In this document: piece by piece, positions 1-64,000 of the stretch | Position numbering within the stretch: the first letter of the stretch is position 1 | Layout: every line of letters begins with the position of its first letter | Source: a virus | DNA: 64,000 nucleotides | IMG/VR virus record: IMGVR_UViG_3300045974_000399 | Location: 1-64,000 of that record | Strand: one strand, 5' to 3' | The notes under the pieces: model-generated | What the model saw: the letters and a program-made list of their open reading frames with translations, nothing else | Database searches by the model: none | Told to the model about the DNA's origin: nothing | Made by a program: the position numbers and the translations under genes

Positions 1-699
1 TCAAAAAATGAAGTATCCAGACTACACCATCTCCCAGAAATAATTGTACAGGTTTCTGAGGACACTGAAGAAGAAGCTTATCTAAACAACTGTGCCCTGA
101 TGCTTGATGCAATAAAAGTCGCTGTTCCTTTTGTAGTAAAGCATGACTGGCTTGCCTTACTTGGAGATGTAATAACACCTGACACCGAAGTAAGGCTACC
201 ATACCCGATATGTGCTTTTGAGTTCCTTATAAATGGCTGTAGCTTAACGCTGGTGCTTATCGAACACGGGCCCATACTTAGAGCTTTTTGTATTGTAGTA
301 AAGAAGAGCGCCGCGGCTTGGGAGGTTAAACCGAATGTAAAAACAGATACTTTTACAGTACCTATATACCAGTATGCACTAAACCAGGCAAAAGCAATAT
401 GTATTGCCTTGGAAGCCAAGGTGGCAGAGTCTCAACAAGTGGTTGCTTCTAAAGCCCTAAACAAAAAGCGCGTGGCAAACCACAAGACCCCGCTGCGTGA
501 CTATCATGTAGTTGATCTGAGTAAGCAGTTAAATCGGCCCAAAGTTTCGGTGGCAACTGGTACAGGTACTCGCAAAAGGTTACACTTCAGAAGGGGGCAC
601 TGGGGCACATTCGGACTGGACAAGCATAAGACGTGGATAGAGTGGCAATTGGTTGGAGACCCCGATCTGGGCTTCATAGACAAGCACTACAAAGTTTAA
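1..699 (+). CDS. conserved phage protein of unknown function (5' end outside window)
   Basis: The reading frame is open from the first base of the window with no stop, so the gene begins further left; 232 codons are visible. An internal ATG at 100 exists but has no good ribosome binding site, and the upstream in-frame residues look like normal coding sequence. The middle is a hydrophobic beta-rich stretch, followed by a Lys/Arg-rich linker and a C-terminal block with a His/Arg-rich HFRRGHWG motif and the ending LVGDPDLGFIDKHYKV. I recall similar C-terminal blocks in uncharacterised phage proteins, but no function is known to me. It ends 34 nt before the next gene. Confidence 0.7.
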   Translation, partial: SKNEVSRLHHLPEIIVQVSEDTEEEAYLNNCALMLDAIKVAVPFVVKHDWLALLGDVITPDTEVRLPYPICAFEFLINGCSLTLVLIEHGPILRAFCIVVKKSAAAWEVKPNVKTDTFTVPIYQYALNQAKAICIALEAKVAESQQVVASKALNKKRVANHKTPLRDYHVVDLSKQLNRPKVSVATGTGTRKRLHFRRGHWGTFGLDKHKTWIEWQLVGDPDLGFIDKHYKV

Positions 700-733
700 T
701 AACCCGCACAACACTACAGACAAGGAGACAGAC

Positions 734-1996
734 ATGAACAAAGCCACACAAAAAATCTGCGTCAAGGTTATCCCGCGTTCCGGAGAGGTAATAGTATTCA
801 ACACTCCGAAACACCGATCCAGTTCCATTCATGAGGTTATCAAGTACGGGACTTTCGTGGCGATTCAGTACAATGAAGACCGTCCATACGTCAACGCGGA
901 AAACGTGGATATTCCTAAAGACGAGTTGGCGGACTTCAGCATGGCCAGATTGGTTCGCTTAGGTGCAGGCAAAGAAAGAGCGTCTTTCGAGATCCACATG
1001 AAACAAATTCTGGGTAAGAATTACTGGCAGCATTCTGAACAGCCGAAACTCGCGCCTCCCAAACCTAAGCCGCTTACTGCGCCACCGAGAGTTGTAGCGG
1101 CTAAGCCCACGCCTGTTACTCATGCGCTTGCATCGGTACTTGAAGCTATCGGGCCACCTGCAGTAGCTACAGCTCGGGGTGCCGCTGCCACGGTACTGGA
1201 TCTGATTGACCACTCACCGGTGGTAGGTTCAGTTAGGAGGTCTACGGTACTGGATCTGATTGATAAAGGACCCGAGAAAAAACTTCCGCTGCCTGACAAG
1301 ATGCCTAAGCCCGATGTTATGTCTAAACTGCGCGCTCTGGCCCAAGATAAGTATATGCGAATTATCTTCGAGAGCCTCGCCAACAAAAAACGAGATATTA
1401 AGACCCAGACAGCGCAGTCCATTATCTGTTTCATATACCCGACAGCCAGTAAATCAGAACTCAAGCGGGAACATCTGAAAAAGTTCTTCATAGAGATGTC
1501 TTCGATGGGCTTCGGCCGATTTAACCCGGGTCCTAAAGGAGTAAGAACTAACTGCGTTAAACTTGAGACAATGCGGTTCACGTGGATTGACTGCTCAGCA
1601 AGAGCCGTATCACGCTATGCTCTGGATATGCCACTAGTAACAGGCTTACCTAAGGGTATGTACGAGGCCGAAGCCTCTAAAATAAAGCAGGTTGTAGAAC
1701 CTGAGGTGGTGGTACCGGTTGTAGAACCTGAGGTGGTGCCTGTTATTCAGGACGATGATCTGGACGATACGCCTACTCTCATACACCAGCCTCTTTCAGA
1801 CCACTTCCTGTCCAATCAAAAAGCCGCGGAAGAGGCTGCTGAGGAGCAGGCGGCCGATATGGAGCATGCCGAGGCCTCAGGTAAGCTGGACAACATAGCG
1901 GAAGTAAAAGCCTGGTTAATGGGCTTGTCGGAATCCGGGGCCCGCGGCGATACAACACTGGCGTGGTTAACATTTCACAAGCTGACAAACAGCTAG
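734..1996 (+). CDS. 420-aa phage protein with repeat-containing linkers, function unknown
   Basis: The start is set by AAGGAG at 722-727. Three parts can be seen. An N-terminal globular part (about 1-95) is followed by a Pro/Ala/Lys linker. A central region contains two copies of TVLDLID (around residues 155-180) followed by a basic helical segment of about 100 residues. The acidic C-terminal part contains a tandem VVEPEVV repeat and Glu/Ala-rich helix. The central basic part could be a small nucleic-acid-binding domain, but no family is recognised. It lies in a co-directional run with the following small genes. Confidence 0.7.
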   Translation: MNKATQKICVKVIPRSGEVIVFNTPKHRSSSIHEVIKYGTFVAIQYNEDRPYVNAENVDIPKDELADFSMARLVRLGAGKERASFEIHMKQILGKNYWQHSEQPKLAPPKPKPLTAPPRVVAAKPTPVTHALASVLEAIGPPAVATARGAAATVLDLIDHSPVVGSVRRSTVLDLIDKGPEKKLPLPDKMPKPDVMSKLRALAQDKYMRIIFESLANKKRDIKTQTAQSIICFIYPTASKSELKREHLKKFFIEMSSMGFGRFNPGPKGVRTNCVKLETMRFTWIDCSARAVSRYALDMPLVTGLPKGMYEAEASKIKQVVEPEVVVPVVEPEVVPVIQDDDLDDTPTLIHQPLSDHFLSNQKAAEEAAEEQAADMEHAEASGKLDNIAEVKAWLMGLSESGARGDTTLAWLTFHKLTNS

Positions 1997-2004
1997 GGGG
2001 ACGT

Positions 2005-2229
2005 ATGGGAACAATATGGGGGATAAGAGGGGATAATCCGGCTATTAGCCATCAGGTAGCACCGGTTACGGACCTCATACTTATGGAAGAACGCCTAAGT
2101 ATCTTGAGGGACACGCCAGGTGAACCGCATGAGACTGAACAGTACGCGTCCGTGGTAGCGTGGCAAACTCTTTGTATATTCGACCACTATAAACACCACA
2201 TAACTCCAAAGGGGGAAGATGCCACATGA
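2005..2229 (+). CDS. 74-aa hypothetical protein
   Basis: The frame is open from 1963, but the ATG at 2005 is preceded by a G-run ribosome binding site (1996-2000), so the shorter start is preferred. The protein is soluble with no recognised motif. Its C-terminal half (YASVVAWQTLCIFDHYKHH) is probably helical. Its stop overlaps the start of the next gene (ATGA at 2226-2229), which suggests translational coupling to the membrane protein downstream. Confidence 0.6.
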   Translation: MGTIWGIRGDNPAISHQVAPVTDLILMEERLSILRDTPGEPHETEQYASVVAWQTLCIFDHYKHHITPKGEDAT

Positions 2230-2489
2230 TAAATTGGTATGTTCTGGAAGCGGCGGTAACCACGCTGTTTGAATTACTAGCCGAAGTAATATCGGTAATA
2301 GTAATCTGCATCAGTGTTCCCGCCGCGATAGGATCTGTGGTCTTATTGGCCCTGTCCTGGAAAGAAATGAATGCTGTAGATGAAGAGGACGGAAAGACAT
2401 CAAAGGTTAGGAAATACATTTTGATAATCATCCTATGCCTTCTTTTGTACTTTCTTGCCCACAATAAACTTTACAACCACAAACTTTGA
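2226..2489 (+). CDS. 87-aa two-helix membrane protein
   Basis: Two hydrophobic segments are visible, at about residues 14-45 and 62-78, separated by a short acidic/basic loop. The N-terminus is short and the C-terminus ends in KLYNHKL. It starts inside the stop codon of the previous gene, with GGGGGAAG upstream. Its location among early genes rather than beside the endolysin argues against a holin, although small size and two helices would fit one. No family is recognised. Confidence 0.65.
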   Translation: MINWYVLEAAVTTLFELLAEVISVIVICISVPAAIGSVVLLALSWKEMNAVDEEDGKTSKVRKYILIIILCLLLYFLAHNKLYNHKL

Positions 2490-2504
2490 AAACGAGGTGA
2501 AATC

Positions 2505-2981
2505 ATGATACAATACCCCATTGGCCCAAAGGGTATCCTTATGGATTTAGGGAGCCCTGATAGAGAACTGATACAGATAGCAACTCAGGTTCTCATAGAT
2601 AACTCCGAAGCTGTTGATGCTCAGGGAAGTTTAATAACCAAGCGCACTCGTTTGTACTGTGCCAAACCTGTTATGCGGACCGCAGCATCTGGCCGCAAGA
2701 CCATTTTTATCAACTCAGGAGCAACGCATACCTTGGTTTTGATGGAAGGCGAGAATGACCCTTCATGGGACCGCTGGTCAAACTTCAAAGTCCGAAGGTT
2801 TGGAACAATCTTAGAAAGAAAAGGGTTGTCGGTGGTTGCTCCAATATCATCAGGTGGAGGAAACTGGATAGAGATACATTGCTATCCTGTGGAATTATAC
2901 ACCTTCGACACCTACATAGAGGACGGAAAGACAAAAGACTACATCGACCGCCCTATAATCCCTGGAGACGTTAGTCTCTAA
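2505..2981 (+). CDS. 158-aa hypothetical protein
   Basis: The start is preceded by GAGGTG. The protein is soluble and beta-rich, with no recognisable catalytic motif. It lies in the + strand gene run and is followed after 35 nt by the next gene with its own AAGGAG site. I do not recognise the family. Confidence 0.65.
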   Translation: MIQYPIGPKGILMDLGSPDRELIQIATQVLIDNSEAVDAQGSLITKRTRLYCAKPVMRTAASGRKTIFINSGATHTLVLMEGENDPSWDRWSNFKVRRFGTILERKGLSVVAPISSGGGNWIEIHCYPVELYTFDTYIEDGKTKDYIDRPIIPGDVSL

Positions 2982-3016
2982 ACAGCAGTCAAACAGCCAC
3001 AACAAAGGAGACAAAC

Positions 3017-3415
3017 ATGAAGACACCTGCAGAAAAGTTAACGCATAACCTGGAAGCAGCCGTAAGACGTCTTAGCAAGGTACGTCCTCTCCCTGAACTT
3101 CCAGACCCAACCCCGGAAGAACAAGAGCGTATCCAGTTCGTTATGGCAACCCCAAATTTTGACCTCAGGGGTCGTTCTTACATGGCTGAGATAATTCGTA
3201 GAACACCGCTGTGTACTGGGTATATGCTATTTCTCAACCAAAGATGTAGCCTTGCCTACATTATGCACCGGGATGACGTTGACGATATGGACTTCATGGG
3301 CGCAGTACCTCCGGCAGAGCGCTTCCCTATTCCCAGATACTTGTGGGAAAGGCACCCTGAGTACATTCGGCGCTGGGTATTCAAGAAGATGTGCCAGCGT
3401 TCAAACAGACTGTAG
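3017..3415 (+). CDS. 132-aa hypothetical protein
   Basis: AAAGGAG precedes the ATG. The protein is charged with a Pro-rich N-terminal third (PLPELPDPTPEEQER) and an Arg-rich C-terminus. No family is recognised. The 42-nt gap after it contains TATAATTTAAGGAG (3439-3452), in which a TATAAT hexamer sits against the next gene's ribosome binding site, so the gap may hold a promoter. Confidence 0.6.
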   Translation: MKTPAEKLTHNLEAAVRRLSKVRPLPELPDPTPEEQERIQFVMATPNFDLRGRSYMAEIIRRTPLCTGYMLFLNQRCSLAYIMHRDDVDDMDFMGAVPPAERFPIPRYLWERHPEYIRRWVFKKMCQRSNRL

Positions 3416-3457
3416 ATATTAAAGATCCATTATTTCTATAATTTAAGGAGATACAAT

Positions 3458-4051
3458 ATGCAATACGGAATAAGAGGCTTAATGCCCACAACAATAAGCT
3501 GGAATGCGTCTTCTGAAGGGGACGATATAACCAGGTTAAATGGAGATGTAGGCGAGTTTCGGCTGTTCAAAATTCTGCCCACCACTTCTCTTAACCATCC
3601 GGTTGAACTGATTGGTCTTGGGGCCCGCAGGAAGTGCAACAATATAGAGGAAGCCCAGGACTTGGCCAAGGAAAGGCTTAGACAACTCTTTTCTAGGCTA
3701 CTCGAAGAAACTATATCGGACACGCTTTCGGCTGAACTCGCGGAGTCACCTGGTCTTCTGGATAGCTTTTTGGCTATAGCCTATTACGTGCGATCCAATG
3801 AGGGCCGCGTGGATATGCGGGTAGCAAATGGGCTGAAGAATGCCTATCGGGGAGTCTTGCCACAGTCATATACTGTTCATGATCTTGTAACTACCAAAGA
3901 CCTGATACTGCTTAAGATGGAGAACTTCGGCAGACATTCCTTGCAAGCAATGCGGGCCACGATAACTGAATACTTGGAGTATCGAAAGACTAACCCGATG
4001 CCTGAGTATATAAAAAAGGGGATAGAGGGATGGCAAAGCAAGGCATACTAA
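3458..4051 (+). CDS. phage protein with RNA polymerase alpha-CTD-like DNA-binding domain
   Basis: The 197-aa product has an unfamiliar N-terminal part (1-110) and a C-terminal region (about 117-175) that follows the bacterial RNA polymerase alpha C-terminal domain closely. RVANGLKN (121-128) aligns with the VRSANCLKN helix that carries Arg265, Asn268 and Lys271 in E. coli alpha. TVHDLV (139-144) matches the TIGDLV segment. NFGRHSL (156-162) matches the N-L/F-G-K-K-S-L helix start that contacts the DNA minor groove, with Lys298 replaced by His. The alpha N-terminal assembly domain is absent. By inference the protein binds UP-element-like DNA or the contact surfaces used by alpha-CTD partners, and so modifies host or phage transcription. 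The overlap of 22 nt with the next, zinc-ribbon-like gene suggests the two are translated together. Confidence 0.75.
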   Translation: MQYGIRGLMPTTISWNASSEGDDITRLNGDVGEFRLFKILPTTSLNHPVELIGLGARRKCNNIEEAQDLAKERLRQLFSRLLEETISDTLSAELAESPGLLDSFLAIAYYVRSNEGRVDMRVANGLKNAYRGVLPQSYTVHDLVTTKDLILLKMENFGRHSLQAMRATITEYLEYRKTNPMPEYIKKGIEGWQSKAY

Positions 4052-4251
4052 CCGCTAAGGGCGATCCGATGGAAACCATGAACCTGGAGAAGCTAACTAA
4101 AAAGGTACGCTGCACACAGTGCCGAGAAAAGAAGATAGATGGAACTGAAGTAAACGTAGTTCGCGGTATGGATGAAAAGAAAAAGGTACGGGCTTACCTC
4201 TGTACGACGGAGCCCTGCATAACAAAATACTTCGCAAGTCAGTCAGAGTAA
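4030..4251 (+). CDS. 73-aa putative zinc-ribbon protein
   Basis: The gene starts inside the end of the alpha-CTD-like gene. Four cysteines form a C-x2-C (CTQC, residues 28-31) and a C-x4-C (CTTEPC, about 58-63) pair about 27 residues apart, as in small zinc ribbons. The rest is Lys-rich. A DNA- or RNA polymerase-binding role would fit its neighbour but is inference. A strong hairpin terminator follows directly. Confidence 0.6.
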   Translation: MAKQGILTAKGDPMETMNLEKLTKKVRCTQCREKKIDGTEVNVVRGMDEKKKVRAYLCTTEPCITKYFASQSE

Positions 4252-4259
4252 AGTAGTAT

Positions 4260-4291
4260 GGGCGGGTCTCTGCATTTAGTTAGACCCGCCC
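4260..4291 (+). terminator. Rho-independent terminator
   Basis: Perfect 10-bp stem GGGCGGGTCT (4260-4269) / AGACCCGCCC (4282-4291), 12-nt loop, followed by TTCTTCATTTT. It closes the transcription unit that ends with the zinc-ribbon gene. Confidence 0.85.
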
Positions 4292-4333
4292 TTCTTCATT
4301 TTCAGAATCGAGACTAAATGTGAGGTAAAAACG

Positions 4334-4792
4334 ATGGGTAATGTTCAAGTAACGCCTGATCCTGATACTTATGGGATGGTAGTTAATTTATCAACAGGTG
4401 AGATGAATAAGGTAATTTATGTTTCTAATATGATGGAGTTCCACCGAAAGCTAATGACCCGAGGTATAATTCTCACCGAAACGCATAAGGTGTTACAGCG
4501 TATATTACAGCAGGTCAGGGTTAAAGCGCTTTACCTGATAAACGTCAGAACAAATGCCATTGAAAAGCACATAGATGCCTTGCCGTTATTCTTGCCGTTG
4601 AAGGGTAAGATAGACTACTTGTATGATATGGGACGCTGTGAGACACGTCTTCAAACCGCGCTTACTCTGATGTCTGAAGAGATGGAGTGTGGGGTGGTAC
4701 TAACTACACCTAGTCCTATCTACACAGACAATCAGGAAGAAGCTATTAGAGAACGTTACCGATTGGTTTGGGACAAGCAAGACGTAACCTAA
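4334..4792 (+). CDS. 152-aa hypothetical protein
   Basis: First gene after the terminator, with GAGGTAAAAACG upstream of the ATG. The protein is soluble and predicted helical in the middle (residues 35-75). No motif or family is recognised. It is followed by a 23-nt gap to the next gene. Confidence 0.65.
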   Translation: MGNVQVTPDPDTYGMVVNLSTGEMNKVIYVSNMMEFHRKLMTRGIILTETHKVLQRILQQVRVKALYLINVRTNAIEKHIDALPLFLPLKGKIDYLYDMGRCETRLQTALTLMSEEMECGVVLTTPSPIYTDNQEEAIRERYRLVWDKQDVT

Positions 4793-4815
4793 AAACTGTA
4801 AATAAGGAGATGAAA

Positions 4816-5157
4816 ATGATTGTAATAGCAAAACTTGTATCCTCAGAATTTGTAGTTGGTGTTCTTACAGAAACAGGCTCAGTAATAACCGCCTTCATGA
4901 TTAAGCTGAAACAGATTGAAGGTGCTCCTGCGGGTGATATGCGCCCTGTAATCATGTCGTATCTAGCTCCCTTTGCACCTGCAACTCAAAGTGTAGAAGA
5001 GTTCACTCGAGACAAGGTAATGTCTACAATACCTGCACCGAAAGAACTAGTAGACGCGTACATTAAGCACACTGCAATAGGAACTAATATCATCGTGAAC
5101 ACTCCACAGATAATTATTCCAACAGCTTCTCCTTCTGCAGGAAAAGAACGTTGGTAA
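4816..5157 (+). CDS. 113-aa conserved phage protein, function unknown
   Basis: AAGGAG (4804-4809) lies 6 nt before this ATG, while an alternative ATG at 4810 touches the site, so 4816 is chosen. The N-terminus ([17 protein letters not shown]) has the alternating pattern of a small beta-barrel. The middle contains MSYLAPFAP and the end is Pro/Ser/Lys-rich. I recall similar short proteins beginning MIVIAKL in other large phages, without known function. Confidence 0.65.
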
Positions 5158-5233
5158 CGTATTGGGCCGTGTATCGGCCTCGTTCTTAGGAGCGAATTCC
5201 ACACACGTAGTAAGAAAGAGAAGGAGTAGTAAC

Positions 5234-5437
5234 ATGGCACAGGGAACGGTAAAATGGTTCAACGCGGCAAAAGGATTCGGCTTCATCACACAGGAAGATG
5301 GCGAAGCAGATGTGTTCTGTCATTTTTCTGCAATCCAGAGTGACGGATTCAAAAGTCTGGATGAAGGGGATAACGTCACCTTCGATATCACCACAGGAGC
5401 CAAGGGTCTGCAAGCCACAAATGTCCGCCGCGTCTAA
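5234..5437 (+). CDS. csp: cold-shock domain protein (CspA family)
   Basis: The 67-aa product is a single cold-shock domain of typical length. It begins [17 protein letters not shown], with RNP1 KGFGFI and an RNP2 that reads VFCHFSAI, where Cys replaces the usual Val. These five-stranded OB-fold proteins bind single-stranded RNA or DNA and melt secondary structure. The ATG at 5234 is fixed by AAGGAG at 5221-5226, and an upstream in-frame start is rejected. A 76-nt leader precedes it and a strong terminator follows, so it is probably its own unit. In a phage it most plausibly aids translation or transcription antitermination of phage messages. Confidence 0.95.
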
Positions 5438-5460
5438 CACAGGGTACGCCCAATAAGAGC

Positions 5461-5507
5461 AGAAGCCCTCCTAAACCCATTTGTTAGCGGAAATTAGGAG
5501 GGCTTCT
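5461..5507 (+). terminator. terminator hairpin after the cold-shock gene
   Basis: 14-bp perfect stem AGAAGCCCTCCTAA (5461-5474) / TTAGGAGGGCTTCT (5494-5507) with a 19-nt loop. No long T-run follows, but the stem is long and sits exactly between units. Confidence 0.75.
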
Positions 5508-5524
5508 ATAGTAATGGAGGATGT

Positions 5525-5737
5525 ATGACCTATTGGCAAAGACTAGAAAAGCTAAACAGTGGAATAATGCTAGTCCCTACGCTTTTTCACTGGAAAGAGT
5601 TGTGGACTCTGAATAGCCGCCGCTGTGGAGGTCACTTCAACAAGATATTCTTTCCCCTGTATATCATCTTCATACCCTATTGCTTGGGATACACGCTTTT
5701 GGTTATGCTGGAAGCAGTATTACCTGTAAAGGAATAA
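5525..5737 (+). CDS. 70-aa single-pass membrane protein
   Basis: GGAGG directly precedes the ATG. A basic soluble N-terminal part of about 40 residues is followed by one long hydrophobic segment (IFFPLYIIFIPYCLGYTLLV, about residues 42-61). No family is recognised. Confidence 0.6.
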   Translation: MTYWQRLEKLNSGIMLVPTLFHWKELWTLNSRRCGGHFNKIFFPLYIIFIPYCLGYTLLVMLEAVLPVKE

Positions 5738-5764
5738 ACTCTATATCCAGGAGGTATACTAGTC

Positions 5765-6838
5765 ATGTCACTCGAAGTAAACTCAGGCGTAACAATTTAT
5801 CAGATTTCAGGCGGATGGATGTCAGGCGCAAGCACCGCTTACACCAGCCCAGCAGGCTCATCAACTAGCATTGTATTCTCTGGGGAGTCAAACATCGGGA
5901 TAGGTTCAACTGGAACCCTTGTTACCCCTGAAGATGTTAACCCGTCCTACGATGGAGTTCGGTCAAAAAGAAAGACCCCTGAAAGACCAGCCATACTGGA
6001 TAAGAAATTCTCCCCTGAGATATTCATCAAGTTCGTGAAATCAAAGCTCAGCAGTCTGGAGCAGCTTGAGGTGGAGTTCGCCATAAACAAGATGGGCCGT
6101 ATGCTCATGGCCGCGAAAGAAATACAGCAAACAGCCCTACATGAACAGCTTGCACTTCGCTTGGCAATTGCGGTACGTGAACAAGAAGCGCGTGCCATCG
6201 GCTGCGGTAGAAGCCTAAACAAAACGGTGATAAAGAAGTATATCACCAAGGTCGAAGATCGTGTGGTTAAGTTCGACAAGTTCGAGAATTTCCCGCGTGT
6301 TGTTCCTGCGGAGGTAGCAGCGAAGATAAAAGCAGTTCAAGCTACTGCAGTGTTCGATGAGTATCATATCCTGTACGTTGACTACACCAGTGAAACCTTG
6401 GAGACGAATAAACGGAAGATTGAGAAAAAGGATCCGGTGCTGTTCGGGTGTTTCTCATTCCAGCCAGATATCATGTACTTCATTATCGACTGGATTGATA
6501 AGTATTGCGACCTCACTCTTTCCAAGCTCATCGGAGAAATACAGGTCGATGACCCTGAGTTTAAACTGGATATGATACCCCAGATAGACCAGAGTTACGT
6601 GGACAAGCTCATCCAGGAGGTTATCGACCGTGATGCTCGCCTCAGGGGCACTACACCCAAGAACTATAAGGCACTGATGGCCGAGGAAGACCGTCTGGCA
6701 GAAATCAAGCCTATCGTGGCTGACCCGGAAATAGGTACAGAACCCCTGCCACCCTTGGTAACGGAACGTGTCATTACCGGGCTGATGGCTAAAATAGTAA
6801 AAGGGCTGCGGAGAAAGAAAGATGGGGAGATTACGTAA
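5765..6838 (+). CDS. 357-aa phage protein, function unknown
   Basis: AGGAGG precedes the start. The first 60 residues are Gly/Ser/Thr-rich and low in charge, resembling a flexible or beta-stranded leader, and the rest is a charged, mostly helical domain. It includes ILDKKFSPEIFIKFVKSKL, a VLFGCFSFQPDIMYFIIDWIDKYCDL segment and a basic C-terminus. The layout suggests a structural or DNA-associated protein, but I recognise no family. It overlaps the next gene by 17 nt. Confidence 0.7.
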   Translation: MSLEVNSGVTIYQISGGWMSGASTAYTSPAGSSTSIVFSGESNIGIGSTGTLVTPEDVNPSYDGVRSKRKTPERPAILDKKFSPEIFIKFVKSKLSSLEQLEVEFAINKMGRMLMAAKEIQQTALHEQLALRLAIAVREQEARAIGCGRSLNKTVIKKYITKVEDRVVKFDKFENFPRVVPAEVAAKIKAVQATAVFDEYHILYVDYTSETLETNKRKIEKKDPVLFGCFSFQPDIMYFIIDWIDKYCDLTLSKLIGEIQVDDPEFKLDMIPQIDQSYVDKLIQEVIDRDARLRGTTPKNYKALMAEEDRLAEIKPIVADPEIGTEPLPPLVTERVITGLMAKIVKGLRRKKDGEIT

Positions 6839-7061
6839 CTACCTTGAAATAGACTGGGATAGAAATCCTCCGCTGCATTACGATGACCAGACACTTTCAG
6901 AAATGGCGGAGTTTCCGGTAAGGGTGTTCCTTGATGCCTCAGAGATGGCTAAGGAAGGAACGGATACTCCACTATTTCTGTTCATTGATGTAGACCTAGG
7001 TGAATGTGTCTGGTTTAACCCCGTAAAGATGTTACTAAGACTACCAGGCAGACCCTGGTAA
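6822..7061 (+). CDS. 79-aa hypothetical protein
   Basis: It starts within the end of the preceding gene, with GGAGAAAGAAAG before the ATG. It is an acidic soluble protein with no recognised motif. Confidence 0.55.
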   Translation: MGRLRNYLEIDWDRNPPLHYDDQTLSEMAEFPVRVFLDASEMAKEGTDTPLFLFIDVDLGECVWFNPVKMLLRLPGRPW

Positions 7062-7077
7062 TAAAAGGAGAACTGTC

Positions 7078-7392
7078 ATGCTTACCACGCTATTCGCTAT
7101 TGACCCAATGCTCGTTACCTTCTGGCTAATGCTTCTGGTTATGTTTGCCCCTGTCTTACTTATTGTGGTGATGGCAGTGTTAGCCATAATACTCGTTGCC
7201 TTTGTTGTGGTATTCGCCGTGGCCTTCGTTATCTTTACGATAGTAGCCGTAGCCCTCATAACTATTTTGGCTATGCTTTCATACCCCACTATTTACTTCC
7301 TTTATCTGCGTACACCTGCCAAACGGCAGTCATGGAAAGAATACATTGCCAAACTTCGCAGCTTTAAACCGATACCTACTGAAAAAGAGTAA
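7078..7392 (+). CDS. 104-aa highly hydrophobic membrane protein
   Basis: About residues 12-75 are almost uninterrupted Val/Ile/Leu/Ala/Phe and would form two or three transmembrane helices. The last 30 residues are basic and cytoplasmic-looking (TPAKRQSWKEYIAKLR). AAAAGGAG precedes the start. Function unknown. Its stop is 12 nt before the thymidylate kinase start. Confidence 0.65.
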   Translation: MLTTLFAIDPMLVTFWLMLLVMFAPVLLIVVMAVLAIILVAFVVVFAVAFVIFTIVAVALITILAMLSYPTIYFLYLRTPAKRQSWKEYIAKLRSFKPIPTEKE

Positions 7393-7404
7393 TTGGAGGT
7401 CACT

Positions 7405-8139
7405 GTGTTCATTACATTTGAGGGTGGAGAAGGCGTAGGAAAAACTACCCAGATAAGACTAATAAAAGACGCCCTGGAACTAAAAGGTCATAGCGTTACG
7501 ATGACACGGGAACCCGGGGGTACTTCAATAGGCGACCAAACTCGTGCTATTCTACTGGACGCTGCTAATAGCAAAATGCACCCAATAACTGAGCTACACC
7601 TGTTTCATGCTCAGCGCTCTCAGCATGTCCGGGAGTTAATTTGGCCCGCCCTGAAAAGAGGCGAAATAGTGTTGTGCGACCGCTTTGCTGATAGCACGAT
7701 AGTATATCAGGGATTCGCCCGTGACGTTATGGATCCGGTTACTATCGTACACCAAACAGAAGCACTTCTGGAGTTCCGGTGGCCGGATCATACTATTATA
7801 TTCACGCACCCGAATCCAGTCATACCTTTGGAGCGAGCGCGGGCCCGTTGGAAACCTGTTGCAGAACCTACAAATGTAGTTCAACTAAATGAAGCCCGCT
7901 TTGATATGATGACGCTTAAGTTACACCTAGCGGTCTTTGATACCTTTGAGAATAAGCTTGAAGCCTTATTCCGAGAAATGGGTCTTGAACGGCACAGAAA
8001 TTTTGACTACGTTGATGCGTCAGGTTCCTCTGCAGAAGTAGCGGTCTTAGCGTTGAAGTCGGTGGAAGACGCTCTTAGCCGGAAAAAGGATTCCGAGGCT
8101 AATAGCCGTTACACAATGCGAGGTGGGTCATGGCGATAG
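7405..8139 (+). CDS. tmk: thymidylate kinase (dTMP kinase)
   Basis: It phosphorylates dTMP to dTDP with ATP. The P-loop GGEGVGKTT is at residues 7-15, followed by the family signature TREPGGT and the DRFADST motif (DR[YFH]) that positions the base and Mg2+. The Arg-rich RARARWK segment is in the place of the LID. The GTG at 7405 is chosen because GGAGG (7395-7399) lies just before it; an in-frame TTG at 7393 would place that site inside the gene. At 244 aa it is slightly longer than the usual 205-215, with a basic tail of about 25 residues. Together with ThyX downstream it gives the phage its own dTTP supply. Confidence 0.95.
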   Translation: MFITFEGGEGVGKTTQIRLIKDALELKGHSVTMTREPGGTSIGDQTRAILLDAANSKMHPITELHLFHAQRSQHVRELIWPALKRGEIVLCDRFADSTIVYQGFARDVMDPVTIVHQTEALLEFRWPDHTIIFTHPNPVIPLERARARWKPVAEPTNVVQLNEARFDMMTLKLHLAVFDTFENKLEALFREMGLERHRNFDYVDASGSSAEVAVLALKSVEDALSRKKDSEANSRYTMRGGSWR

Positions 8140-8363
8140 TCAGGTGGGATAAAGCTGCAAGGGGTAGGACAAACAAGACCGACAAGGTGGATGCCTTCCT
8201 AGCGGAAGTAATAGCGGTTAGTCGTAAGCACGGAATGAGCATTAGCCACGAAGACAGTAACGGTGCTTTCATCGTTGAGCCTTTCTCAGAACACAATGCT
8301 GAGTGGTTAAATATGGCGTGCATATCCTCCGCCAAGGATACCTATATTCCAGGAAGGAAATAG
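8130..8363 (+). CDS. 77-aa conserved phage protein
   Basis: It overlaps the kinase end by 10 nt, with GAGGTGGG upstream. The core FLAEVIAVSRKHGMSISHEDSNGAFIVEPF is a block I recall in many phage hypothetical proteins, with no known function. The protein is small, soluble and mixed alpha/beta. Confidence 0.7.
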   Translation: MAIVRWDKAARGRTNKTDKVDAFLAEVIAVSRKHGMSISHEDSNGAFIVEPFSEHNAEWLNMACISSAKDTYIPGRK

Positions 8364-8369
8364 CGCAGC

Positions 8370-8627
8370 ATGGCATTCATACAAAGAACAGACAACGTAC
8401 AGCACAAGATGTGCTACGGGTGTGGTCAAGAATGGCCTAGATGTAAATGTCTTGAGGGTCCTACTCCGTTTCTTGACCATCACTATAAAGAATGCTGGAT
8501 GCACAAAATCCCTTTTATTCAGGGATGGTGTAAACTATGTGAGGACAAATATGAGCGAGAGCGCCAAAAGATTCTGCCCCGACAGCCCTTACAACAAGAA
8601 ACCCAACAGGCGTTGCCAGGTATGTAA
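8370..8627 (+). CDS. 85-aa Cys-rich, putative zinc-binding protein
   Basis: Six Cys and several His are arranged as CYGCGQEWPRCKC near residue 15 and then HHYKEC, H and CKLC. This spacing fits one or two zinc knuckles. The C-terminus is Gln-rich. It overlaps the next Cys-rich gene by 77 nt in a different frame. Function unknown. Confidence 0.6.
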   Translation: MAFIQRTDNVQHKMCYGCGQEWPRCKCLEGPTPFLDHHYKECWMHKIPFIQGWCKLCEDKYERERQKILPRQPLQQETQQALPGM

Positions 8628-8742
8628 GCAACGTCTTAGTGTGCCTTGTAACTTTTGTCCTGAAGTAGGAACCGACAAGTGTCTAACTCCCGTGGTCTGT
8701 CCTGCGTATGCCCCTGAAATAAGAAATAACACTAAGGAGTAA
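8551..8742 (+). CDS. 63-aa Cys-rich protein overlapping its neighbour
   Basis: The ATG at 8551 has GAGG upstream (8541-8544). The protein carries CQVCKQRLSVPCNFC and two further Cys, a zinc-ribbon-like pattern. It overlaps the end of the preceding gene and stops 4 nt before ThyX. The overlap lowers confidence, but codon positions 8628-8742 have no other gene and the Cys spacing is orderly. Confidence 0.5.
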   Translation: MSESAKRFCPDSPYNKKPNRRCQVCKQRLSVPCNFCPEVGTDKCLTPVVCPAYAPEIRNNTKE

Positions 8743-8746
8743 TAAT

Positions 8747-9457
8747 GTGAACATAATTTTATTGGAATCAACCCCTAATCCAGAGTTGACTTGCGCTCGT
8801 GCGGCAGCGCTCTGCTACAGCCCAGGTGACTGCCAGTCCGTTATAGCTAAGTTAACCGAAAAGAATGACGCTCGGGCATTCTTGGAGAAAATTAGGAGTC
8901 TCGGGCATCTGTCGATCTTTGAGCATGCCTCCTTCACATTTGGCATCGACGGTATCTCCCGAGCTTGTAGCCACCAGCTCGTGCGACACAGGGTTGCCAG
9001 CTATAGCCAGCAGTCACAGCGCTATGTTGAGATGTCAGGTATAGAAGGTAACCTAATAAAGCAAAGCGTGTTTCCACCAACGGTAAAAGCTATTGCACAA
9101 GCAGAGCAGGCGCTTAGGCGAGCAATTGCTGTTTGTGAAGAGTCTTACATCAGGATGGTTCAGTTAGGAATACCTGCGGAGGACGCAAGGTACGCACTTC
9201 CCAACTCTACCCAAACCAATATCATCGTCACCATGAATGCCCGGGAGTTGATGCACTTCTTTACACTCCGGTGTTGTGAGAGAGCACAGTGGGAAATAAG
9301 GGCAATGGCTACTGTGATGCTATTTATCGCCCATAAAGTATTTCCGGTGGCCTTCAACAAAGCCGGCCCTTCATGTGTCAGGGGACCTTGTTCAGAAGGA
9401 AGCATGACATGCGGTAAAATCATGGAAGTACGCCATAAATTCCAGATTGCTGCATAG
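8747..9457 (+). CDS. thyX: flavin-dependent thymidylate synthase ThyX
   Basis: It makes dTMP from dUMP using methylene-tetrahydrofolate, FAD and NADPH. The ThyX signature RHRx7S is complete as RHRVASYSQQS (residues 80-90), followed by QRY. HLSIFEHASFTFGI upstream and the RxxxxALPNSTQTNIIVTMNARELMHFF block downstream are typical of the family. At 236 aa it has normal length. The start is GTG, 7 nt after AAGGAG (8734-8739), because the overlapping ATG at 8745 runs into a stop. It is the last + strand gene and completes a dTTP pathway with the thymidylate kinase. Confidence 0.97.
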   Translation: MNIILLESTPNPELTCARAAALCYSPGDCQSVIAKLTEKNDARAFLEKIRSLGHLSIFEHASFTFGIDGISRACSHQLVRHRVASYSQQSQRYVEMSGIEGNLIKQSVFPPTVKAIAQAEQALRRAIAVCEESYIRMVQLGIPAEDARYALPNSTQTNIIVTMNARELMHFFTLRCCERAQWEIRAMATVMLFIAHKVFPVAFNKAGPSCVRGPCSEGSMTCGKIMEVRHKFQIAA

Positions 9458-9471
9458 TGCTTAGATAGGTA

Positions 9472-9496
9472 AAGGGACGGTATTTCTCCGTCCCTT
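9472..9496 (+). terminator. terminator between convergent arms
   Basis: 9-bp stem AAGGGACGG (9472-9480) / CCGTCCCTT (9488-9496) with a 7-nt loop, followed by CCTTATTT. It lies between ThyX (+) and the last - strand gene and could stop transcription from both sides. Confidence 0.8.
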
Positions 9497-9572
9497 CCTT
9501 ATTTCATGGTCTTCATACAGGATTGAAAACTGACCCTAAATCCTTGATGTTCCTGACGTTACCCAGCACGGA

Positions 9573-10583
9573 TTAAGCATGATGCTTATGCTTTTTACCG
9601 TGCTTTTTTGCCTTTTTCTTGTGCTCGGGCTTGACTGTTTTCCCAGCCTTATCTGCAAGTTCAGGGTGCTTCTTAGCCAGCATTTCCGCCATCTTCTTGG
9701 GGTCCTGTGACTTTATCCACTCAGCCATATCCTCAGATGTATCTGCTACTTGAGTTTCTAGGCTTTTGCCCTTCCCCTTCTTTCCGCGCTTAATTACATC
9801 TTCTGTTGACTCCTGCCCTTCCCCACTACTACCGCCTGGATAAACCCACTGCACAGGAAACTTGGTTACGACACGCTTCCCCTTTTCAAGCATGAACCCT
9901 TTTGGCTTCGCACCATCAGTCGGGGGTGTTATCGGGATTAGCTCTCCCTTTTCACCCTTCTTGTAGTAGTTTTCTTCTTCCTCGGTCTTTCCTCCATCAG
10001 TGTTCTTGTAGTCGAGATACGCGTCGCTCAACACAAGCGTGAAGGGCCCTAGAACAGCGAAAGCCGCAATAGTACCTAAGGTGCCCATTACGCCTATACC
10101 TACATGGCGCATTATCTTTTTCTGGGCATCCAGCTCCTCATCCGTAACTTCCTGACCGTTTGCTATCTTATTCAGAGCCCGACCCGCAAGCTTGGCGTCA
10201 CCAATTTCCTTGGTAATGGGAGATACTGCTTGTTTTGCACTTTCCCGTATCGCCGACTTTACTAGGCCCCACTTGCCAACGCCTTTGCCTTTATCAGGTA
10301 TAACGTTAGTAGTATCAGCTTTATCTTGAGGCTTTACGGTCTCCTCAGCGGGTATAATCTCTGGAACACTTTTCTCCAGGGTTACTTGTTCAGATTGCTT
10401 GGCATCTTGTTTAAGCGTCTTTTGCTTAATGTCATCCAAGATAGACTTCTTTATCTGAATAGTGTGCTTACCCTTAGGGTGTTTGGCGATGTACCGCTTA
10501 CGGAAAGCAATAGATCGGTGCTCCCACCACTCTTTACCTCCGCCAAGTTCTACGTAACGTATGGAGCATCCGACTATCTTCAT
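9573..10583 (-). CDS. 336-aa Lys-rich protein with one hydrophobic segment
   Basis: This is the last gene of the late (-) arm. The N-terminus contains RKRYIAKHPKGKHTIQI, a motif I associate with virion-linked phage proteins. A hydrophobic stretch of about 30 residues near 190 (GIGVMGTLGTIAAFAVLGPF) could be membrane-inserting. The C-terminus is extremely basic, ending HKKKAKKHGKKHKHHA. A role in DNA or membrane interaction during ejection or lysis is possible, but the family is not recognised. It overlaps the stop of the small membrane protein gene upstream (ATGA). Confidence 0.65.
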   Translation of the reverse strand: MKIVGCSIRYVELGGGKEWWEHRSIAFRKRYIAKHPKGKHTIQIKKSILDDIKQKTLKQDAKQSEQVTLEKSVPEIIPAEETVKPQDKADTTNVIPDKGKGVGKWGLVKSAIRESAKQAVSPITKEIGDAKLAGRALNKIANGQEVTDEELDAQKKIMRHVGIGVMGTLGTIAAFAVLGPFTLVLSDAYLDYKNTDGGKTEEEENYYKKGEKGELIPITPPTDGAKPKGFMLEKGKRVVTKFPVQWVYPGGSSGEGQESTEDVIKRGKKGKGKSLETQVADTSEDMAEWIKSQDPKKMAEMLAKKHPELADKAGKTVKPEHKKKAKKHGKKHKHHA

Positions 10584-10738
10584 TTCTTATGTCCCCCTAC
10601 ACTTTCGGTAGTTTTATTACTACTATCCTTGAACGTATAGCCTGTATCGAATACCAGGCAGTATAGAACCAGGATTATCCCTGCCAAGATAAAAAACACA
10701 ATCGGACCTATATTTGAACCCCTACTAATTTTGGCCAT
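10580..10738 (-). CDS. 52-aa single-pass membrane protein
   Basis: This short gene fills the gap between the ligase and the Lys-rich gene. It starts at an ATG with AAGGGGTG upstream. The product has a short basic N-terminus (MAKISRG), one strong hydrophobic helix (about residues 11-31) and a hydrophilic tail ending GGHKK. Its TGA overlaps the next ATG. Size and topology would fit a small lysis or membrane accessory protein, but nothing specific identifies it. Confidence 0.65.
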   Translation of the reverse strand: MAKISRGSNIGPIVFFILAGIILVLYCLVFDTGYTFKDSSNKTTESVGGHKK

Positions 10739-10755
10739 CGTGCCACCCCTTAGAG

Positions 10756-13191
10756 CTAAATGGAAATACCTTTTTTGGCGAGTATTTTCTTGAACTGTTC
10801 AACGCCAATAACTGATACCCCAGATTTTCTAGCTTTGTCTAGCTTACCCCCGGATTCACTTGGGTCTTTAGCTATGAGGTATGTAGTCTGTGCTGACACA
10901 GACCCACTAACAATTCCACCATTATCCTCAATAACCTTTTCCAAGGTCTTATCCCTGAATCCTGTGAAAACAATCCGTGCATCCTGCAAACCTGTTCCCG
11001 CAGCTCTTTCAGGTTTCTTACCGAGCTTTATAACCTTTGCGTTGGCTTTAAGGAACGTGTTGAACTGCTTTATTCCATCCCCAAACTGAATAGAGAAGTT
11101 CTTGAAACCAGGGATTTGAGATACCTCTTCTTTAACCTCACGCTTTGTTTTACCTGTCCAGCGTGAAAACATCTCATCCCCGTACACTCGGTACAGGGCT
11201 TTCATTCTACGTGTTCCGAAGTTACGCCCAAAATAGGGCAACGCCGCAGCCAGGATGTAAATAGGTATACCGTCCAAACCTTTACGAATATTCTCAAATA
11301 TGTTTTCTGCTGACTTCTGCTGGAAACCTTCGATGCCTTTTATGTTACTGATAGACATATTTAGAACTTTGTCCACGGTATCATAGCCCGCATGATAAAA
11401 CTTGTCTACCACGCCTGGACCAATGTCATCGACTCCAATGGACTTGAAGAAAAAGAGTATCTGCTTTATCTTGACTGCAGAATGCTCTGACTCTGAACCG
11501 CTGGTAACAACCAGGTCAACATAGGTTTCATTCCAGTCGTAGTCGCCAAAGCCTTCCTTGTCTGGCATCTGTGCTCGTGCTGCTTTCGTCACCACCTTAA
11601 GAATATGCGGGATTACATCTCCAGCGCGAGTTATCAAAACTTTGGCGCCAGGCCCTACCTTGTTGTCCAGAATGAACTTAGCGTTAAAGGCAGTGGCCTT
11701 ATTGACCCTTACCCCGCCTAGACGTGTAGGCACTATCCAGACTCTGGGTTTGATGAAACCATCTTTGCTCAAGCGCCACTCAACATGGTCAACTATGGCC
11801 TCGACTTGTTCGGTATCTCCAGTCTTAAAAGCGCGAGCGTATCTGGGTTTAAGTTCCTCTGTTTCATTCCCTAACTTCTTACGAATCAGTGCGGAGTTAA
11901 CCTCAACCACCGCGCCATCCATCTCATAGTCAGCTTTCTTTCGGCGCGCGTTGACGTACTCAACCAGCATTCCTTCATTTAGATCTTTGGCTGGAACCAC
12001 CGCGTAGGGTACGATAGAGAAGCCCCACTTCTTCAGGGTCTTAAGCTGCGTTTCTTTATCCATTGTGGATTCTTCAGACATAATGCAGTACGCAGTAACT
12101 GTCATTTTGGGAAGAACGCGCAGATCCGCAGCATTACGATTAAACATACCTCCAGCCATATTGCGTGCTGTGGTATAGGGTTCTTTCGTTCTTTCGTTCT
12201 TGAAAACTACCTTTTTCAGGGCCTCAAACGCAGAATTCCCCAGCATACCTTCTGCCCTAACCGATACATCCTTGGTGGTCTCGGGTATCTTCTTTGGTAC
12301 CCCTGGGATGCTTTGAACATGTCTTAACACGTCTTGACCCACTAAGCCATCCCCACGAGTAGTGGCGGCAGTCAAGGCACCTGTACCTTTTTTGTATTTG
12401 AGCTGTAAACTTATTCCATCAAGCTTATCCGAAAGTACGTACTTGGAGTCCTTTGCTTTGGCCACCCACGCACCTACGCTCTTATTATCTGGCTTTGTCT
12501 TGCGAAGGCTACCCATCGGGTATTCAAGCGTAACGCGCTTTTCACTCTTGGCTACAGGCGCTCCAACCTTCTCCAGAAGCTTAGCCTGCTTAGGGTCTCT
12601 CCTGATTATTATTTCTTTCAGAGCATCATACTGGTTATCTGTCAGCGTAGACTCTTTAGTTTTCACATTATGGTAGTTTCTGTTTGCTGTGGTCGCAGTA
12701 GACATGAGCAATTCAATCGGCAGCTCTTCGCCTGATAGGTAGCGCCCTGCAGCACAAACCAACGTAGGATTCCTGGTTATGGCATACAAAGGAAGAACCT
12801 TATTCAGGTCCTCCTGCGTGAAAGACGCTAGGGTCTTTAATAGGGTCTTGAACACAATTTTTTGGTTGGGTAAAGCTTTGGTTATAATCCGTATCGTTCC
12901 TAGAGGCTTCTTGTTCAGAAGTTTACGAAGGAATATATCAGCAGGGTCTACCTTGGTTAGTCTAGCCGAAAACATACCTTCTGTTTGATACAGAATAAGG
13001 CACTCTCCGGCTTCGTTTATATTCACGGCCAGCGGGGTAAAGAATACCTGTGTTTTTTCCAGGGTGGACTTATACCTGGAGCCCACAAGTATCTCAGTCT
13101 TCCTAACCATAACTTTTGCGGTCTGAAATGTTTTGAGGGCCTTGGTAATGTCCCGCGTAAACAACAAATCCTTTAGGGCTATCTTGGACAC
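10756..13191 (-). CDS. ligA: divergent NAD+-dependent DNA ligase (LigA-like) with N-terminal extension
   Basis: The 811-aa product is longer than typical LigA (about 670). Residues 1-165 are an extension unlike any ligase domain I know. An Ia-like segment (STLTDNQYDAL, 181-191) is followed by the adenylation domain with the active-site motif K-L-D-G at 256-259, then YPMGSL, TRGDG and RAEG. An OB-fold, a helix-hairpin-helix region (IKGIEGFQQKSAENI) and a C-terminal BRCT domain (about 730-811, RIVFTGFRDKTLEKVI) follow. The four Cys of the LigA zinc finger are absent from the segment between OB fold and HhH. By family it seals 5'-phosphate nicks with NAD+. It sits unusually at the end of the late structural arm. 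Confidence 0.9.
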   Translation of the reverse strand: MSKIALKDLLFTRDITKALKTFQTAKVMVRKTEILVGSRYKSTLEKTQVFFTPLAVNINEAGECLILYQTEGMFSARLTKVDPADIFLRKLLNKKPLGTIRIITKALPNQKIVFKTLLKTLASFTQEDLNKVLPLYAITRNPTLVCAAGRYLSGEELPIELLMSTATTANRNYHNVKTKESTLTDNQYDALKEIIIRRDPKQAKLLEKVGAPVAKSEKRVTLEYPMGSLRKTKPDNKSVGAWVAKAKDSKYVLSDKLDGISLQLKYKKGTGALTAATTRGDGLVGQDVLRHVQSIPGVPKKIPETTKDVSVRAEGMLGNSAFEALKKVVFKNERTKEPYTTARNMAGGMFNRNAADLRVLPKMTVTAYCIMSEESTMDKETQLKTLKKWGFSIVPYAVVPAKDLNEGMLVEYVNARRKKADYEMDGAVVEVNSALIRKKLGNETEELKPRYARAFKTGDTEQVEAIVDHVEWRLSKDGFIKPRVWIVPTRLGGVRVNKATAFNAKFILDNKVGPGAKVLITRAGDVIPHILKVVTKAARAQMPDKEGFGDYDWNETYVDLVVTSGSESEHSAVKIKQILFFFKSIGVDDIGPGVVDKFYHAGYDTVDKVLNMSISNIKGIEGFQQKSAENIFENIRKGLDGIPIYILAAALPYFGRNFGTRRMKALYRVYGDEMFSRWTGKTKREVKEEVSQIPGFKNFSIQFGDGIKQFNTFLKANAKVIKLGKKPERAAGTGLQDARIVFTGFRDKTLEKVIEDNGGIVSGSVSAQTTYLIAKDPSESGGKLDKARKSGVSVIGVEQFKKILAKKGISI

Positions 13192-13200
13192 AAGTCACCT

Positions 13201-13647
13201 CTAGACGTGAATTAGATATACTATTTCCAGCGCTGTTACTCCTGTTGCGATATCTCCTGCGGTATTGTCAATCACCAAGTAGATGCTTTCCTCAGGAAGA
13301 TTAGAACCTGAATATACCGCCTTTCCATCTACTTTACAGAATAGGTTATATAAGCCGGAGTTAAGGCTTACTTTAGAGATGGCTTTTGCCTGAAAGATCA
13401 TGTCAATAGATGGTACTTTGGCTGAGGGCCAAGCGACCAAAGACACGGTGTAGTCAGAAGACTCAGACTCAATCTTAAACTCCGTCAAAATACCCTTATA
13501 GGTCTGGACAGGTAACTCTATAGGAAGAGACACCGCGCCAACGTCCACACTAGGTAAAACAAATCTCCGGATTTCATTGTACGCGGCACCATTTAGTTCA
13601 ATCATGTTGGAAAATACTTGCCGGACTATCGGTAATGTCGGGTTCAT
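13201..13647 (-). CDS. 148-aa probable virion or tail-fibre accessory protein
   Basis: AAGGAG precedes the ATG. The protein is beta-rich with balanced charge, like small virion surface proteins, and lies directly downstream of the collagen-like fibre gene with a 9-nt gap. No family is recognised. It may be a fibre partner or cap. Confidence 0.55.
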   Translation of the reverse strand: MNPTLPIVRQVFSNMIELNGAAYNEIRRFVLPSVDVGAVSLPIELPVQTYKGILTEFKIESESSDYTVSLVAWPSAKVPSIDMIFQAKAISKVSLNSGLYNLFCKVDGKAVYSGSNLPEESIYLVIDNTAGDIATGVTALEIVYLIHV

Positions 13648-13656
13648 GTGGGCTCC

Positions 13657-15174
13657 TTATTCCCAGGAATTTACTTCTATTTCAACTATATGAGCTACCG
13701 CTGTTTGATTCCGTATCATTAAGCTATCGAATGACGCCGACCCAACCGCATTACGTTTACCTGCTACTAGATAAGCGATTATCTCATCTGCCATAAAGCT
13801 AGCTTGATAAACGAATGTAGTTGGACTACTGACATTCCAGAGATACAGATTTAATCGGTCAAGAGGAACCTGAATTAAGGCCAGCGAATAATTTTGACCG
13901 GGGCCTATTTCATACTGAGCACTTATTATCCTTCTCCATGATTTGCCATTAAGAAGCAACGCATTTGAGCCATACCCAGGTTCACCTTGAAATCCTTGGT
14001 GACCTTGAGGGCCCTGTGTCCCAGCGCGGTCTACCTTAACTATGGTTGTGAGTATAGCAGAAGGACTTTCACCTATTACTGTTGTAGGATTTTCAACACG
14101 AGCAGCATAGTAAGTACGTCCCACTTGCAGTCGATAGTTCTTGTTTAGATCCTGGATATCCACCATAAACTCTGCTATCGTCGGCTGACAATCTACATCG
14201 CTTTCACTAGAACCAAACCCTGCGCTAACGCCTAGGGTGCGTGTTCCATCATGTAAGCGCAATGCCGACCAGCCGTTTTGACCTAAGAGTTTAAGGCTAG
14301 TAGATACGTTATAAACCCCAACCTCTGTAAAGTTAAGAATAGGCCCGCTAAAGAGTATGCCATTGGTGGGTCCTGACTTAGACCAGATTATGTCTGTCCA
14401 CATGTTTGCCGGAAACGTCAGCATATCTGCGAAGAGCTGAGTGTAGATCAAAAGCGTGGTTCCGCCTTGAGTACCCTGAAGCCCGCGAAAGCCTTGCGCT
14501 CCGTCTACACCCTGCACCCCTTGAACACCTTGATAGCCGCGTACACCTTGTGAACCCTGATGACCTTGTGAACCTTGGACACCGCGAAAGCCTTGTGCTC
14601 CATCTCCTCCAGATTCTCCAGTTGAACCCTGTGGACCCTGTGAACCCTCCGACCCCTGTGGGCCCTGAACTCCAGTATCGCCCTGGGTTCCAACGGGTCC
14701 TTGATGACCTTGAACACCTTGTGCTCCGGTATCACCTTGCGAGCCTTGCCCTCCACTTGTTCCAGATAACCCCTGTGAACCCTGATGACCTTGTACGCCG
14801 TCAATACCAGAAAATCCTTGTGGGCCTTGATATCCTTGTGGGCCTTGTGGGCCCCTTTCACCTTGAAAGCCGTCCTCTCCTGCTTTACCTTGTGGTCCAC
14901 TAGAACCTTGTGCTCCAGAAAAACCCTGTGAACCTTGCGGGCCCCTAAATCCTTGTACGCCTTGCCGACCCTGATAGCCTTGCGGGCCCTGGGGACCTGT
15001 TGTTGGGCCGCCTGGATTAAGGTCGATAATTGTAATCATTCCCTCACTACGAGCACGCCAAATGTCAACGGTTATAACTTCAGTTTGTATCGCCTCTCCT
15101 GGGTATAGGGTTTCTCCATCCAAAAAAGATATGCCGCCCGTTCCAGCTAAAGCAGTTGCAGTAATTTTATACAT
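13657..15174 (-). CDS. collagen-like tail fibre protein
   Basis: The order in the 505-aa product is as follows. An N-terminal module of about 50 residues (MYKITATALAGTGGISF) is shared with the fibre gene at 52325-53743 and is probably the virion-attachment part. About 180 residues of Gly-X-Gln collagen-like triplets (GPQGPQGYQG type) follow from residue 60. Next is a C1q/TNF-like beta-sandwich (about 242-390), one more short collagen stretch, and a final beta-domain. Collagen triplets form trimeric rods, and C-terminal beta-sandwiches trimerise and bind ligands. By inference it is a host-recognition or decoration fibre. The start has only a weak GGGGCC site. Confidence 0.85.
   Translation of the reverse strand: MYKITATALAGTGGISFLDGETLYPGEAIQTEVITVDIWRARSEGMITIIDLNPGGPTTGPQGPQGYQGRQGVQGFRGPQGSQGFSGAQGSSGPQGKAGEDGFQGERGPQGPQGYQGPQGFSGIDGVQGHQGSQGLSGTSGGQGSQGDTGAQGVQGHQGPVGTQGDTGVQGPQGSEGSQGPQGSTGESGGDGAQGFRGVQGSQGHQGSQGVRGYQGVQGVQGVDGAQGFRGLQGTQGGTTLLIYTQLFADMLTFPANMWTDIIWSKSGPTNGILFSGPILNFTEVGVYNVSTSLKLLGQNGWSALRLHDGTRTLGVSAGFGSSESDVDCQPTIAEFMVDIQDLNKNYRLQVGRTYYAARVENPTTVIGESPSAILTTIVKVDRAGTQGPQGHQGFQGEPGYGSNALLLNGKSWRRIISAQYEIGPGQNYSLALIQVPLDRLNLYLWNVSSPTTFVYQASFMADEIIAYLVAGKRNAVGSASFDSLMIRNQTAVAHIVEIEVNSWE
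14463..14997 (-). repeat. collagen-like tandem repeat tract
   Basis: The coding DNA is a run of imperfect 9-nt units encoding Gly-X-Gln triplets (G-P-Q, G-S-Q, G-V-Q, G-H-Q). Gln rather than Pro dominates the third position. Codons vary between copies, so the repeat is kept at protein level, though it remains a likely site of length change by recombination. Confidence 0.85.
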
Positions 15175-15189
15175 GGCGCGGCCCCAATG

Positions 15190-15846
15190 CTATAATGCAG
15201 TTATTGGTTCAATCAGACAGTGTATTCTGAAGTTTGAGTTTGGGGCGTAATTCCTATACCGATGATGTACCCCAGCTAACTTACCTGAGGCATTTCTTTC
15301 AGCTTCCACATTTGTACTTTTGACGGCAGTTTCAGGACCTGTGTTGCCGCCCCAAGTCCAGTTAGACATGGTGCTTACTCGCTGTGAAACAATCTCGATA
15401 TGCCCATTAAAATTCTCGCTTGGCAGTACACCCCTACCAGAAATGTGTATCGTCATATCACCTACTTTAGACGTACTTGATCCATTCATAAGCGACTTAG
15501 CGGTCTTGATACGCCATACAAAAGGATTCTGATTGGCTATTTTCAAGAACGTAGATACTCGGGCAACGCCTTTTGGCATAGGATTAGGTCCCTTATATAT
15601 TCTGGACGTATCTTTCCAGCATCTCTGGACGTAGGCCATACACCAAGCCAAGCCTACAGGTAACCCTAGGTCCTTTAGAAAAGAGTCAATCTCAGGGCTT
15701 CTATTATTCCCTTGATACTCACGGACATAGCTATAGCTAGATGCAATATTAACCAGTCTCGAACCTGTTTCAGGTGGAAGAGTAGCATTAGAAGATACTG
15801 GAGTTATGAAGAGAATAAAGATAGTGTAAAGGATGAGAGCTTTCAT
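15190..15846 (-). CDS. secreted CHAP/NlpC-type peptidoglycan hydrolase, probable endolysin
   Basis: Residues 1-21 form a signal peptide or signal anchor (MKALILYTIFILFITPVSSNA). The catalytic part has the Cys-His hydrolase pattern: EIDSFLKDLGLPVGLAWCMAYVQ with Cys69 at the start of a helix, then GHIEIV with His149 on a strand, followed by WTWGGN. Such enzymes cleave amide bonds in peptidoglycan. With its own signal the protein would reach the periplasm by Sec, so the holin may only time lysis. It lies 12 nt downstream of a three-helix membrane protein, the usual holin-endolysin order. A tail-associated role is less likely. Confidence 0.75.
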   Translation of the reverse strand: MKALILYTIFILFITPVSSNATLPPETGSRLVNIASSYSYVREYQGNNRSPEIDSFLKDLGLPVGLAWCMAYVQRCWKDTSRIYKGPNPMPKGVARVSTFLKIANQNPFVWRIKTAKSLMNGSSTSKVGDMTIHISGRGVLPSENFNGHIEIVSQRVSTMSNWTWGGNTGPETAVKSTNVEAERNASGKLAGVHHRYRNYAPNSNFRIHCLIEPITAL

Positions 15847-15858
15847 TCCCTCCTCCTA

Positions 15859-16206
15859 TTACATCGCTGCTCGCGATATACAGTTTGATAGGGCATAGGC
15901 TAGCCCTGCTAGAAATATTGATCCAGATATATTCCGCTTAACGAATACTTCATCCAGAACATTGTATCCAAACCCCTTTAGTGCCCCGATAAGCATGAAG
16001 TATATAACCAAGAAAAACGCCACAGCACAAAGCTGTGCGGAAAACATGGCCATGGTATTACTTATCGTAGCAAAGCCATTGAAGATTATTGAACCGAAGA
16101 AAATCACAGACAGAATCAGGATAATAATCGTAAACTGCGACTGATTCCAGTTTTTGGGATTAAGCCGGGGTTTAATCCACATTAAGAGATTTAGCAAAAA
16201 GTCCAT
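15859..16206 (-). CDS. putative holin (115 aa, three membrane helices)
   Basis: Three hydrophobic segments lie at about residues 24-46, 51-73 and 91-108, with a basic loop before the first and a short tail. The ATG at 16206 is chosen because AAGGAGG lies directly before it; an earlier TTG would place this site inside the gene. The gene is the first after the promoter-like element at 16237-16251 and lies immediately before the endolysin. Topology and position suggest a class I holin, but there is no diagnostic motif. Confidence 0.6.
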   Translation of the reverse strand: MDFLLNLLMWIKPRLNPKNWNQSQFTIIILILSVIFFGSIIFNGFATISNTMAMFSAQLCAVAFFLVIYFMLIGALKGFGYNVLDEVFVKRNISGSIFLAGLAYALSNCISRAAM

Positions 16207-16236
16207 GGTTAAGCCTCCTTGAATCAATTTAACTAC

Positions 16237-16251
16237 TACCCTAAATTATGA
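16237..16251 (-). promoter_or_regulatory. candidate late promoter upstream of the lysis genes
   Basis: On the - strand this reads TCATAATTTAGGGTA, one of four copies of a 15-bp element found in late-arm intergenic gaps. It lies 31 nt before the holin ATG and just downstream of a terminator. Confidence 0.6.
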
Positions 16252-16276
16252 AGGTATTGGATTATGCTTATACAGA

Positions 16277-16312
16277 AATACCGGCGTTACTATTGAAAGT
16301 AACGCCGGTATT
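16277..16312 (-). terminator. terminator hairpin after the radical SAM genes
   Basis: Perfect 15-bp stem AATACCGGCGTTACT (16277-16291) / AGTAACGCCGGTATT (16298-16312) with a 6-nt loop. It ends the fibre/radical SAM unit before the lysis promoter. On the - strand it is followed by ATTTCTGTATA. Confidence 0.8.
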
Positions 16313-16328
16313 CTACACAGATAGTGCA

Positions 16329-17573
16329 CTATAAGCAAAGAGAGTCCATAGGTATCGGATAATTGAATCGGATATACATGGCGTAAGGCGCTAACAATCG
16401 GGTTAGTGGGCACACGTAAGTGTTGTACTTAAGGTTAGCCCAACACATGCCCCCGCATATCCAACGCGCTCCACAGTTATCTGTGCAAGGGGGACTAACT
16501 CGTTTGTCCAATAGCTCTGCCTGAAACAGCTTGGAGTCAAAGTCGTCTATGGTACAGAAATTAGCATCACTATCAGGCAAGGATGCGTATTCGTGACACA
16601 AAAATATCTTGCCAGAGTGACTTATGGATAACGAACTACTACACGATTCATAGTTAACTCCGTATGCCTCCAGCATATTCATTTTGGAAAGATAACGTCG
16701 AAAGATCGAGGCATTTATTGGTAATGTACCCGCTTCAATTTCCAATAATTCCTTTTCAATATCTTCCACAGGTATTTCTACGTTACTCTTTCCGCAGGTT
16801 GCGCCATTGGTATCAATCAGATTATATACAACTGGAACTATGCCTTCAAATTCCTTAGATTGACTCGCTCTAACTTCTGGCAATTCAGCCAGTCTGTCAA
16901 TTGGATACACCACCGAAACATTTAGCAAATGGTTAAATTCTGGGTACTTATCGACCAGGGTCTGTATTATCTCCCGAGTTTTATCTGTATTAGAATGACC
17001 TTCAAAATTACTTATGCAGAAGTCAAGGTTGACATACAAAAGAGTTTTAGTTGCTATAACCCACTCAACGAAGTCATCTGTTAATAGCGAACCATTTGTA
17101 AGTATAGTAACTCGGTTGAAATAGCTGGCAACTTCTTTAACCAGCTCAGGGTACAAAAGAGGCTCGCCCCCAGAGATGCAGACCTGCTTGAAGCTATTAT
17201 CAGGTAATATGCTTCGGAGCTTCTTTATCCAAGCGATATCGAACACGCTCTTTTTATCGGATCCGTTTTTACACGCATAGCAGAAACTACAATCCATATT
17301 GCACTCATTGGTTATGATGCAAAATCCTACTGCAGGGTCATGTGATAACTGTTCTCTCTGCCGCTGACAGTACAATTCACTTAATTCGGCTGTGTCATCT
17401 CGAGTTACATCTAAACCGTATTTTTCCAAAACATCTGCATCAGACAGCAGAGTTATCCTTTCCGCCTGAGCTCCCAAGACTACACTGAACTTATTGGTAC
17501 GAGGAGTGTATATCATAGTGTTGGCGTATTTATTCAGGCGTATGCCCACGTTAGTTTGATAATCAAAATCCAC
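16329..17573 (-). CDS. radical SAM/SPASM enzyme, candidate fibre-tip maturase B
   Basis: The radical SAM cluster is C-x3-C-x2-C at Cys91, 95 and 98 (CNMDCSFC), followed by ISGGEPLL (GGEP at 135-138) and ILTNGSLL. From about residue 311 there is a Cys-rich SPASM region (GKIFLCHEY, then CTDNCGARWICGGMCW and YVCP) that would bind one or two auxiliary 4Fe-4S clusters. SPASM enzymes modify peptides, forming thioethers, C-C bonds or formylglycine, which makes a nucleotide-modifying role unlikely. The N-terminal 85 residues could be a substrate-recognition domain. The GTG start has AGGAGG upstream and overlaps the previous gene. It is the last gene before a strong terminator. Confidence 0.88.
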   Translation of the reverse strand: MDFDYQTNVGIRLNKYANTMIYTPRTNKFSVVLGAQAERITLLSDADVLEKYGLDVTRDDTAELSELYCQRQREQLSHDPAVGFCIITNECNMDCSFCYACKNGSDKKSVFDIAWIKKLRSILPDNSFKQVCISGGEPLLYPELVKEVASYFNRVTILTNGSLLTDDFVEWVIATKTLLYVNLDFCISNFEGHSNTDKTREIIQTLVDKYPEFNHLLNVSVVYPIDRLAELPEVRASQSKEFEGIVPVVYNLIDTNGATCGKSNVEIPVEDIEKELLEIEAGTLPINASIFRRYLSKMNMLEAYGVNYESCSSSLSISHSGKIFLCHEYASLPDSDANFCTIDDFDSKLFQAELLDKRVSPPCTDNCGARWICGGMCWANLKYNTYVCPLTRLLAPYAMYIRFNYPIPMDSLCL

Positions 17574-18816
17574 TTAAAGCCTCCTGTTTAGTTTTATCCT
17601 TCATGGATAACCAAAGATTATATGCCATCAGAGTGACATGTAGTGAACACGCGTCTTCTGAGGCATCAGATACAAAATGACAACGGGCAGTACAGGAATA
17701 TATTAGAGGGCATGTCCGACATTTAAGGGGAAGAGCAGCACACTTAGGCGTTAGTATGTGATCTTCACAATTGGTACCTTGAGATGCACACTCAGAACAG
17801 GATGTTACTTCCATCAACTGCCGAGTATGCTGCTGAGGGTTATCTGAGGTTTGCTCCAAACCAGCATACAAGCAATGCGTATACTTATAGTCTCCAACCA
17901 AAACCAACCTGTTTATATTGCAATTCAAGGTGGGCCGGCTTGGGTTATTTCTTAAGTAGTTTAGGCCTCTGATGTCTGCTGATTTGAAGTTTTGTGCGGC
18001 AGATTGCTCAGGGACGCTATCAACTAAGTCCTGTATAAATCGGTTCATGTTCATATTGTACGGAGGATTAATCTTGTGGTCGGATACCTTGGAGATAACT
18101 ATGTCGGTATTCTTTAGCTTACGGAGCCTCTCAAAGATGTGTAGAATTTCACCTGATCTACCTGGTAAGACGTTCAACACAAAGACAAGATTATCATTAG
18201 GAATGGGGTCAAAATAGTCGTATGACAATCTACTGAATTCTTGGTCAAAGTTATCTACATTTAGTGACCTGAGGATCAGGATCTTTGTAGGTAGTATTCG
18301 GATAAAACCCATCAAGTCATCATCCAAGTTAAGGCCATTAGTGAATAGTGTAATGCTATCAAAAGAGTGATACACACCCAACAATAGATTCTTTAATGCC
18401 CCCTTGTCAATAGTAGGCTCACCCCCAAAGATATGTAAGTCTCGTATACTAGGATATAGCTCTTTATGCTTTAAGATGTGAGTAACGGACGCAAAGTCAG
18501 CTACGGGTCTATTCCTACTCAGACAATACTCGCAGCTTAGATTGCACTCTGAGTTTGATACTACCAACGTAGTGTACTTTATTTCCTTTCGGTCTAGAGT
18601 ATTGGCATAAAAGATTTGTCTCTGCTTAGGCGTTACCTCTTTTAGGTACACGCTACAAAACTGAACGTCTTCTATGCCCTCGCTGGATATTGAGATCAAA
18701 GGACTTACTTCAGCAAAGTTATCAAAAAGTATGTGACCATCTTTGACTTTTATTATGAACCCAGAAGTAACATCAGACAGAGCAATTAAGTTGTTTTTGG
18801 TTATTGCAGGAATCAT
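17563..18816 (-). CDS. radical SAM enzyme with Cys-rich C-terminus, candidate fibre-tip maturase A
   Basis: The cluster motif CNLSCEYC again places Cys at 91, 95 and 98, followed by FGGEP (GGEP at 131-134) and LFTNGLNL. The last 130 residues hold about a dozen Cys in SPASM-like order (CNINRLVLVGDYKYTHC, CSECASQGTNC, CRTCPLIYSCTARC, and a final C). The matching position of the motifs in the two adjacent enzymes suggests duplication followed by strong divergence. The ATG overlaps the upstream stop (ATGA) with no clear ribosome binding site, so translation is probably coupled. The substrate is inferred to be the Cys-Thr tail of the fibre two genes upstream. Confidence 0.87.
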   Translation of the reverse strand: MIPAITKNNLIALSDVTSGFIIKVKDGHILFDNFAEVSPLISISSEGIEDVQFCSVYLKEVTPKQRQIFYANTLDRKEIKYTTLVVSNSECNLSCEYCLSRNRPVADFASVTHILKHKELYPSIRDLHIFGGEPTIDKGALKNLLLGVYHSFDSITLFTNGLNLDDDLMGFIRILPTKILILRSLNVDNFDQEFSRLSYDYFDPIPNDNLVFVLNVLPGRSGEILHIFERLRKLKNTDIVISKVSDHKINPPYNMNMNRFIQDLVDSVPEQSAAQNFKSADIRGLNYLRNNPSRPTLNCNINRLVLVGDYKYTHCLYAGLEQTSDNPQQHTRQLMEVTSCSECASQGTNCEDHILTPKCAALPLKCRTCPLIYSCTARCHFVSDASEDACSLHVTLMAYNLWLSMKDKTKQEALSGF

Positions 18817-19565
18817 ATTGCAGATACTCGATAATAGCTACTGTAGATTCCAAAAGAAGTACCTGCTATGTTTATGGTCTTACCTGATTTGAACACGTAC
18901 TCACCAGAAACATTGAGAGTTATCTCAGCCTTGTGCAGATGCAAATCTAGGAGTGGATATGCTCCAGTACTTGGGTTAAGCTTAAGCTCCGTTATGTCCC
19001 TTAAAAGGTAGACTGAAGCAGCGCTATCAGAGGGACTAGATACAACCTCCAGAGAAACCTGACCAAGGGGGTCATACAGATTAAAATCCAGAGTTGTCGG
19101 ATAATTAGGGCTAGATACCCAAGCTTCTCTTGATCTGTAAGCTACTACCTCAAGGCCATCCCTACTAATGCACTTGGTTATCAAACGGCTTGCTAAACGA
19201 GACTGAAGAAATGCACACAGCGTATCTGGATCGCTGAAGTACAAGAGGTTTATGTCTGCGTGTCGGTATATTGTAACTCCGAGCAAGTCCGTGGTATCCA
19301 GTATTCCGAATGAGCTTAACTCAAGCTCAAACTTGCTCTTGTAAAAGGATAGATCTTTAGTCTCCTCGTAGTCAAAGCCCCTGAAGGTGAAATCCCTGGC
19401 AGTTATCAAGGATACACCTTCCCGAATATTATTGTAAAACGGCGTGGCATTCAGATTAACGTCCGTAAGGATAAGACCCGAGGGGTCACCCGCTATATCA
19501 GGTACAACCCGAATTAAGTCTGCCGTGCTAGCTGCATTCTTGTCTTTAACCATTAAGATCAACAT
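18813..19565 (-). CDS. 250-aa protein between fibre and radical SAM genes, function unknown
   Basis: The start has GGAGACAAACAC upstream. The protein looks beta-rich with a short helical middle (DTLCAFLQSRLASRLITKC), and the last 60 residues have a pattern typical of virion beta-domains (EYVFKSGKTINIAGTSFGIY). No RiPP-recognition domain can be identified by eye. Tight coupling to the radical SAM genes on one side and 27 nt from the fibre gene on the other points to a shared job: a fibre partner, chaperone or adaptor for the maturases. Confidence 0.65.
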   Translation of the reverse strand: MLILMVKDKNAASTADLIRVVPDIAGDPSGLILTDVNLNATPFYNNIREGVSLITARDFTFRGFDYEETKDLSFYKSKFELELSSFGILDTTDLLGVTIYRHADINLLYFSDPDTLCAFLQSRLASRLITKCISRDGLEVVAYRSREAWVSSPNYPTTLDFNLYDPLGQVSLEVVSSPSDSAASVYLLRDITELKLNPSTGAYPLLDLHLHKAEITLNVSGEYVFKSGKTINIAGTSFGIYSSYYRVSAI

Positions 19566-19592
19566 GTGTTTGTCTCCTAGAGAAGATTGACG

Positions 19593-21719
19593 TTACATCA
19601 TTCCTTGGCAGCAGCTATGCGGAGAATAAAACTGACAAGTGCAAGGACAGGTACAGGTACAAGTGCAAGTACATGAGCAAAACTGAACGTTAGGCGGGTT
19701 AGAGTCAGAATATGGAACATACACAGGATTACTCGGGTCCGAAGTAAACGTTAGCTTTAGTGCATTCCCCAGAATCATATCCTTAGCTGGAACCAGAACA
19801 TGGGCGGCAGCTGCATCCGTTTTATCGTATGCTAGTAAATTATACTGACCTGCCAATTTTTCAGCAGAAACCGGAGGGGCGATACCGTTCAAAGTAACTG
19901 TATTAGTTGCATTGTCCAGAGCTATGGTTAGGTAGCTACCTACAGCAATATTAAGAACATCCTCCGTGCCCTTGGCTATGATAGGTGTTTTACCTGGAGA
20001 GGCTATCGTTTTATACGCCAGCAACGTGCCGAGATTTGTTATGGTCATGGTTTTATTTACAGGGTCTGTTATTACAGCAACACCTGTACCACCATTTACT
20101 ACCAGAGTATCCTGTAAAGCATTCATGTTAATTTGACCCTGCGAAGCATAGGCAGGGGTACTATTCGAGACCGCAATAGAGTGAACGTTCTGAGTGGTGT
20201 TTGTAACCGTTATGGTCTCGGTAGCTGGATCTGTGGCTAAACCTATTCCCGGTCCAGCGCTAATTGCTCTCCGTGTTCCAACAATTCTACCCCAGGTAGA
20301 GTTACCTTCGTAGATAAGATAATCTCCAACGTTAAAGTGAACCCCACCCATTGTACCCTGAAGAGATATCTTCCAGTAGTGACCCTGACGAAGTTCAGTA
20401 AATATCGTGGTTGGTGTAGCGGGAGGATAAACTCCAGAGGAAGCGTCCCAAAGCCCTTTGTATAAGACATAGGGTAGCTCTGTGTTGTCAATCTTGTCCC
20501 ACAAGCCAGTTCCTTCGTATACCAGCCAGTCACCTGTTTGGTAAGCTACGTTATTCAAGACCCCACCTACAGCGATAACGTAGTAACTACCGGGTGTTAC
20601 TGCGTTGTTTGGATATCCTGCTGCGCCGGCATAAGTTCCATCTGGATTCTTGATATTCCAGCGACCTGCATATACCAAACCGGCAACGTGAGAGTAGGGC
20701 AATGACCAGATTATGATGTTTGATTTATCCGCCTCATTGTTAGCCGCCATGTTTACAACTTGGCTGGTGGGTATGATTGTTCCTGTTGTGGTTATCCCAC
20801 AAGGATCCGAACTTTCCGGGGTAGCACCTGTTGCACCCAGCAAAGATAAGGCTTCATACAGCACCTCAAACTTACCTGTAAGTGCACCTGAACTGTGATA
20901 CTTTATCGCCCGACATTGACCCTTACCTCGACCGGAATAGATATACATGAACGCCCAGTCAACAGAAATAAGTGGTGGCGGGGAGTCTACGATTAACGCA
21001 GAAAACAAGGTAAACGTATTGTGTACTCCGTCACCTGCCCCTGGAGAAGTTTCAGGAACGTCAGATGTAACACTCGTTACGGTACCCTGATATAGCAAGG
21101 AGCCATTCAAGAGACCCCAAGCTAGTGGGCCAGTATCAGACATTGCATACCGGGTAACGATTGCAGGATGAATCTTGGTATTCGTGGGAGAGTAATCCTT
21201 TGTTATCCCATGATTGACCACGTAGGCGTTACTTCCCGTCTTGGCAGGATGAGGAAGATCCCCATAGAAGTTGACTCGGGGTAAACTCATGGCCCAAGTC
21301 AGAGTCAAGTCAACTACTGAGCCCAAATAAGGAGATAATAAGACACAGTGCGTCTTATATATCTGACCAGGCTGCTTGACTATAGGCTCCGCGTAACAGG
21401 TAAGGGCAAAAAGTATCTGGACTCCAGCATTATTGGGGTCATCAATGTATAGACCGATTTCCCCAATAAACAAAGGACCTAGACCGGATGCGGTAACAGG
21501 TACAGTACATACAAAGTCCATTACCTCATCCGTTAAAACGTCTACTGTGCCTATTGTCCCCTCGTACACTATTTCCCCATGAAGTGCAGTGTCCTCTTTC
21601 ACAGGCGAGTAGTTTGTTCCGCTGCCTACCTTGAAGTTGAGTATCTGAAGCTTTATCTGCTTTGAGTTCGCATCAAGTATTCTTTCGTACCCGATGGCTG
21701 TTATCTGCATAGTGCTCAT
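19593..21719 (-). CDS. tail fibre with Cys-Thr repeat C-terminal tip
   Basis: The N-terminal 150 residues match the phage tail-collar fibre type: an ITAIGYERI start, a ...FKVGSG..YSPVKEDTAL segment and an IGEIGLY motif. The middle carries two related modules (YKGLWDASSGVYPP and GDYLIYEG type) that look like carbohydrate-binding or fibre repeats, then a beta-rich region. The last 28 residues read CSCTCTCTCTCPCTC followed by a short QFYSPHSCCQGMM. The ten Cys of the tip alternate with Thr, Ser or Pro. Cys and Thr codons are mixed, so the pattern is held at protein level. The ATG at 21719 is set by AAGGAG; an upstream TTG is rejected. The radical SAM genes follow. The tip could be thioether cross-linked or metal-binding. 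Confidence 0.9.
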   Translation of the reverse strand: MSTMQITAIGYERILDANSKQIKLQILNFKVGSGTNYSPVKEDTALHGEIVYEGTIGTVDVLTDEVMDFVCTVPVTASGLGPLFIGEIGLYIDDPNNAGVQILFALTCYAEPIVKQPGQIYKTHCVLLSPYLGSVVDLTLTWAMSLPRVNFYGDLPHPAKTGSNAYVVNHGITKDYSPTNTKIHPAIVTRYAMSDTGPLAWGLLNGSLLYQGTVTSVTSDVPETSPGAGDGVHNTFTLFSALIVDSPPPLISVDWAFMYIYSGRGKGQCRAIKYHSSGALTGKFEVLYEALSLLGATGATPESSDPCGITTTGTIIPTSQVVNMAANNEADKSNIIIWSLPYSHVAGLVYAGRWNIKNPDGTYAGAAGYPNNAVTPGSYYVIAVGGVLNNVAYQTGDWLVYEGTGLWDKIDNTELPYVLYKGLWDASSGVYPPATPTTIFTELRQGHYWKISLQGTMGGVHFNVGDYLIYEGNSTWGRIVGTRRAISAGPGIGLATDPATETITVTNTTQNVHSIAVSNSTPAYASQGQINMNALQDTLVVNGGTGVAVITDPVNKTMTITNLGTLLAYKTIASPGKTPIIAKGTEDVLNIAVGSYLTIALDNATNTVTLNGIAPPVSAEKLAGQYNLLAYDKTDAAAAHVLVPAKDMILGNALKLTFTSDPSNPVYVPYSDSNPPNVQFCSCTCTCTCTCPCTCQFYSPHSCCQGMM
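19596..19679 (-). other. Cys-Thr repeat tip-coding segment of the tail fibre
   Basis: It encodes residues 681-708 of the fibre: eight Cys at every second position (C-S-C-T-C-T-C-T-C-T-C-P-C-T-C) and a C-C pair near the end. Mixed TGC/TGT and ACT/ACC codons argue against simple DNA slippage as the sole cause. This is the inferred substrate of the two radical SAM enzymes downstream. Confidence 0.85.
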
Positions 21720-21747
21720 ACTGCTCTCCTTTTTGGTACGAAATTTC

Positions 21748-23586
21748 CTAGCCAAAATCCACTATTTTTCGAGACTTAACATCAGATAACTTTGCCACGT
21801 TTCTGCATAAATACTGGATAGTAACACCTTCTTCAATCTCAGAGCACTCAGGAGTAATTTCCACTAGTCTAGGTATCCCGAATATAACCGCGTTATAGTC
21901 AGGATATGGAGAGTACAAAACCATCTCAGAAGGAGCAAGCATGTAAAACATATCTACTACGCTCTTATCTAAAGGTAAATGCACAATATCATCTCGGGTA
22001 TATGGCCTAAGATGATTCCAGTAGCTACGATATGTAGCCGGTGTAGTTATACTTGATATGAGCGCCCAGGATGAGGGGTTAGTTGTAGGATACTGATTCG
22101 TAGACAATGCCCCTGATGCTACAGTGCACTTGTAAAATTTGCCCGAGGTCAACTCATACCTAGAGGTAGCATAAGGTTTTCCCGAGCCAACGTGAACTAT
22201 ATCTCCTATATTGTACGGAATGAAAGGGTTCCAGATACCTTTGTGGGCTGCGGCGTCCGCGTCGGTCCAAATCAGACTGGAGGATCTAACTGACCACTTA
22301 CTTAAGGTATCCGCGGGAGTAACATTGGGATTTATATGACCAATTCTAGGGTCTCCTGCGGTTAAGGTAGGATAGTGTAGATTAGACCCCATCATAAGAT
22401 ATATCGGTGCATAGTTTACAGTGCACACGTAGTCAATACCTGGGTCATTCTCATAAATTTCAGTCGTATAAATATTAGTTACAGGATTTACTGGTAGAGT
22501 CTCAGGACGATAAAATAGCAGATAATTGCGGGTGTATAACTGAGTCAGAGTCCACGTGTCTGTAGGATCGCGCTGTTTCAACAGGAAGTTCAACAACAGC
22601 ATGAATTTATCTGTGCCAGCCACAGACTTATACCTAGAAAGGTATATAACATAGTTAAGAAATGTTCCTGATAAAAGCCAGCTGAATTTGCTGAGGTCAA
22701 ATCCCAAAAGTTTAGAGGTACGTGAAACTATTTCTGGATGAGTATCAATGGTTATCTGCCTAAGCCTACCTAGCTCTACGATAGGCATATCTACCTGGTC
22801 AAGAAGTGTTTCATCCGAAGCGGAAATATAGTCGGCAATGAACGGAGAATCCTGCATCCAAGGGGGTGCTTGTTTCTTACGAAGCGGAATATACTCCCAC
22901 ACTTTAACGTATATATTCCAAGAAGTAACCGTAACAATAGAGTCTGGATCTACTCCACCTACAGAATCAGAGTCAACGCCACCAATGGAATCAACGCTTA
23001 CGGTTAAACTTGTTGGACTAGAAGAGGTTACAAATCCCTCAACAAAGGTCTTACTCTTTCCAGGTAGGGTACAGGAACAACGCACTCTTTCATTTACTGC
23101 TATTGTGTTCCCTGTAACTACAAACGTTAAACTACCATACCCGATATTATGAGAGGTCGAACTAGTTATTGGGGTGGTATAAAAATCCTTCCGAAAGGAA
23201 GCCGATGACTCATGCCGAGAAACGCACACAAAGTGTATATGACCATACAGAACAATCTCATTCTCAGAGTACAGATGTCTAAATATCCAAGGTCGAGGTA
23301 AATCCCAGGACAGTCTATTCCAGCGACGCGCTAAGAAATCGGTCTTAAATAGCGTACTCGGGTTATGCGCTATCACGCACTCATAAACTGAGTTGTCATA
23401 TTTTACATTTTGTCCCACCTGGTATAGTTTTGTCCATATAGCGGGGTTTGATTCTGGAGCTTTCCCAACATTACTTTCTACCGCTGTATATATGAATCCG
23501 CTCCGAAGTACTACTGCGTTTATCAGATACGCTGTGCCAATATTCCAGGGCGTAGTAATTCCAGGTTTCCATATGTCCGCTCGCAT
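21748..23586 (-). CDS. 612-aa baseplate or fibre-attachment protein with carbohydrate-binding-like repeats
   Basis: AGGAGG before the ATG at 23586 sets the start; an in-frame extension of 30 residues is rejected. Several segments repeat the pattern of chitin-binding CBM5/12-like modules: 'Y-x-x-x-x-V-V-x-x-x-G-x-x-Y-x-A-x-x-x-N' followed by 'P...N-P-x-x-W' (residues about 10-75, 475-510 and 515-545). The position between the gp6/J-like gene and the tail fibre fits the T4 gp7/gp8-like wedge or a tail protein I (fibre connector). The middle (about 250-330) has a cluster of Trp and Tyr typical of such proteins. Confidence 0.65.
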   Translation of the reverse strand: MRADIWKPGITTPWNIGTAYLINAVVLRSGFIYTAVESNVGKAPESNPAIWTKLYQVGQNVKYDNSVYECVIAHNPSTLFKTDFLARRWNRLSWDLPRPWIFRHLYSENEIVLYGHIHFVCVSRHESSASFRKDFYTTPITSSTSHNIGYGSLTFVVTGNTIAVNERVRCSCTLPGKSKTFVEGFVTSSSPTSLTVSVDSIGGVDSDSVGGVDPDSIVTVTSWNIYVKVWEYIPLRKKQAPPWMQDSPFIADYISASDETLLDQVDMPIVELGRLRQITIDTHPEIVSRTSKLLGFDLSKFSWLLSGTFLNYVIYLSRYKSVAGTDKFMLLLNFLLKQRDPTDTWTLTQLYTRNYLLFYRPETLPVNPVTNIYTTEIYENDPGIDYVCTVNYAPIYLMMGSNLHYPTLTAGDPRIGHINPNVTPADTLSKWSVRSSSLIWTDADAAAHKGIWNPFIPYNIGDIVHVGSGKPYATSRYELTSGKFYKCTVASGALSTNQYPTTNPSSWALISSITTPATYRSYWNHLRPYTRDDIVHLPLDKSVVDMFYMLAPSEMVLYSPYPDYNAVIFGIPRLVEITPECSEIEEGVTIQYLCRNVAKLSDVKSRKIVDFG

Positions 23587-23596
23587 GGAGTTCCTC

Positions 23597-25549
23597 CTAG
23601 TTCGGAATAAGCTGTATTGAACCGTCAGCTCTAGTAACCTTAGTAAAGTTACCAGCCGCCTCCGAGGGGTCCACATAATTTACAGTATTCCGACTGGAGT
23701 AACCGGTTTCAATAACCAGATCACTACTGGAAACACTTATGTATGCGGGGGGTGTTGGTATGCCCGTTACGGGATGCACCGAAATTGGTATAGGGATAAA
23801 GTCAGACGCAGGTACTAAGTCACCCGCTGGAGTTGGGTCAAAAAACTCTATATAGTCAATTTCAGGAATACTTGTCTTAAGGATATTAGATATATCTGTG
23901 AGTGCTATTCGCTTATTCAATATCTGCTGGCTTGTGCTGAACACACTCAAAATAAAAGTTCTAGCACTAGCTGCAACCGTGGATAAATCTGTCCTCAAAA
24001 AGCACATTATCTTTACTTGTAACTTGCGGGCATCCTTTATAGGATTCTGAGGTTTAAGAATTGAACCCTTATACTTATACTGGTCAAACCAGGTTAGAAA
24101 CGCTGCCCACTCTGAGTTTGTCCAGTTTACGCCTGTATCAGAAAGAATACTCACCCATATTAGATTCATAAGCTTTGGGTGTGCATCTGTGGTTGTAAGG
24201 ATATAATCCACGGTCTCAACAGGATTTATTGGAGGCTCTGCGCTCTTATCCCAGAGTGGAATCATCATCTTAAGCAAGAGATCTCTTTCAAAGCGAATAC
24301 AGACATCTCCAACCCCTGGATACGATAAACAATATGCAATATGGTCATCTGTTGTAACTGCTCTACAATTAGCTTTGAAGAGCATTGAGGCAGTAGCTTT
24401 GTAATAGCGTGCCGGCCTTTCATCATGCCCTGTGGCAGTAGTAGTCAAAATCCAAGTGCCTGCAGCTAACAGTTTTGCCTTGAAGTTATTTACGATAGAT
24501 ACAGTAGCATCCCTGCCGGAAACATGAACAATGGTTCCTATTCCGACTCCAGTTACCTCTTCTATCTGAAGTCCGACAAAAGACTTAGACCAAATACTAC
24601 CAACAGGTAGATTAAATATTGGCAGCGCATCTGTGATTGAACTGATTTGAATAGATACGCTAGAAAGAGTCATACCCTCTGCGCTTTGCAGTACATTATC
24701 ACGAGTTACAAATCCCTTGACACCCTGTGGGGGTGTACTATTTAGGATAGCATTCAGAGTTACCGAGCTAAAGACCGAAGTAATTGGAGAACTGGCACCT
24801 AGGGTCTCAACATAAGTTATTTCTATGCTAGATCCATAAGCTGGTTTGGCACCATTTATTCCGTTACCAAATTGTAGTACAACGTCACCTGTCCCTAAGG
24901 TATCATCCACAAAAACAGTTGCGGAGGGGCCATAATTCCAAAGGCCGTCAATTATGCGTGTCCAAGTTACACCGCCAATTATCATCCTTATGTCTAAGTC
25001 TGAGATACTCATTGGAGATATAGCAGGTATCGACAACTGCTGAAAGTCTGTTCCATCGGAAACATAGTTTCTGTAGTATAGAGAACCTTGATGTATAAAT
25101 ACTTTATCAATTGCTGAAGTTGGATTACCTGAGATATCATTGGCAAAAGTTATCGGCGTTCGATTGAAGTAGTCAACACCAAGAACGTTAAACTGGGAGT
25201 ACTCAGGAATAGTTACAGTTCCGGTTATTGGAAGAGTATCCTGAGAAAACCTGTTAAGCGTTATAATTTGCGCTGCAGGAAGCTTACGCATTATCCTAAC
25301 ACCTAGCATCCGAGTAAGCGCATATATCGTGCTATCTCTATTTGCTGTGTCAAAAAAACCTTCCTTTAGTGACTGCTCGATAGACCACTGATTGTAGGTT
25401 CCAATTGCGCTGTTATGCTCAATCAGAGTTTCACCTGTAGACCCTTCGTTAAGATCAGTCCAAGAGTCTCTTTGCTTAAGGTCATCCTGAAGCGCAGCTA
25501 CATAGGATGTAAAATCTGCTTTTACGTTTATTAAATCCAGTTTTGGCAT
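23597..25549 (-). CDS. baseplate wedge protein, gp6/baseplate J-like
   Basis: The 650-aa product begins LDLINVKADFTSYVAALQDDLKQRDSWTDLNEGSTGETLIEHNSAIGTYNQWSIEQS, where a 'D..EGS.G..L.' pattern precedes a helix that spans the wedge dimer, as in T4 gp6 and the P2 J family. LGVRIMRKLPA follows, as in baseplate J proteins, and the rest is beta-rich and ends with a short helical domain near 480-560. It lies downstream of the gp25-like gene, the classical baseplate order. Such proteins form the inner ring of the baseplate that triggers sheath contraction. Confidence 0.8.
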   Translation of the reverse strand: MPKLDLINVKADFTSYVAALQDDLKQRDSWTDLNEGSTGETLIEHNSAIGTYNQWSIEQSLKEGFFDTANRDSTIYALTRMLGVRIMRKLPAAQIITLNRFSQDTLPITGTVTIPEYSQFNVLGVDYFNRTPITFANDISGNPTSAIDKVFIHQGSLYYRNYVSDGTDFQQLSIPAISPMSISDLDIRMIIGGVTWTRIIDGLWNYGPSATVFVDDTLGTGDVVLQFGNGINGAKPAYGSSIEITYVETLGASSPITSVFSSVTLNAILNSTPPQGVKGFVTRDNVLQSAEGMTLSSVSIQISSITDALPIFNLPVGSIWSKSFVGLQIEEVTGVGIGTIVHVSGRDATVSIVNNFKAKLLAAGTWILTTTATGHDERPARYYKATASMLFKANCRAVTTDDHIAYCLSYPGVGDVCIRFERDLLLKMMIPLWDKSAEPPINPVETVDYILTTTDAHPKLMNLIWVSILSDTGVNWTNSEWAAFLTWFDQYKYKGSILKPQNPIKDARKLQVKIMCFLRTDLSTVAASARTFILSVFSTSQQILNKRIALTDISNILKTSIPEIDYIEFFDPTPAGDLVPASDFIPIPISVHPVTGIPTPPAYISVSSSDLVIETGYSSRNTVNYVDPSEAAGNFTKVTRADGSIQLIPN

Positions 25550-25570
25550 CGGCTGTGCCTCCCTAAAGTA

Positions 25571-25948
25571 TTAGCTGCGCTTGAAAACCAAAGGAACTGT
25601 TGACTTAGAACCTGTAGCCATATTAACTATTACCAGCGATATATAATAAGCGCTATCGTCTTGAGATTCCACTACCGCAGTTTCATCTTCTACTACTTTA
25701 CCCCGTGGCTCATACTGCGCCGCGTACATCATTTCATCTTTGATGTAGGATGCTGTAAGAGCACAAACCGGCTGAAATAGAAGACTGATTATGTCGCACC
25801 CAAGATAATACTTGAAGGGACGGTCTCCCCTTAGGGTGCTAAACAAGTTTATAAAACTATTCAGAATGGCGCGGTCGTCTTCCAGTAAGATAACGTTAGA
25901 ATCGGCCCCAAAGAAAGTGTTGATATCCCTGTAAAGTGGCTTTGACAT
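25571..25948 (-). CDS. gp25/W-like baseplate wedge protein
   Basis: The 125-aa product has the size and pattern of the GPW/gp25 family: DDRAILNSFINLFSTLRGDRPFKYYLGCDIISLLFQP, a helix followed by 'RG.R.F.P..G..+..LLF.P'. In contractile systems this protein nucleates sheath polymerisation on the baseplate. A weak copy of the late promoter-like element (25957-25971) overlaps the region of its ribosome binding site. Confidence 0.85.
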   Translation of the reverse strand: MSKPLYRDINTFFGADSNVILLEDDRAILNSFINLFSTLRGDRPFKYYLGCDIISLLFQPVCALTASYIKDEMMYAAQYEPRGKVVEDETAVVESQDDSAYYISLVIVNMATGSKSTVPLVFKRS

Positions 25949-25985
25949 GTCTGTTACTCCCTAAATTACATAATCTTCCGTACTC

Positions 25986-27824
25986 TTAAGGGCGTGGTAT
26001 CGGGGCGTCTGCTGCCTCTTTACCCTGGTTTATAACGGCAGTTAAGGTCTCGCCTCTGTAGGTAGCGGTTATAATATCCGTTCTAGGTACTCCTGCGATA
26101 GGCATGATTACGGTTCCCGGACAAGTGTAAAGTCCAGATCCAGAAATAGTACCACCTAGGCTACCCGACACAGACCAAGTTGTTCCTACAGGAGCCTGTA
26201 ATTGTAGTGTACGCCCAACCTCTACAAATGCACTAATAGGACTGAGCGTAAATTCTACTGCGGGAATAACTACGTAGGGGTTAACCACGGAAATAATATT
26301 TGTGTCTCTTGGACCTTCTAGCTCAGACATTCTGACGGTTTCATCCTGAGCTATGGGAGACGCATACTGGGTAAGCGGTAAATCATTCGGTACAATCATT
26401 ACCACTACCTCTACTTGTGCATAAGATATCTTGGTAGGATCTTTGTCACTGGTTATCTTTACCGTTACAATTTTTGCTACCCTTGGTGCGGTGTATAAAC
26501 CAGTATCACTTATTGTTCCAACATACCCGCTACCAGCTACTTCCCATAGAACCTTTTTGTTACCTGTACCTTCAACAACTGCAGTGAACTGATACTGCTC
26601 TCCGATGTTTACTTTAATGATACTTGGGTACACCTGAATGAATACTTCCTCTTCAGTCGGTTTTATAAGGGCCAGCTGCGTTGAATACGAAACAAGTAGG
26701 TTGGCGTATGTGGTGGCTTTTATTGTTACAAATTCTGATGCTGATAGATTGGGAGTAGCGGTATAGAATCCATCCGCGTCTATTGTTCCGGAGCCAACCA
26801 CACTCCATATAACTCGATTGTTTGTAGACCCACTGACATACGCATAAAACTGGATTGTCCCGTCTAGCATTACCGAGGAATTTTCTGGACTTATTGTCAA
26901 GGAAACAATTGCGTCACCCACACGATTACCCACTTCTGTCCCCGGGTAAATAAATCCGTCTGGATCGGGCACGTTTATCCCAATCTCAAGCTCAGGCGTA
27001 AACAAAGCTTGTAAGTCAGCATATCTACTATACATGGCGGAAGGGTCGACTCCAGTCATACAGGCGCAGAACCCACAAGTTGAAAGAAAGGGATTATCGG
27101 GAGGTCGATTTGCTTCTGATTGCAGACGTGTGAAGATACCCCCGGAGGCAGGTGGTAGCATAATCATATACCCGCCTGCAGCAGCAAGGTTACCCATGAA
27201 GGCATTGGCTGAGGCTAATGCAGAATGATTTGCACTCAAAGCAAGACCCGCCGTTTTGGATGCGTAGCTTATATCCGCCATAATCCCCGTTATGGCATTA
27301 GCCACGCTATCCATTGTGCCGCCTAAACCAGGCATAAGATCTCTAAGCGTGGCAGACAGCCAAATATCTGTTGTAATACTGGGCGGATTAGGTTTTGGCG
27401 GTTGTATCTTTGCCGTATTATTTATCCTGTCTGGCGGGCGAGCTATCTCTTTTACGATATCCAAAGAGGCCTTCATTTGAGCGTAGGTATCCAATAGAAC
27501 ATCGAACTCAGGGGCAATAAAAATGCTGCAAACGCCCGTCGAAAAACCAGAGTTGAGCGGGGCATTAGCAGCCATTTCTAAGCGTGACAGCCAGTTGCCA
27601 CGAGCAGGGGAAAGTCGGATAACGTAAAAGCCTGACGCTTCAAGTGCCGAGATTAAGGCTTCCATAGCTTGCATCTGAGCAGATATAGTTCCAAGCGCCA
27701 TGTCTAACACAGCTTTTAGCGCAACGAGTTTAAGCATCTCTTTAGACAAACCTGCTGATAGCGCATTTACAGAGGCTGCGACAGGACCAAGAGCTGCGGC
27801 TAGCGTTACAGAGGACCAGGGCAT
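25986..27824 (-). CDS. 612-aa tail protein with internal duplication and three Ig-like domains
   Basis: The N-terminal helical part is Ala/Met-rich. Two related segments follow: GFYVIRLSPARGNWLSRLEMAAN (about 65-87) and GYMIMLPPASGGIFTRLQSEAN (about 219-240). Each leads into a 'P..NPF/SGF-S-T' turn and a YA/YAD helix, so this part is duplicated. From about residue 307 there are three bacterial Ig-like (Big_2-type) domains, each with 'G....F.A.V.G....+.W.V.GSG....D..G.YTAP'. Ig-like domains are common on tail tube, sheath and baseplate surfaces and bind carbohydrates weakly. The location between tape measure and gp25 marks it as tail tip or baseplate. Confidence 0.7.
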   Translation of the reverse strand: MPWSSVTLAAALGPVAASVNALSAGLSKEMLKLVALKAVLDMALGTISAQMQAMEALISALEASGFYVIRLSPARGNWLSRLEMAANAPLNSGFSTGVCSIFIAPEFDVLLDTYAQMKASLDIVKEIARPPDRINNTAKIQPPKPNPPSITTDIWLSATLRDLMPGLGGTMDSVANAITGIMADISYASKTAGLALSANHSALASANAFMGNLAAAGGYMIMLPPASGGIFTRLQSEANRPPDNPFLSTCGFCACMTGVDPSAMYSRYADLQALFTPELEIGINVPDPDGFIYPGTEVGNRVGDAIVSLTISPENSSVMLDGTIQFYAYVSGSTNNRVIWSVVGSGTIDADGFYTATPNLSASEFVTIKATTYANLLVSYSTQLALIKPTEEEVFIQVYPSIIKVNIGEQYQFTAVVEGTGNKKVLWEVAGSGYVGTISDTGLYTAPRVAKIVTVKITSDKDPTKISYAQVEVVVMIVPNDLPLTQYASPIAQDETVRMSELEGPRDTNIISVVNPYVVIPAVEFTLSPISAFVEVGRTLQLQAPVGTTWSVSGSLGGTISGSGLYTCPGTVIMPIAGVPRTDIITATYRGETLTAVINQGKEAADAPIPRP

Positions 27825-27838
27825 GTTATTGCTCCTTG

Positions 27839-28498
27839 TTAGGAAGAGACTTTTATTCCACCCTTTATCAAGGTGTCAATGTCTTCAACGGTTATAATAT
27901 AGAAGCTGCGTACTTGCAAGTCTACTTTAGCTGATATGGGATTGCCTTTACGGTCAAATATAGAATCATATGACTGGCTTATGCTGGTTATAACGCAGCT
28001 AGGAAGCCGAAAGAAATCTCCAAACTTTATGTCCACGCTAACCCCATTATCTGCAGTAGAGGTGGCCTGCTTCAAGGGTGAGAAGGGAGATTCAAGAGTT
28101 CCGATAGCGCTTACAGAAGGCAAAGCAATCTTCATCAACTGCTTTATTGGGTTTACTACCTCTATATCAGAGTCACTTTGCGCTTTGAAAATGAAAGGCA
28201 CAGTTAACTCTAACCCTGAAGTACCCTGCCATATCTGAGCGGTCATTACTTTTGCTTGAGTGGACTGCCCAAATATCGGGGCTAGCTTTGACACAAGCCC
28301 CGCTACCTGTCCTGCAGTTCCACCTAGCTTATTCATTTGTTCCTGGATGATACTCGCATACTGTGAAGCCCACTCTATAGTAAGATTAACCGAAAAGTTT
28401 TCAGGCATGGGAGTTTCTATCCTGACGGTATCACCAACCCTAGGTTTAGCCGTGAGCTTTATAAGATATCGAGGATTCGTTGGATTTATTGTGCTCAC
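27839..28498 (-). CDS. 219-aa baseplate or tail-tube-cap protein
   Basis: The GTG start has AAAGGAGAG upstream. The protein has N- and C-terminal beta-regions around a helical middle (ASIIQEQMNKLGGTAGQVAGLVSKL). A tail-tube-like pattern is visible: 'T....PFIF.A..D...V..PI..L...ALPS' and 'P.C.I.....Y.......G.P..A.V.L.....'. In T4-like phages proteins of this kind (gp48/gp54) sit between tape measure and baseplate hub and start the tube. The assignment is by context. Confidence 0.6.
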   Translation of the reverse strand: MSTINPTNPRYLIKLTAKPRVGDTVRIETPMPENFSVNLTIEWASQYASIIQEQMNKLGGTAGQVAGLVSKLAPIFGQSTQAKVMTAQIWQGTSGLELTVPFIFKAQSDSDIEVVNPIKQLMKIALPSVSAIGTLESPFSPLKQATSTADNGVSVDIKFGDFFRLPSCVITSISQSYDSIFDRKGNPISAKVDLQVRSFYIITVEDIDTLIKGGIKVSS

Positions 28499-28511
28499 CG
28501 TAATCTCTCCT

Positions 28512-31500
28512 TTATACCAAACCAGCGGTAACCAGAAACAGGCCTAAATCATCTACTACGAAAGTGGCATCAGATAATGAGGGTGGTTTAGCTGGCTGAG
28601 CTAGCTGTGAGGACGCCATTGGCGGAGCACTCTTTATCTCAACACCCTTTTCAACGTCCTTATCGCCCGGATCGTGTGTTACTCTGCTTACCTTAAAAGG
28701 AGTTTCCTCCCTAGAAACAGGGAGTCCAATAGGCACCGTAGTATCATAGGCCTTGCGGGGAAAGGATGTTGCGTCATTAAGTAGCCGTGACGCAGTTATC
28801 TTTTCAGGCAACTCGGAGGCACTAACCGGTGGTCCAACAGCTTCCTGTCCCGGAGCTACAGCTACCGCTGCTTTTTCAGTAGGTTTTGTGGTAGTGGCTA
28901 TACTAGACTTATACGTGGGATAACCGATTGTTTTGGGTTCAGGCACAAGCTTTGAATACAGCTTACTTACCGTGCCAAATAAACCATTCTTAGACAATCC
29001 CTCAAGAGATAGTAAATCTAGAGTTGACTCAGGTTTTGCCTCCACAGGTTTCTGTTCAGGTGGCTTAGCACTAGCTACAGCTACCGCGGTCTTTGCCTTG
29101 AGTGGGCTAGGCCCAGATTCTGGTCTAGCCGTCTCTTTTCTTACAGATGCTGGCTTAGGTCTATCTTCAGGTGCTTCCTTATAAGATTCAGTTGAAATGG
29201 CAGCAGCAGTTTTGGGAGTAGTTCCAGGTTCTTTTGGTATTACTGGCCTTACTTCAGACTCAAGTGCTAGCCCGGATACTATCTCAGGTGCTATCGCTGT
29301 TGCCTCTAAATCTAACTTAGTCTCCGGAAGCATGACCGCAGGTTTTTCGTCTACGGCGGTCTTAACAGGCGCTCCTGCTGTAGGTAACACAGCAGCTTTA
29401 GCCTTTTCTGCTTTTGACTCAGCTGTTGGAAGTAAAGCATCTGTAAGTGGAGTATCAACCTTAGCGGCGGTTTTGTTGTCCATCGACAGACTATCTGCCA
29501 ATGACTTTCTTACTTCAGCTGGAGCTTTACCCACACCCAAAAGTAGGGGTGGCTTTGTCCAAGCCGCAGGTAATACATTTTTCTTTACGCCTGTGCTTCC
29601 GCCTTTACTCCCAGAACTTGACTCAAATATTACTATCTTTCCACTGTCATTCGATGCCACCATTGCTACGTGAGTTGGTGTAGTTGCGCTACGAGTATTA
29701 CCATCACGGTCAACGCTTGTTTTACCATTTCCAATGAATATTAAGTCTCCAGGTTGAGCATTAGCAAGCCCGATATCACCCTCAAGGAATCTATTCTCTT
29801 TCCTAGCCTTAGACATCTGGCCCATTGAACCGGCTCCTGCTTCAGCGCCCATTCTAGAGTATAGCTTACTTGTAAGCCCGGAGCAGTCAATACCGCCAGA
29901 TTCACCGCTCTTAGCTCCCCACTGATATTGCAACCCGGACAAATCTGCAGCATACGCGTCAACCGGTGTAGCTACCTTACCAGCGCTACCTCGGAAGTCA
30001 ACTCCAGCTAACTTGTCAAAAGCTTTACCGATGCCCCTACGAGCTTTTGTTCCGAAGCTCTCTTTTACAGGAGCACCTGCGGTAGGCTCGGGTGGATGTA
30101 AGGCATCATAAACAGAGGCACCTCCACCCCCTGTTGCTAGATCCGCAGCCGCGTTAGCAGCCTTCTTTGTTTCACCGACAGGGTCAGCCAGAAACTTACC
30201 GATACCCCCAAACAGCGTAGCAAAAAACCCACCTTCTTTATATGCGTCCACTGTAGTAGTATTTAGAGTGTTAAGGGTCTTGGAGTCAGCTACTGCTAGT
30301 TTACGCTCTGCATTCCACCTGTCAGCCGCTTTCTTATCCTGCATGTCCTTATCTCGGGACATGCTTATTGTAGATATAGCAGCAGGCTTAGTCTCAGAAG
30401 GTATTACCTTTGTGGTTTCGACAACCTGCTGAGCTAATGGAACCGCAGGAATATTCAGAGCTGACTTGGGTATATCAGCTGCGTAAGCCTCGCTAGGAGA
30501 AAAAGCTGAACTTATAGCTGAAGGTATCGCCGAAAGAGCCTCTACCTTTTTGTCATCTGTTTTCTCTTTTACTTCGACAGCTTCATCCAGTTTCTTTCCT
30601 TCTTTTTCTTCGGACTTGAATATCTTGTGGCTAAGGGCTTTCATTGACTTTTCGCCAACGATGCCCCCAACTATTGCGCCGATGGCTCCAGTGATAAGTG
30701 CAACAGGTCCACCTGGAGCACCAACAGCTGCGCCCAGTGTACCACCCAAAAGAGCGCCACCCATTGCCCCTCCACCTGTTGCTACGGCTCGGGCAGTTTT
30801 CACTCCTGTTGACTGATCCTTGTTTTCGTCGCTGGTATACTCTAGACCGCCTGAGACTACACCTGCAAGAGGAACCGCAATTTTCCCCAGTACTCTACCA
30901 CCGGCTTTAGCTATTCCCATAGCTCCAGCTGCGCCTTCAGCTCCCTTGACCGCAGTAGCCGCACCTTCAGCAGCAACGGCAACTCCCTCCGCACCTTTTG
31001 CAGCTGTGGCGGCACCTTCAGCACCTTTGGCTAATGTAGACGCTCCTTTGGCGCCACCCTTAACCGCTCCTGCCTTCTTAGGGTTTCTCTTGAAGAAGTC
31101 ATAGAGTCCACCACCTCCGGGTGACTGGAGGTCTATCGCCCTATGGATGCCCTTAAGCTCTTTTATGATTGTAGTAAGCTGATCTTCTGTTGTCTCTATG
31201 CTTTCAGCTACTAGCTCATTCTGTTCATCCTGTTTTGCTTCTCTTCTACTTTCTCCGATACCACCTGTAACTGAAGGGGTAGCTTGTGCTGAAGTAGCCT
31301 CGGCTGCAGAATGCGTGTGCTCCACGCTATCAGTTAATGCTTCAAGAACCGGCGCAGGTACCGCAGTACTAGGTAATCCCATAAGCTCAGACAACCTACG
31401 GGCCAATGCACCGATACCTGGCATAAGGGTATTATTTCGATTTATCGTTCTTTCAAATACAGAGTCTTCTGCATTGGCAGGGATAGCGTGCGGTACTTCT

Positions 31501-32330
31501 TCTACAGGTCTTCTTTCCAACCTAGTCGGTTCAGGAATAGCAACAGCAGTTTGTTCTTCTACTGATGCTGGCTCAACTGCAACCGCAGGTGCGCTTACGG
31601 GTTCTGCTGATCTTATTATCGGGTTGGAGCTTTCTCCGTAGGTCCTACCTAAGATTGATGCCAAAAGATTTACTGCTCTTTCACCTAGTAAACCTGCTCT
31701 GCCTAATTGATGCTCCACTGCTTCTGATCTATCTGGAGCAATTCTTTCGGTGGCAGCTAAAATACCAGTTCGACCCAAATTTCCAATACGTCTTGCCAAG
31801 GGTTCAATGTAAGGAACTACCCTAGCCATTATGGCAGGTGTAGCATCTACTGCTACTTTCCTTACCACGTCCTCAAATAGGGTCTTTAGCAAACCTTTAG
31901 GCTGAGTATTTTTATCAATTTTCTTAAGGGCTTCATGTATGAGAGTTAAAAGAGCCGCATTAGTTTTGAACCCCGTGCGTGTTACGTCTGCATGTTTTTT
32001 AGCATGCTCTTTCTTTTCTTTTCTCTCCTTCTTTTCTCCACTATGAACGCTTACGTTCTTTTCTTCCTTGGGTGCTTTTTCAACAGGAGCGGCTTCATCA
32101 CCTTTTAAGCCCTTCTTAGGAGACTCTTCCTTTGCGTGGCTTACCGATACGTGGATAGCTATCTTACCATCCGTTCTTACGTCTTTCACAGACACCAAAC
32201 GCTCAGAGGTACTCTCAGTAGACGGGGCTTCGCTACCGCCCAATCTACTGTGGAGTCTCCCTAAGCCAAGTTTGTGAACATGCTCTATATCTCTCGGTTT
32301 ACTACGCCGATCTTTATCAGTTGTGGACAT
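28512..32330 (-). CDS. tape measure protein with internal NlpC/P60 peptidase
   Basis: The 1272-aa product is the longest tail gene and lies just after the frameshifted chaperone. It has a charged N-terminus, long Ala/Glu/Pro-rich linkers, an Ala-rich pseudo-repeat of the 'KGAEGAA' type, and a Gly/Ala hydrophobic segment (GGGAMGGALLGGTLGAAVGA) that may insert into membrane. An NlpC/P60 domain lies at about residues 795-925, with catalytic Cys in IDCSGLTSKLY and His in TPTHVAMVAS. Tape measure proteins set tail length and are ejected, and the peptidase would cut cell-wall peptides at entry. The ATG at 32330 is preferred to a GTG 9 nt earlier. Confidence 0.85.
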   Translation of the reverse strand: MSTTDKDRRSKPRDIEHVHKLGLGRLHSRLGGSEAPSTESTSERLVSVKDVRTDGKIAIHVSVSHAKEESPKKGLKGDEAAPVEKAPKEEKNVSVHSGEKKERKEKKEHAKKHADVTRTGFKTNAALLTLIHEALKKIDKNTQPKGLLKTLFEDVVRKVAVDATPAIMARVVPYIEPLARRIGNLGRTGILAATERIAPDRSEAVEHQLGRAGLLGERAVNLLASILGRTYGESSNPIIRSAEPVSAPAVAVEPASVEEQTAVAIPEPTRLERRPVEEVPHAIPANAEDSVFERTINRNNTLMPGIGALARRLSELMGLPSTAVPAPVLEALTDSVEHTHSAAEATSAQATPSVTGGIGESRREAKQDEQNELVAESIETTEDQLTTIIKELKGIHRAIDLQSPGGGGLYDFFKRNPKKAGAVKGGAKGASTLAKGAEGAATAAKGAEGVAVAAEGAATAVKGAEGAAGAMGIAKAGGRVLGKIAVPLAGVVSGGLEYTSDENKDQSTGVKTARAVATGGGAMGGALLGGTLGAAVGAPGGPVALITGAIGAIVGGIVGEKSMKALSHKIFKSEEKEGKKLDEAVEVKEKTDDKKVEALSAIPSAISSAFSPSEAYAADIPKSALNIPAVPLAQQVVETTKVIPSETKPAAISTISMSRDKDMQDKKAADRWNAERKLAVADSKTLNTLNTTTVDAYKEGGFFATLFGGIGKFLADPVGETKKAANAAADLATGGGGASVYDALHPPEPTAGAPVKESFGTKARRGIGKAFDKLAGVDFRGSAGKVATPVDAYAADLSGLQYQWGAKSGESGGIDCSGLTSKLYSRMGAEAGAGSMGQMSKARKENRFLEGDIGLANAQPGDLIFIGNGKTSVDRDGNTRSATTPTHVAMVASNDSGKIVIFESSSGSKGGSTGVKKNVLPAAWTKPPLLLGVGKAPAEVRKSLADSLSMDNKTAAKVDTPLTDALLPTAESKAEKAKAAVLPTAGAPVKTAVDEKPAVMLPETKLDLEATAIAPEIVSGLALESEVRPVIPKEPGTTPKTAAAISTESYKEAPEDRPKPASVRKETARPESGPSPLKAKTAVAVASAKPPEQKPVEAKPESTLDLLSLEGLSKNGLFGTVSKLYSKLVPEPKTIGYPTYKSSIATTTKPTEKAAVAVAPGQEAVGPPVSASELPEKITASRLLNDATSFPRKAYDTTVPIGLPVSREETPFKVSRVTHDPGDKDVEKGVEIKSAPPMASSQLAQPAKPPSLSDATFVVDDLGLFLVTAGLV

Positions 32331-32335
32331 TAGGT

Positions 32336-32494
32336 TCACCTGGTCCTTTGTGTACTCTTTTTACGCTCAATATCTTCCACATAGGAGTCATACCAGTACA
32401 AAAGGCTTTTAACCGGAGTGAGATCATCCGTATGCCTATTACGCATTGAAGACAGAGTTATCTGAATATCGAGTATCTGCTTTTCAGTCAAGCT
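32336..32494 (-). CDS. +1 frameshift extension of the tail assembly chaperone
   Basis: This 52-codon open frame starts with AGC immediately after the chaperone's CCC-TAG end and stops just before the tape measure. It has no start codon with a ribosome binding site. If the Pro-tRNA on CCC slips to CCT, reading continues SLTEKQILDIQITL to a basic end (ERKKSTQRTR). That gives a longer form of about 364 aa, as in known chaperone pairs that precede tape measures. Confidence 0.65.
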   Translation of the reverse strand, partial: SLTEKQILDIQITLSSMRNRHTDDLTPVKSLLYWYDSYVEDIERKKSTQRTR

Positions 32495-33431
32495 AGGGAA
32501 AGAAGGAAATATAATCCAGCACTAATTTCCTTCTTGAAGTCCCTCCACACTTCTGACAGGTAACATTGACGTATTCAGCAACGCCAAAATCAGTTAGCTC
32601 AGAAAGCAGCTCCTCAATTCCATCCTGAAGTGTGAAGTCAGGCTGACCTTCTAGTATATAAATCTTGTCCTTTAGTGTCTCCCCGTCTTTAATCCACTGA
32701 GCTAGTCCTACAATGTAAGCAGCTCCCTCAATGTCCATTATTTCTTCTTCTGTTAGCGTAGAGGTACCATTAAGAATCTGTTTCCTGCATTCCGAAAGCC
32801 TCTGATTAACTGACCAGACGTCCTCAAACAAACTCATCGAGGGCAAATCAATAGTTTCTGGAGCAGATATCTCATCGGGAAAAGTGTCAATGATAAGACT
32901 TGTCATACCCAGTGTGGACAAGTTCTTGTACCCACATTCAGCTCCCTCTTCATTTGGAACAGGCTCCTCCGCACTAACTAGACCGGAGGTTAGGAATGCT
33001 GGTACATTATCGCAGGTCCATTCAACCTTAAAGGGTTTCTTGGGATACGAATTGAGACGTAGCCAGTAAAGGCAATACTCGAAATCCTGTATCTTAAGAG
33101 AGAATACATCTTCAGATAGACATGCAGCTACTGCAGAAATAAGATACGTCAAGTTACCTGATTTCTTAGCCATGTATATAAGCTTGGCTTCTGAGGTACT
33201 GAATGGACGTATCCAGAGTTGCTTGAAAGCATAGAACCGATAAGAAGTGGGTATAGGGTCTAGTAATACATACCGACCATCATTCCGAACGAATGTCTTT
33301 GGTGGAGTGGCTTTTTCAGGTTTGGGTGATTCTTTTACAGCAGGAATAGCAGCTTCCAAAACTACAAGCTGTTCTGGTTGAGTTGTGAGCTTAGTAGATT
33401 TATCGGGTGACGCAATTAGTATCTTTCGCAT
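32493..33431 (-). CDS. tail assembly chaperone / T4 gp26-like baseplate assembly protein
   Basis: The 312-aa product has a Pro/Lys N-terminus, a helical core with RFYAFKQLWIRPFSTSEAKLIYMAKKS, and a C-terminal zinc motif TCQKCGG followed by KLVLDYISFFP. I associate this overall pattern with the T4 gp26/gp51 family of baseplate assembly proteins. The position directly before the tape measure is that of tail assembly chaperones. The gene ends TTT-CCC-TAG, a +1 slippage site, and the downstream frame is open for 52 codons. It probably coats the tape measure during tail assembly. Confidence 0.65.
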   Translation of the reverse strand: MRKILIASPDKSTKLTTQPEQLVVLEAAIPAVKESPKPEKATPPKTFVRNDGRYVLLDPIPTSYRFYAFKQLWIRPFSTSEAKLIYMAKKSGNLTYLISAVAACLSEDVFSLKIQDFEYCLYWLRLNSYPKKPFKVEWTCDNVPAFLTSGLVSAEEPVPNEEGAECGYKNLSTLGMTSLIIDTFPDEISAPETIDLPSMSLFEDVWSVNQRLSECRKQILNGTSTLTEEEIMDIEGAAYIVGLAQWIKDGETLKDKIYILEGQPDFTLQDGIEELLSELTDFGVAEYVNVTCQKCGGTSRRKLVLDYISFFP

Positions 33432-33448
33432 GTATATCCCCTTTAGGG

Positions 33449-34012
33449 TTATCGAGTAATTGGTCTCTCTATCTTGCAGGAATCAACTGATAGAGTTACC
33501 TTTAGAGACAGTCGTTCTTCTGTAGAAGTAAGCGCCAGTGGTTCTATTTGGGTTGGCCATATCCCTGAGAGTATGGCAGTTGTAACGATGTTACCTGTTA
33601 TGTCAGACAAAAGGCTTGCCTCAAGACGTGCCTTATATACATCAGGTAACGTGTAACAACCTTCATAACCTGCTCCGCTCTCTAGGATAAGATTCTGCCA
33701 TTTTAGAACGCGATCCAGAGTGGTTCCCTGGTTATCTTCATACAGCGTTAAGACCGTTGAGTTAACGTTGTTGAATCCAGGAAAGTAAGTTTTGCTAGCT
33801 TGAATATGAACGTCCGTTATGTCAAAGTAAGGAAAAGGCATATCTATGGACTCGACATGCGTTTTTAACCAAGCATTGTCAAACAGCGTAGAATTATACG
33901 CTGCTCCCTTACCAATTGCCAGTGATCTAACCACCCAGTGCGTAGATAAGAGCGGAGAACCTAGACTATTTACGCTGGCAATATCTGTTAACCAAAGTCC
34001 GGCTCCAGCCAT
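33449..34012 (-). CDS. second tail-tube-like (gp19-like) protein
   Basis: The 187-aa product shows the T4 gp19-type pattern: VESIDMPFPYFDI early, then YFPGFNNVNSTVLTLYEDNQGTTLDRVLKWQNLI, and a C-terminal GIWPTQIEPLALTS segment before the final strand. It lies downstream of the main tube gene after a terminator. By analogy it is a tube initiator or tube-baseplate adaptor. GGGAG precedes its ATG. Confidence 0.65.
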   Translation of the reverse strand: MAGAGLWLTDIASVNSLGSPLLSTHWVVRSLAIGKGAAYNSTLFDNAWLKTHVESIDMPFPYFDITDVHIQASKTYFPGFNNVNSTVLTLYEDNQGTTLDRVLKWQNLILESGAGYEGCYTLPDVYKARLEASLLSDITGNIVTTAILSGIWPTQIEPLALTSTEERLSLKVTLSVDSCKIERPITR

Positions 34013-34034
34013 GGCTGCACTCCCTATCTGAGAA

Positions 34035-34060
34035 AAGACGGGGCAACTACGCCCCGTCTT
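34035..34060 (-). terminator. terminator after the tail tube gene
   Basis: Perfect 10-bp stem AAGACGGGGC (34035-34044) / GCCCCGTCTT (34051-34060) with a 6-nt loop. On the - strand it continues with TTCTC. It probably attenuates transcription between highly expressed sheath/tube genes and the low-copy tail genes. Confidence 0.8.
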
Positions 34061-34081
34061 CTCGGTGATTTCCCTCTGGTA

Positions 34082-34627
34082 TTAAATGCGCTCTACTTCA
34101 AAGTAGTCATACCTGAAGTTTGCGCTTACGTCCACGAAAGCCGCACTGGAGTTATCCAACGCGGTATCGGATACGTCCGTACACCAGAAGTTCTTGAACG
34201 TGATGATCTTGACAGGTGTTGCTCCGTCAATCTCATTATACACATTCAGCAGGGCACTCATTGCCAGATAACCGCCGGGGAGCTGATTTTTTCCGCCACT
34301 GAGCTGCGTCCGGTAGTCTCGGGCCGCTTGCACCCAGCCAAGCATGGATGAGTAGATTTCGAGAGCATTGCTTTCGTTGTAGGTAATGCCCAGTGTTCCT
34401 GGGAACGTTGTCCGTCCGGCGAAGTTCAGCTTGTACCCGTGAAGCGGCAATTCCTGCGGCTCATTGGTAAGGCCAGGCATGCTGATGGTCTTGCAGCGGA
34501 TCCGGAGTGCTTCTCGTGCAACCCGGTTACCGAAACCGGTAGGGATGCCTGTGAGAATCAACTCCCAGTTATCGGACATAAGAGGACTGTCGATTACTAG
34601 AGTTTCGTCAATGGTTATCCTTGCCAT
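34082..34627 (-). CDS. tail tube protein (T4 gp19-like)
   Basis: The 181-aa product has the length and pattern of gp19-family tube proteins: NWELILTGIPTGFG, RCKTISMPGL, then a PLHGYKLNFAGRTTFPGTLGITYNE block and the closing strands. Its rings stack to form the inner tube through which DNA passes. It lies next to the sheath gene. Codon use is GC-rich compared with most neighbours, as expected of a high-copy protein. Confidence 0.88.
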   Translation of the reverse strand: MARITIDETLVIDSPLMSDNWELILTGIPTGFGNRVAREALRIRCKTISMPGLTNEPQELPLHGYKLNFAGRTTFPGTLGITYNESNALEIYSSMLGWVQAARDYRTQLSGGKNQLPGGYLAMSALLNVYNEIDGATPVKIITFKNFWCTDVSDTALDNSSAAFVDVSANFRYDYFEVERI

Positions 34628-34658
34628 CTCTTTCTCCTTTATGTGATATGGTCGTTCT

Positions 34659-36497
34659 TTACTTCACGACGGCGATTGTGACACCAGTTCTGGTAAGGAT
34701 GAACCTGACGTAAGCGCGCTTGAGCGGCATTCTGGGGTTCAGGTAAATGTCGATGTTGAGGTTACCTGCATCGGCATCGTCCTGCGTGTTGTTCGACTTG
34801 TCGCAGATAATATCGTAGCTGATGAGTCCCTCTCCCAGTTTGATGGGGTCAAGCAGCGCAACCAGCCGGCCGAGAACTTCCTGCTTGAGAGCGTCTGACA
34901 ACGGATCGAACACCGTATGCAGGATGGTGATCTCAGTGTAGAAAGCCAGGAATAGCATGAGGCGCCGGATGCTAATGGTTGAAAGAACGGTTTCACGGAG
35001 CTGAAGGGTAACGTCACCCCAAACAAATATCCCCAGATTCGGGATTACCCGGGTCGGATTGATCTGACTCTCAACCAGAAGATCCCGAGCTGCTTGGTCA
35101 TAGGTAGCGCCTACATCCAGAATGTTGAGGTACGCACGCTTGATACCTGCCGGAGCAAACCAGGCTGCGGTGGTTCGGTCGGTTCGTGCGAAGATGGCCC
35201 CGAGATGCCCAGAAGGTGGAATCTGGATGACCGTATTATTGAAGGTGTCCTTGACCACGTACCATGGGGTATACAGAGCCCCATACGTAGAATCAGCATT
35301 ACCGAGATACGCTGCATCCGTACGATACTCGATGGGCTTGGTGGTAAGGTCGTAGCGGTCACCCTGAGCTGCACTGGAGATATCCAGAATGGCAAAAGCA
35401 TCCTGACGGTCCCGAGCCACGTTCATCATCTCTTTCTGAACTGCCGGGATGGTGTAGCCGCCGTTGATGAGGATGCTTGTTACTACACGCTCCTTACTCC
35501 GGTACAACTGCCAACCACTGATTTTCTTGGTGGGAGTAGCAAACACATCCGTAGGGAACTCATCCACACCGTTGAGGATATCCGCCATTTCACTAGAGGT
35601 GAAACCCAAGCCAGAGTCTCCGCCTTTAAGGATGGCAAGATGCGTGTCGGTAGCGTCCTTGGAGTAGACTGCGGGCGTACCTGTCGGAGCGGGAAGCAAG
35701 TATTCCGAGGCCGCAGCATTGGCACGAACTCGTATGTACTTGGACTTACTGTTGACAACGTCTTCGATGAACTGCTGGGCACCCATACCGCTCAACTGCT
35801 GCTTGAGGCTGACAACGAAGGTCTCCAGAACTTTCGGACTGGTTGCTACGTCAGCAGCACCCACCACACTCAGACGGAAGGTGTTGGGATTCGCCGCATC
35901 AGTTTTTCCCTTGACGTCGCTGATGATAACACGATAGTCAGAGGTACTGGTACGCGGGTCAACGCCGAACACCCAGAACAGGTCGATATTGTGGGTTGTA
36001 GCGCTGAGCGTGGCATCAATGTCGGTATCGAGAGGTTTAGCGAAGAAAGTGCTGGGGTTGTAGGGGTCAACAAACTTTCCAGTTGTCCAGGATTCGAGGC
36101 CAACCGTGACAACGGTAGTGCCCTGAGCGCCCTGCTGTCCTTGAGGACCTTGCGGCCCAAGCTGGGGCAGCGAGTTAAGTTTCACTGAAAGTCCGCCAAA
36201 GCGGGCATCCTTGTGAACACGGGTTACGAGAAGTGTGCGCATCTCGGTGAGGGCTTCAAGGGCGCAGTAAATTCCGTAATGCGACCCTGCGGCGGCAACG
36301 TTTACGTCAGGCGTACCGAACGTATCCAGCATCTGCTGGGTGCCTGTAATAGGCACAACCTGATCTACAGGCCCCTGCTTGGCAAAGATACAGATGGATC
36401 CAACTGAGGTATCGGGTGCTGTAGTTCCAGCCTTTTCCCCAGTGCGATCTTCTTCAGCAATGTAGACGCCAGCGCTTGCATGAATATTAGCTTTCAT
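34659..36497 (-). CDS. tail sheath protein with collagen-like insert
   Basis: The 612-aa product opens with GVYIAEEDRTGEKAGTTAPDTSVG and ends with the conserved sheath C-terminal domain. That domain includes KRAYLNILDVGATYDQAARDLL, RVIPNLGIFVWGDVTLQ, and then TISIRRLMLFL and the MPLKRAYVRFILTRTGV ending. Unusually, residues 114-126 read GPQGPQGQQGAQG, a short collagen-like triplet run in a surface loop. Sheath rings surround the tube and contract to drive infection. A long antisense open frame here is an effect of the GC-rich codon use. Confidence 0.92.
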   Translation of the reverse strand: MKANIHASAGVYIAEEDRTGEKAGTTAPDTSVGSICIFAKQGPVDQVVPITGTQQMLDTFGTPDVNVAAAGSHYGIYCALEALTEMRTLLVTRVHKDARFGGLSVKLNSLPQLGPQGPQGQQGAQGTTVVTVGLESWTTGKFVDPYNPSTFFAKPLDTDIDATLSATTHNIDLFWVFGVDPRTSTSDYRVIISDVKGKTDAANPNTFRLSVVGAADVATSPKVLETFVVSLKQQLSGMGAQQFIEDVVNSKSKYIRVRANAAASEYLLPAPTGTPAVYSKDATDTHLAILKGGDSGLGFTSSEMADILNGVDEFPTDVFATPTKKISGWQLYRSKERVVTSILINGGYTIPAVQKEMMNVARDRQDAFAILDISSAAQGDRYDLTTKPIEYRTDAAYLGNADSTYGALYTPWYVVKDTFNNTVIQIPPSGHLGAIFARTDRTTAAWFAPAGIKRAYLNILDVGATYDQAARDLLVESQINPTRVIPNLGIFVWGDVTLQLRETVLSTISIRRLMLFLAFYTEITILHTVFDPLSDALKQEVLGRLVALLDPIKLGEGLISYDIICDKSNNTQDDADAGNLNIDIYLNPRMPLKRAYVRFILTRTGVTIAVVK

Positions 36498-36527
36498 ACT
36501 AAGAGATCTCCTTTTCCTGGTTTTTTG

Positions 36528-36944
36528 TTACCGATTACGTTTGAGATATTTCTGAGGTCTGTCGTCCGCGGCTGATACATCGGCCGAGTCTTCAGATGTA
36601 TCTCCGACAGGTTCTTCTACACTGGGTTCTTCTACAAATGACCCTTCAAAGCTGGGTTCCACCTCAGATGCTTCCTCAGCTACAAACTCTGCTACTAACT
36701 GTTCCTCAGCCACAGAGTCTGTGGCTACTACTTCTGGAACTGCCTTGGAAACACTACCGTTAGCAGGATCTTGGTACACCAAACCTTCAAAGCGGAGTTC
36801 CTCTTCGGTATTAACTAGAGTAGCCTGCTCAATCAGGTCTGATTGCCCTGATGGTATACTTACCGCTTGTATACCGCCATCCGAGCTACGTACCTTTACT
36901 TCCTTGCCGATGGAACTGATGTTGTATACCCGTACAGTAACCAT
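36528..36944 (-). CDS. 138-aa acidic protein upstream of the sheath
   Basis: AAGGAGG before the ATG at 36944 sets the start. The N-terminal 60 residues form a small beta-domain (MVTVRVYNISSIGKEVKV). The rest is an acidic low-complexity tail with 'VEEP' repeats ending in the basic KYLKRNR. A structural or neck role is likely by position. No family is recognised. Confidence 0.6.
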   Translation of the reverse strand: MVTVRVYNISSIGKEVKVRSSDGGIQAVSIPSGQSDLIEQATLVNTEEELRFEGLVYQDPANGSVSKAVPEVVATDSVAEEQLVAEFVAEEASEVEPSFEGSFVEEPSVEEPVGDTSEDSADVSAADDRPQKYLKRNR

Positions 36945-36966
36945 GAGCTCCTCCTTCGTGTATAAA

Positions 36967-37311
36967 TTATGTATCTGTGCTAAAATATGCACTAATGCCA
37001 GGAGTAGTGCCTGGCAGCTTGGGGAATACAGTTATCGTTCCAGGCTCACCATATAGCAAGAACAGCTCACTGCAGTCGATATCTATTGAAACCCCCGCTT
37101 TGGTCATGCGAAGGATAACTGTGCTCGCTGGAACTATACAAATGAACCCTTTTGCAACCAACTCTACTCCCGCATCGGTAACCGTGTGGTTGGCTACCCT
37201 GAAATTAGATCCAGTTACTCTGGCCCCAACTCTGGCCTCAAGTAAATTTCGGCGCGAATCCAACTCCGTGAATAGCAAGGAAAAAATTGTGGTTATTGCC
37301 TTATCGCCCAT
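36967..37311 (-). CDS. 114-aa neck or tail-completion candidate
   Basis: The ATG at 37311 lies after GAGGAA and overlaps the preceding gene by 11 nt; an earlier TTG start is rejected. The product is beta-rich with a central basic segment. Position between capsid and sheath genes suggests a head-tail connector component. Confidence 0.55.
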   Translation of the reverse strand: MGDKAITTIFSLLFTELDSRRNLLEARVGARVTGSNFRVANHTVTDAGVELVAKGFICIVPASTVILRMTKAGVSIDIDCSELFLLYGEPGTITVFPKLPGTTPGISAYFSTDT

Positions 37312-38047
37312 TTGCTTGTTCCTCGGTAACTCCAATCTCAGCAGCAGAGACAACTACCTCTTGACCTTTTTCGTCCCTAATGCGTATATTGGTAGTGACA
37401 TTGATGGTATCAACTGATTTCGCCAGCGTGGCAAATCCTAGTTTACAGTGCATCTCAAAGGACACAGACAAATGCCCTGCTTCTGGATCCGTATCATTGC
37501 TGGTGTCAAGCATTGGATCAGGTGTACTAATAGAACCTGACTTCTTTACTATCACTTCATACTCGGTACCGAATGCCCGCAAAACAAAGTTTAACGCCCT
37601 GCCCATATCCGCCAATAGTATACTTTGGCTTATCAAGAACAACCTTCGAGCATCATTGTCCATAACATGAAGCGTGAATTGCACCGTGCCCGGAAATACG
37701 TAGGCTACAGTTACTGGCGAATTTCGTATCCGACTACCTCTGTCGTATATACCAGAATGTGCTATTGCCGTATTATTTCCCTGAGCTCGGTCTATATCTA
37801 TGTCCGATACAACCAGGTAGGCATAGGGGTACTTAGGGTTATTACCAGAACGTTTTTGTAGTAGCTCCTTCACGCGCTCAGTAAAAACAATGTCGATAAC
37901 AGACTTTGTATCCAGGAGTCGATTAAATGCAGCGCGTACCCCATGAAAAGCCAACTCCAAGTAGGTTGTATCCTGAAGAGCTTTCAAGTTTGCATGACTA
38001 TACTTGGTAAGGGTAGAGTCAAAGACAAAGGTGCAGTCAGCGTTCAT
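37301..38047 (-). CDS. 248-aa probable tail terminator/neck protein
   Basis: GGGGG precedes the ATG. The protein is mixed alpha/beta. Several strands in the middle (SPVTVAYVFPGTVQFTLHVMDNDARRLFLI) resemble tail-terminator folds in which a ring caps the tube. It lies just upstream of the sheath cluster, where such proteins are encoded. Not identified by motif. Confidence 0.55.
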   Translation of the reverse strand: MNADCTFVFDSTLTKYSHANLKALQDTTYLELAFHGVRAAFNRLLDTKSVIDIVFTERVKELLQKRSGNNPKYPYAYLVVSDIDIDRAQGNNTAIAHSGIYDRGSRIRNSPVTVAYVFPGTVQFTLHVMDNDARRLFLISQSILLADMGRALNFVLRAFGTEYEVIVKKSGSISTPDPMLDTSNDTDPEAGHLSVSFEMHCKLGFATLAKSVDTINVTTNIRIRDEKGQEVVVSAAEIGVTEEQANGR

Positions 38048-38052
38048 AGCGG

Positions 38053-38355
38053 TTATTCCCCCATCCAGGGTAGCGTCTTCCGTACTCTTTCCAAAAGGTC
38101 TGCGTCCCCATTCCTTAGAAGGTTCTTGTACTTGTGCATCTGCTTAGTGTACGTAGCGTCTCCCTTCTGCTTATTCAAGAATGTATGCCACAAAGCATTT
38201 ACACCCCTTGGGTGTTTGGGAACGTGTAATCCACTTGAGGGGTTGTCCAATACAACTAGAACTTTAGCCGCCCCCGTCATCTCACCTTCTGTGTAAAGTT
38301 TATCTGAGGCTTGCAAAGCCATATACTTAAGTCGGAATCCTATAACTTTTAGCAT
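38053..38355 (-). CDS. 100-aa hypothetical head-tail protein
   Basis: GAGG lies before the ATG. It is a basic protein with HVPKHPRGVNALWHTFLNK in the middle. A virion connector is possible by position only. Confidence 0.5.
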   Translation of the reverse strand: MLKVIGFRLKYMALQASDKLYTEGEMTGAAKVLVVLDNPSSGLHVPKHPRGVNALWHTFLNKQKGDATYTKQMHKYKNLLRNGDADLLERVRKTLPWMGE

Positions 38356-38358
38356 TGG

Positions 38359-39048
38359 CTAGACCTCGAATTTTTTGGTAGCCTTGGCAAGCGCCACTAT
38401 CTGCTGAGCAGATAAGGACTTGAGCTTGTTTAGCATTGAGTTGATAACGGACCGTACTCCGGGTTCATCAAACTCAGTCGGAAGAGACGCAGCATCACCT
38501 GAAAAAAGATTTGGAAATATTGAAACCAGAATGGGTATCTCTCTACGAACTTCCCAGTCTGCAGAACGGGCTTTCATGACCTTAAGTCTACTTCGGATTA
38601 TGCCCATGACATCTGAGCTGAGTTCAACTTCATCCGTTTCGACTATTGAGTCAAATTCAGGTACATCCTCATCAGAATCATTTACTACTTCCTCCTCAGG
38701 TTCATCTTCATCCGATATATCAATGGTTTCATCGTCATCTACATCCGAAGCTTGTTCTTTGACGAACTTGATAGCCGCCATAAGCGCGTCTCTATCATCT
38801 TTCGTCTCTTCAGCCAGTGATAGCGCAAGACTGAATGCTGACGCTGCCTCCTCATCTTCGGAAAGTTCAACCTGGCATATTTCATCTTCGGCACACTCAG
38901 CTAAACTAGCTAGGTGTGATTCAAAGGAACGAGAGTCAGATGCGGACGCAGCAGCAACAAATAAGCGTGCACTAGCTGAGACCTCACCGTGACGATATGC
39001 CTTCAGGGCTAGTAACAGCATATCTTCTGCAACCATACGTCCTTTCAT
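38359..39048 (-). CDS. 229-aa acidic helical protein after the capsid gene
   Basis: GGAGG before the ATG at 39048 is the best start; an upstream GTG and a downstream ATG at 39036 are alternatives. The protein has a helical Ala-rich N-terminus, a strongly acidic central tract (residues about 60-140) and a helical basic C-terminus. It lies downstream of the major capsid gene and a terminator. It may be a neck or core component. No family is recognised. Confidence 0.6.
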   Translation of the reverse strand: MKGRMVAEDMLLLALKAYRHGEVSASARLFVAAASASDSRSFESHLASLAECAEDEICQVELSEDEEAASAFSLALSLAEETKDDRDALMAAIKFVKEQASDVDDDETIDISDEDEPEEEVVNDSDEDVPEFDSIVETDEVELSSDVMGIIRSRLKVMKARSADWEVRREIPILVSIFPNLFSGDAASLPTEFDEPGVRSVINSMLNKLKSLSAQQIVALAKATKKFEV

Positions 39049-39082
39049 ACACTCCTCCAGCACACGGCAAATTGATAGTGAG

Positions 39083-39115
39083 AAAGGGTGAGTGATATGA
39101 CGTCACTCACCCTTT
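39083..39115 (-). terminator. terminator after the major capsid gene
   Basis: Perfect 13-bp stem AAAGGGTGAGTGA (39083-39095) / TCACTCACCCTTT (39103-39115) with a 7-nt loop. It lies between the major capsid stop and the next gene and would lower expression of downstream genes. Confidence 0.8.
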
Positions 39116-39153
39116 TTGGAGCAAAACCGATTCATCCACGTTGTAGCACAGGC

Positions 39154-40248
39154 TTAAATTTTCTGGCCTTTCGCTACGGACCGGGCATTGGCGATGACGA
39201 GGGAGAGGCTCTCGCTCATGAACCAGCCGCGGGTGTTACGGCCCTGGAGGGCGCCGTCAATCGGGGTGGACTCAACGCCACCACGGGTGGTGAACTGACC
39301 ATGATTCTGCTGGGCGCCGACGATGTAGATTTCACCCGTTCCGAGAACCTGGAGTTCCGGAGCGCGGTAGCCGTCGGTGACGAGCCGCATGCCGAGGAGG
39401 GTTCCGAGCTCGCCGTTCAGCACGAGGTCGAACTTGGTGACCGGATCAAGCATGGACATGAACTCGCTGTTGCCAACAATGTCATTCCAGTAGTCGTAGG
39501 AGAGCAGACAGGTCGTTGCCGGAATTTTCCATTTTGCAACTTCGTTCCGAAGCGAGGTAAGGGTTGTCGGGGTCAGGGCGCCGGCGATGTATTTGATGAA
39601 GTTCGAGGAGCCTACGGTGGCGTCCGCAGCACGTTTCCAGAGACGATCTTCGGTGGTCATGATGGCCTGGAGGCCTTCGGTGTACTTCTCGTCCAGGATG
39701 TCCGAAGAGATCTGGTCGATATCTCGGTTTTCAACTTCGATGTTGGCATCGACGTAGAATTCCGGCGGGTACATCATGCGCTCACGGACGAGCTGGGGGA
39801 GAACCATGGCGGCGCTGGTTGCCATTACGGCAACAACGTTGTTAACCCGCATTCTGCAGCGAGCTACTTCGCCCTGATTGAGCTGCTCTTCAATCAGGAG
39901 GTTCCGCATGAAACCCTCACGCTGGCCGGATTCTTCGATCTTGGCAGCGAGAGCCATGCCGAGTTTCTGCCACTTGGTGCCGGTGCGGTCGTTGAAAGCA
40001 GCGGCGAGTACTTCACGGTGCATACGACGGTTGGTGTCGCTGGTCTTGCGGACGATTTCACCACGGCTACTGGCAGTTACCAGCTTGGCGATCTGGCCGA
40101 GCATGTCCTTGTCGGAAGTTGCGTTGAGGGTCCCGTCACTGGCAATAGCGGCTTCGCGGGAATCACCCAGCTTGAGGTCCTGAATTTCAGCGCCCGATGC
40201 GAGTGTAAACGTAACACCAGCATAAGGGTTCTTTTTCTGAGTTTTCAT
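39154..40248 (-). CDS. major capsid protein (HK97 fold)
   Basis: The 364-aa product has a charged N-terminal helix region (1-120) followed by a beta-rich core. YPPEFYVDANIEVENRDIDQISSDI is a typical E-loop/P-domain pattern, and TTCLLSYDYWNDIVGNSEFMSMLDP and LGMRLVTDGY fit the A-domain. Strong, GC-rich codon bias, a dedicated terminator, and location after scaffold-like and decoration-like genes all fit a high-copy shell protein. No protease cleavage site could be fixed by eye. Confidence 0.85.
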   Translation of the reverse strand: MKTQKKNPYAGVTFTLASGAEIQDLKLGDSREAAIASDGTLNATSDKDMLGQIAKLVTASSRGEIVRKTSDTNRRMHREVLAAAFNDRTGTKWQKLGMALAAKIEESGQREGFMRNLLIEEQLNQGEVARCRMRVNNVVAVMATSAAMVLPQLVRERMMYPPEFYVDANIEVENRDIDQISSDILDEKYTEGLQAIMTTEDRLWKRAADATVGSSNFIKYIAGALTPTTLTSLRNEVAKWKIPATTCLLSYDYWNDIVGNSEFMSMLDPVTKFDLVLNGELGTLLGMRLVTDGYRAPELQVLGTGEIYIVGAQQNHGQFTTRGGVESTPIDGALQGRNTRGWFMSESLSLVIANARSVAKGQKI

Positions 40249-40311
40249 GCGTCCATTCTCCTTTGGTTATTTTGGCGTAACGTTGAATTAAGCTTGGCAG
40301 TTCAGTTCAGA

Positions 40312-41031
40312 TTAACCGCTGTACGGCCCGAAGCCGATGGTGAGGAATGCCGACCCGAGCGCCGGGATGGACAGGATGTTGGCGTTCTTCAGTTCGGTCC
40401 CGCCGGATTTGAGGGTGAACATGCCGCTGCCGCCCAGGTAGATGGGCCCGCCAGCTGCCCAGTTGTCACTGGAGTCGTACTGGTCAGTTGCCACGTCGCC
40501 GTCAACGATAACGCCGACCACGCCAAGAGAAGATGCACCGGTAACGCCGCCCACCGGGCCGTTGCCCTGGATCTGGATTGCTTCGGTTACGGTCGGAGTG
40601 TAACGGTACTGCACAGACAGGGTTTTGGTGTTGCTGGGTGAACCGGTATCAGAGGTATTCAGTTCGATGACGCCGGTGAGCAGGGTAATTTTGTATTTGC
40701 CTGCGTCAACGGAACCGGTGGTGGCCGTAAGCTTCGTGCCGTCAAGAAGAACCAGAATCTGGCCGGAGATGACATTGCCACGGTTGAGGGTTACGCTGGC
40801 ATCGCCAGCAAGGGTAAACGAGTCGATGCGAGCGATGCTGTCGGGAACCTGGGTCTGGGACAGACTGATACCTGCGAACTTTTCGCCGGAAATCCCACCA
40901 GCAGGCTTAACTTTGCCAACGCCGTTTTCGAGGACATAAACCAGGGCGACGCCCTCGTTCTTGATGTCGTAGCCCAGTGCTACATCCCGGTGAAGGGAGT
41001 TCCGGATCCGAGTACTCTGCTGTTTAATCAT
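40312..41031 (-). CDS. 239-aa probable head decoration protein
   Basis: GGAGAAGCACG precedes the start. The product has a basic N-terminus (KQQSTRIRNSLHRD) followed by Gly/Thr/Val beta-strands (NGVGKVKPAGGISGEKFAGISL) typical of capsid-stabilising proteins, and the same GC-rich codon bias as the capsid gene. Position next to the capsid gene supports a decoration or cement role. No named family is recognised. Confidence 0.65.
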   Translation of the reverse strand: MIKQQSTRIRNSLHRDVALGYDIKNEGVALVYVLENGVGKVKPAGGISGEKFAGISLSQTQVPDSIARIDSFTLAGDASVTLNRGNVISGQILVLLDGTKLTATTGSVDAGKYKITLLTGVIELNTSDTGSPSNTKTLSVQYRYTPTVTEAIQIQGNGPVGGVTGASSLGVVGVIVDGDVATDQYDSSDNWAAGGPIYLGGSGMFTLKSGGTELKNANILSIPALGSAFLTIGFGPYSG

Positions 41032-41066
41032 CGTGCTTCTCCTTTTGTGTGATGTACTTCAGGGTG

Positions 41067-42770
41067 TTATAGCGATTTCATCACTGCGCCCAGATCGGTA
41101 TCGAACGAGCTGGCCGAGGCTGTTTCCTCATGAAGAGGATGATTTCCGCGCGAGAAAGAGCTGAAAGGCACTGCCGTTGTTTCCATCTGACTGGCCAGCG
41201 CTTCAGACACACTTTCGGGTTCTTCATCTTCGGACTCAACTACGTCCATATAGTTGGTTCCGGCGATTGCTTGCGAGAGTTCGATACGAACCGCTCGGGG
41301 TTTCGCGTGAAGTTCAGACGCTTTGTCGACCAGGGTCTGACAGAAAGCTTCAGCGGTTTCCTTGAAACAGCGGTCCATGATGCGTTCCGGGGAAGGAATA
41401 CCAAGAGCACTGAGCTCCTGCCACATCTTCACCTTGAGCGGATTTACCACGTCCGCGAAAAATCCGCGGTTGATGCCGGCAGCGGCTAGACACATTGCCG
41501 AAGAGAAATCCTTGGCAAGAGCTTCAGACTGTTTCCGGTAGTCAGCTTTTACGGAAGCGGTTTCAGCTTCCACCTGGCTGGCGATGAGACTGCGAATGGG
41601 TGCCTGGATAACAAAGGGAGTGAATCCAATGCCGAGCAGCCCTTTGACGCCGTCACTGGCAAGAACAGCATTGGCTACTTTGGCAAACGCCTCGGTGTGG
41701 AAAATGGCCTTGTTGTTTCCAGCAGAGGCTTCGGTGATATAAGCTACCGGCTGAATGCCGACGGCCGCGATCCAACGTTTTGCACCTGTTGACGAGCAGG
41801 AGTATTCCACGGAGGTAACGTCGCCATCTTCCGCCAGGGTATCATTCACCATGTCGATGTCCACGGAACCTTCGTCATTGATGTAGTAAGCATCATCCGC
41901 CGAAGCTTCTTCAACTACTTCTTCGTCGTCCCCTGCGTCCTCATCGGCGTCGTCCTCGTCACCGAGATCTTCATCGGCGTCGTCCTCAATTACTTCCTCG
42001 TCATCCGAAGCTTCTTCGGCGTCGTCCTCATCCTCGTCCGGAAGCTCGATGTCTGCATCATCATCGCCTGCTTCTTCAGAGTCAACGTCTTCGGCGTCGT
42101 CTTCGTCGACTTCGTCCTCGGTATCCCCGTCAACGTCCGCGTCCGCGTCTTCATCATCCGCGTCTTCGTCATCTTCGGTTACTACCTCTTCATCACCCTC
42201 GTCTTCGTCAGCGGCTTCGTCTTCATCGCTGTCGTCTTCGTCGGCATCCCCGGCGTCTTCGTCTTCGTCAGAGTCATCTTCCTCTGCTTCGACGTCTTCG
42301 TCCTCGTCCTCGTCCGAAGATTCGGTTACAACCAGATCCCCAGAGTTGGAAGCTTGCGCCAGCTGAAGTTCCTCGGAGGAGGGCATCTGCAACTCTATCT
42401 GCTCGTAGGACGCGGCTTCAATACCCGAGCCACAAAGCAGACAATTTTCCAGCTTCTTTTCCGTCAGTACGACTTCGGCGCACTCACTGCACTCTGCGGT
42501 ATAGGCACGGATGCCTTCTCCGCCTTCCCCATCAGAAGCGAGAACCAGCCCGAGTTCCTTCTTGAGGACCCTTGCATGCTCGACGCCCAGCTTGGGGTCA
42601 AAGAACTGCACGTCTGCCAAGGGGTTAACTGCATAAACCCCATTGTCAGAGCTAACGATGAGCTGCCGCGACTTGCCCATGATGACCTGAGCAAACGATA
42701 CAGCCGCCTCATTCAGTGTTCCGCCGACCGCAGATACACCTCTGAATTTAAGCGCGGTCTTCTGTTTCAT
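41067..42770 (-). CDS. 567-aa acidic scaffold-like head protein with zinc-finger pattern
   Basis: The ATG at 42770 follows AAAGGAG; an in-frame GTG before it would contain that site. The N-terminal domain (1-120) ends with a zinc pattern, Cys94-x2-Cys97 and Cys110-x2-Cys113. About 170 residues of nearly pure Asp/Glu with Ala and Ser follow (150-320), then a helical C-terminal domain with many Ala and Lys (370-510). Acidic, helical proteins immediately upstream of the capsid gene are commonly scaffolds or prohead core proteins. A terminator and a weak promoter-like element lie upstream, so this gene may start the capsid unit. Confidence 0.6.
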   Translation of the reverse strand: MKQKTALKFRGVSAVGGTLNEAAVSFAQVIMGKSRQLIVSSDNGVYAVNPLADVQFFDPKLGVEHARVLKKELGLVLASDGEGGEGIRAYTAECSECAEVVLTEKKLENCLLCGSGIEAASYEQIELQMPSSEELQLAQASNSGDLVVTESSDEDEDEDVEAEEDDSDEDEDAGDADEDDSDEDEAADEDEGDEEVVTEDDEDADDEDADADVDGDTEDEVDEDDAEDVDSEEAGDDDADIELPDEDEDDAEEASDDEEVIEDDADEDLGDEDDADEDAGDDEEVVEEASADDAYYINDEGSVDIDMVNDTLAEDGDVTSVEYSCSSTGAKRWIAAVGIQPVAYITEASAGNNKAIFHTEAFAKVANAVLASDGVKGLLGIGFTPFVIQAPIRSLIASQVEAETASVKADYRKQSEALAKDFSSAMCLAAAGINRGFFADVVNPLKVKMWQELSALGIPSPERIMDRCFKETAEAFCQTLVDKASELHAKPRAVRIELSQAIAGTNYMDVVESEDEEPESVSEALASQMETTAVPFSSFSRGNHPLHEETASASSFDTDLGAVMKSL

Positions 42771-42859
42771 ACGGTACTCTCCTTTCACAACGGTTTGGAT
42801 TGATGTAGCTCGGTGAATCTACAAATAGGTTTGCTGCGACGGTAACCTTATAAAACAAT

Positions 42860-42874
42860 TACACTTAATTATAA
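42860..42874 (-). promoter_or_regulatory. weak candidate late promoter of the scaffold/capsid unit
   Basis: On the - strand it reads TTATAATTAAGTGTA, 11 of 15 positions like the TTATAATTTTAGGTA copy at 45914. It lies between the terminator at 42904-42934 and the scaffold-like gene. Confidence 0.4.
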
Positions 42875-42903
42875 TCACCAAGTAAAATATCTACAGATAA
42901 GTG

Positions 42904-42934
42904 TAGGCCGTCTAGTGCGGGACTAGACGGCCTA
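42904..42934 (-). terminator. terminator upstream of the capsid unit
   Basis: Perfect 13-bp stem TAGGCCGTCTAGT (42904-42916) / ACTAGACGGCCTA (42922-42934) with a 5-nt loop. It separates the small head genes from the scaffold/capsid genes. Confidence 0.8.
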
Positions 42935-42965
42935 TATCCAAGTATACTCATGCTACCTAGCAATA

Positions 42966-43349
42966 TTACACTTTAGTAACATTTGGTTCCAGAGCAGATA
43001 TATCTATTGCGTACCCTTCTAGCAGTAATGCTAGGTTTTTTAACCGGGTGGCACGTATCCGATTAATCTTGTTTGTTACCCGGACAAGAGCCTTAGGGTT
43101 TATCTGACTAGATACGCTGGCAAGATACCTATCGAAAGAAGCATTGAGTAAGGTTTTACCAGCATCCAGTATTCTCGCGGTTATGACGGAAGCGTCTATC
43201 TCTGGAAATACTGTCAAGGTAAACAAAGGCTTTTCTGGCTTTACCTCTGTAATAGTATCCTCAGCATCGTCTGTTTCAATGACCTCAGACTCGTCTACAA
43301 CTGTGTCTTCAGTGTCATCTGCAATTACCACAGCATTAACTTTACGCAT
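42966..43349 (-). CDS. 127-aa head protein candidate
   Basis: AAAGGGGG precedes the ATG. The N-terminus (MRKVNAVVIADD) is followed by an acidic stretch and a helical basic second half. No family is recognised. It ends just before a terminator. Confidence 0.55.
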   Translation of the reverse strand: MRKVNAVVIADDTEDTVVDESEVIETDDAEDTITEVKPEKPLFTLTVFPEIDASVITARILDAGKTLLNASFDRYLASVSSQINPKALVRVTNKINRIRATRLKNLALLLEGYAIDISALEPNVTKV

Positions 43350-43360
43350 CTCATCCCCCT

Positions 43361-43666
43361 TTATAGGCGTATACCCGCGATATCCTGCTCTATTTCATCG
43401 ACAAGTTGTAAGCAGTCTGCTCTTACTTCCTTGCTTACGCTATCGCTGAGTTTAGAGAAAGCCGCGGTTATTGTTGTTACCTGCTTAATTGAGTATACCT
43501 TACCGAGTGCCCCAAGAACTTCTTCCTCGACCTCAGATATTACTTCGGTTACTAAACCGATTAACCCATTACAGAGGTCATCTGTGCTACCAAAGGTAGG
43601 TAGAGATGTAAGATAAATACCGGTGTCTCCTCCTGCGGTCTCTTCTACAACTTGCGTCTTACGCAT
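43361..43666 (-). CDS. 101-aa helical protein next to ferritin
   Basis: AAGGAG precedes the ATG. From residue 30 the protein is nearly all helical (EVISEVEEEVLGALGKVYSI), suggesting a small helical bundle or coiled coil. Function unknown. It follows the ferritin gene by 17 nt, so the two are probably co-translated. Confidence 0.55.
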   Translation of the reverse strand: MRKTQVVEETAGGDTGIYLTSLPTFGSTDDLCNGLIGLVTEVISEVEEEVLGALGKVYSIKQVTTITAAFSKLSDSVSKEVRADCLQLVDEIEQDIAGIRL

Positions 43667-43683
43667 AACTGGCTCCTTGTATG

Positions 43684-44583
43684 TTATTTAAGCTCAAAAT
43701 CAATCTGCAACAGTGCCGCGGAATTACCAGAAGCCAGACGTATTCGGTCAAGGATGGATTTTACTCCAGCTTCTTCTTCAACCTGCTCACGGACGTACCA
43801 CTCCAGGAATATGCAGGTGGCAGCGTCAGTTTCCCTAGCCAGGAAATAAAGGTCGCTTATCTTACGAGTAATCATCTTCTCGTGCTGTAATGCAGCCATG
43901 AAAAACTCTTCGAGACTACATGGAGCGGTAACGATGGCTGGTTGCTCAGGTATGAAGACCATCCATTGTTTATCGAGCAGAAACTTGAACATCCCATCTG
44001 CGTGCTTTATCTCCTCCGAGTACTTATCCTTGAAAAACTTCTCGGTTCCAAATAGCCCTCGATTGTTTGCTACTCCGCTAAGCACCCAGTATAAGTTAGC
44101 AGATGCTATTTCGAGGCCAACCTGGAGATTGAGAAGATTGAGCAGCTCAACATTCGTGGGCGTGATATCCACAGTACACCCACACGGGTTGTATCCTTTT
44201 CCCATTCCTTCAGGGGGATTTAAGAATGGATTATCCAAAACAGGTTCCGGAGGTGCTGGCTCGGTCTCACAAACTGGAGCAGTGCACTCAGGAGCTGGCT
44301 CACATACAGGAGCAGGTTCAGGACAAGTCTCACAAACTGGAGCAGGTTCAGGGTAGGGCACGTTATCAGTTATGAGTTCCTCGGGGACTACAGCCGCAGG
44401 TGTCTCAATTACTTCCAGCCTTTCAGAAGCCTCCCGTAGCTCGTCCAGTGAAATCGGTCTTAAGCTTAGCGCTCCATCCTGCTCTGGGATATCACCCATG
44501 CTTGTAGGAGCAGTAACGAATACCTCTGCAGAGGAAAACTCTGCATCTCCGTATAAACCTTGCAGTATTGCTTTCTTCATCAT
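43684..44583 (-). CDS. ferritin with Cys/Pro-rich N-terminal extension
   Basis: Residues 142-299 form a complete four-helix ferritin subunit like bacterial FtnA. LLNLQVGLEIASANLYW carries Glu158, YSEEIKHADGM carries Glu191 and His194, LQHEKMITRKI carries Glu235, and WYVREQVEEE carries Gln267 and Glu270. These match the ferroxidase ligands of FtnA (Glu17, Glu50, His53, Glu94, Gln127, Glu130). Ferritins oxidise Fe2+ and store ferric mineral in 24-mer cages. The first 141 residues are extra: a charged N-terminus, then a Pro/Glu/Cys linker (CETCPEPAPVCEPAPEC type) with seven Cys. The gene sits among head genes. A virion role is inferred. Confidence 0.93.
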   Translation of the reverse strand: MMKKAILQGLYGDAEFSSAEVFVTAPTSMGDIPEQDGALSLRPISLDELREASERLEVIETPAAVVPEELITDNVPYPEPAPVCETCPEPAPVCEPAPECTAPVCETEPAPPEPVLDNPFLNPPEGMGKGYNPCGCTVDITPTNVELLNLLNLQVGLEIASANLYWVLSGVANNRGLFGTEKFFKDKYSEEIKHADGMFKFLLDKQWMVFIPEQPAIVTAPCSLEEFFMAALQHEKMITRKISDLYFLARETDAATCIFLEWYVREQVEEEAGVKSILDRIRLASGNSAALLQIDFELK

Positions 44584-44589
44584 GCACCC

Positions 44590-44994
44590 CTATTTCTTCT
44601 GTGATAGTATTACTTCGTATATGAGGTTTGACAGGATCTTTCCCTGCTCAAGTAGCTTCTTATTACCTTTTGCGGCAGCCAGATTTATCAGTACGCCTGA
44701 CTGTCTGTATCTCCTGGCTACATCCACTTTATCCCGATGTTCCAAGTAGTTTATTATTTGGTTCCGTTGAAAATCCGTAAGCTTTTTTAGGTCTTTCGGT
44801 AGATCTACTTCAGGTAGTACATCAGATATCTCGTAGCTGAGTATTGGGGTTGCCCATGCTTCTGTGAATGTCTTCTGGGCAACGTTGGACCAAGGCTTAC
44901 CCCTTCGATCATAGAGGTCTTTGGCCCATTCTAAAACTTTGGCCCGAGTATACCCCTGTCTTTTAAGCTGGAGTATTTTGTCGTACAGCTTCAT
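44590..44994 (-). CDS. 134-aa protein with a small repeated N-terminal domain
   Basis: The first 50 residues (YDKILQLKRQGYTRAKVLEWA then GKPWSNVAQKTFTEAW) match the start of the gene at 57314-58198. The shared part looks like a small helical domain. The rest is helical and basic, with a central PILSYEISDVLPEVDLP. GAGG precedes the ATG. Function unknown. Confidence 0.6.
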   Translation of the reverse strand: MKLYDKILQLKRQGYTRAKVLEWAKDLYDRRGKPWSNVAQKTFTEAWATPILSYEISDVLPEVDLPKDLKKLTDFQRNQIINYLEHRDKVDVARRYRQSGVLINLAAAKGNKKLLEQGKILSNLIYEVILSQKK

Positions 44995-45004
44995 AAGCGC
45001 CTCG

Positions 45005-45439
45005 TCATCCTGTTATTTTTAGAACTTTGAGGGCTATCGGGAAGATAAATGACTCGCCCCACGGAATCTCTTTTTCTGTGAGCTTGAAGGGTGGCAGCCC
45101 ATAACGCGCTAAGATGTCTGGAAGAAAATCCTTCTCGAATATCTCCCAAAATCCGTAGATAATCCCAAGCTTTACCCCGAACTTCCTAATGCTAGTGGCA
45201 AGGGTTTCAGCTACATCCTTAAGGTCTACTCTACTTAAGGTATTTTCAGCTATTTCAACCATGGCCTTATACTTTATTTCCTTAGTGGGAAACTTCTTGA
45301 CCATGTACTCCCATATCTTAGGGAGAGCTTTAGCAAGGGCCAGGATAATGAATTTCTTTGCATTGTTAAGAAGTAGCTGCTTGACTTGAATGCTAAGAGC
45401 AACCTCTTTATGAGTATACGTACACCTTGCTACACGCAT
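45005..45439 (-). CDS. 144-aa helical protein of the head cluster
   Basis: GGAGG before the ATG. It is mostly helical, with an amphipathic N-terminal stretch (KQLLLNNAKKFIILALAKALPKIWEYM). No family is recognised. Confidence 0.55.
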   Translation of the reverse strand: MRVARCTYTHKEVALSIQVKQLLLNNAKKFIILALAKALPKIWEYMVKKFPTKEIKYKAMVEIAENTLSRVDLKDVAETLATSIRKFGVKLGIIYGFWEIFEKDFLPDILARYGLPPFKLTEKEIPWGESFIFPIALKVLKITG

Positions 45440-45450
45440 CTGGATTCCTC

Positions 45451-45876
45451 CTATATTTCCCCTCGGTAAGGTGGAAATAGCATACTGGGGGTCTTAGCTT
45501 CATACTCAGGGAGAACGTCATCTTCCTTTGGCTTCATTTTCTTCTTTGCTTCAAGCTCAACTATCAGATCCCTAGGCATGTCTCGTATTTCATCTTCATG
45601 CAATGCCCCACAAAATAGCTTTACTTTAATCTGTCTAGCAACGTCACGGGTCTCAACAGGCAGTTCTACATCCATATCATCGTCTACTCTGCCCAAAGGC
45701 CGAATACGATTTTTATTTCTGAGGTTACCTTTTTTTGTTGTAGGAAAATCTTTAACGTCATACTTAGCGTTATCGTTAGACGGGAGATCTCCATTGGACG
45801 GTGTGTTATTAAACGCGGGACGAGGAACCATTGGAGTAGGGGTGTTATACGCTATAACTACCGAGATTATACGCAT
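45451..45876 (-). CDS. 141-aa hypothetical head-cluster protein
   Basis: First gene downstream of the late promoter-like element at 45914-45928, with GGAG 9 nt before the ATG. The N-terminus MRIISVVIAYNTP is hydrophobic, the middle is Asn/Asp/Pro-rich and disordered-looking, and the last half is charged. No family is recognised. Confidence 0.6.
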   Translation of the reverse strand: MRIISVVIAYNTPTPMVPRPAFNNTPSNGDLPSNDNAKYDVKDFPTTKKGNLRNKNRIRPLGRVDDDMDVELPVETRDVARQIKVKLFCGALHEDEIRDMPRDLIVELEAKKKMKPKEDDVLPEYEAKTPSMLFPPYRGEI

Positions 45877-45913
45877 GCTAGACTCCGAAGCCAGAGGGCA
45901 TCATAATTGACTA

Positions 45914-45928
45914 TACCTAAAATTATAA
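45914..45928 (-). promoter_or_regulatory. candidate late promoter upstream of head genes
   Basis: On the - strand TTATAATTTTAGGTA, a copy of the 15-bp late element, 38 nt before the ATG at 45876 and directly after the small adhesin-cluster gene. Short arms ATAATT/AATTAT flank it. Confidence 0.6.
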
Positions 45929-46114
45929 ACTTTCCGTTTTTTCTTTCAGACCAAACTTCTTGTTAGTAGGGTTAACCCAATAGCTATCTGGGTTACTAAT
46001 CCAGTCATAATACTCGGTCATTGTAACATCTATTAAGTCGGACGCCTTAGAAAGTGCCGAAGTAACCCTGCCCTGTATCTCACCGGTAGTCAAGTCAAAT
46101 TTTAAGCAGTACAT
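45923..46114 (-). CDS. 63-aa small protein at the end of the adhesin cassette
   Basis: AGGAG precedes the ATG. It begins MYCLKFDLTTGEIQGRV, the strand pattern of small tail-fibre-associated proteins. No enzyme motif. Its stop overlaps the promoter-like element of the head cluster. Confidence 0.55.
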   Translation of the reverse strand: MYCLKFDLTTGEIQGRVTSALSKASDLIDVTMTEYYDWISNPDSYWVNPTNKKFGLKEKTESL

Positions 46115-46122
46115 GTTTTCTC

Positions 46123-46722
46123 CTAAGGATCAAAGTGTATGGGATCTGCACCCAGTTTATAAACAAGCGCATTTATCTGGTAAAATCGCCTAAGCGTAAT
46201 AATCGGATTGTTTATCAGAGTAAAGGTATCCCAGTACAATGCCTTATACAATCCTGCTGGCCTAGGTGTAGAAAAATTTACCCAGTCTATTGTCTTGGTT
46301 AGATACGCATAATTGTGAGAGACATGGGTATACGCCAGCATGTATATGTTACCATTCACAAATATGTTAGGGCATGAACCAAACATATCAGGCAATTGCC
46401 TCTTCTCAAGCGGCTCCTCACTACTCATATCCACCTTCATCAGGTAAAACTTAGTATTTAAGGAATATATAACCGTCCAGACTTTTGGGCTTAGCTTCGC
46501 CCAAACCATGCCTCCATATAAGCCTTGACCCATATAGTAGTCTAGACCAGCACTAGTGTCAAGTGCGTCTTGTGCCGTAACAGGTTCATACTTCTGTACC
46601 TTTGAGCGCAATGAGAAGTAATCTAGGTTTTTTAGTACCCAAATCTTTCGGTTGTCGCTAGTGCCATAGTCTCTACAGTCTACCGCCAGACCACCTGGCC
46701 CTGAGATACGTCTCTGGAACAT
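46123..46722 (-). CDS. 199-aa adhesin-cassette protein
   Basis: The beta-rich, aromatic-rich sequence (YYMGQGLYGGMVWAKLSPKVWTVIYSL) resembles a propeller or beta-sandwich surface domain and is similar in flavour to the giant adhesin upstream, which ends 4 nt before it. It could be a separate fibre subunit or a split-off C-terminal part of that adhesin. No catalytic residues are visible. Confidence 0.6.
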   Translation of the reverse strand: MFQRRISGPGGLAVDCRDYGTSDNRKIWVLKNLDYFSLRSKVQKYEPVTAQDALDTSAGLDYYMGQGLYGGMVWAKLSPKVWTVIYSLNTKFYLMKVDMSSEEPLEKRQLPDMFGSCPNIFVNGNIYMLAYTHVSHNYAYLTKTIDWVNFSTPRPAGLYKALYWDTFTLINNPIITLRRFYQINALVYKLGADPIHFDP

Positions 46723-46726
46723 AAAA

Positions 46727-49700
46727 TCACCATGACCTTAGTAAATAAACATACGCCATGTAAAAATCTTTGTTCGCGTCACTTCTACTGAAATAGATAC
46801 GACCAAGGAGTTCATCAAATATAACCACATTCGTCTGTAAAGTATTAGAGTATATATCCGTGATGCTAACAGCTGACGCAGGGGACAGTATCGAAAACTT
46901 ATCCCCGACACTGGGTGTAGACGAGAATGGGTCGCAGGTGAATAGCTTAAGAGTGCTATCGTAAGCAATTATCTTTCGTGTCTCACCATTCCACTTAAGG
47001 TAATTGCCTAGGTAGAAATTATACCCTTTTGCTACCTCTGTAGAGTCAGTTATAATTGATCCGGAGTCTATAACAGCTGATATGTTCTGATTCAACAGAT
47101 AGTCGGTTAAGTATGCGTGATACCCTGTTGACTTATCTAAGAAATAAAATTCAGAGTCACCACCAAAATCAGCACGAAGCCACTTGTCCATGTGTAATGC
47201 TCTAGCTTCTATAGTGGTATAGGGTATCCAACTTACTGTTCCTGAGTTTATCTTGAAATTATTAAACCGTGTAGCAGTAGATGGAGTAGAACAATATATA
47301 TTTACCCTCATGTCATTCCATACTTGCATCGTAGTTATACTAAATGATACCCAAGCTGAACTGGTGCTATTCCAGTAGTAACCTGTGAATATATTGGATG
47401 ACCTAGCTAGTCTGAACTTGGTTGTTGTATCCGCAGTAACTACCTGAGTACCTACCTGAGATCCAGAAGCTAACCACTGATAAAAGGTAAACCGATGATT
47501 CTGTAGAAATACCCCAATAGCATATCCCGTCTTGACGTCTACAACCCTTAGACCAGACCAGTTAGTGGTTCCATCATTAGAAATGCTAGGAACGTCTATC
47601 TGAATATCGAAGTCACCTTCCAAGCTATACACACTAGTACAAGACGCGGTCTGCCCTGCAGTAAACTGGAGAGCTCCGGCAGTTAGCAGTGGGGCAGTAC
47701 CTGAAGTTGTCCATCTTGAGGTATTCGGCACTTGACCTGTACTGTCAGTAAAGTACTCATCCCCAGGTTCTACGTTCTGTGTTGACTGCGTCACAAGATC
47801 ATAGGTTTCAAACATCTGACGGGCATCCGCAAAGTAACTGACAAGTCTAACCCCTGTTAGGTATTGCTGGTTGTCTTTTATGAAACCATTCTTAACCGCG
47901 CCAAACTCATACCGGTCGGTATTGGCAAACGTTAGATTTTCATTCAGTGGGTTGGGCTGACAGCGTATCTGGATCTCATCAAACATATCCTGCCAATCAG
48001 CATGAACAGGTCGGCCACGCATTGTAAGCATGTTGGAAGTCCAGTCTACTCTAACCCACTTTTCGTAAACGGTATCCCAAGAGTATCTAGAGTAGTCCAT
48101 CTCGTGGTGACTGTTAGGGTACCCCTTCCAATCGTTGTAACTATTACCGGACCACCACGTGCCATGACCAAAAGCGATGATATGCTTCTTATTGATTACC
48201 CCTGTAGCCATCCGAGCACCCTCATTGTATGAAGATAAAGGCAGTGGGTACTGCTGACAAGCCCATGTAACCAGGGTAGGCTCATACACATATATTCTAT
48301 CCACTTTTATGCTATCATTATTACTTCCCTGATACTCATCATATGCGGTGGTTGTGCTGTTGTCGAATAGGAAAGCTGAGGTAAAGGTTTGGTCAGGGTT
48401 ATCATGAAAGTACCCACACCGAGTTGAAGTATTGTTTACATGTGGCCGTTGACTGAGAATGGTAAAGTCGGCAGGGTCAATTGTAACCATCTTGGTCTGA
48501 CCAATAACGTGTAGATAGTTGTCTATTGTCCGTATAACTGAACCTGCTCGGCTAACACGCCTGCAGTCATTTACTACCTTGGTGGTAAGATTTATGTAGT
48601 TTACTCGTTTGTCTACCTCACCAATGTTTACCCGATAGTCTAATACTTTGAACTCGTATCCTTTTTCGTGAGATTGATCTTTCAAGAAAGCAGCAATTCC
48701 CACATATAGGTCACCCGCTATAGTCTGAGTGCTGGTACCAATATTTGTCCAAGTACAATCACCATCAGGAACATATAACTCATCCAGACTGTAAAAAGCT
48801 TGTACCACGTTCGCCGAATCTCGGGTAAGCTTGAGATGTATAACTTGGAGCGTGTTAGAAGTCCTGACCGAAGGGTCCTCATAGTGAAGCTCTATACTTG
48901 ATAAGCATCCAGGATAACTCCCAGGATTATGATAGAAAGAGTCATACGCAGATAGACGATAGTAAGAATATGCGTCCACGTTGTTGAAATATCTGTAATT
49001 CGTGAATCCTGCTGTAGTAGGCTCCCACTCTTGCGAAGCAACAGAATCCAGGGTTACCCAGGTTGTTCCATCCATACTACCTGACAAGGTCCAGGAATAC
49101 AGCTGATAGCTACCTGACCTATCAGTAGGGTTAACCAAAGCGTACTTGTTTATTACCGTAGGAGCGTTAAATTTCCACTGTGTATACCCACCTGTGCTGT
49201 TAACCTGCCAGTAGTCGTTATTAGACGTCCAGGCGTTTGCAGGACCAGACAGATTACCTGAGTTATAGGCACCATTAGCTGTGATGGCTAAATTCGAGGT
49301 ATTAACAAGGCCGCTCTTAACTACCGCTGTAGCATCGGTAGTTGATACTCCAGATACGGTAGACAATGCCTCTGCCACCATCTGGGTGCCTACCCTGTTC
49401 ATAAGCACGGATTTATGCGTGTAGTTATTATTGGTGGGCGTAGGTATCGCTACTAAGCCAATACGCTGGTTTAGGTGCCGGGCATCGTACTTTAAGGCCA
49501 TTGTAACTTCAAAGGGGCCTGAGCGAAGACGCTGCGCCAAGAAGGTAGGGTGAAAGACAGTTCCTCCTATATTTCCACCGTTAGGCTGAATATATAGACT
49601 ACTATCAGCCATACGAAAGAATCCACACCGATGCTGTATCAAAGACCAGTTATTTACTGTATAGGCGTTGAAGTTGGCAATACCGTTGAACTGACTTCGG

Positions 49701-51370
49701 TCTTGAATGCCAATGCGCTCCATAATTATCATGGAGCTATCTTGACACAGAACAATTTCGTCAGTATCAGCCAAATAATTTCCCCAGCTATAATACTTGC
49801 AGAGACCATCAGACCGCTCTACTACACCTGAAGAGAAAAGCCATAAGTCAGGGGAATGTATCCAGCTTGGCGTAAATATATAGGAAACTAGGTCAAGAAT
49901 TGAAACCAAGCACTCATTTCTATGCCAGATGAGCATTGTCTTATTGTCAAGTATGATAGCGTGATGCGCTACATAAGGTGCAGTAGCAACCTTAGTCTCA
50001 ACTAGAGTGGCAACGGTACCATCACCTGAAACATAACTGTAGATGTCTCTTTGATTATTTCTAGCATCAATGGCAAAGAACCTGTCGAAATAATCAACTA
50101 CGGTATCATACACAATATACAAGGCTTTTCTTGACCCTGGAAGGGCAATGTTACCACCACCTGTATCTAGGTTTTCAAGACAAGTGAATAGTCTTTCATC
50201 CCAGTTATATCGAGTGGAAAAAACTACCCAGTCTCTAGATCCGAATTTTCCAAACAAAGTCTCTGCATGGACAACGTTTGACCAATCGGTATCATAGTAA
50301 TGATGAGCGGGTCTTAAAATCCAGTCCTCTTTCTGAACCCAGTACAAAGCGGTGCTCATCCCAGCTATGTCATAGAGGTTTTCACCTGCGTCAATATATA
50401 GTGAGAACTTGGCCCTGTTCATATCCAAAGGGGTAAAGGGATAATTCTTAGCCCTAACTTGAAATGCTTTCATGTACCCTACAGTAGGATTATTCAGGTC
50501 ATAAAAGTCAATGGGGTTAGTCGCGGTTCCATCCGTTAGTCTCCAGCGTTTACCCCATACCCTACCAAGAGTGCTAAAAGGGAAGTACTTAATCGGTCCG
50601 AAGTAGTCAAAGGAAATAGACTTCCAGCCCCAGCCAACCCAGCTACCTAGGTTGTCCTTGCTACCAAGGCCAATAATTCCAGTGTCATATCTGAGATGTG
50701 TCCAGTCGAAAGACAGATCTCCAACGTTACCTACGGTGGATCCATACCACTGCCACTCTAGAGTAGTATTAGCAGACTCATCTGGCATTATATCATTTGA
50801 GAGGATTGAATCAAAAAGACGATATGAACTATACCTACTACCATCTCGGAACAACTGCCAATAAAGCATCCAGTTAACCGTGGTGCCATAGCCATAGTTC
50901 TGACGAGAAGTGGTTACATAGATATAGTAGAATACGGTTAGGGTTGTTTTGTCATCTTGAACTAAAGGAGTGGTAAGAACAGTGTAACAATACGCGGAAG
51001 TACCAGAACCGCTGGTAGCTATACCAATTGTATTTACCGTTCTAACGGTACCTACCGCAGGGGCTAGAAAGGTAGTCTGAAACTTCCAGCGCTTATATGA
51101 ATCCTCACGAGATGGCCAAAGCGCATTGGCTATAACCACGTTAGGTATAACTGTGTCGGTGTACTTTGGTAAAACAGTATTTGTGCTAAGGCATACATAA
51201 GGTATAGCATTACCATTACGCATTGAGTTACCCAATCTACGGGTTCCCTCATCTAGCCAGAGGTTAGGCTGGGTGTGGTCAAATATGGTTTCACCATCAC
51301 GCGTCGCTACCACCCTGACGATACCCTTGGCAGAAAAACCAGCCATACTAAATAATACTTTTGGATCCAT
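46727..51370 (-). CDS. giant 1547-aa virion adhesin with F5/8-type C domain
   Basis: The largest gene in the window. The N-terminal 100 residues (VLFSMAGFSAKGIVRVVATRDGE) look like an attachment part. The body is a long series of beta-domains rich in Trp, Tyr and Asn. A discoidin-like (F5/8 type C, CBM32-type) domain lies at about 695-828: residues with ITANGAY, QWKFNAPTVINKYAL, WTLSGSMDGTTWVTLDS and YYRLSA are typical of the family, which binds sugars. A concanavalin-like strand set (GDFDIQIDVPSISNDG, about 1250-1340) follows later. By inference it is a receptor-binding or cell-wall-binding fibre. The long Tyr/Trp stretches give it a base composition different from the head genes. Confidence 0.8.
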   Translation of the reverse strand: MDPKVLFSMAGFSAKGIVRVVATRDGETIFDHTQPNLWLDEGTRRLGNSMRNGNAIPYVCLSTNTVLPKYTDTVIPNVVIANALWPSREDSYKRWKFQTTFLAPAVGTVRTVNTIGIATSGSGTSAYCYTVLTTPLVQDDKTTLTVFYYIYVTTSRQNYGYGTTVNWMLYWQLFRDGSRYSSYRLFDSILSNDIMPDESANTTLEWQWYGSTVGNVGDLSFDWTHLRYDTGIIGLGSKDNLGSWVGWGWKSISFDYFGPIKYFPFSTLGRVWGKRWRLTDGTATNPIDFYDLNNPTVGYMKAFQVRAKNYPFTPLDMNRAKFSLYIDAGENLYDIAGMSTALYWVQKEDWILRPAHHYYDTDWSNVVHAETLFGKFGSRDWVVFSTRYNWDERLFTCLENLDTGGGNIALPGSRKALYIVYDTVVDYFDRFFAIDARNNQRDIYSYVSGDGTVATLVETKVATAPYVAHHAIILDNKTMLIWHRNECLVSILDLVSYIFTPSWIHSPDLWLFSSGVVERSDGLCKYYSWGNYLADTDEIVLCQDSSMIIMERIGIQDRSQFNGIANFNAYTVNNWSLIQHRCGFFRMADSSLYIQPNGGNIGGTVFHPTFLAQRLRSGPFEVTMALKYDARHLNQRIGLVAIPTPTNNNYTHKSVLMNRVGTQMVAEALSTVSGVSTTDATAVVKSGLVNTSNLAITANGAYNSGNLSGPANAWTSNNDYWQVNSTGGYTQWKFNAPTVINKYALVNPTDRSGSYQLYSWTLSGSMDGTTWVTLDSVASQEWEPTTAGFTNYRYFNNVDAYSYYRLSAYDSFYHNPGSYPGCLSSIELHYEDPSVRTSNTLQVIHLKLTRDSANVVQAFYSLDELYVPDGDCTWTNIGTSTQTIAGDLYVGIAAFLKDQSHEKGYEFKVLDYRVNIGEVDKRVNYINLTTKVVNDCRRVSRAGSVIRTIDNYLHVIGQTKMVTIDPADFTILSQRPHVNNTSTRCGYFHDNPDQTFTSAFLFDNSTTTAYDEYQGSNNDSIKVDRIYVYEPTLVTWACQQYPLPLSSYNEGARMATGVINKKHIIAFGHGTWWSGNSYNDWKGYPNSHHEMDYSRYSWDTVYEKWVRVDWTSNMLTMRGRPVHADWQDMFDEIQIRCQPNPLNENLTFANTDRYEFGAVKNGFIKDNQQYLTGVRLVSYFADARQMFETYDLVTQSTQNVEPGDEYFTDSTGQVPNTSRWTTSGTAPLLTAGALQFTAGQTASCTSVYSLEGDFDIQIDVPSISNDGTTNWSGLRVVDVKTGYAIGVFLQNHRFTFYQWLASGSQVGTQVVTADTTTKFRLARSSNIFTGYYWNSTSSAWVSFSITTMQVWNDMRVNIYCSTPSTATRFNNFKINSGTVSWIPYTTIEARALHMDKWLRADFGGDSEFYFLDKSTGYHAYLTDYLLNQNISAVIDSGSIITDSTEVAKGYNFYLGNYLKWNGETRKIIAYDSTLKLFTCDPFSSTPSVGDKFSILSPASAVSITDIYSNTLQTNVVIFDELLGRIYFSRSDANKDFYMAYVYLLRSW

Positions 51371-51382
51371 GTCATGCTCCCT

Positions 51383-52312
51383 TTATACGATAACTTTAGC
51401 TTCCATACTGTATATCGTTAGCCGTCTAGCGGAGTAGCCTGCAACAGCCACCGCGTTAATATTTTCAACTACTGTTTCTATTATGCACTCATAGTTTGCT
51501 ACCGGTCTAACTTTACTTACGATTGATCTTGGATGTGCCTCAAGAAAATTAGCTGTATCAGTAATAAAGAACTGAATAGGTTCACTGCTTAACCTAACTA
51601 GCTTTCTATTAGTGTAACCGGCTAAAAACGCATCCAGAGTGTCCTCAACTGAAACCAGAAATGGAGTATTGATTTCTTCTTTTCGGCTCTCAGTTGTTAT
51701 CTCAAGTATTGTATAGACCGTAGTAAAAGAGTACTTGGCATAGGCTTTAACTCGCCAGTCTAACCAAGTATTCGTTGTTTCGCCAATCAATACGTCCTCT
51801 TCATAAACCTTATACCAAACTTTAACCCCATTATACTGTGGGGCAGCTGTCCAATAAAGACGATACCCCTCAGCAACAGGATTAACTGGTTTTGGCTGAA
51901 AGTCAGGCCAGTCATCGGTAACACTTCTATACTGTAGCCCCTTATACATCAGTCTGCTGGGCTCTATATAGACCGTAACACCCTTAAAGCGTGGATCAAT
52001 AGCATCCCACAATTGCAGTGGAGAAACAGGAAGTCCAAGCTCACCTGGTAGCATTTCTAAGCGCTGTATCTTAGCACCATTCTCGAAGTACAAGTATGCC
52101 TGAGGATTCTCATATGAAAGAGTAGGATGCTGGCCCTGGATTACCTTATACGGAGTACTCCAAGACCCATCATCAGTTGTCTTGATTATATAAATGTCTA
52201 AACCTATTGTGAATACTGCCCAGATTTTACCGTCAACAGTGGCAATATCACAAACATTTATTAGCTCAAGCATCTGCAGCATGTCATTATATGGCTGGCA
52301 GCATATCAGCAT
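51383..52312 (-). CDS. 309-aa adhesin-cassette virion protein
   Basis: AGGAGG precedes the start. Beta-rich, with YRLYWTAAPQYNGVKVWYKVYEEDVLIGETTNTWLDW in a fibronectin-type-III-like pattern in the middle (about 148-200). Lies between the attachment-domain fibre and the giant adhesin, and probably forms part of the same fibre. No enzyme motif. Confidence 0.6.
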   Translation of the reverse strand: MLICCQPYNDMLQMLELINVCDIATVDGKIWAVFTIGLDIYIIKTTDDGSWSTPYKVIQGQHPTLSYENPQAYLYFENGAKIQRLEMLPGELGLPVSPLQLWDAIDPRFKGVTVYIEPSRLMYKGLQYRSVTDDWPDFQPKPVNPVAEGYRLYWTAAPQYNGVKVWYKVYEEDVLIGETTNTWLDWRVKAYAKYSFTTVYTILEITTESRKEEINTPFLVSVEDTLDAFLAGYTNRKLVRLSSEPIQFFITDTANFLEAHPRSIVSKVRPVANYECIIETVVENINAVAVAGYSARRLTIYSMEAKVIV

Positions 52313-52324
52313 ATTGGTATCCTC

Positions 52325-53743
52325 CTATATTAAGGACCCCAGAATGTACCAGCTTACACCTTGCAAAGATTCATCCTCTGTACTTTGTGTAGTAAATATC
52401 AGAGTTTCTCCAGGAGCAAAGTACATCGGCTGCTGAGTCAAGGATATAAATGCCCCATCTCTGCTGTCCTTTACAAAACGAATAGCACCTATCATGATAC
52501 CTGACTTTACTATAGATATATCAAAACGGTTACTAGTAGGTGCAACCGCAGCAAGAGCCTGACTACCCAAGAAACCAGAAGGTATTACCAGAGGCCTGCC
52601 TGCTAAAAATATGCTTACCACAGTGTTACCTGGGACAAAACTAGGAATACTCCCTACTATATCATACATGCCTGAATCAACTATCCAACAAGCATCAGAT
52701 AGAAATAAAGATGGAGTTATCAGGACATAGGTAATCTGAGTTTCCACTATAAAAACTTTAAGTCCCTGCACTTGTTGATTTGTTGTTATCCTATCCCTGT
52801 CAGCTTTTGTTGGAACAGTTATGTAGGGCCTAGGCATCCAGATTAGTTGCCTGCCTGCGGTGTCAACGGTTGGTATACTCCCGTTGTAGCCATCGTAGGT
52901 ATCTGGTGTATCTGTAAGCCGTAAGAATGTAGTATTATTTATATTGAATTGATTTGTAGGGTCAAGTAGCTCTGGGAATAATTCTTTTGGGTTGCGCTGC
53001 GGAGCCTCTGACCAAATAGCTAGCCGAACGTTACCTGCTAATACGGATACCCAGTTAAGTATAAAACCCCTGAACCCAAGTTGAATTCTTAAATACCAGT
53101 CAAGCTCATCCATTCGTGCAGCTATAATTGCGCTACCCCAAGGGTCAGTTATACTATTTCTTCCATAAACAGAACAAAGGTCCCCCTCCCTGATGATTTT
53201 TTTCATCGTGGTGGCGGGACCCTTCAGTTCATGCTTAACTCCCCACTTGTCAATTAGACCAACCTGCTCATAACCTGTCCATAGCCTGAACTGGTTAGAA
53301 GCTCTATAGCTGGGAGTATCTGGGTTAAATCCGAGGTAACCTGTATTCATATCAACAGGCATAACCTCATATTGGAACTCAAAGTCACCTGATAGCACCC
53401 ATGTGCTTTCAAGCCAGTTATCAGTATGGTTCTGGTCTACTCGTAGATATCCACCTGCTGTATAGTAAGCACCTGAGTAGAACCCTGTTTGTCCGTACTC
53501 AGGTAACTTAAGCCAGCGTGTAGGATCAGGGTAGGGTTCCACAGTAAAGTCATCGTCTGCGTACAAGAAGTGAACCTTAACTTCTCTGTAGTAGGGAACA
53601 ACAACTATGTAGCCTTTTGTCCAGGCTTGTTCAATGTCATTTGTGAGAATATCTAGGTATACGGACTCCCCGGCATTAAGTGTAATATCATTGACGACTA
53701 CCCCACCATTCCCGGCAAAGGCCGTTGCTATAACCTTAAACAT
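52325..53743 (-). CDS. 472-aa fibre protein with shared virion-attachment N-terminus
   Basis: The first 50 residues (MFKVIATAFAGNGGVVV then 'L..GE.V..D....DI..A...G.I') match the N-terminus of the collagen-like fibre at 13657-15174, which marks a common adaptor module. A concanavalin/LamG-like region (GDFEFQYEVMPVDMNTGYLGF, about 120-250) and a final beta-domain (KSGIMIGAIRFVKDSRDG) follow. AGGAG precedes the ATG. This is the first gene of the adhesin cassette in transcription order. Confidence 0.7.
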   Translation of the reverse strand: MFKVIATAFAGNGGVVVNDITLNAGESVYLDILTNDIEQAWTKGYIVVVPYYREVKVHFLYADDDFTVEPYPDPTRWLKLPEYGQTGFYSGAYYTAGGYLRVDQNHTDNWLESTWVLSGDFEFQYEVMPVDMNTGYLGFNPDTPSYRASNQFRLWTGYEQVGLIDKWGVKHELKGPATTMKKIIREGDLCSVYGRNSITDPWGSAIIAARMDELDWYLRIQLGFRGFILNWVSVLAGNVRLAIWSEAPQRNPKELFPELLDPTNQFNINNTTFLRLTDTPDTYDGYNGSIPTVDTAGRQLIWMPRPYITVPTKADRDRITTNQQVQGLKVFIVETQITYVLITPSLFLSDACWIVDSGMYDIVGSIPSFVPGNTVVSIFLAGRPLVIPSGFLGSQALAAVAPTSNRFDISIVKSGIMIGAIRFVKDSRDGAFISLTQQPMYFAPGETLIFTTQSTEDESLQGVSWYILGSLI

Positions 53744-53773
53744 AGTGGCTCCTGCCTAAACGGTAATAGTTGC

Positions 53774-54511
53774 TTAAGTAGCCATCGACATTACCCTGTC
53801 CGAAACAGCGTAGATAAACGCAGGTGAGCCTACTGAGCTTGTCTCGAATGGAACAATCTTGTAGATACGTCTGTATACCAGTTCACCAGAAGTATCCCGA
53901 TACAGCGTTTCCTTTGGACCGGTGTGCCGGCAACGCCCACGTTCCGCTCCACACTTGGAACAGGTATAACCTTCAAAGTAGGCACCCATTGAGTAACAAT
54001 TTCTTTCCCCACTGAGTATCTGGTTTGCCAGCACAGGGTCTTTACTTCGGTCAAAGGACAGTAGTTCTACTACCTTAGCGAAGCCCTGACCCCAGCCTCG
54101 CAGCGGGGTAACGAAAGCATCCAGAATTACGCCTTTGGCCTGAGTCATATCTTGATTAGCGTGCTCGCTGTATGTTGGCTTACCTTTGAACCCCTTGTAC
54201 GCCAGCTGTCCCATTTCGGGGTCGAAGCGAAGTAATTCATCCTTGGGAAAGGCAACACCATTGGTATTAGGCATATCGGACACAATTGTAGGCACTGGAA
54301 CCATTATGTAATCACGAAGATCCTTAGACAGATTATAGCACTCCGCAGCCGCAGGTAGCCAGAAATCGGCATCAAGTCGTGCTCCATTTACTCCTGTCAT
54401 GTCAGAAGACAGAGCGGCGTTACGAGTAGTTTCTTTATACAGTTCCAGTGGCGCACTCCCACGAGAAGCACAGCTATACGTCACCATTTTTCCATCTTTA
54501 AAGAGTTCCAT
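53774..54511 (-). CDS. prohead (head maturation) protease-like protein
   Basis: The ATG at 54511 follows GGAGG; a GTG 12 nt before would include that site. FWLPAAAECYNLSKDLRDYIMVPVPTIVSDMPNTNGVAF, then KGKPTYSEHANQDMTQAKGVILDAFVTPLRG and KVVELLSFDRSKDPVL...ERNCYSMGAYFEGYTCSKCG, is the block I know from prohead proteases of large T4-related phages (serine protease with catalytic His in SEHAN and Ser in YSMGA). A zinc-like CSKCGAERGRCRH insert is unusual for the fold. The position between portal and scaffold/capsid supports the call. It would cleave core and capsid precursors before packaging. Confidence 0.8.
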   Translation of the reverse strand: MELFKDGKMVTYSCASRGSAPLELYKETTRNAALSSDMTGVNGARLDADFWLPAAAECYNLSKDLRDYIMVPVPTIVSDMPNTNGVAFPKDELLRFDPEMGQLAYKGFKGKPTYSEHANQDMTQAKGVILDAFVTPLRGWGQGFAKVVELLSFDRSKDPVLANQILSGERNCYSMGAYFEGYTCSKCGAERGRCRHTGPKETLYRDTSGELVYRRIYKIVPFETSSVGSPAFIYAVSDRVMSMAT

Positions 54512-54535
54512 CTCAGCCTCCACCTGTTTGATATG

Positions 54536-54676
54536 TTAGAATACCTTTGGTGCTGGTGTTATTTTTAGCTTTTTCCTACCCACCTTGGTTTTAGCATACT
54601 GCATCAAAATGGATGGCTTCTTTTTCTTACCTGTACGTGTCAGTCTTCGCTTTTTCATCAGCATAGAGCGCTTCAT
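54536..54676 (-). CDS. 46-aa strongly basic small protein
   Basis: Short gene between portal and protease, with GGAGG before the ATG. About a third of its residues are Lys or Arg (MKKRRLTRTGKKKKPS). It may be a prohead core or DNA-binding component, as T4 has small core proteins at the equivalent position (gp67/gp68), but this is inference from position and charge. Confidence 0.65.
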   Translation of the reverse strand: MKRSMLMKKRRLTRTGKKKKPSILMQYAKTKVGRKKLKITPAPKVF

Positions 54677-54694
54677 GGCTTATAACCTCCAGAA

Positions 54695-56554
54695 TTATCT
54701 TTTACTTTCGTGCTTAGCACGAGCAGCTTCATCCTTGTGTAATTTTTCTGCAGCTTTGGCAATCAAGCGGTTCATCTTTGCATGAGCTCCTTTTTGGTTA
54801 GATATATACTTCGGCTTACCTGATTTAGTTTCACCGATTATATCGGAAGCTACTCCGTACTCTCTACCCAGAAGACCCTTTGATGCCTTACCTTTACTTT
54901 CCAGAAGCTTTCGATGCGTGGCTGAGATGTAGGGATTGTCCGAGCTAACGTGACCCAGGGTAGTGAACAGCTCATGAAGATCAGATGCCTCCTCAGAGTC
55001 GTCTTCACTTTCAGGTGCGCCACCCCCGCCTTCAAGGCGTTTCTTTTGCTCAGATATCATCTTTCGTACCTTGAAGTCATCGTCCATCTCTTGGATTAGA
55101 GCATCAAGGGATAACCCGCCTGCCGCAGCCATAGTCCGCAGACTTACAGGTACACCTGCTTCGGTTAGGGTGTTTAGCATCTGAATATAATCTGTATCGC
55201 CCTCGGGCTTTAACTGTTTGTGCCAGTGAACCTGTGGTATAACCAGAGATGAGTTGTCCTGCAGTTCATAAAGAATTTCCTCTGGGTCCATACCCTTCTT
55301 TTTCCATTTTCGGGCATCATCTGCATTCTTATAATACCCATTCACCACGGAAATCAAAGGGAATAATTTGTCATAAAATACCTTCCGAGTAAGCATGTCC
55401 CGATATGAGCGAAGACCTTCAATGAATACCGAAAGAGCTGCTTCAGCCGAGTTATAGTTAGCGTCTCCAGACAAGAATGACTCGCTTATGCCTAACGCTC
55501 TAAGCTTAGCAGGAACTGTCTCAGACCAAACACTAGTGATATTCCAGAAGTCTCCACCCTGCCTAATGTCAGCCACGTTAATATCCGACCGAGTCGCAAC
55601 AATCGCCCCAATTGGATCAGCGTCAGCATTCATAAACAGTTCGGTTAAGTACTCCAAGTCCATGAGAGTAGGTTCCCAGTCCATGCCGTTTCCCGCTGTG
55701 ATATGCAGGATGGCACGCTGCCGCTTAGCACTCTCAATAAGCGTACCCTTGAACAGATTTTTCTCCAGAAGGTATATCGGTAGGATACGTTTGTAGTAGG
55801 ATATGCCTTCTCGGTTAGAAAGTGCTTTCCGGGGAACATACAGGGTTGTGAGGTTATCCAGTTCAAAAGATCCACCCTGCAACTTCTTGATGATGTCCTC
55901 TCCTAGACGTTTCTTTATTCGCTCAATTCTTTTTGACTTACTGTTCAGTACATCAAGGGTTTCTCGAGCTACGGTCACGTTAATGATTGGGTCCTGTCCA
56001 TAGAATGGCAACGGACTTATCTTACAGTGGTCAATGTCTTGCGGGATTATGTCGGTGAATATTCCCTTCTGTTTATTGAAAACCAGGGTACCAATAAAAG
56101 TCCCTAGAACAAGGTAGTCGATACTCATCTCTGGAAGAAGACGGAATATGTTTATCCTATCCAAAGACTCATAAAATTTACCCAGAAGCTGGTTCTGATC
56201 TTTGGATACACCACCCAGTGTAATATCTGAGAAGGGTAAGGTAGACATCAAGTCTGCTGCCGCTCCCGCCACGTTATCATAGTAGTATATATCTCGGTAT
56301 AGATTATTCAGCAAAGGGAAGTTTTCGTAGCCATCGGGAACAATACCCTTTAGCAGAGGGAACAGGTCTATATTCAACATGTTGTTACTTACAGAGGTGT
56401 TTCTCAAGGATGTGCTTTGCATTCCATCAAAAGCTGCCGAAGTTTCAATCATCCGGTCAGTTACTTTCTTAGAATCAGCCTTAGCTGCTACTGCTCGGGA
56501 TGCAGTTCCTTGCAGCGTCCTTTCGTCCTGAATATGTCTACGAGAGCGAATCAT
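54695..56554 (-). CDS. portal protein
   Basis: The 619-aa product has the portal pattern: NLYRDIYYYDNVAGAAADLMSTLPFSDITLGG, FRLLPEMSIDYLVLGTFIGTLVF, RALGISESFLSGDANYNSAEAALSVFIEGLRSYRD (stem-helix region), and a Lys-rich C-terminal barrel or tail. The dodecameric ring occupies one capsid vertex, docks the terminase and later the tail. It is the first gene after the promoter-like element at 56587-56601 and lies upstream of the protease. Confidence 0.88.
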   Translation of the reverse strand: MIRSRRHIQDERTLQGTASRAVAAKADSKKVTDRMIETSAAFDGMQSTSLRNTSVSNNMLNIDLFPLLKGIVPDGYENFPLLNNLYRDIYYYDNVAGAAADLMSTLPFSDITLGGVSKDQNQLLGKFYESLDRINIFRLLPEMSIDYLVLGTFIGTLVFNKQKGIFTDIIPQDIDHCKISPLPFYGQDPIINVTVARETLDVLNSKSKRIERIKKRLGEDIIKKLQGGSFELDNLTTLYVPRKALSNREGISYYKRILPIYLLEKNLFKGTLIESAKRQRAILHITAGNGMDWEPTLMDLEYLTELFMNADADPIGAIVATRSDINVADIRQGGDFWNITSVWSETVPAKLRALGISESFLSGDANYNSAEAALSVFIEGLRSYRDMLTRKVFYDKLFPLISVVNGYYKNADDARKWKKKGMDPEEILYELQDNSSLVIPQVHWHKQLKPEGDTDYIQMLNTLTEAGVPVSLRTMAAAGGLSLDALIQEMDDDFKVRKMISEQKKRLEGGGGAPESEDDSEEASDLHELFTTLGHVSSDNPYISATHRKLLESKGKASKGLLGREYGVASDIIGETKSGKPKYISNQKGAHAKMNRLIAKAAEKLHKDEAARAKHESKR

Positions 56555-56576
56555 TTTGTCTCCACCTCTTTTATCG

Positions 56577-56624
56577 AATTAGGGCCTACCTAAAATTACG
56601 AAATTCCGGTATTATTCCCTAATT
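56577..56624 (-). repeat. inverted repeat around the portal promoter
   Basis: 8-bp arms AATTAGGG (56577-56584) and CCCTAATT (56617-56624) flank a 32-nt loop that contains the 15-bp late element at 56587-56601. It may be an operator for a dimeric regulator or a stem that insulates the unit. Confidence 0.5.
56587..56601 (-). promoter_or_regulatory. candidate late promoter of the portal unit
   Basis: On the - strand TCGTAATTTTAGGTA, closest to the consensus of the four copies; 32 nt before the portal ATG. Confidence 0.65.
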
Positions 56625-56837
56625 GTGTACTGGGTATGCTACGCGACAGGGGACACAGTAATTAACCTTCTGATGCCCACTAGCCTTGCCTAGTCTTGCA
56701 TGTTCCATGTTACTGTTGCACTTGGGACAAATTCCTTCTGTCTCCAAGGTAAGCGCACCGGCCACGGTAACATCACCGCGCGCAACTTCTAGAGTTTTGA
56801 GTGGATTTGGTATCTCATCCAGACGATTTCGTAGCAT
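56619..56837 (-). CDS. 72-aa zinc-ribbon protein
   Basis: Two Cys pairs, CPKC (residues about 37-40) and CVPC (about 61-64), 20 residues apart, form a single zinc ribbon. The N-terminal half is soluble. The start lies inside the end of the nuclease gene upstream (23-nt overlap). No specific family; such small ribbons often bind DNA or proteins of packaging machines. Confidence 0.6.
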   Translation of the reverse strand: MLRNRLDEIPNPLKTLEVARGDVTVAGALTLETEGICPKCNSNMEHARLGKASGHQKVNYCVPCRVAYPVHN

Positions 56838-57327
56838 TGGCTATCTCCTTGTGTATGTAGATTCTTCTTCTTCTAGTATTTCTTTTTGAATATGTAGCCG
56901 CGCGCCAGGCAAGTCTGCATATCATTTTATACTTGAATGACTTCTTCATTTTTCTTTTCTTGGCGTTTAAGACCGTCCTAAGAAATCCTGTGCGGTTGCA
57001 TAGGAGTAGTACGCCAATACCAAGCCTTCTGAGCTCCGGGTAGCAAGGTACAATCCAATCAGTATCATGAACACAGAAATATAACTGGTGAGAATAGGGT
57101 AAGTAGCTCTCATATTTATGATCCGATTTGAAGTCTGCTCGGCCAGATTTAACTTCTATTGCTATGGTTTTACCTCTAAGATTTATACCATATACATCAA
57201 TACGCTTTTTATGCCACGTACTCTCCGCAATGCCAATTTCAGTGAATACTCCAAAGCCCCGCTTAGACAGGTGCATGGCTGCGGCAGTTGTAAGCGCCTT
57301 CGTAATATGTTTCCTATCTGTTGACAT
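56815..57327 (-). CDS. MmcB-like PD-(D/E)XK DNA nuclease
   Basis: The 170-aa product has an N-terminal helix and the nuclease core KRIDVYGI with Asp44, IAIEVKSGRADFKSDHKYESYL with Glu58 and Lys60, then LPYSHQLYFCV and WIVPCYPEL. 'EVKS.RADF..D.K...YL...' is characteristic of the MmcB/DUF1052 family of DNA repair proteins. The C-terminal 40 residues are very basic and probably bind DNA. In a phage near the terminase it may repair or process DNA during packaging. The overlap with the next gene suggests coupled expression. Confidence 0.8.
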   Translation of the reverse strand: MSTDRKHITKALTTAAAMHLSKRGFGVFTEIGIAESTWHKKRIDVYGINLRGKTIAIEVKSGRADFKSDHKYESYLPYSHQLYFCVHDTDWIVPCYPELRRLGIGVLLLCNRTGFLRTVLNAKKRKMKKSFKYKMICRLAWRAATYSKRNTRRRRIYIHKEIANATKSSG

Positions 57328-58198
57328 GCTCTCTGTCCCGCTGCTCTCTTATTGCTTTGAAATCAGCATCGAAATCTTTTCTGGCATTGTAAATGTTGTT
57401 CCACTGAGCTACAGTAAACTTAGAGGTATACTCTTGCCAGTGCAGTACATTCTGGCCATCAAGGAAAGAACCTTCCGCTAATCTAGTGGCATCAGTAGGT
57501 TGAATCCACTTGGTTCGGCACACCCTTAAGATACGAGCTTTCTTTCTTTCGTCTTCAACAAGGTAAAACGTACCCTTCTTAAGAATAGCCGCCCTAACTG
57601 CTTTTATGTCCAGGGCCTTAGAGGGCTTGGTGTTGGTAACAAGATTCGGAAACCCTATGATAGGTTCCCCTGCGTCATCCGTTTCCCTTCTCCATATGAA
57701 GGCCCCTGACTTTGGTGCTTTATTTGGATCTGAGTACACCGTACCGTCAGTCCCAGGATAGTTAGACAATAGCGGCTTCTTAAGCTTGGAATCCAGCAAA
57801 AGGCTGCGTAGATTTTTTGGGTCTAGGTTACCCGAATACTTTGATATGTACTTATTGACCCTAACTTCTCGGGGCGTCGCAGGTTTCTTGGGAGCCCCGG
57901 TAGAATCTGTACGCTCATCTTTGATCTTTGTTGTACGCGGCTTCTTATCGGACCGAATGTCTTTGATAGGTGACTTCCCTTTTTTAACCGGAGATTCCTT
58001 TATGGCTACCTTCGGCTTCTTTTCAGGCTTTTCCTTAGCGATAGGCACCCGCTTTTTCCAGGAGGTGTCAAAAACTTCCTGAACGCTGGTTGTCCAGCGC
58101 TTACCTGCCAGCTTAACCTTGGACTTTGCCTTGACTAGTACCTCTGGCTTAGATAGACCTTTACCCTTCAGCTTAAGAATGTAATCAGATAACGTCAC
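57314..58198 (-). CDS. 294-aa basic protein with the small repeated N-terminal domain
   Basis: The GTG start has GGAGGGGG upstream. The first 50 residues (LSDYILKLKGKGLSKPEVLVKAK then GKRWTTSVQEVFDTSWKK) match the N-terminus of the protein at 44590-44994. A long Lys/Pro-rich linker (52-105) leads to a mixed C-terminal domain (from about 110) with KLKKPLLSNYPGTDGTVYSDPN and an aromatic end. DNA or virion binding is plausible from charge, but no family is known to me. Confidence 0.65.
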   Translation of the reverse strand: MTLSDYILKLKGKGLSKPEVLVKAKSKVKLAGKRWTTSVQEVFDTSWKKRVPIAKEKPEKKPKVAIKESPVKKGKSPIKDIRSDKKPRTTKIKDERTDSTGAPKKPATPREVRVNKYISKYSGNLDPKNLRSLLLDSKLKKPLLSNYPGTDGTVYSDPNKAPKSGAFIWRRETDDAGEPIIGFPNLVTNTKPSKALDIKAVRAAILKKGTFYLVEDERKKARILRVCRTKWIQPTDATRLAEGSFLDGQNVLHWQEYTSKFTVAQWNNIYNARKDFDADFKAIREQRDREHVNR

Positions 58199-58210
58199 GG
58201 CCCCCTCCTG

Positions 58211-58843
58211 TTAAAAGTCGATATTCTGTTGCTTAACTATATCACGGGTCCTGAAGTTATACGCTATGAGCTGACCCATACCCTTCTTATCCCGCGTTAT
58301 GCCTCCATCCAGTACTACCTTTGTCCTCTTTCGGGCTTGACTCTTTATTACACTCTGCTTAGTTGGAGTGTGACCCTCCAATATAGTAGTATGAGTATCC
58401 ACGTTAACTATATCCAGATCACCATGATGAAGCACATACTTCTTTGTAGTAACAACTGAAGGCATCTCACGCAGAAGCTTTATATACTTTCGAGGTATCT
58501 GCTTAACTTCACTAGCTCCAAAGCTTTGAAGAGTCTCTGGATACTTTTTCTCAAACTCAACCCGATGCACAGGCATTGTCCAAGCATCAAGAAGTTTCTG
58601 GTCATTGTTCCCGCGAATGAATACTACTTCTTGGCCTCTGTCCCGCAATGCTATCAGGATATCCAAAACGCCTTTAGAATCAGGGCCCTTGTTGATATAG
58701 TCCCCAAGAAAGTACAGTTTATCAATAGCCCTAAGCTTTATCTTGGATAACAGCTTTAGAAGTGTCTTGGGACATCCATGCGTGTCACCTATCGCCCATT
58801 TATTTCTAGTTTCAATACTTGCCAACGCTCTGATAACTTTCAC
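58211..58843 (-). CDS. calcineurin-like metallophosphatase
   Basis: The 210-aa product has GDTHG (residues 19-23), GDYINKGPDS (47-56), RGNND (77-81), HHGD (139-142) and GHTP (157-160). These are the dimetal centre motifs of PPP-type phosphoesterases such as the lambda phage serine/threonine phosphatase. The third motif is GNND where most PPP phosphatases have GNH[DE], so the acid His is replaced by Asn, and the substrate may differ (nucleotide phosphoesterases also show variants here). GTG start with AAGGAGG; one nucleotide is shared with the gene upstream. Confidence 0.88.
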   Translation of the reverse strand: MKVIRALASIETRNKWAIGDTHGCPKTLLKLLSKIKLRAIDKLYFLGDYINKGPDSKGVLDILIALRDRGQEVVFIRGNNDQKLLDAWTMPVHRVEFEKKYPETLQSFGASEVKQIPRKYIKLLREMPSVVTTKKYVLHHGDLDIVNVDTHTTILEGHTPTKQSVIKSQARKRTKVVLDGGITRDKKGMGQLIAYNFRTRDIVKQQNIDF

Positions 58844-59406
58844 TATGTCCTCCTTGCCATTCCCTCTGGTCTGGATACGTTAAGACCCTTAGAGTCTCTG
58901 TCGTAGCGTTCCTTAGGGAAGGTCTTGAATATATCCGAGATGTCTTCGCACTCAATCTTACTAAATAGCATTTCATCGGTAGTACGAGAGTTCTTTGATG
59001 GCCGTAAAAGTAAATGCACAGGAATAAGCACGTTATCCCCGAATACATCCTGAATGGCTTTACAACGAGTACGGCCTTCATGCCCACCTGTCTGCCAAAA
59101 CTTATCCGCTATAACCCAATGCAGGGTTAAGAATGGATTACCCATCGGTGTACCCTCCTCAATACATCTTTTCATGAAGTTTGAGTTAGGGTACTCAGTT
59201 CTAACTTTAGCCAGAAACAGAAACTCTTTGGGCTTCATATAGCAGGTTACACCTTCATACTCTATATTCTCATTGAATGGCGTCTGACCCACTCCATAAC
59301 GAGCATTAAACAGTTGATCCATGCAGGGCATACCAGCTATGTACTTATTATCCCCTACTCGGGGCTTGAAGGAGTTGGAAAGTATTCTATATCGGGTCAC
59401 ACGCAT
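58843..59406 (-). CDS. ParB/Srx-like protein next to the terminase
   Basis: AAGGAG lies 6 nt before the ATG at 59406. That ATG shares its A with the TGA of the terminase C-half, which implies coupled translation. The core is WVIADKFWQTGGHEGRTRCKAIQDVFGDNVLIPVHLLLR, where 'GG..GRTR..A.....G...IPV...' follows the ParB nuclease/sulfiredoxin-like pattern. Such proteins often sit beside phage terminases. Function not known; ParB-like folds bind nucleotides or DNA. Confidence 0.6.
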   Translation of the reverse strand: MRVTRYRILSNSFKPRVGDNKYIAGMPCMDQLFNARYGVGQTPFNENIEYEGVTCYMKPKEFLFLAKVRTEYPNSNFMKRCIEEGTPMGNPFLTLHWVIADKFWQTGGHEGRTRCKAIQDVFGDNVLIPVHLLLRPSKNSRTTDEMLFSKIECEDISDIFKTFPKERYDRDSKGLNVSRPEGMARRT

Positions 59407-60926
59407 CAGCATCTCCTTCGTATCGTCCCCATTGCCTTACCGTCAGATGCTAACTGAGAACCTACACTTGCGCCTTTACTACTCCCCATCTTTGTTGTAA
59501 CTGAACCCAGCGCGCCACCCCCTGATGATACTGCGTCAGGACCATTAAACAGGTCTTGATTCTCATCTGCCAGAAGTCTAGTCATAGCCAAGCAATATGC
59601 ACGGAACATATCATCATTAAGATTTTCGCCTTTCAGCACCTTAGACCCAGAGTCCTGAACGGTAATACATTGAAGAACAAAGTGGGCGACAGGGGCCTTA
59701 GAGAAGCAATTAGGATAACTGGCGTGGTCATACTCCATTATCTCATCTTTTTCCCACTCAGGCCGCGGTAAAGATACTTCCTTGTCTTCTAGATAGGCTT
59801 TGGCAATGCCCATTTCAGAATACGATACTGAGTACTGATGAGCATCTATCTCATGGGCTGCTGCGATATCCTGCAACAGCTTTATAGATTGCCACCTGTC
59901 AGCACAAACCATCTGTATGTTCCGGCTCTCTATCAAGGGCACGATGAGCTTGGCATACACAAGAGAGTGGTTAACTGGAACTCCAGGCAAAGGCTGTACT
60001 TCAAGAAGCAAATCAATAACTGGCTGACCGGTATCCCTGTCGATATGCGCTATGCAGCAACCAAAAGCGTTGTTTGAAAACCCTGCATCCAAAGCCAGTA
60101 TGGAAGGACGCTTGGCTCTTCGTATCTTTCCAGGGATAGCAAATCGCGTTATATCCTTTGACTTCTTATTCGTGCGCTGTCTAAAGGATATCTCTGTGGC
60201 ATTCCGATAGTTCTTAGAGCACTCCAGAACAGTCATTATATTTCGGATGAACGGGTTATTCGTCAAAGGTGGATTTGCCCCGTAGTCGCGTTCCGCTTCA
60301 ACAGGGTCCTTTGTATACTCAGCAGCCAAATCTTCCCGGGTTATGTTTGGATTCATCTCCCAGGTTGGTCGGTGAAACGCCAGTATTGTATTCGTCAACT
60401 TGGCCTGCTTTACCAAGCTCATTATCTTATCACGAGCATGCGAAGGAGAACTGACGTTTGTGAAGTATGCAGTTAGGATGTTGTCGTAGCCATTTCGTAT
60501 CAGCTTATTCGCTGCTGCTCTAACAGTAAGAAGCGAACGCTCAAGCGCGATATACACCTCGCCCGCGTCATCCTTTATCTTCTTCTTCAAAGCGTCGTTA
60601 TTGAACCACCCGATCTCATCTATAGCCCCAAAGAATCTGGTTCTACCGCGTAGAGTTTTCTTGTTTGGACCCGAGGCGTACATCAGGAGTTTTCTGTGGC
60701 GATATAGGATGAACGTATCCTTAAACCGATATAGCTCTTCACCGTACCGCTCTGAGTACTCATCCAGCATTTCATGATAAGCACAATTATGAACATTTAC
60801 CCCATTCGCAAAATAGTTATGATGATTCTCAACCTCTATATCGTAAACTGGTTTTAACCCCACAGAACGTATTGAAGTAACCGTTGCTAACTTTATTCTT
60901 TTACCGTCAATTTCAATCTCACGCAT
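59406..60926 (-). CDS. large terminase C-half preceded by the IntC part of a split intein
   Basis: Residues 1-47 are the C-terminal split-intein fragment, ending VYDIEVENHHNYFANGVNVHN with blocks F and G and the penultimate His and final Asn. The extein follows with Cys at 60783-60785. The 459-residue C-extein carries the Walker B-like FFGAIDEIG and the RNase H-like nuclease: SILALDAGFS, MVCADRWQS and a NDDMFRAY end. The ATG at 60926 (AAGGA upstream) overlaps the endonuclease stop by 8 nt; an in-frame start at 60953 is rejected. Spliced to the N-half it gives a terminase of about 696 residues that cuts and packages DNA. Confidence 0.93.
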   Translation of the reverse strand: MREIEIDGKRIKLATVTSIRSVGLKPVYDIEVENHHNYFANGVNVHNCAYHEMLDEYSERYGEELYRFKDTFILYRHRKLLMYASGPNKKTLRGRTRFFGAIDEIGWFNNDALKKKIKDDAGEVYIALERSLLTVRAAANKLIRNGYDNILTAYFTNVSSPSHARDKIMSLVKQAKLTNTILAFHRPTWEMNPNITREDLAAEYTKDPVEAERDYGANPPLTNNPFIRNIMTVLECSKNYRNATEISFRQRTNKKSKDITRFAIPGKIRRAKRPSILALDAGFSNNAFGCCIAHIDRDTGQPVIDLLLEVQPLPGVPVNHSLVYAKLIVPLIESRNIQMVCADRWQSIKLLQDIAAAHEIDAHQYSVSYSEMGIAKAYLEDKEVSLPRPEWEKDEIMEYDHASYPNCFSKAPVAHFVLQCITVQDSGSKVLKGENLNDDMFRAYCLAMTRLLADENQDLFNGPDAVSSGGGALGSVTTKMGSSKGASVGSQLASDGKAMGTIRRRC

Positions 60927-61848
60927 ATGATTTTTCCTTGACGAGGGAGCCATTACGCCGCATTACTAGGATTTTAAATTCAAATCCAGCTTCTAGGCAG
61001 GCTTTACGTTTTCTTGTATTCACCTTTTTCTTTTGTCGCTGCGTAAAGGTACTCTTTACTTCAACGATAAGATTTAAATGTGGAATATAAATATCAGGAT
61101 GGTATACGTGTTTCTTTCTCTCAAAGGTATAGGGTATACTAGGAATACCTTTGCAGCCAATACCACACCTTATTTGAGAAGGCGATATACCTGAGGCCAG
61201 TAGATAATCCAAAGCTTGTGGCTCATAACCTTGAATCAAAACAATTTTTCTACCCAACTTGTACTCTTTGTGATTATACGAAGTAATTAGATTCTTATCA
61301 AATAGTTCTTTATTCTGAAGTGCATGCTCAGCTCCATAGCGTTTTAACATCGTGCTTTTAATCTTTTCTCTTACCTCAGGTCTCTGTGCAGAATGTGCTA
61401 CCCCGTACTTTTTTATACTCTTCTTTTTAGCACGTAACTTAGAACAATCTGGTTCAGGACAACCTGCTATTCGTAAGTTAGAAAATATTGGTTTCCATAT
61501 ATGCCCACAACGTAGACATTCTGCAGTTACTCTTTTGTTCATCCTAAGCAATAGCTTTTTGGTAATAACCCTTATTTTTTGTTTACTAAGATTTTTCAGC
61601 ATTCTTTCAGTTGAAAAGCTAGAGCTATTCTTTGCCCTCTCAAGCTGGTCCTTTTGACGTTGACAGACACAGCGATATTTACGAAAATAGTAAAGGTGTC
61701 GTTCTCGAGTATCCCCGCATTCCCTACATTTAGCCTTTAAGATGCTAGAGGTTACACGCTCTAGTATTTCGTAGGTAGATACCTTGAGTATCTGCTGGAC
61801 CTCAAGAAATGTTCTTTCAGTTTTTTCCTTGCGTGTTTCTGTAGGCAT
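60919..61848 (-). CDS. free-standing homing endonuclease between split intein halves
   Basis: The 309-aa product lies exactly between the terminase halves. It has two Cys clusters (Cys41/44/60/62 and Cys111/114/130/135) that look like zinc modules. Paired helical DNA-binding repeats follow: KKYGVAHSAQRPEVREKIK, then RYGAEHALQN, at 145-180. A C-terminal PD-(D/E)XK nuclease has YHPDIYIPHLNLIVEVKS with Asp252, Glu263 and Lys265. It fits the endonucleases of 'fractured' split-intein genes, whose reported family uses Vsr-like EDxHD residues; I see PD-(D/E)XK but not the full EDxHD set. It would cut intein-less terminase alleles and drive copying of the locus. The ATG at 61848 has GGAG upstream. 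Confidence 0.85.
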   Translation of the reverse strand: MPTETRKEKTERTFLEVQQILKVSTYEILERVTSSILKAKCRECGDTRERHLYYFRKYRCVCQRQKDQLERAKNSSSFSTERMLKNLSKQKIRVITKKLLLRMNKRVTAECLRCGHIWKPIFSNLRIAGCPEPDCSKLRAKKKSIKKYGVAHSAQRPEVREKIKSTMLKRYGAEHALQNKELFDKNLITSYNHKEYKLGRKIVLIQGYEPQALDYLLASGISPSQIRCGIGCKGIPSIPYTFERKKHVYHPDIYIPHLNLIVEVKSTFTQRQKKKVNTRKRKACLEAGFEFKILVMRRNGSLVKEKSYA

Positions 61849-61856
61849 GCTGTCTC

Positions 61857-61906
61857 CTAGACAATCTTTGATATACCTCAAATTACGATAATCAAAGATT
61901 GTCTAG
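61857..61906 (-). repeat. 16-bp inverted repeat around the endonuclease promoter
   Basis: Arms CTAGACAATCTTTGAT (61857-61872) and ATCAAAGATTGTCTAG (61891-61906), perfect, with an 18-nt loop holding the late element at 61874-61888. One arm abuts the ribosome binding site of the endonuclease, so it could regulate that gene, act as an operator or insulate it. Confidence 0.75.
61874..61888 (-). promoter_or_regulatory. candidate late promoter of the homing endonuclease
   Basis: On the - strand TCGTAATTTGAGGTA, lying inside the loop of the 16-bp inverted repeat and 26 nt before the endonuclease ATG. It would allow the mobile gene to be transcribed on its own. Confidence 0.6.
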
Positions 61907-61925
61907 CATTGCGTGATAAACCAGC

Positions 61926-62912
61926 CTATTCTACTACAACTTCATCACCTTCACGCAGTTCAGATACTTTCTTCCAAACTAGCCGGTTGTTCTCAAAGAC
62001 ACGTACCTGATGTTTATCTGTAGCAGGAAGCTGTTGATTTGTGTCTAGAGAGATTTCAAAGCATTCCTTCACACCATTATTGAATAGCTGTACCGCCTTT
62101 TCGGGCCCCTCAAGTGTCCGAAGTAAATCACCTGGGCAGATGTCTTCGATCAACTTCTTTGAGCCATCAGCTAAGGTAATCTCTGTACCTTTGGCGATAC
62201 AGAACCAAGGCGACTCAGCTAGATATTCATAGAAAGGGTCCCACAGTGTTTCCTTTGCTTGTGCGTAAGTCAAAGCAACGAAAGTACCATGAAGTATTGT
62301 CCCTGCATTTAATCCTAACAGTTGGATAGGATTCTGCAGCTTAAGAAACCTGTGGACAATGTACGCAGCAATCATGGCAATCATATGCGACTTGGCACTA
62401 CGTTGCCCTGCTAGTCCAGCTAGCTCTTGATAGGGTTTAAGCTCCCCGTTGTTTATCATGTCAGAGCGCTTAGCCCCGCACTTAGGGCACTTACCATACA
62501 CAAGCAGCGTTACTTTTTTCTTGAACAGCTTAAGAGAGGCGTCAACAGGAACGTTCTCAAACCACACTAAGTCAGTACAGTGTGGACAATACTCCTGAAA
62601 TAATTTTGTGGGTATCTCATTCTGACGAGCAAATCCCTTAACCTTAAGGAACTCTGCCCCGTTCAAGAATGTTACAAAGTTTGGAGCAGTAGGAAGATGT
62701 GAATCATTTATTTTTACGTCCAGCGGCACGCCCAAATCGGACTTAAGTATCGACTTAATCAGGCGATACATGTTGAACTTTACATCTGGAGCCGATACTT
62801 CGGGTAACCGTGAACTGGTTGATGTCTGGTTAGGGTCTGTGTTTACATCTAGAAATAAATCTACTCTCTTTATTGGTACAGGTTTTACTGATTTCAGTTT
62901 TTTGCGCTTCAT
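61926..62912 (-). CDS. large terminase N-half followed by the IntN part of a split intein
   Basis: Residues 1-237 are the N-extein, with a zinc finger (Cys109/112 and Cys142/145) and a Walker A-like LAGQRSAKSH at 168-176. This deviates from GxxxxGK[ST] in the first Gly and the Ala before Lys. From Cys238 to the stop, 91 residues form the N-terminal split-intein fragment: block A CIAKGTEITLADGSKKLIED, then PGDLLRT, and block B T-x-x-H in ATDKHQV. The stop falls right after DEVVVE. The product must pair with the C-half from 59406-60926, splice out both intein parts and join WF to CAYHE. Confidence 0.93.
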   Translation of the reverse strand: MKRKKLKSVKPVPIKRVDLFLDVNTDPNQTSTSSRLPEVSAPDVKFNMYRLIKSILKSDLGVPLDVKINDSHLPTAPNFVTFLNGAEFLKVKGFARQNEIPTKLFQEYCPHCTDLVWFENVPVDASLKLFKKKVTLLVYGKCPKCGAKRSDMINNGELKPYQELAGLAGQRSAKSHMIAMIAAYIVHRFLKLQNPIQLLGLNAGTILHGTFVALTYAQAKETLWDPFYEYLAESPWFCIAKGTEITLADGSKKLIEDICPGDLLRTLEGPEKAVQLFNNGVKECFEISLDTNQQLPATDKHQVRVFENNRLVWKKVSELREGDEVVVE

Positions 62913-62929
62913 TTAGTGCCTCGTGGCAT

Positions 62930-63112
62930 CTATTTAGTTTTTCTTGACTTAGCTCTATTACTAGTTATCCTAGAGACATACGCCCAGTAATGAGAATCGC
63001 GTTCGCCAAACTTCTTATCGGCTTGTAACTTAGCGGCTTCCCAGTACTCCTCTAGTTTCGCAAGAGGTACTCTAGTAGATTTATGTAAAGCAAGTAGCTG
63101 ATTAGCTGGCAT
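62930..63112 (-). CDS. 60-aa basic protein before the terminase
   Basis: GGGAG precedes the ATG. It is a short Lys/Arg-rich helical protein (LEEYWEAAKLQADKKFGERD). The helix and charge, and the position next to the terminase, would fit a small subunit or accessory, though it is short for one. No family is recognised. Confidence 0.6.
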   Translation of the reverse strand: MPANQLLALHKSTRVPLAKLEEYWEAAKLQADKKFGERDSHYWAYVSRITSNRAKSRKTK

Positions 63113-63127
63113 ACACGTCTCCCTGCA

Positions 63128-63382
63128 TTATACGGTTATCTGTTCACCTTGATGCCCTGTATTAGCATCCTTCGGTGGATTTCTTTTGCCTCGGGCTCCC
63201 ATGCCCCTCGGCCAACCTTTTTGGCTCTTTATATCATCTTCTGTTTGTTCCATCACCTGCTCCAGCGCATCCACGTTAGGGTGTAGTGGCTCCTCATCCA
63301 ATGGCCCGGACTGAGTTTTAGGTGCCATATTATAGTCGGATCCCCACCCACTTGAAGTTATTGCTACACGTTTTATTTTCAT
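63128..63382 (-). CDS. 84-aa hypothetical protein
   Basis: The ATG at 63382 follows AAGGGTG; an earlier ATG at 63403 lies in the end of the upstream gene. The N-terminus MKIKRVAITSSGW and C-terminal Gly/Lys stretch (GWPRGMGARGKRNPP) are visible, the middle is acidic. No family is recognised. Confidence 0.55.
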   Translation of the reverse strand: MKIKRVAITSSGWGSDYNMAPKTQSGPLDEEPLHPNVDALEQVMEQTEDDIKSQKGWPRGMGARGKRNPPKDANTGHQGEQITV

Positions 63383-63392
63383 GGCCACACCC

Positions 63393-63899
63393 TTAGGATT
63401 CATCTAGTGGTTCAGAGGTCTCACTGGTTAGGGTTAATTTTCTATCCAGGAATATTTTGTTCAATATCTCCAAGAAATACTCCTTTTCACCTTGACTGCT
63501 CCAGCTGTTTACTACGCATAAAGTAAGATGTGGCTTATACTCTTCATAGTCAAAGGTGAACCCGTATTTCTTACGCAAAGCTGACTGGCGTTTATCCAAA
63601 CTAGGGCAGGATAGCAGAGCTACCAGTATATCTCCCTCTGAAGTCTCTGCCCAATTCTCAACCCCAGTTATGTACGCAGTGTGCATTAGAGTTGGATCAG
63701 CAGAAAACGCATCATTATCGGTTCGCGAGTATATCTCAGTAACATGCAAGCTATCTGGATCTCTAACAGTGCAGTTAATCTGGAGCTTAACTCTGTCTAT
63801 CAAACAGCAGATTGTGTTAGCGGCACTCAGTAGAGGTTTTACTGAAACATATACTCCACCGGGCGCTGCTTTGGCTAAAGTAATAGTCAGTACTCTCAT
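63393..63899 (-). CDS. 2H phosphoesterase, candidate anti-CBASS protein Acb1
   Basis: The 168-aa product has two HxT motifs, LHVTEIYSR with His52 and Thr54, and YKPHLTL with His124 and Thr126. The second is preceded by GFTFDYEE, and the protein ends in LTSETSEPLDES. This layout, with a central Trp (ENWAE, Trp83), strongly resembles T4 Acb1 (gp57B), whose 2H fold degrades cyclic nucleotides of the CBASS defence. Other 2H enzymes (LigT, 2'-5' RNA ligase-like) are the alternative. Length fits Acb1. The start has AAAGGA upstream and a terminator precedes the gene. Confidence 0.75.
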   Translation of the reverse strand: MRVLTITLAKAAPGGVYVSVKPLLSAANTICCLIDRVKLQINCTVRDPDSLHVTEIYSRTDNDAFSADPTLMHTAYITGVENWAETSEGDILVALLSCPSLDKRQSALRKKYGFTFDYEEYKPHLTLCVVNSWSSQGEKEYFLEILNKIFLDRKLTLTSETSEPLDES

Positions 63900-63930
63900 A
63901 CGATTTCCTTTTATCTGAATTTAGTACATA

Positions 63931-63950
63931 GGAGGGGCGATTGCCCCTCC
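63931..63950 (-). terminator. terminator near the right end of the window
   Basis: 8-bp stem GGAGGGGC (63931-63938) / GCCCCTCC (63943-63950) with a 4-nt loop; it ends the unit that enters from the right, before the 2H phosphoesterase gene. Confidence 0.7.
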
Positions 63951-63965
63951 CCTCAATCTAGGTAG

Positions 63966-64000
63966 TTACGCTTTATGCTTCAAGGCATATAGCGTGTAAG
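63966..64000 (-). CDS. C-terminal end of a gene that extends beyond the window
   Basis: The last 35 bases on the - strand read in one frame as YTLYALKHKA followed by TAA at 63966-63968, followed by the terminator. Only 10 codons are visible, so this is a guess based on the terminator position. Confidence 0.35.
   Translation of the reverse strand, partial: YTLYALKHKA

Follow-up and report, generated by a model that had tools for sequence, protein, structure and literature searches.

A divergent RNA polymerase alpha-CTD-like domain, joined to an N-terminal region without detectable relatives, in a protein of a probable jumbo phage

The 197-residue protein encoded at 3458-4051 (+) is a divergent example of the detached RNA polymerase alpha-CTD-like domains that are already known from phages. 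The window in which it lies comprises 64,000 nucleotides, bases 1-64000 of the 81,907-base IMG/VR virus record IMGVR_UViG_3300045974_000399, and the open reading frame (ORF) sits exactly where the original prediction had placed it. A ribosome-binding site, AAGGAG (3445-3450, +), can be read directly 7 nt 5′ of the ATG. The protein consists of an uncharacterised N-terminal region (residues 1-110; 3458-3787, +) and a C-terminal alpha-CTD-like domain, the core of which spans residues 120-172 (3815-3973, +) according to profile, alignment and model. Judged by sequence comparison, this C-terminal domain is related to the RNA polymerase alpha-CTD beyond chance and beyond what is seen for other HhH domains. 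Upstream of the gene, a sigma-70-like match at 3413-3442 was considered as a promoter and rejected, as the region has no excess relative to shuffled sequence and the -10 element of the match lies directly against the ribosome-binding site.

The search with PF03118 (RNA_pol_A_CTD) suggested with the original prediction returned this family as the best Pfam match (residues 121-167, E = 0.0021, 18.2 bits; 19.2 bits for the C-terminal half alone), but the score lies under the curated (gathering) cut-off of 23.8 bits. NCBIfam matches were to RpoA models only, and no better match to another HhH family emerged, as neither HHH_5 nor any similar family scored for the whole protein or for its C-terminal half. 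Because PF03118 gives 16.1 bits for the HhH of another protein of this phage as well, the NAD-dependent DNA ligase, whose identity was confirmed by Pfam, it constitutes weak evidence by itself, and a discriminating profile was therefore built from 25 IMG/VR alpha-CTD-like domains, four annotated phage proteins and two RpoA sequences, with the 197-residue protein excluded; the seeds were drawn from 39 IMG/VR loci with translated ORFs. The protein scored 29.9 bits against this profile, compared with 12.5 bits as the highest score among 20,000 composition-preserving shuffles, 6.5 bits for the ligase HhH, and 7.0 and 14.7 bits for other jumbo-phage ORFs matched by PF03118. The PF03118 matches in the Pfam-confirmed ligase, in Lu11 and in G002 look like HhH cross-matches and were discarded. 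As a positive control, the profile of alignment A4 detected all five phage records known to hold alpha-CTD-like domains, and its matches among PDB sequences were almost exclusively RNA polymerase alpha chains.

HhH domains are generic DNA binders, and the protein could conceivably assist replication, repair or recombination as a general DNA-binding HhH accessory and have no role in transcription. The plus-strand block downstream, which encodes a cold-shock protein, thymidylate kinase and ThyX, would suit such a role through its nucleotide-metabolism genes and cold-shock protein, and so would the weak match of PF03118 to the phage's own ligase. We nevertheless regard this explanation as rather unlikely, given that the profile clearly separates the domain from the ligase HhH and that no other HhH family was matched.

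Structure prediction, also put forward at the outset as a check, brought the domain closest to alpha-CTDs, albeit with weak E-values. The alignment-based AlphaFold2 model (A4) of the C-terminal 102 residues is helical with a pLDDT of 75, while a single-sequence model reached a pLDDT of 38 and was set aside. The best PDB match of the alignment-based model is 1lb2_B, an E. coli alpha-CTD chain solved together with CAP and DNA (probability 0.90, weak Foldseek E 0.56); seven of the first eight structure matches are RNA polymerase alpha chains or RNA polymerase complexes, and the alpha-CTD chains 7vpd_S and 9dvt_A agree with the model to 2.1-2.3 Å over 54 columns. The Foldseek E-values exceed 0.1, which is to be expected of a helical domain this small, and the agreement in fold is partly circular because the input alignment was itself made of alpha-CTD relatives. 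As a prediction, the model supports compatibility with the alpha-CTD fold, short of proof. Neither the family searches nor the model brought the refuting result named with the original prediction.

That the domain occurs without an alpha-NTD, as had been proposed, is borne out by a profile match in the C-terminal part and by some 110 N-terminal residues that match no family. With only 197 residues in total and no family match in the region where RpoA carries its alpha-NTD, the protein is not an RpoA but a phage-encoded alpha-CTD-like domain joined to non-RpoA sequence. The single-sequence model of the N-terminal region predicts short strands followed by a long helix, at low confidence (pLDDT 38). 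This region has no detectable relatives and was not found in the compared sequences (the IMG/VR set, Goe8 and Mazun). Whether the query was the whole protein or either of its two parts, searches of IMG/VR, phages and GTDB genomes found no close relative; the phage matches all had E > 0.1, and the best of them was to a tail protein that is unrelated. Matches to tail-tube structures in the PDB (E 1.1) and to DUF1952 (E 0.22) were dismissed as noise.

The novelty implied by the original prediction could not be upheld, since alpha-CTD domains lacking the NTD are common in phages, among IMG/VR loci, annotated isolates and BFVD entries alike. One IMG/VR scan yielded 39 alpha-CTD-like loci, none of which carries an alpha-NTD in the inspected translations. 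BFVD holds entries with RNA polymerase alpha-type names, including one from Mycobacterium phage Mithril, and an alpha-CTD-type protein of an Erythrobacter phage has been named in the literature (PMC9127768). The protein named ‘RNA polymerase subunit alpha’ in Bacillus phage Goe8, Caulobacter phage CcrColossus gp133, Ruegeria phage V16 gp23, Microbacterium phage Mazun gp26, Morganella phage Mecenats66 ORF34 and the Mithril protein all possess an alpha-CTD-like domain that is joined to unrelated sequence and lacks an alpha-NTD, and all differ from the 197-residue protein in the joined region. The detached domains of the IMG/VR proteins L067-L105 share 15-29% identity with the domain described here and are joined, by inspection, to HTH/sigma-like regions, coiled coils and other sequences, with HTH/sigma-type regions recognised by eye in L077, L085, L087 and L093. 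In these four and in L065, the alpha-CTD-like domain follows an apparent HTH and a sigma-region-4-like segment, which suggests that this combination is a recurrent architecture in viral contigs. A survey of the literature, mostly outside subscription journals, found no paper on the function of the detached phage proteins.

The record most likely represents part of a jumbo myovirus genome from the PaBG/NCTB/Lu11 group: the major capsid protein shares 45% identity with its Pseudomonas phage PaBG counterpart, and the phage NCTB proteins match the terminase at 42% and the tail sheath at 31.5% identity. The 197-residue protein therefore probably adds a PaBG/NCTB-like jumbo phage lineage to the carriers of detached alpha-CTD-like domains. 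Iyer et al. assign PaBG, Lu11 and NCTB to subgroup 2.2 and make the case that phages of group 2 recruit host catalytic subunits (PMC7824862). Neither the protein nor the A4 profile found a match in PaBG, NCTB, Lu11, HRDY3, Afa-NA1 or phiXF1, or in the searched IMG/VR relatives, and the remaining PF03118 matches in related phage records are weak. As it was not found in these six related records, the gene looks like a sporadic accessory gene, and a diverged equivalent might lie below the detection limit.

The domain resembles the alpha-CTD of RpoA (approximately residues 250-329; PF03118; 1lb2, 1coo), which is likewise of the (HhH)2 type and the top fold match, in most of the residues that face DNA. 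Equivalences were read, in E. coli numbering, from alignment A4 and a position table. As originally predicted, RVANGLKN (residues 121-128) and NFGRHSL (156-162) fall on the corresponding alpha-CTD positions: R265 (R121), N268 (N124) and K271 (K127) are kept in the first motif (RVANGLK, residues 121-127; 3818-3838, +), and N294 (N156), G296 (G158) and S299 (S161) in the second (NFGRHSLQA, residues 156-164; 3923-3949, +), where K298 has become His (H160). Three further changes had gone unremarked, namely C269 to Gly, E302 to Ala (A164) and E261 to Arg, so that six of the nine DNA-face residues considered are kept and C269, K298 and E302 are altered. Besides these four substitutions, the missing alpha-NTD and the sub-cut-off PF03118 score, the protein departs from RpoA in the loop after the first helix, which is about six residues longer than in E. 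coli alpha; loop insertions also occur in the IMG/VR proteins L079, L085 and L090. Equivalents of R265 and G296 are present in 34/34 viral relatives, of N294 in 32/34 and of S299 in 31/34, as are K298 (33/34) and E302 (30/34), both of which are altered here; conservation in the viral set is inflated, as its 39 loci were found via short peptide words including VRALNCLK and IPNFGRKS, whereas the 197-residue protein was chosen independently of that selection.

One could take C269G, K298H and E302A, together with the sporadic occurrence of the gene and an N-terminal region without relatives, as signs that DNA binding has been lost, leaving a module for protein interaction or an accessory gene in decay. 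Because six DNA-face residues are kept although overall identity is low, and the ORF is intact behind a good ribosome-binding site, we hold this to be quite improbable.

In the E. coli alpha-CTD, the group of residues around 265 contacts DNA, residue 261 contacts sigma-70 region 4 and residues 285-288 contact CRP. The sigma-70 (E261) and CRP (287 region) contact surfaces are altered in the 197-residue protein, whereas its DNA face is largely retained, a pattern which, at the level of sequence, favours DNA binding over full mimicry. This bears on the proposal made in the original prediction that a free alpha-CTD mimic acts as a decoy, filling UP elements or activator surfaces and thereby depriving host RNA polymerase of alpha-CTD-dependent transcription. 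The retained DNA-face residues, among them the Arg265 equivalent, are in keeping with such a decoy, and phages do target that contact: Alt and ModA of T4 ADP-ribosylate alpha Arg265, and the ModA-modified polymerase is unable to use UP elements or CRP (PMC2988021). However, competition for activators is not to be expected, because the sigma (E261 to Arg) and CRP (287 region) surfaces are not conserved. A decoy would also require high abundance, and the gene was not found in the related phages searched; on balance we consider a decoy unlikely.

The reading that we prefer, and to which we would give about an even chance, is that the protein may be an accessory DNA-binding regulator that acts on A/T-rich DNA and alters the use of particular promoters by host RNA polymerase. 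We infer DNA binding, a preference for A/T, an effect on transcription and a role for the N-terminal region as follows. The C-terminal part of this two-part protein, an alpha-CTD-like (HhH)2 DNA-binding domain, would sit in the minor groove where DNA is A/T-rich (UP-element-like); the orphan N-terminal region would supply dimerisation or contact with a partner, and the outcome would be a changed use of particular phage or host promoters by host RNA polymerase. The view that the PaBG/Lu11/NCTB group uses host RNA polymerase speaks for an accessory regulator (PMC7824862); the sub-cut-off PF03118 score, C269G/K298H/E302A, Foldseek E-values above 0.1 and the lack of a close relative count against it. 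A bolder version, which we think very unlikely, is that the protein provides host RNA polymerase with an extra, detachable alpha-CTD, a trans-acting reader of UP elements at selected phage promoters. The N-terminal region or the neighbouring zinc-ribbon-like protein would then dock on the polymerase and the C-terminal domain would grip upstream A/T-rich DNA, which would differ from T4, whose strategy disables alpha Arg265. Phages attack the alpha-CTD, as T4 does in modifying Arg265, yet many encode detached alpha-CTD-like domains, and the 197-residue protein offers a simple test case with one conserved arginine (R121) and one class of DNA.

The overlapping zinc-ribbon-like protein named in the original prediction as a possible partner corresponds to a 73-residue ORF that does exist at 4030-4251 (+), but its zinc-ribbon character is weak and the overlap depends on the choice of ATG. 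It contains the Cys pairs CTQC and CTTEPC, and its match to Zn_ribbon_5 (E 0.0087) is below the cut-off; a TFIIS-like match (E 0.79) was not significant and was set aside. A start at 4030 gives a 22-nt overlap, whereas the internal ATG at 4069 lies 17 nt after the 197-residue ORF. A terminator-like hairpin, GGGCGGGTCT/AGACCCGCCC, followed by a U-rich tail, is predicted at 4260-4291 (+; -22.2 kcal/mol, z = -5.4), and is missed by a simple terminator scanner because its loop is longer than the scanner permits. Since the two ORFs are codirectional and the hairpin closes the pair, they are probably co-transcribed, and their co-expression is likely from the arrangement of the sequence; partnership does not follow from this, and a search for relatives of either ORF that show a conserved pairing found none. 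Just downstream of these genes lies the cold-shock protein (5234-5437, +; CSD E 1.8e-31).

Elsewhere in the record, approximately 15 neighbouring proteins on the minus strand (63395-63899 and G000:68871-81679, L011) share a short basic leader, judged by eye and with one regular expression. Examples are MRRVTLSSVETA, MRTLHISLAG, MRRVTVSIQETA, MRHLALAFAETK and MKIHRLTMEIS, among others, often with a Glu near residues 9-12. The leader resembles capsid-targeting sequences that a prohead protease removes and could mark a set of head-packaged proteins. A metallophosphatase-like protein at 58211-58843 (-), with GDTHG, GDYINKG and RGNNDQ motifs seen by eye, starts with MKVIRALASIETRN, which is similar to the common leader. 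By eye, the terminase large subunit (59406-62912, -) is apparently split by an intein-like insertion, within which the ORF at 60919-61881 may be a homing endonuclease. Two adjacent radical-SAM-like ORFs at 16329-18816 (-), with CxxxCxxC and C-terminal Cys-rich motifs recognised by eye, lie near a collagen-like protein (13657-15174) and tail genes. Also by eye, two features that are unusual in a phage were recognised in L011, at 4396-5397 and 11373-11765 (-): a CorA-like protein, which has a GMN motif and two hydrophobic C-terminal segments, and a response-regulator receiver-like domain that stands alone.
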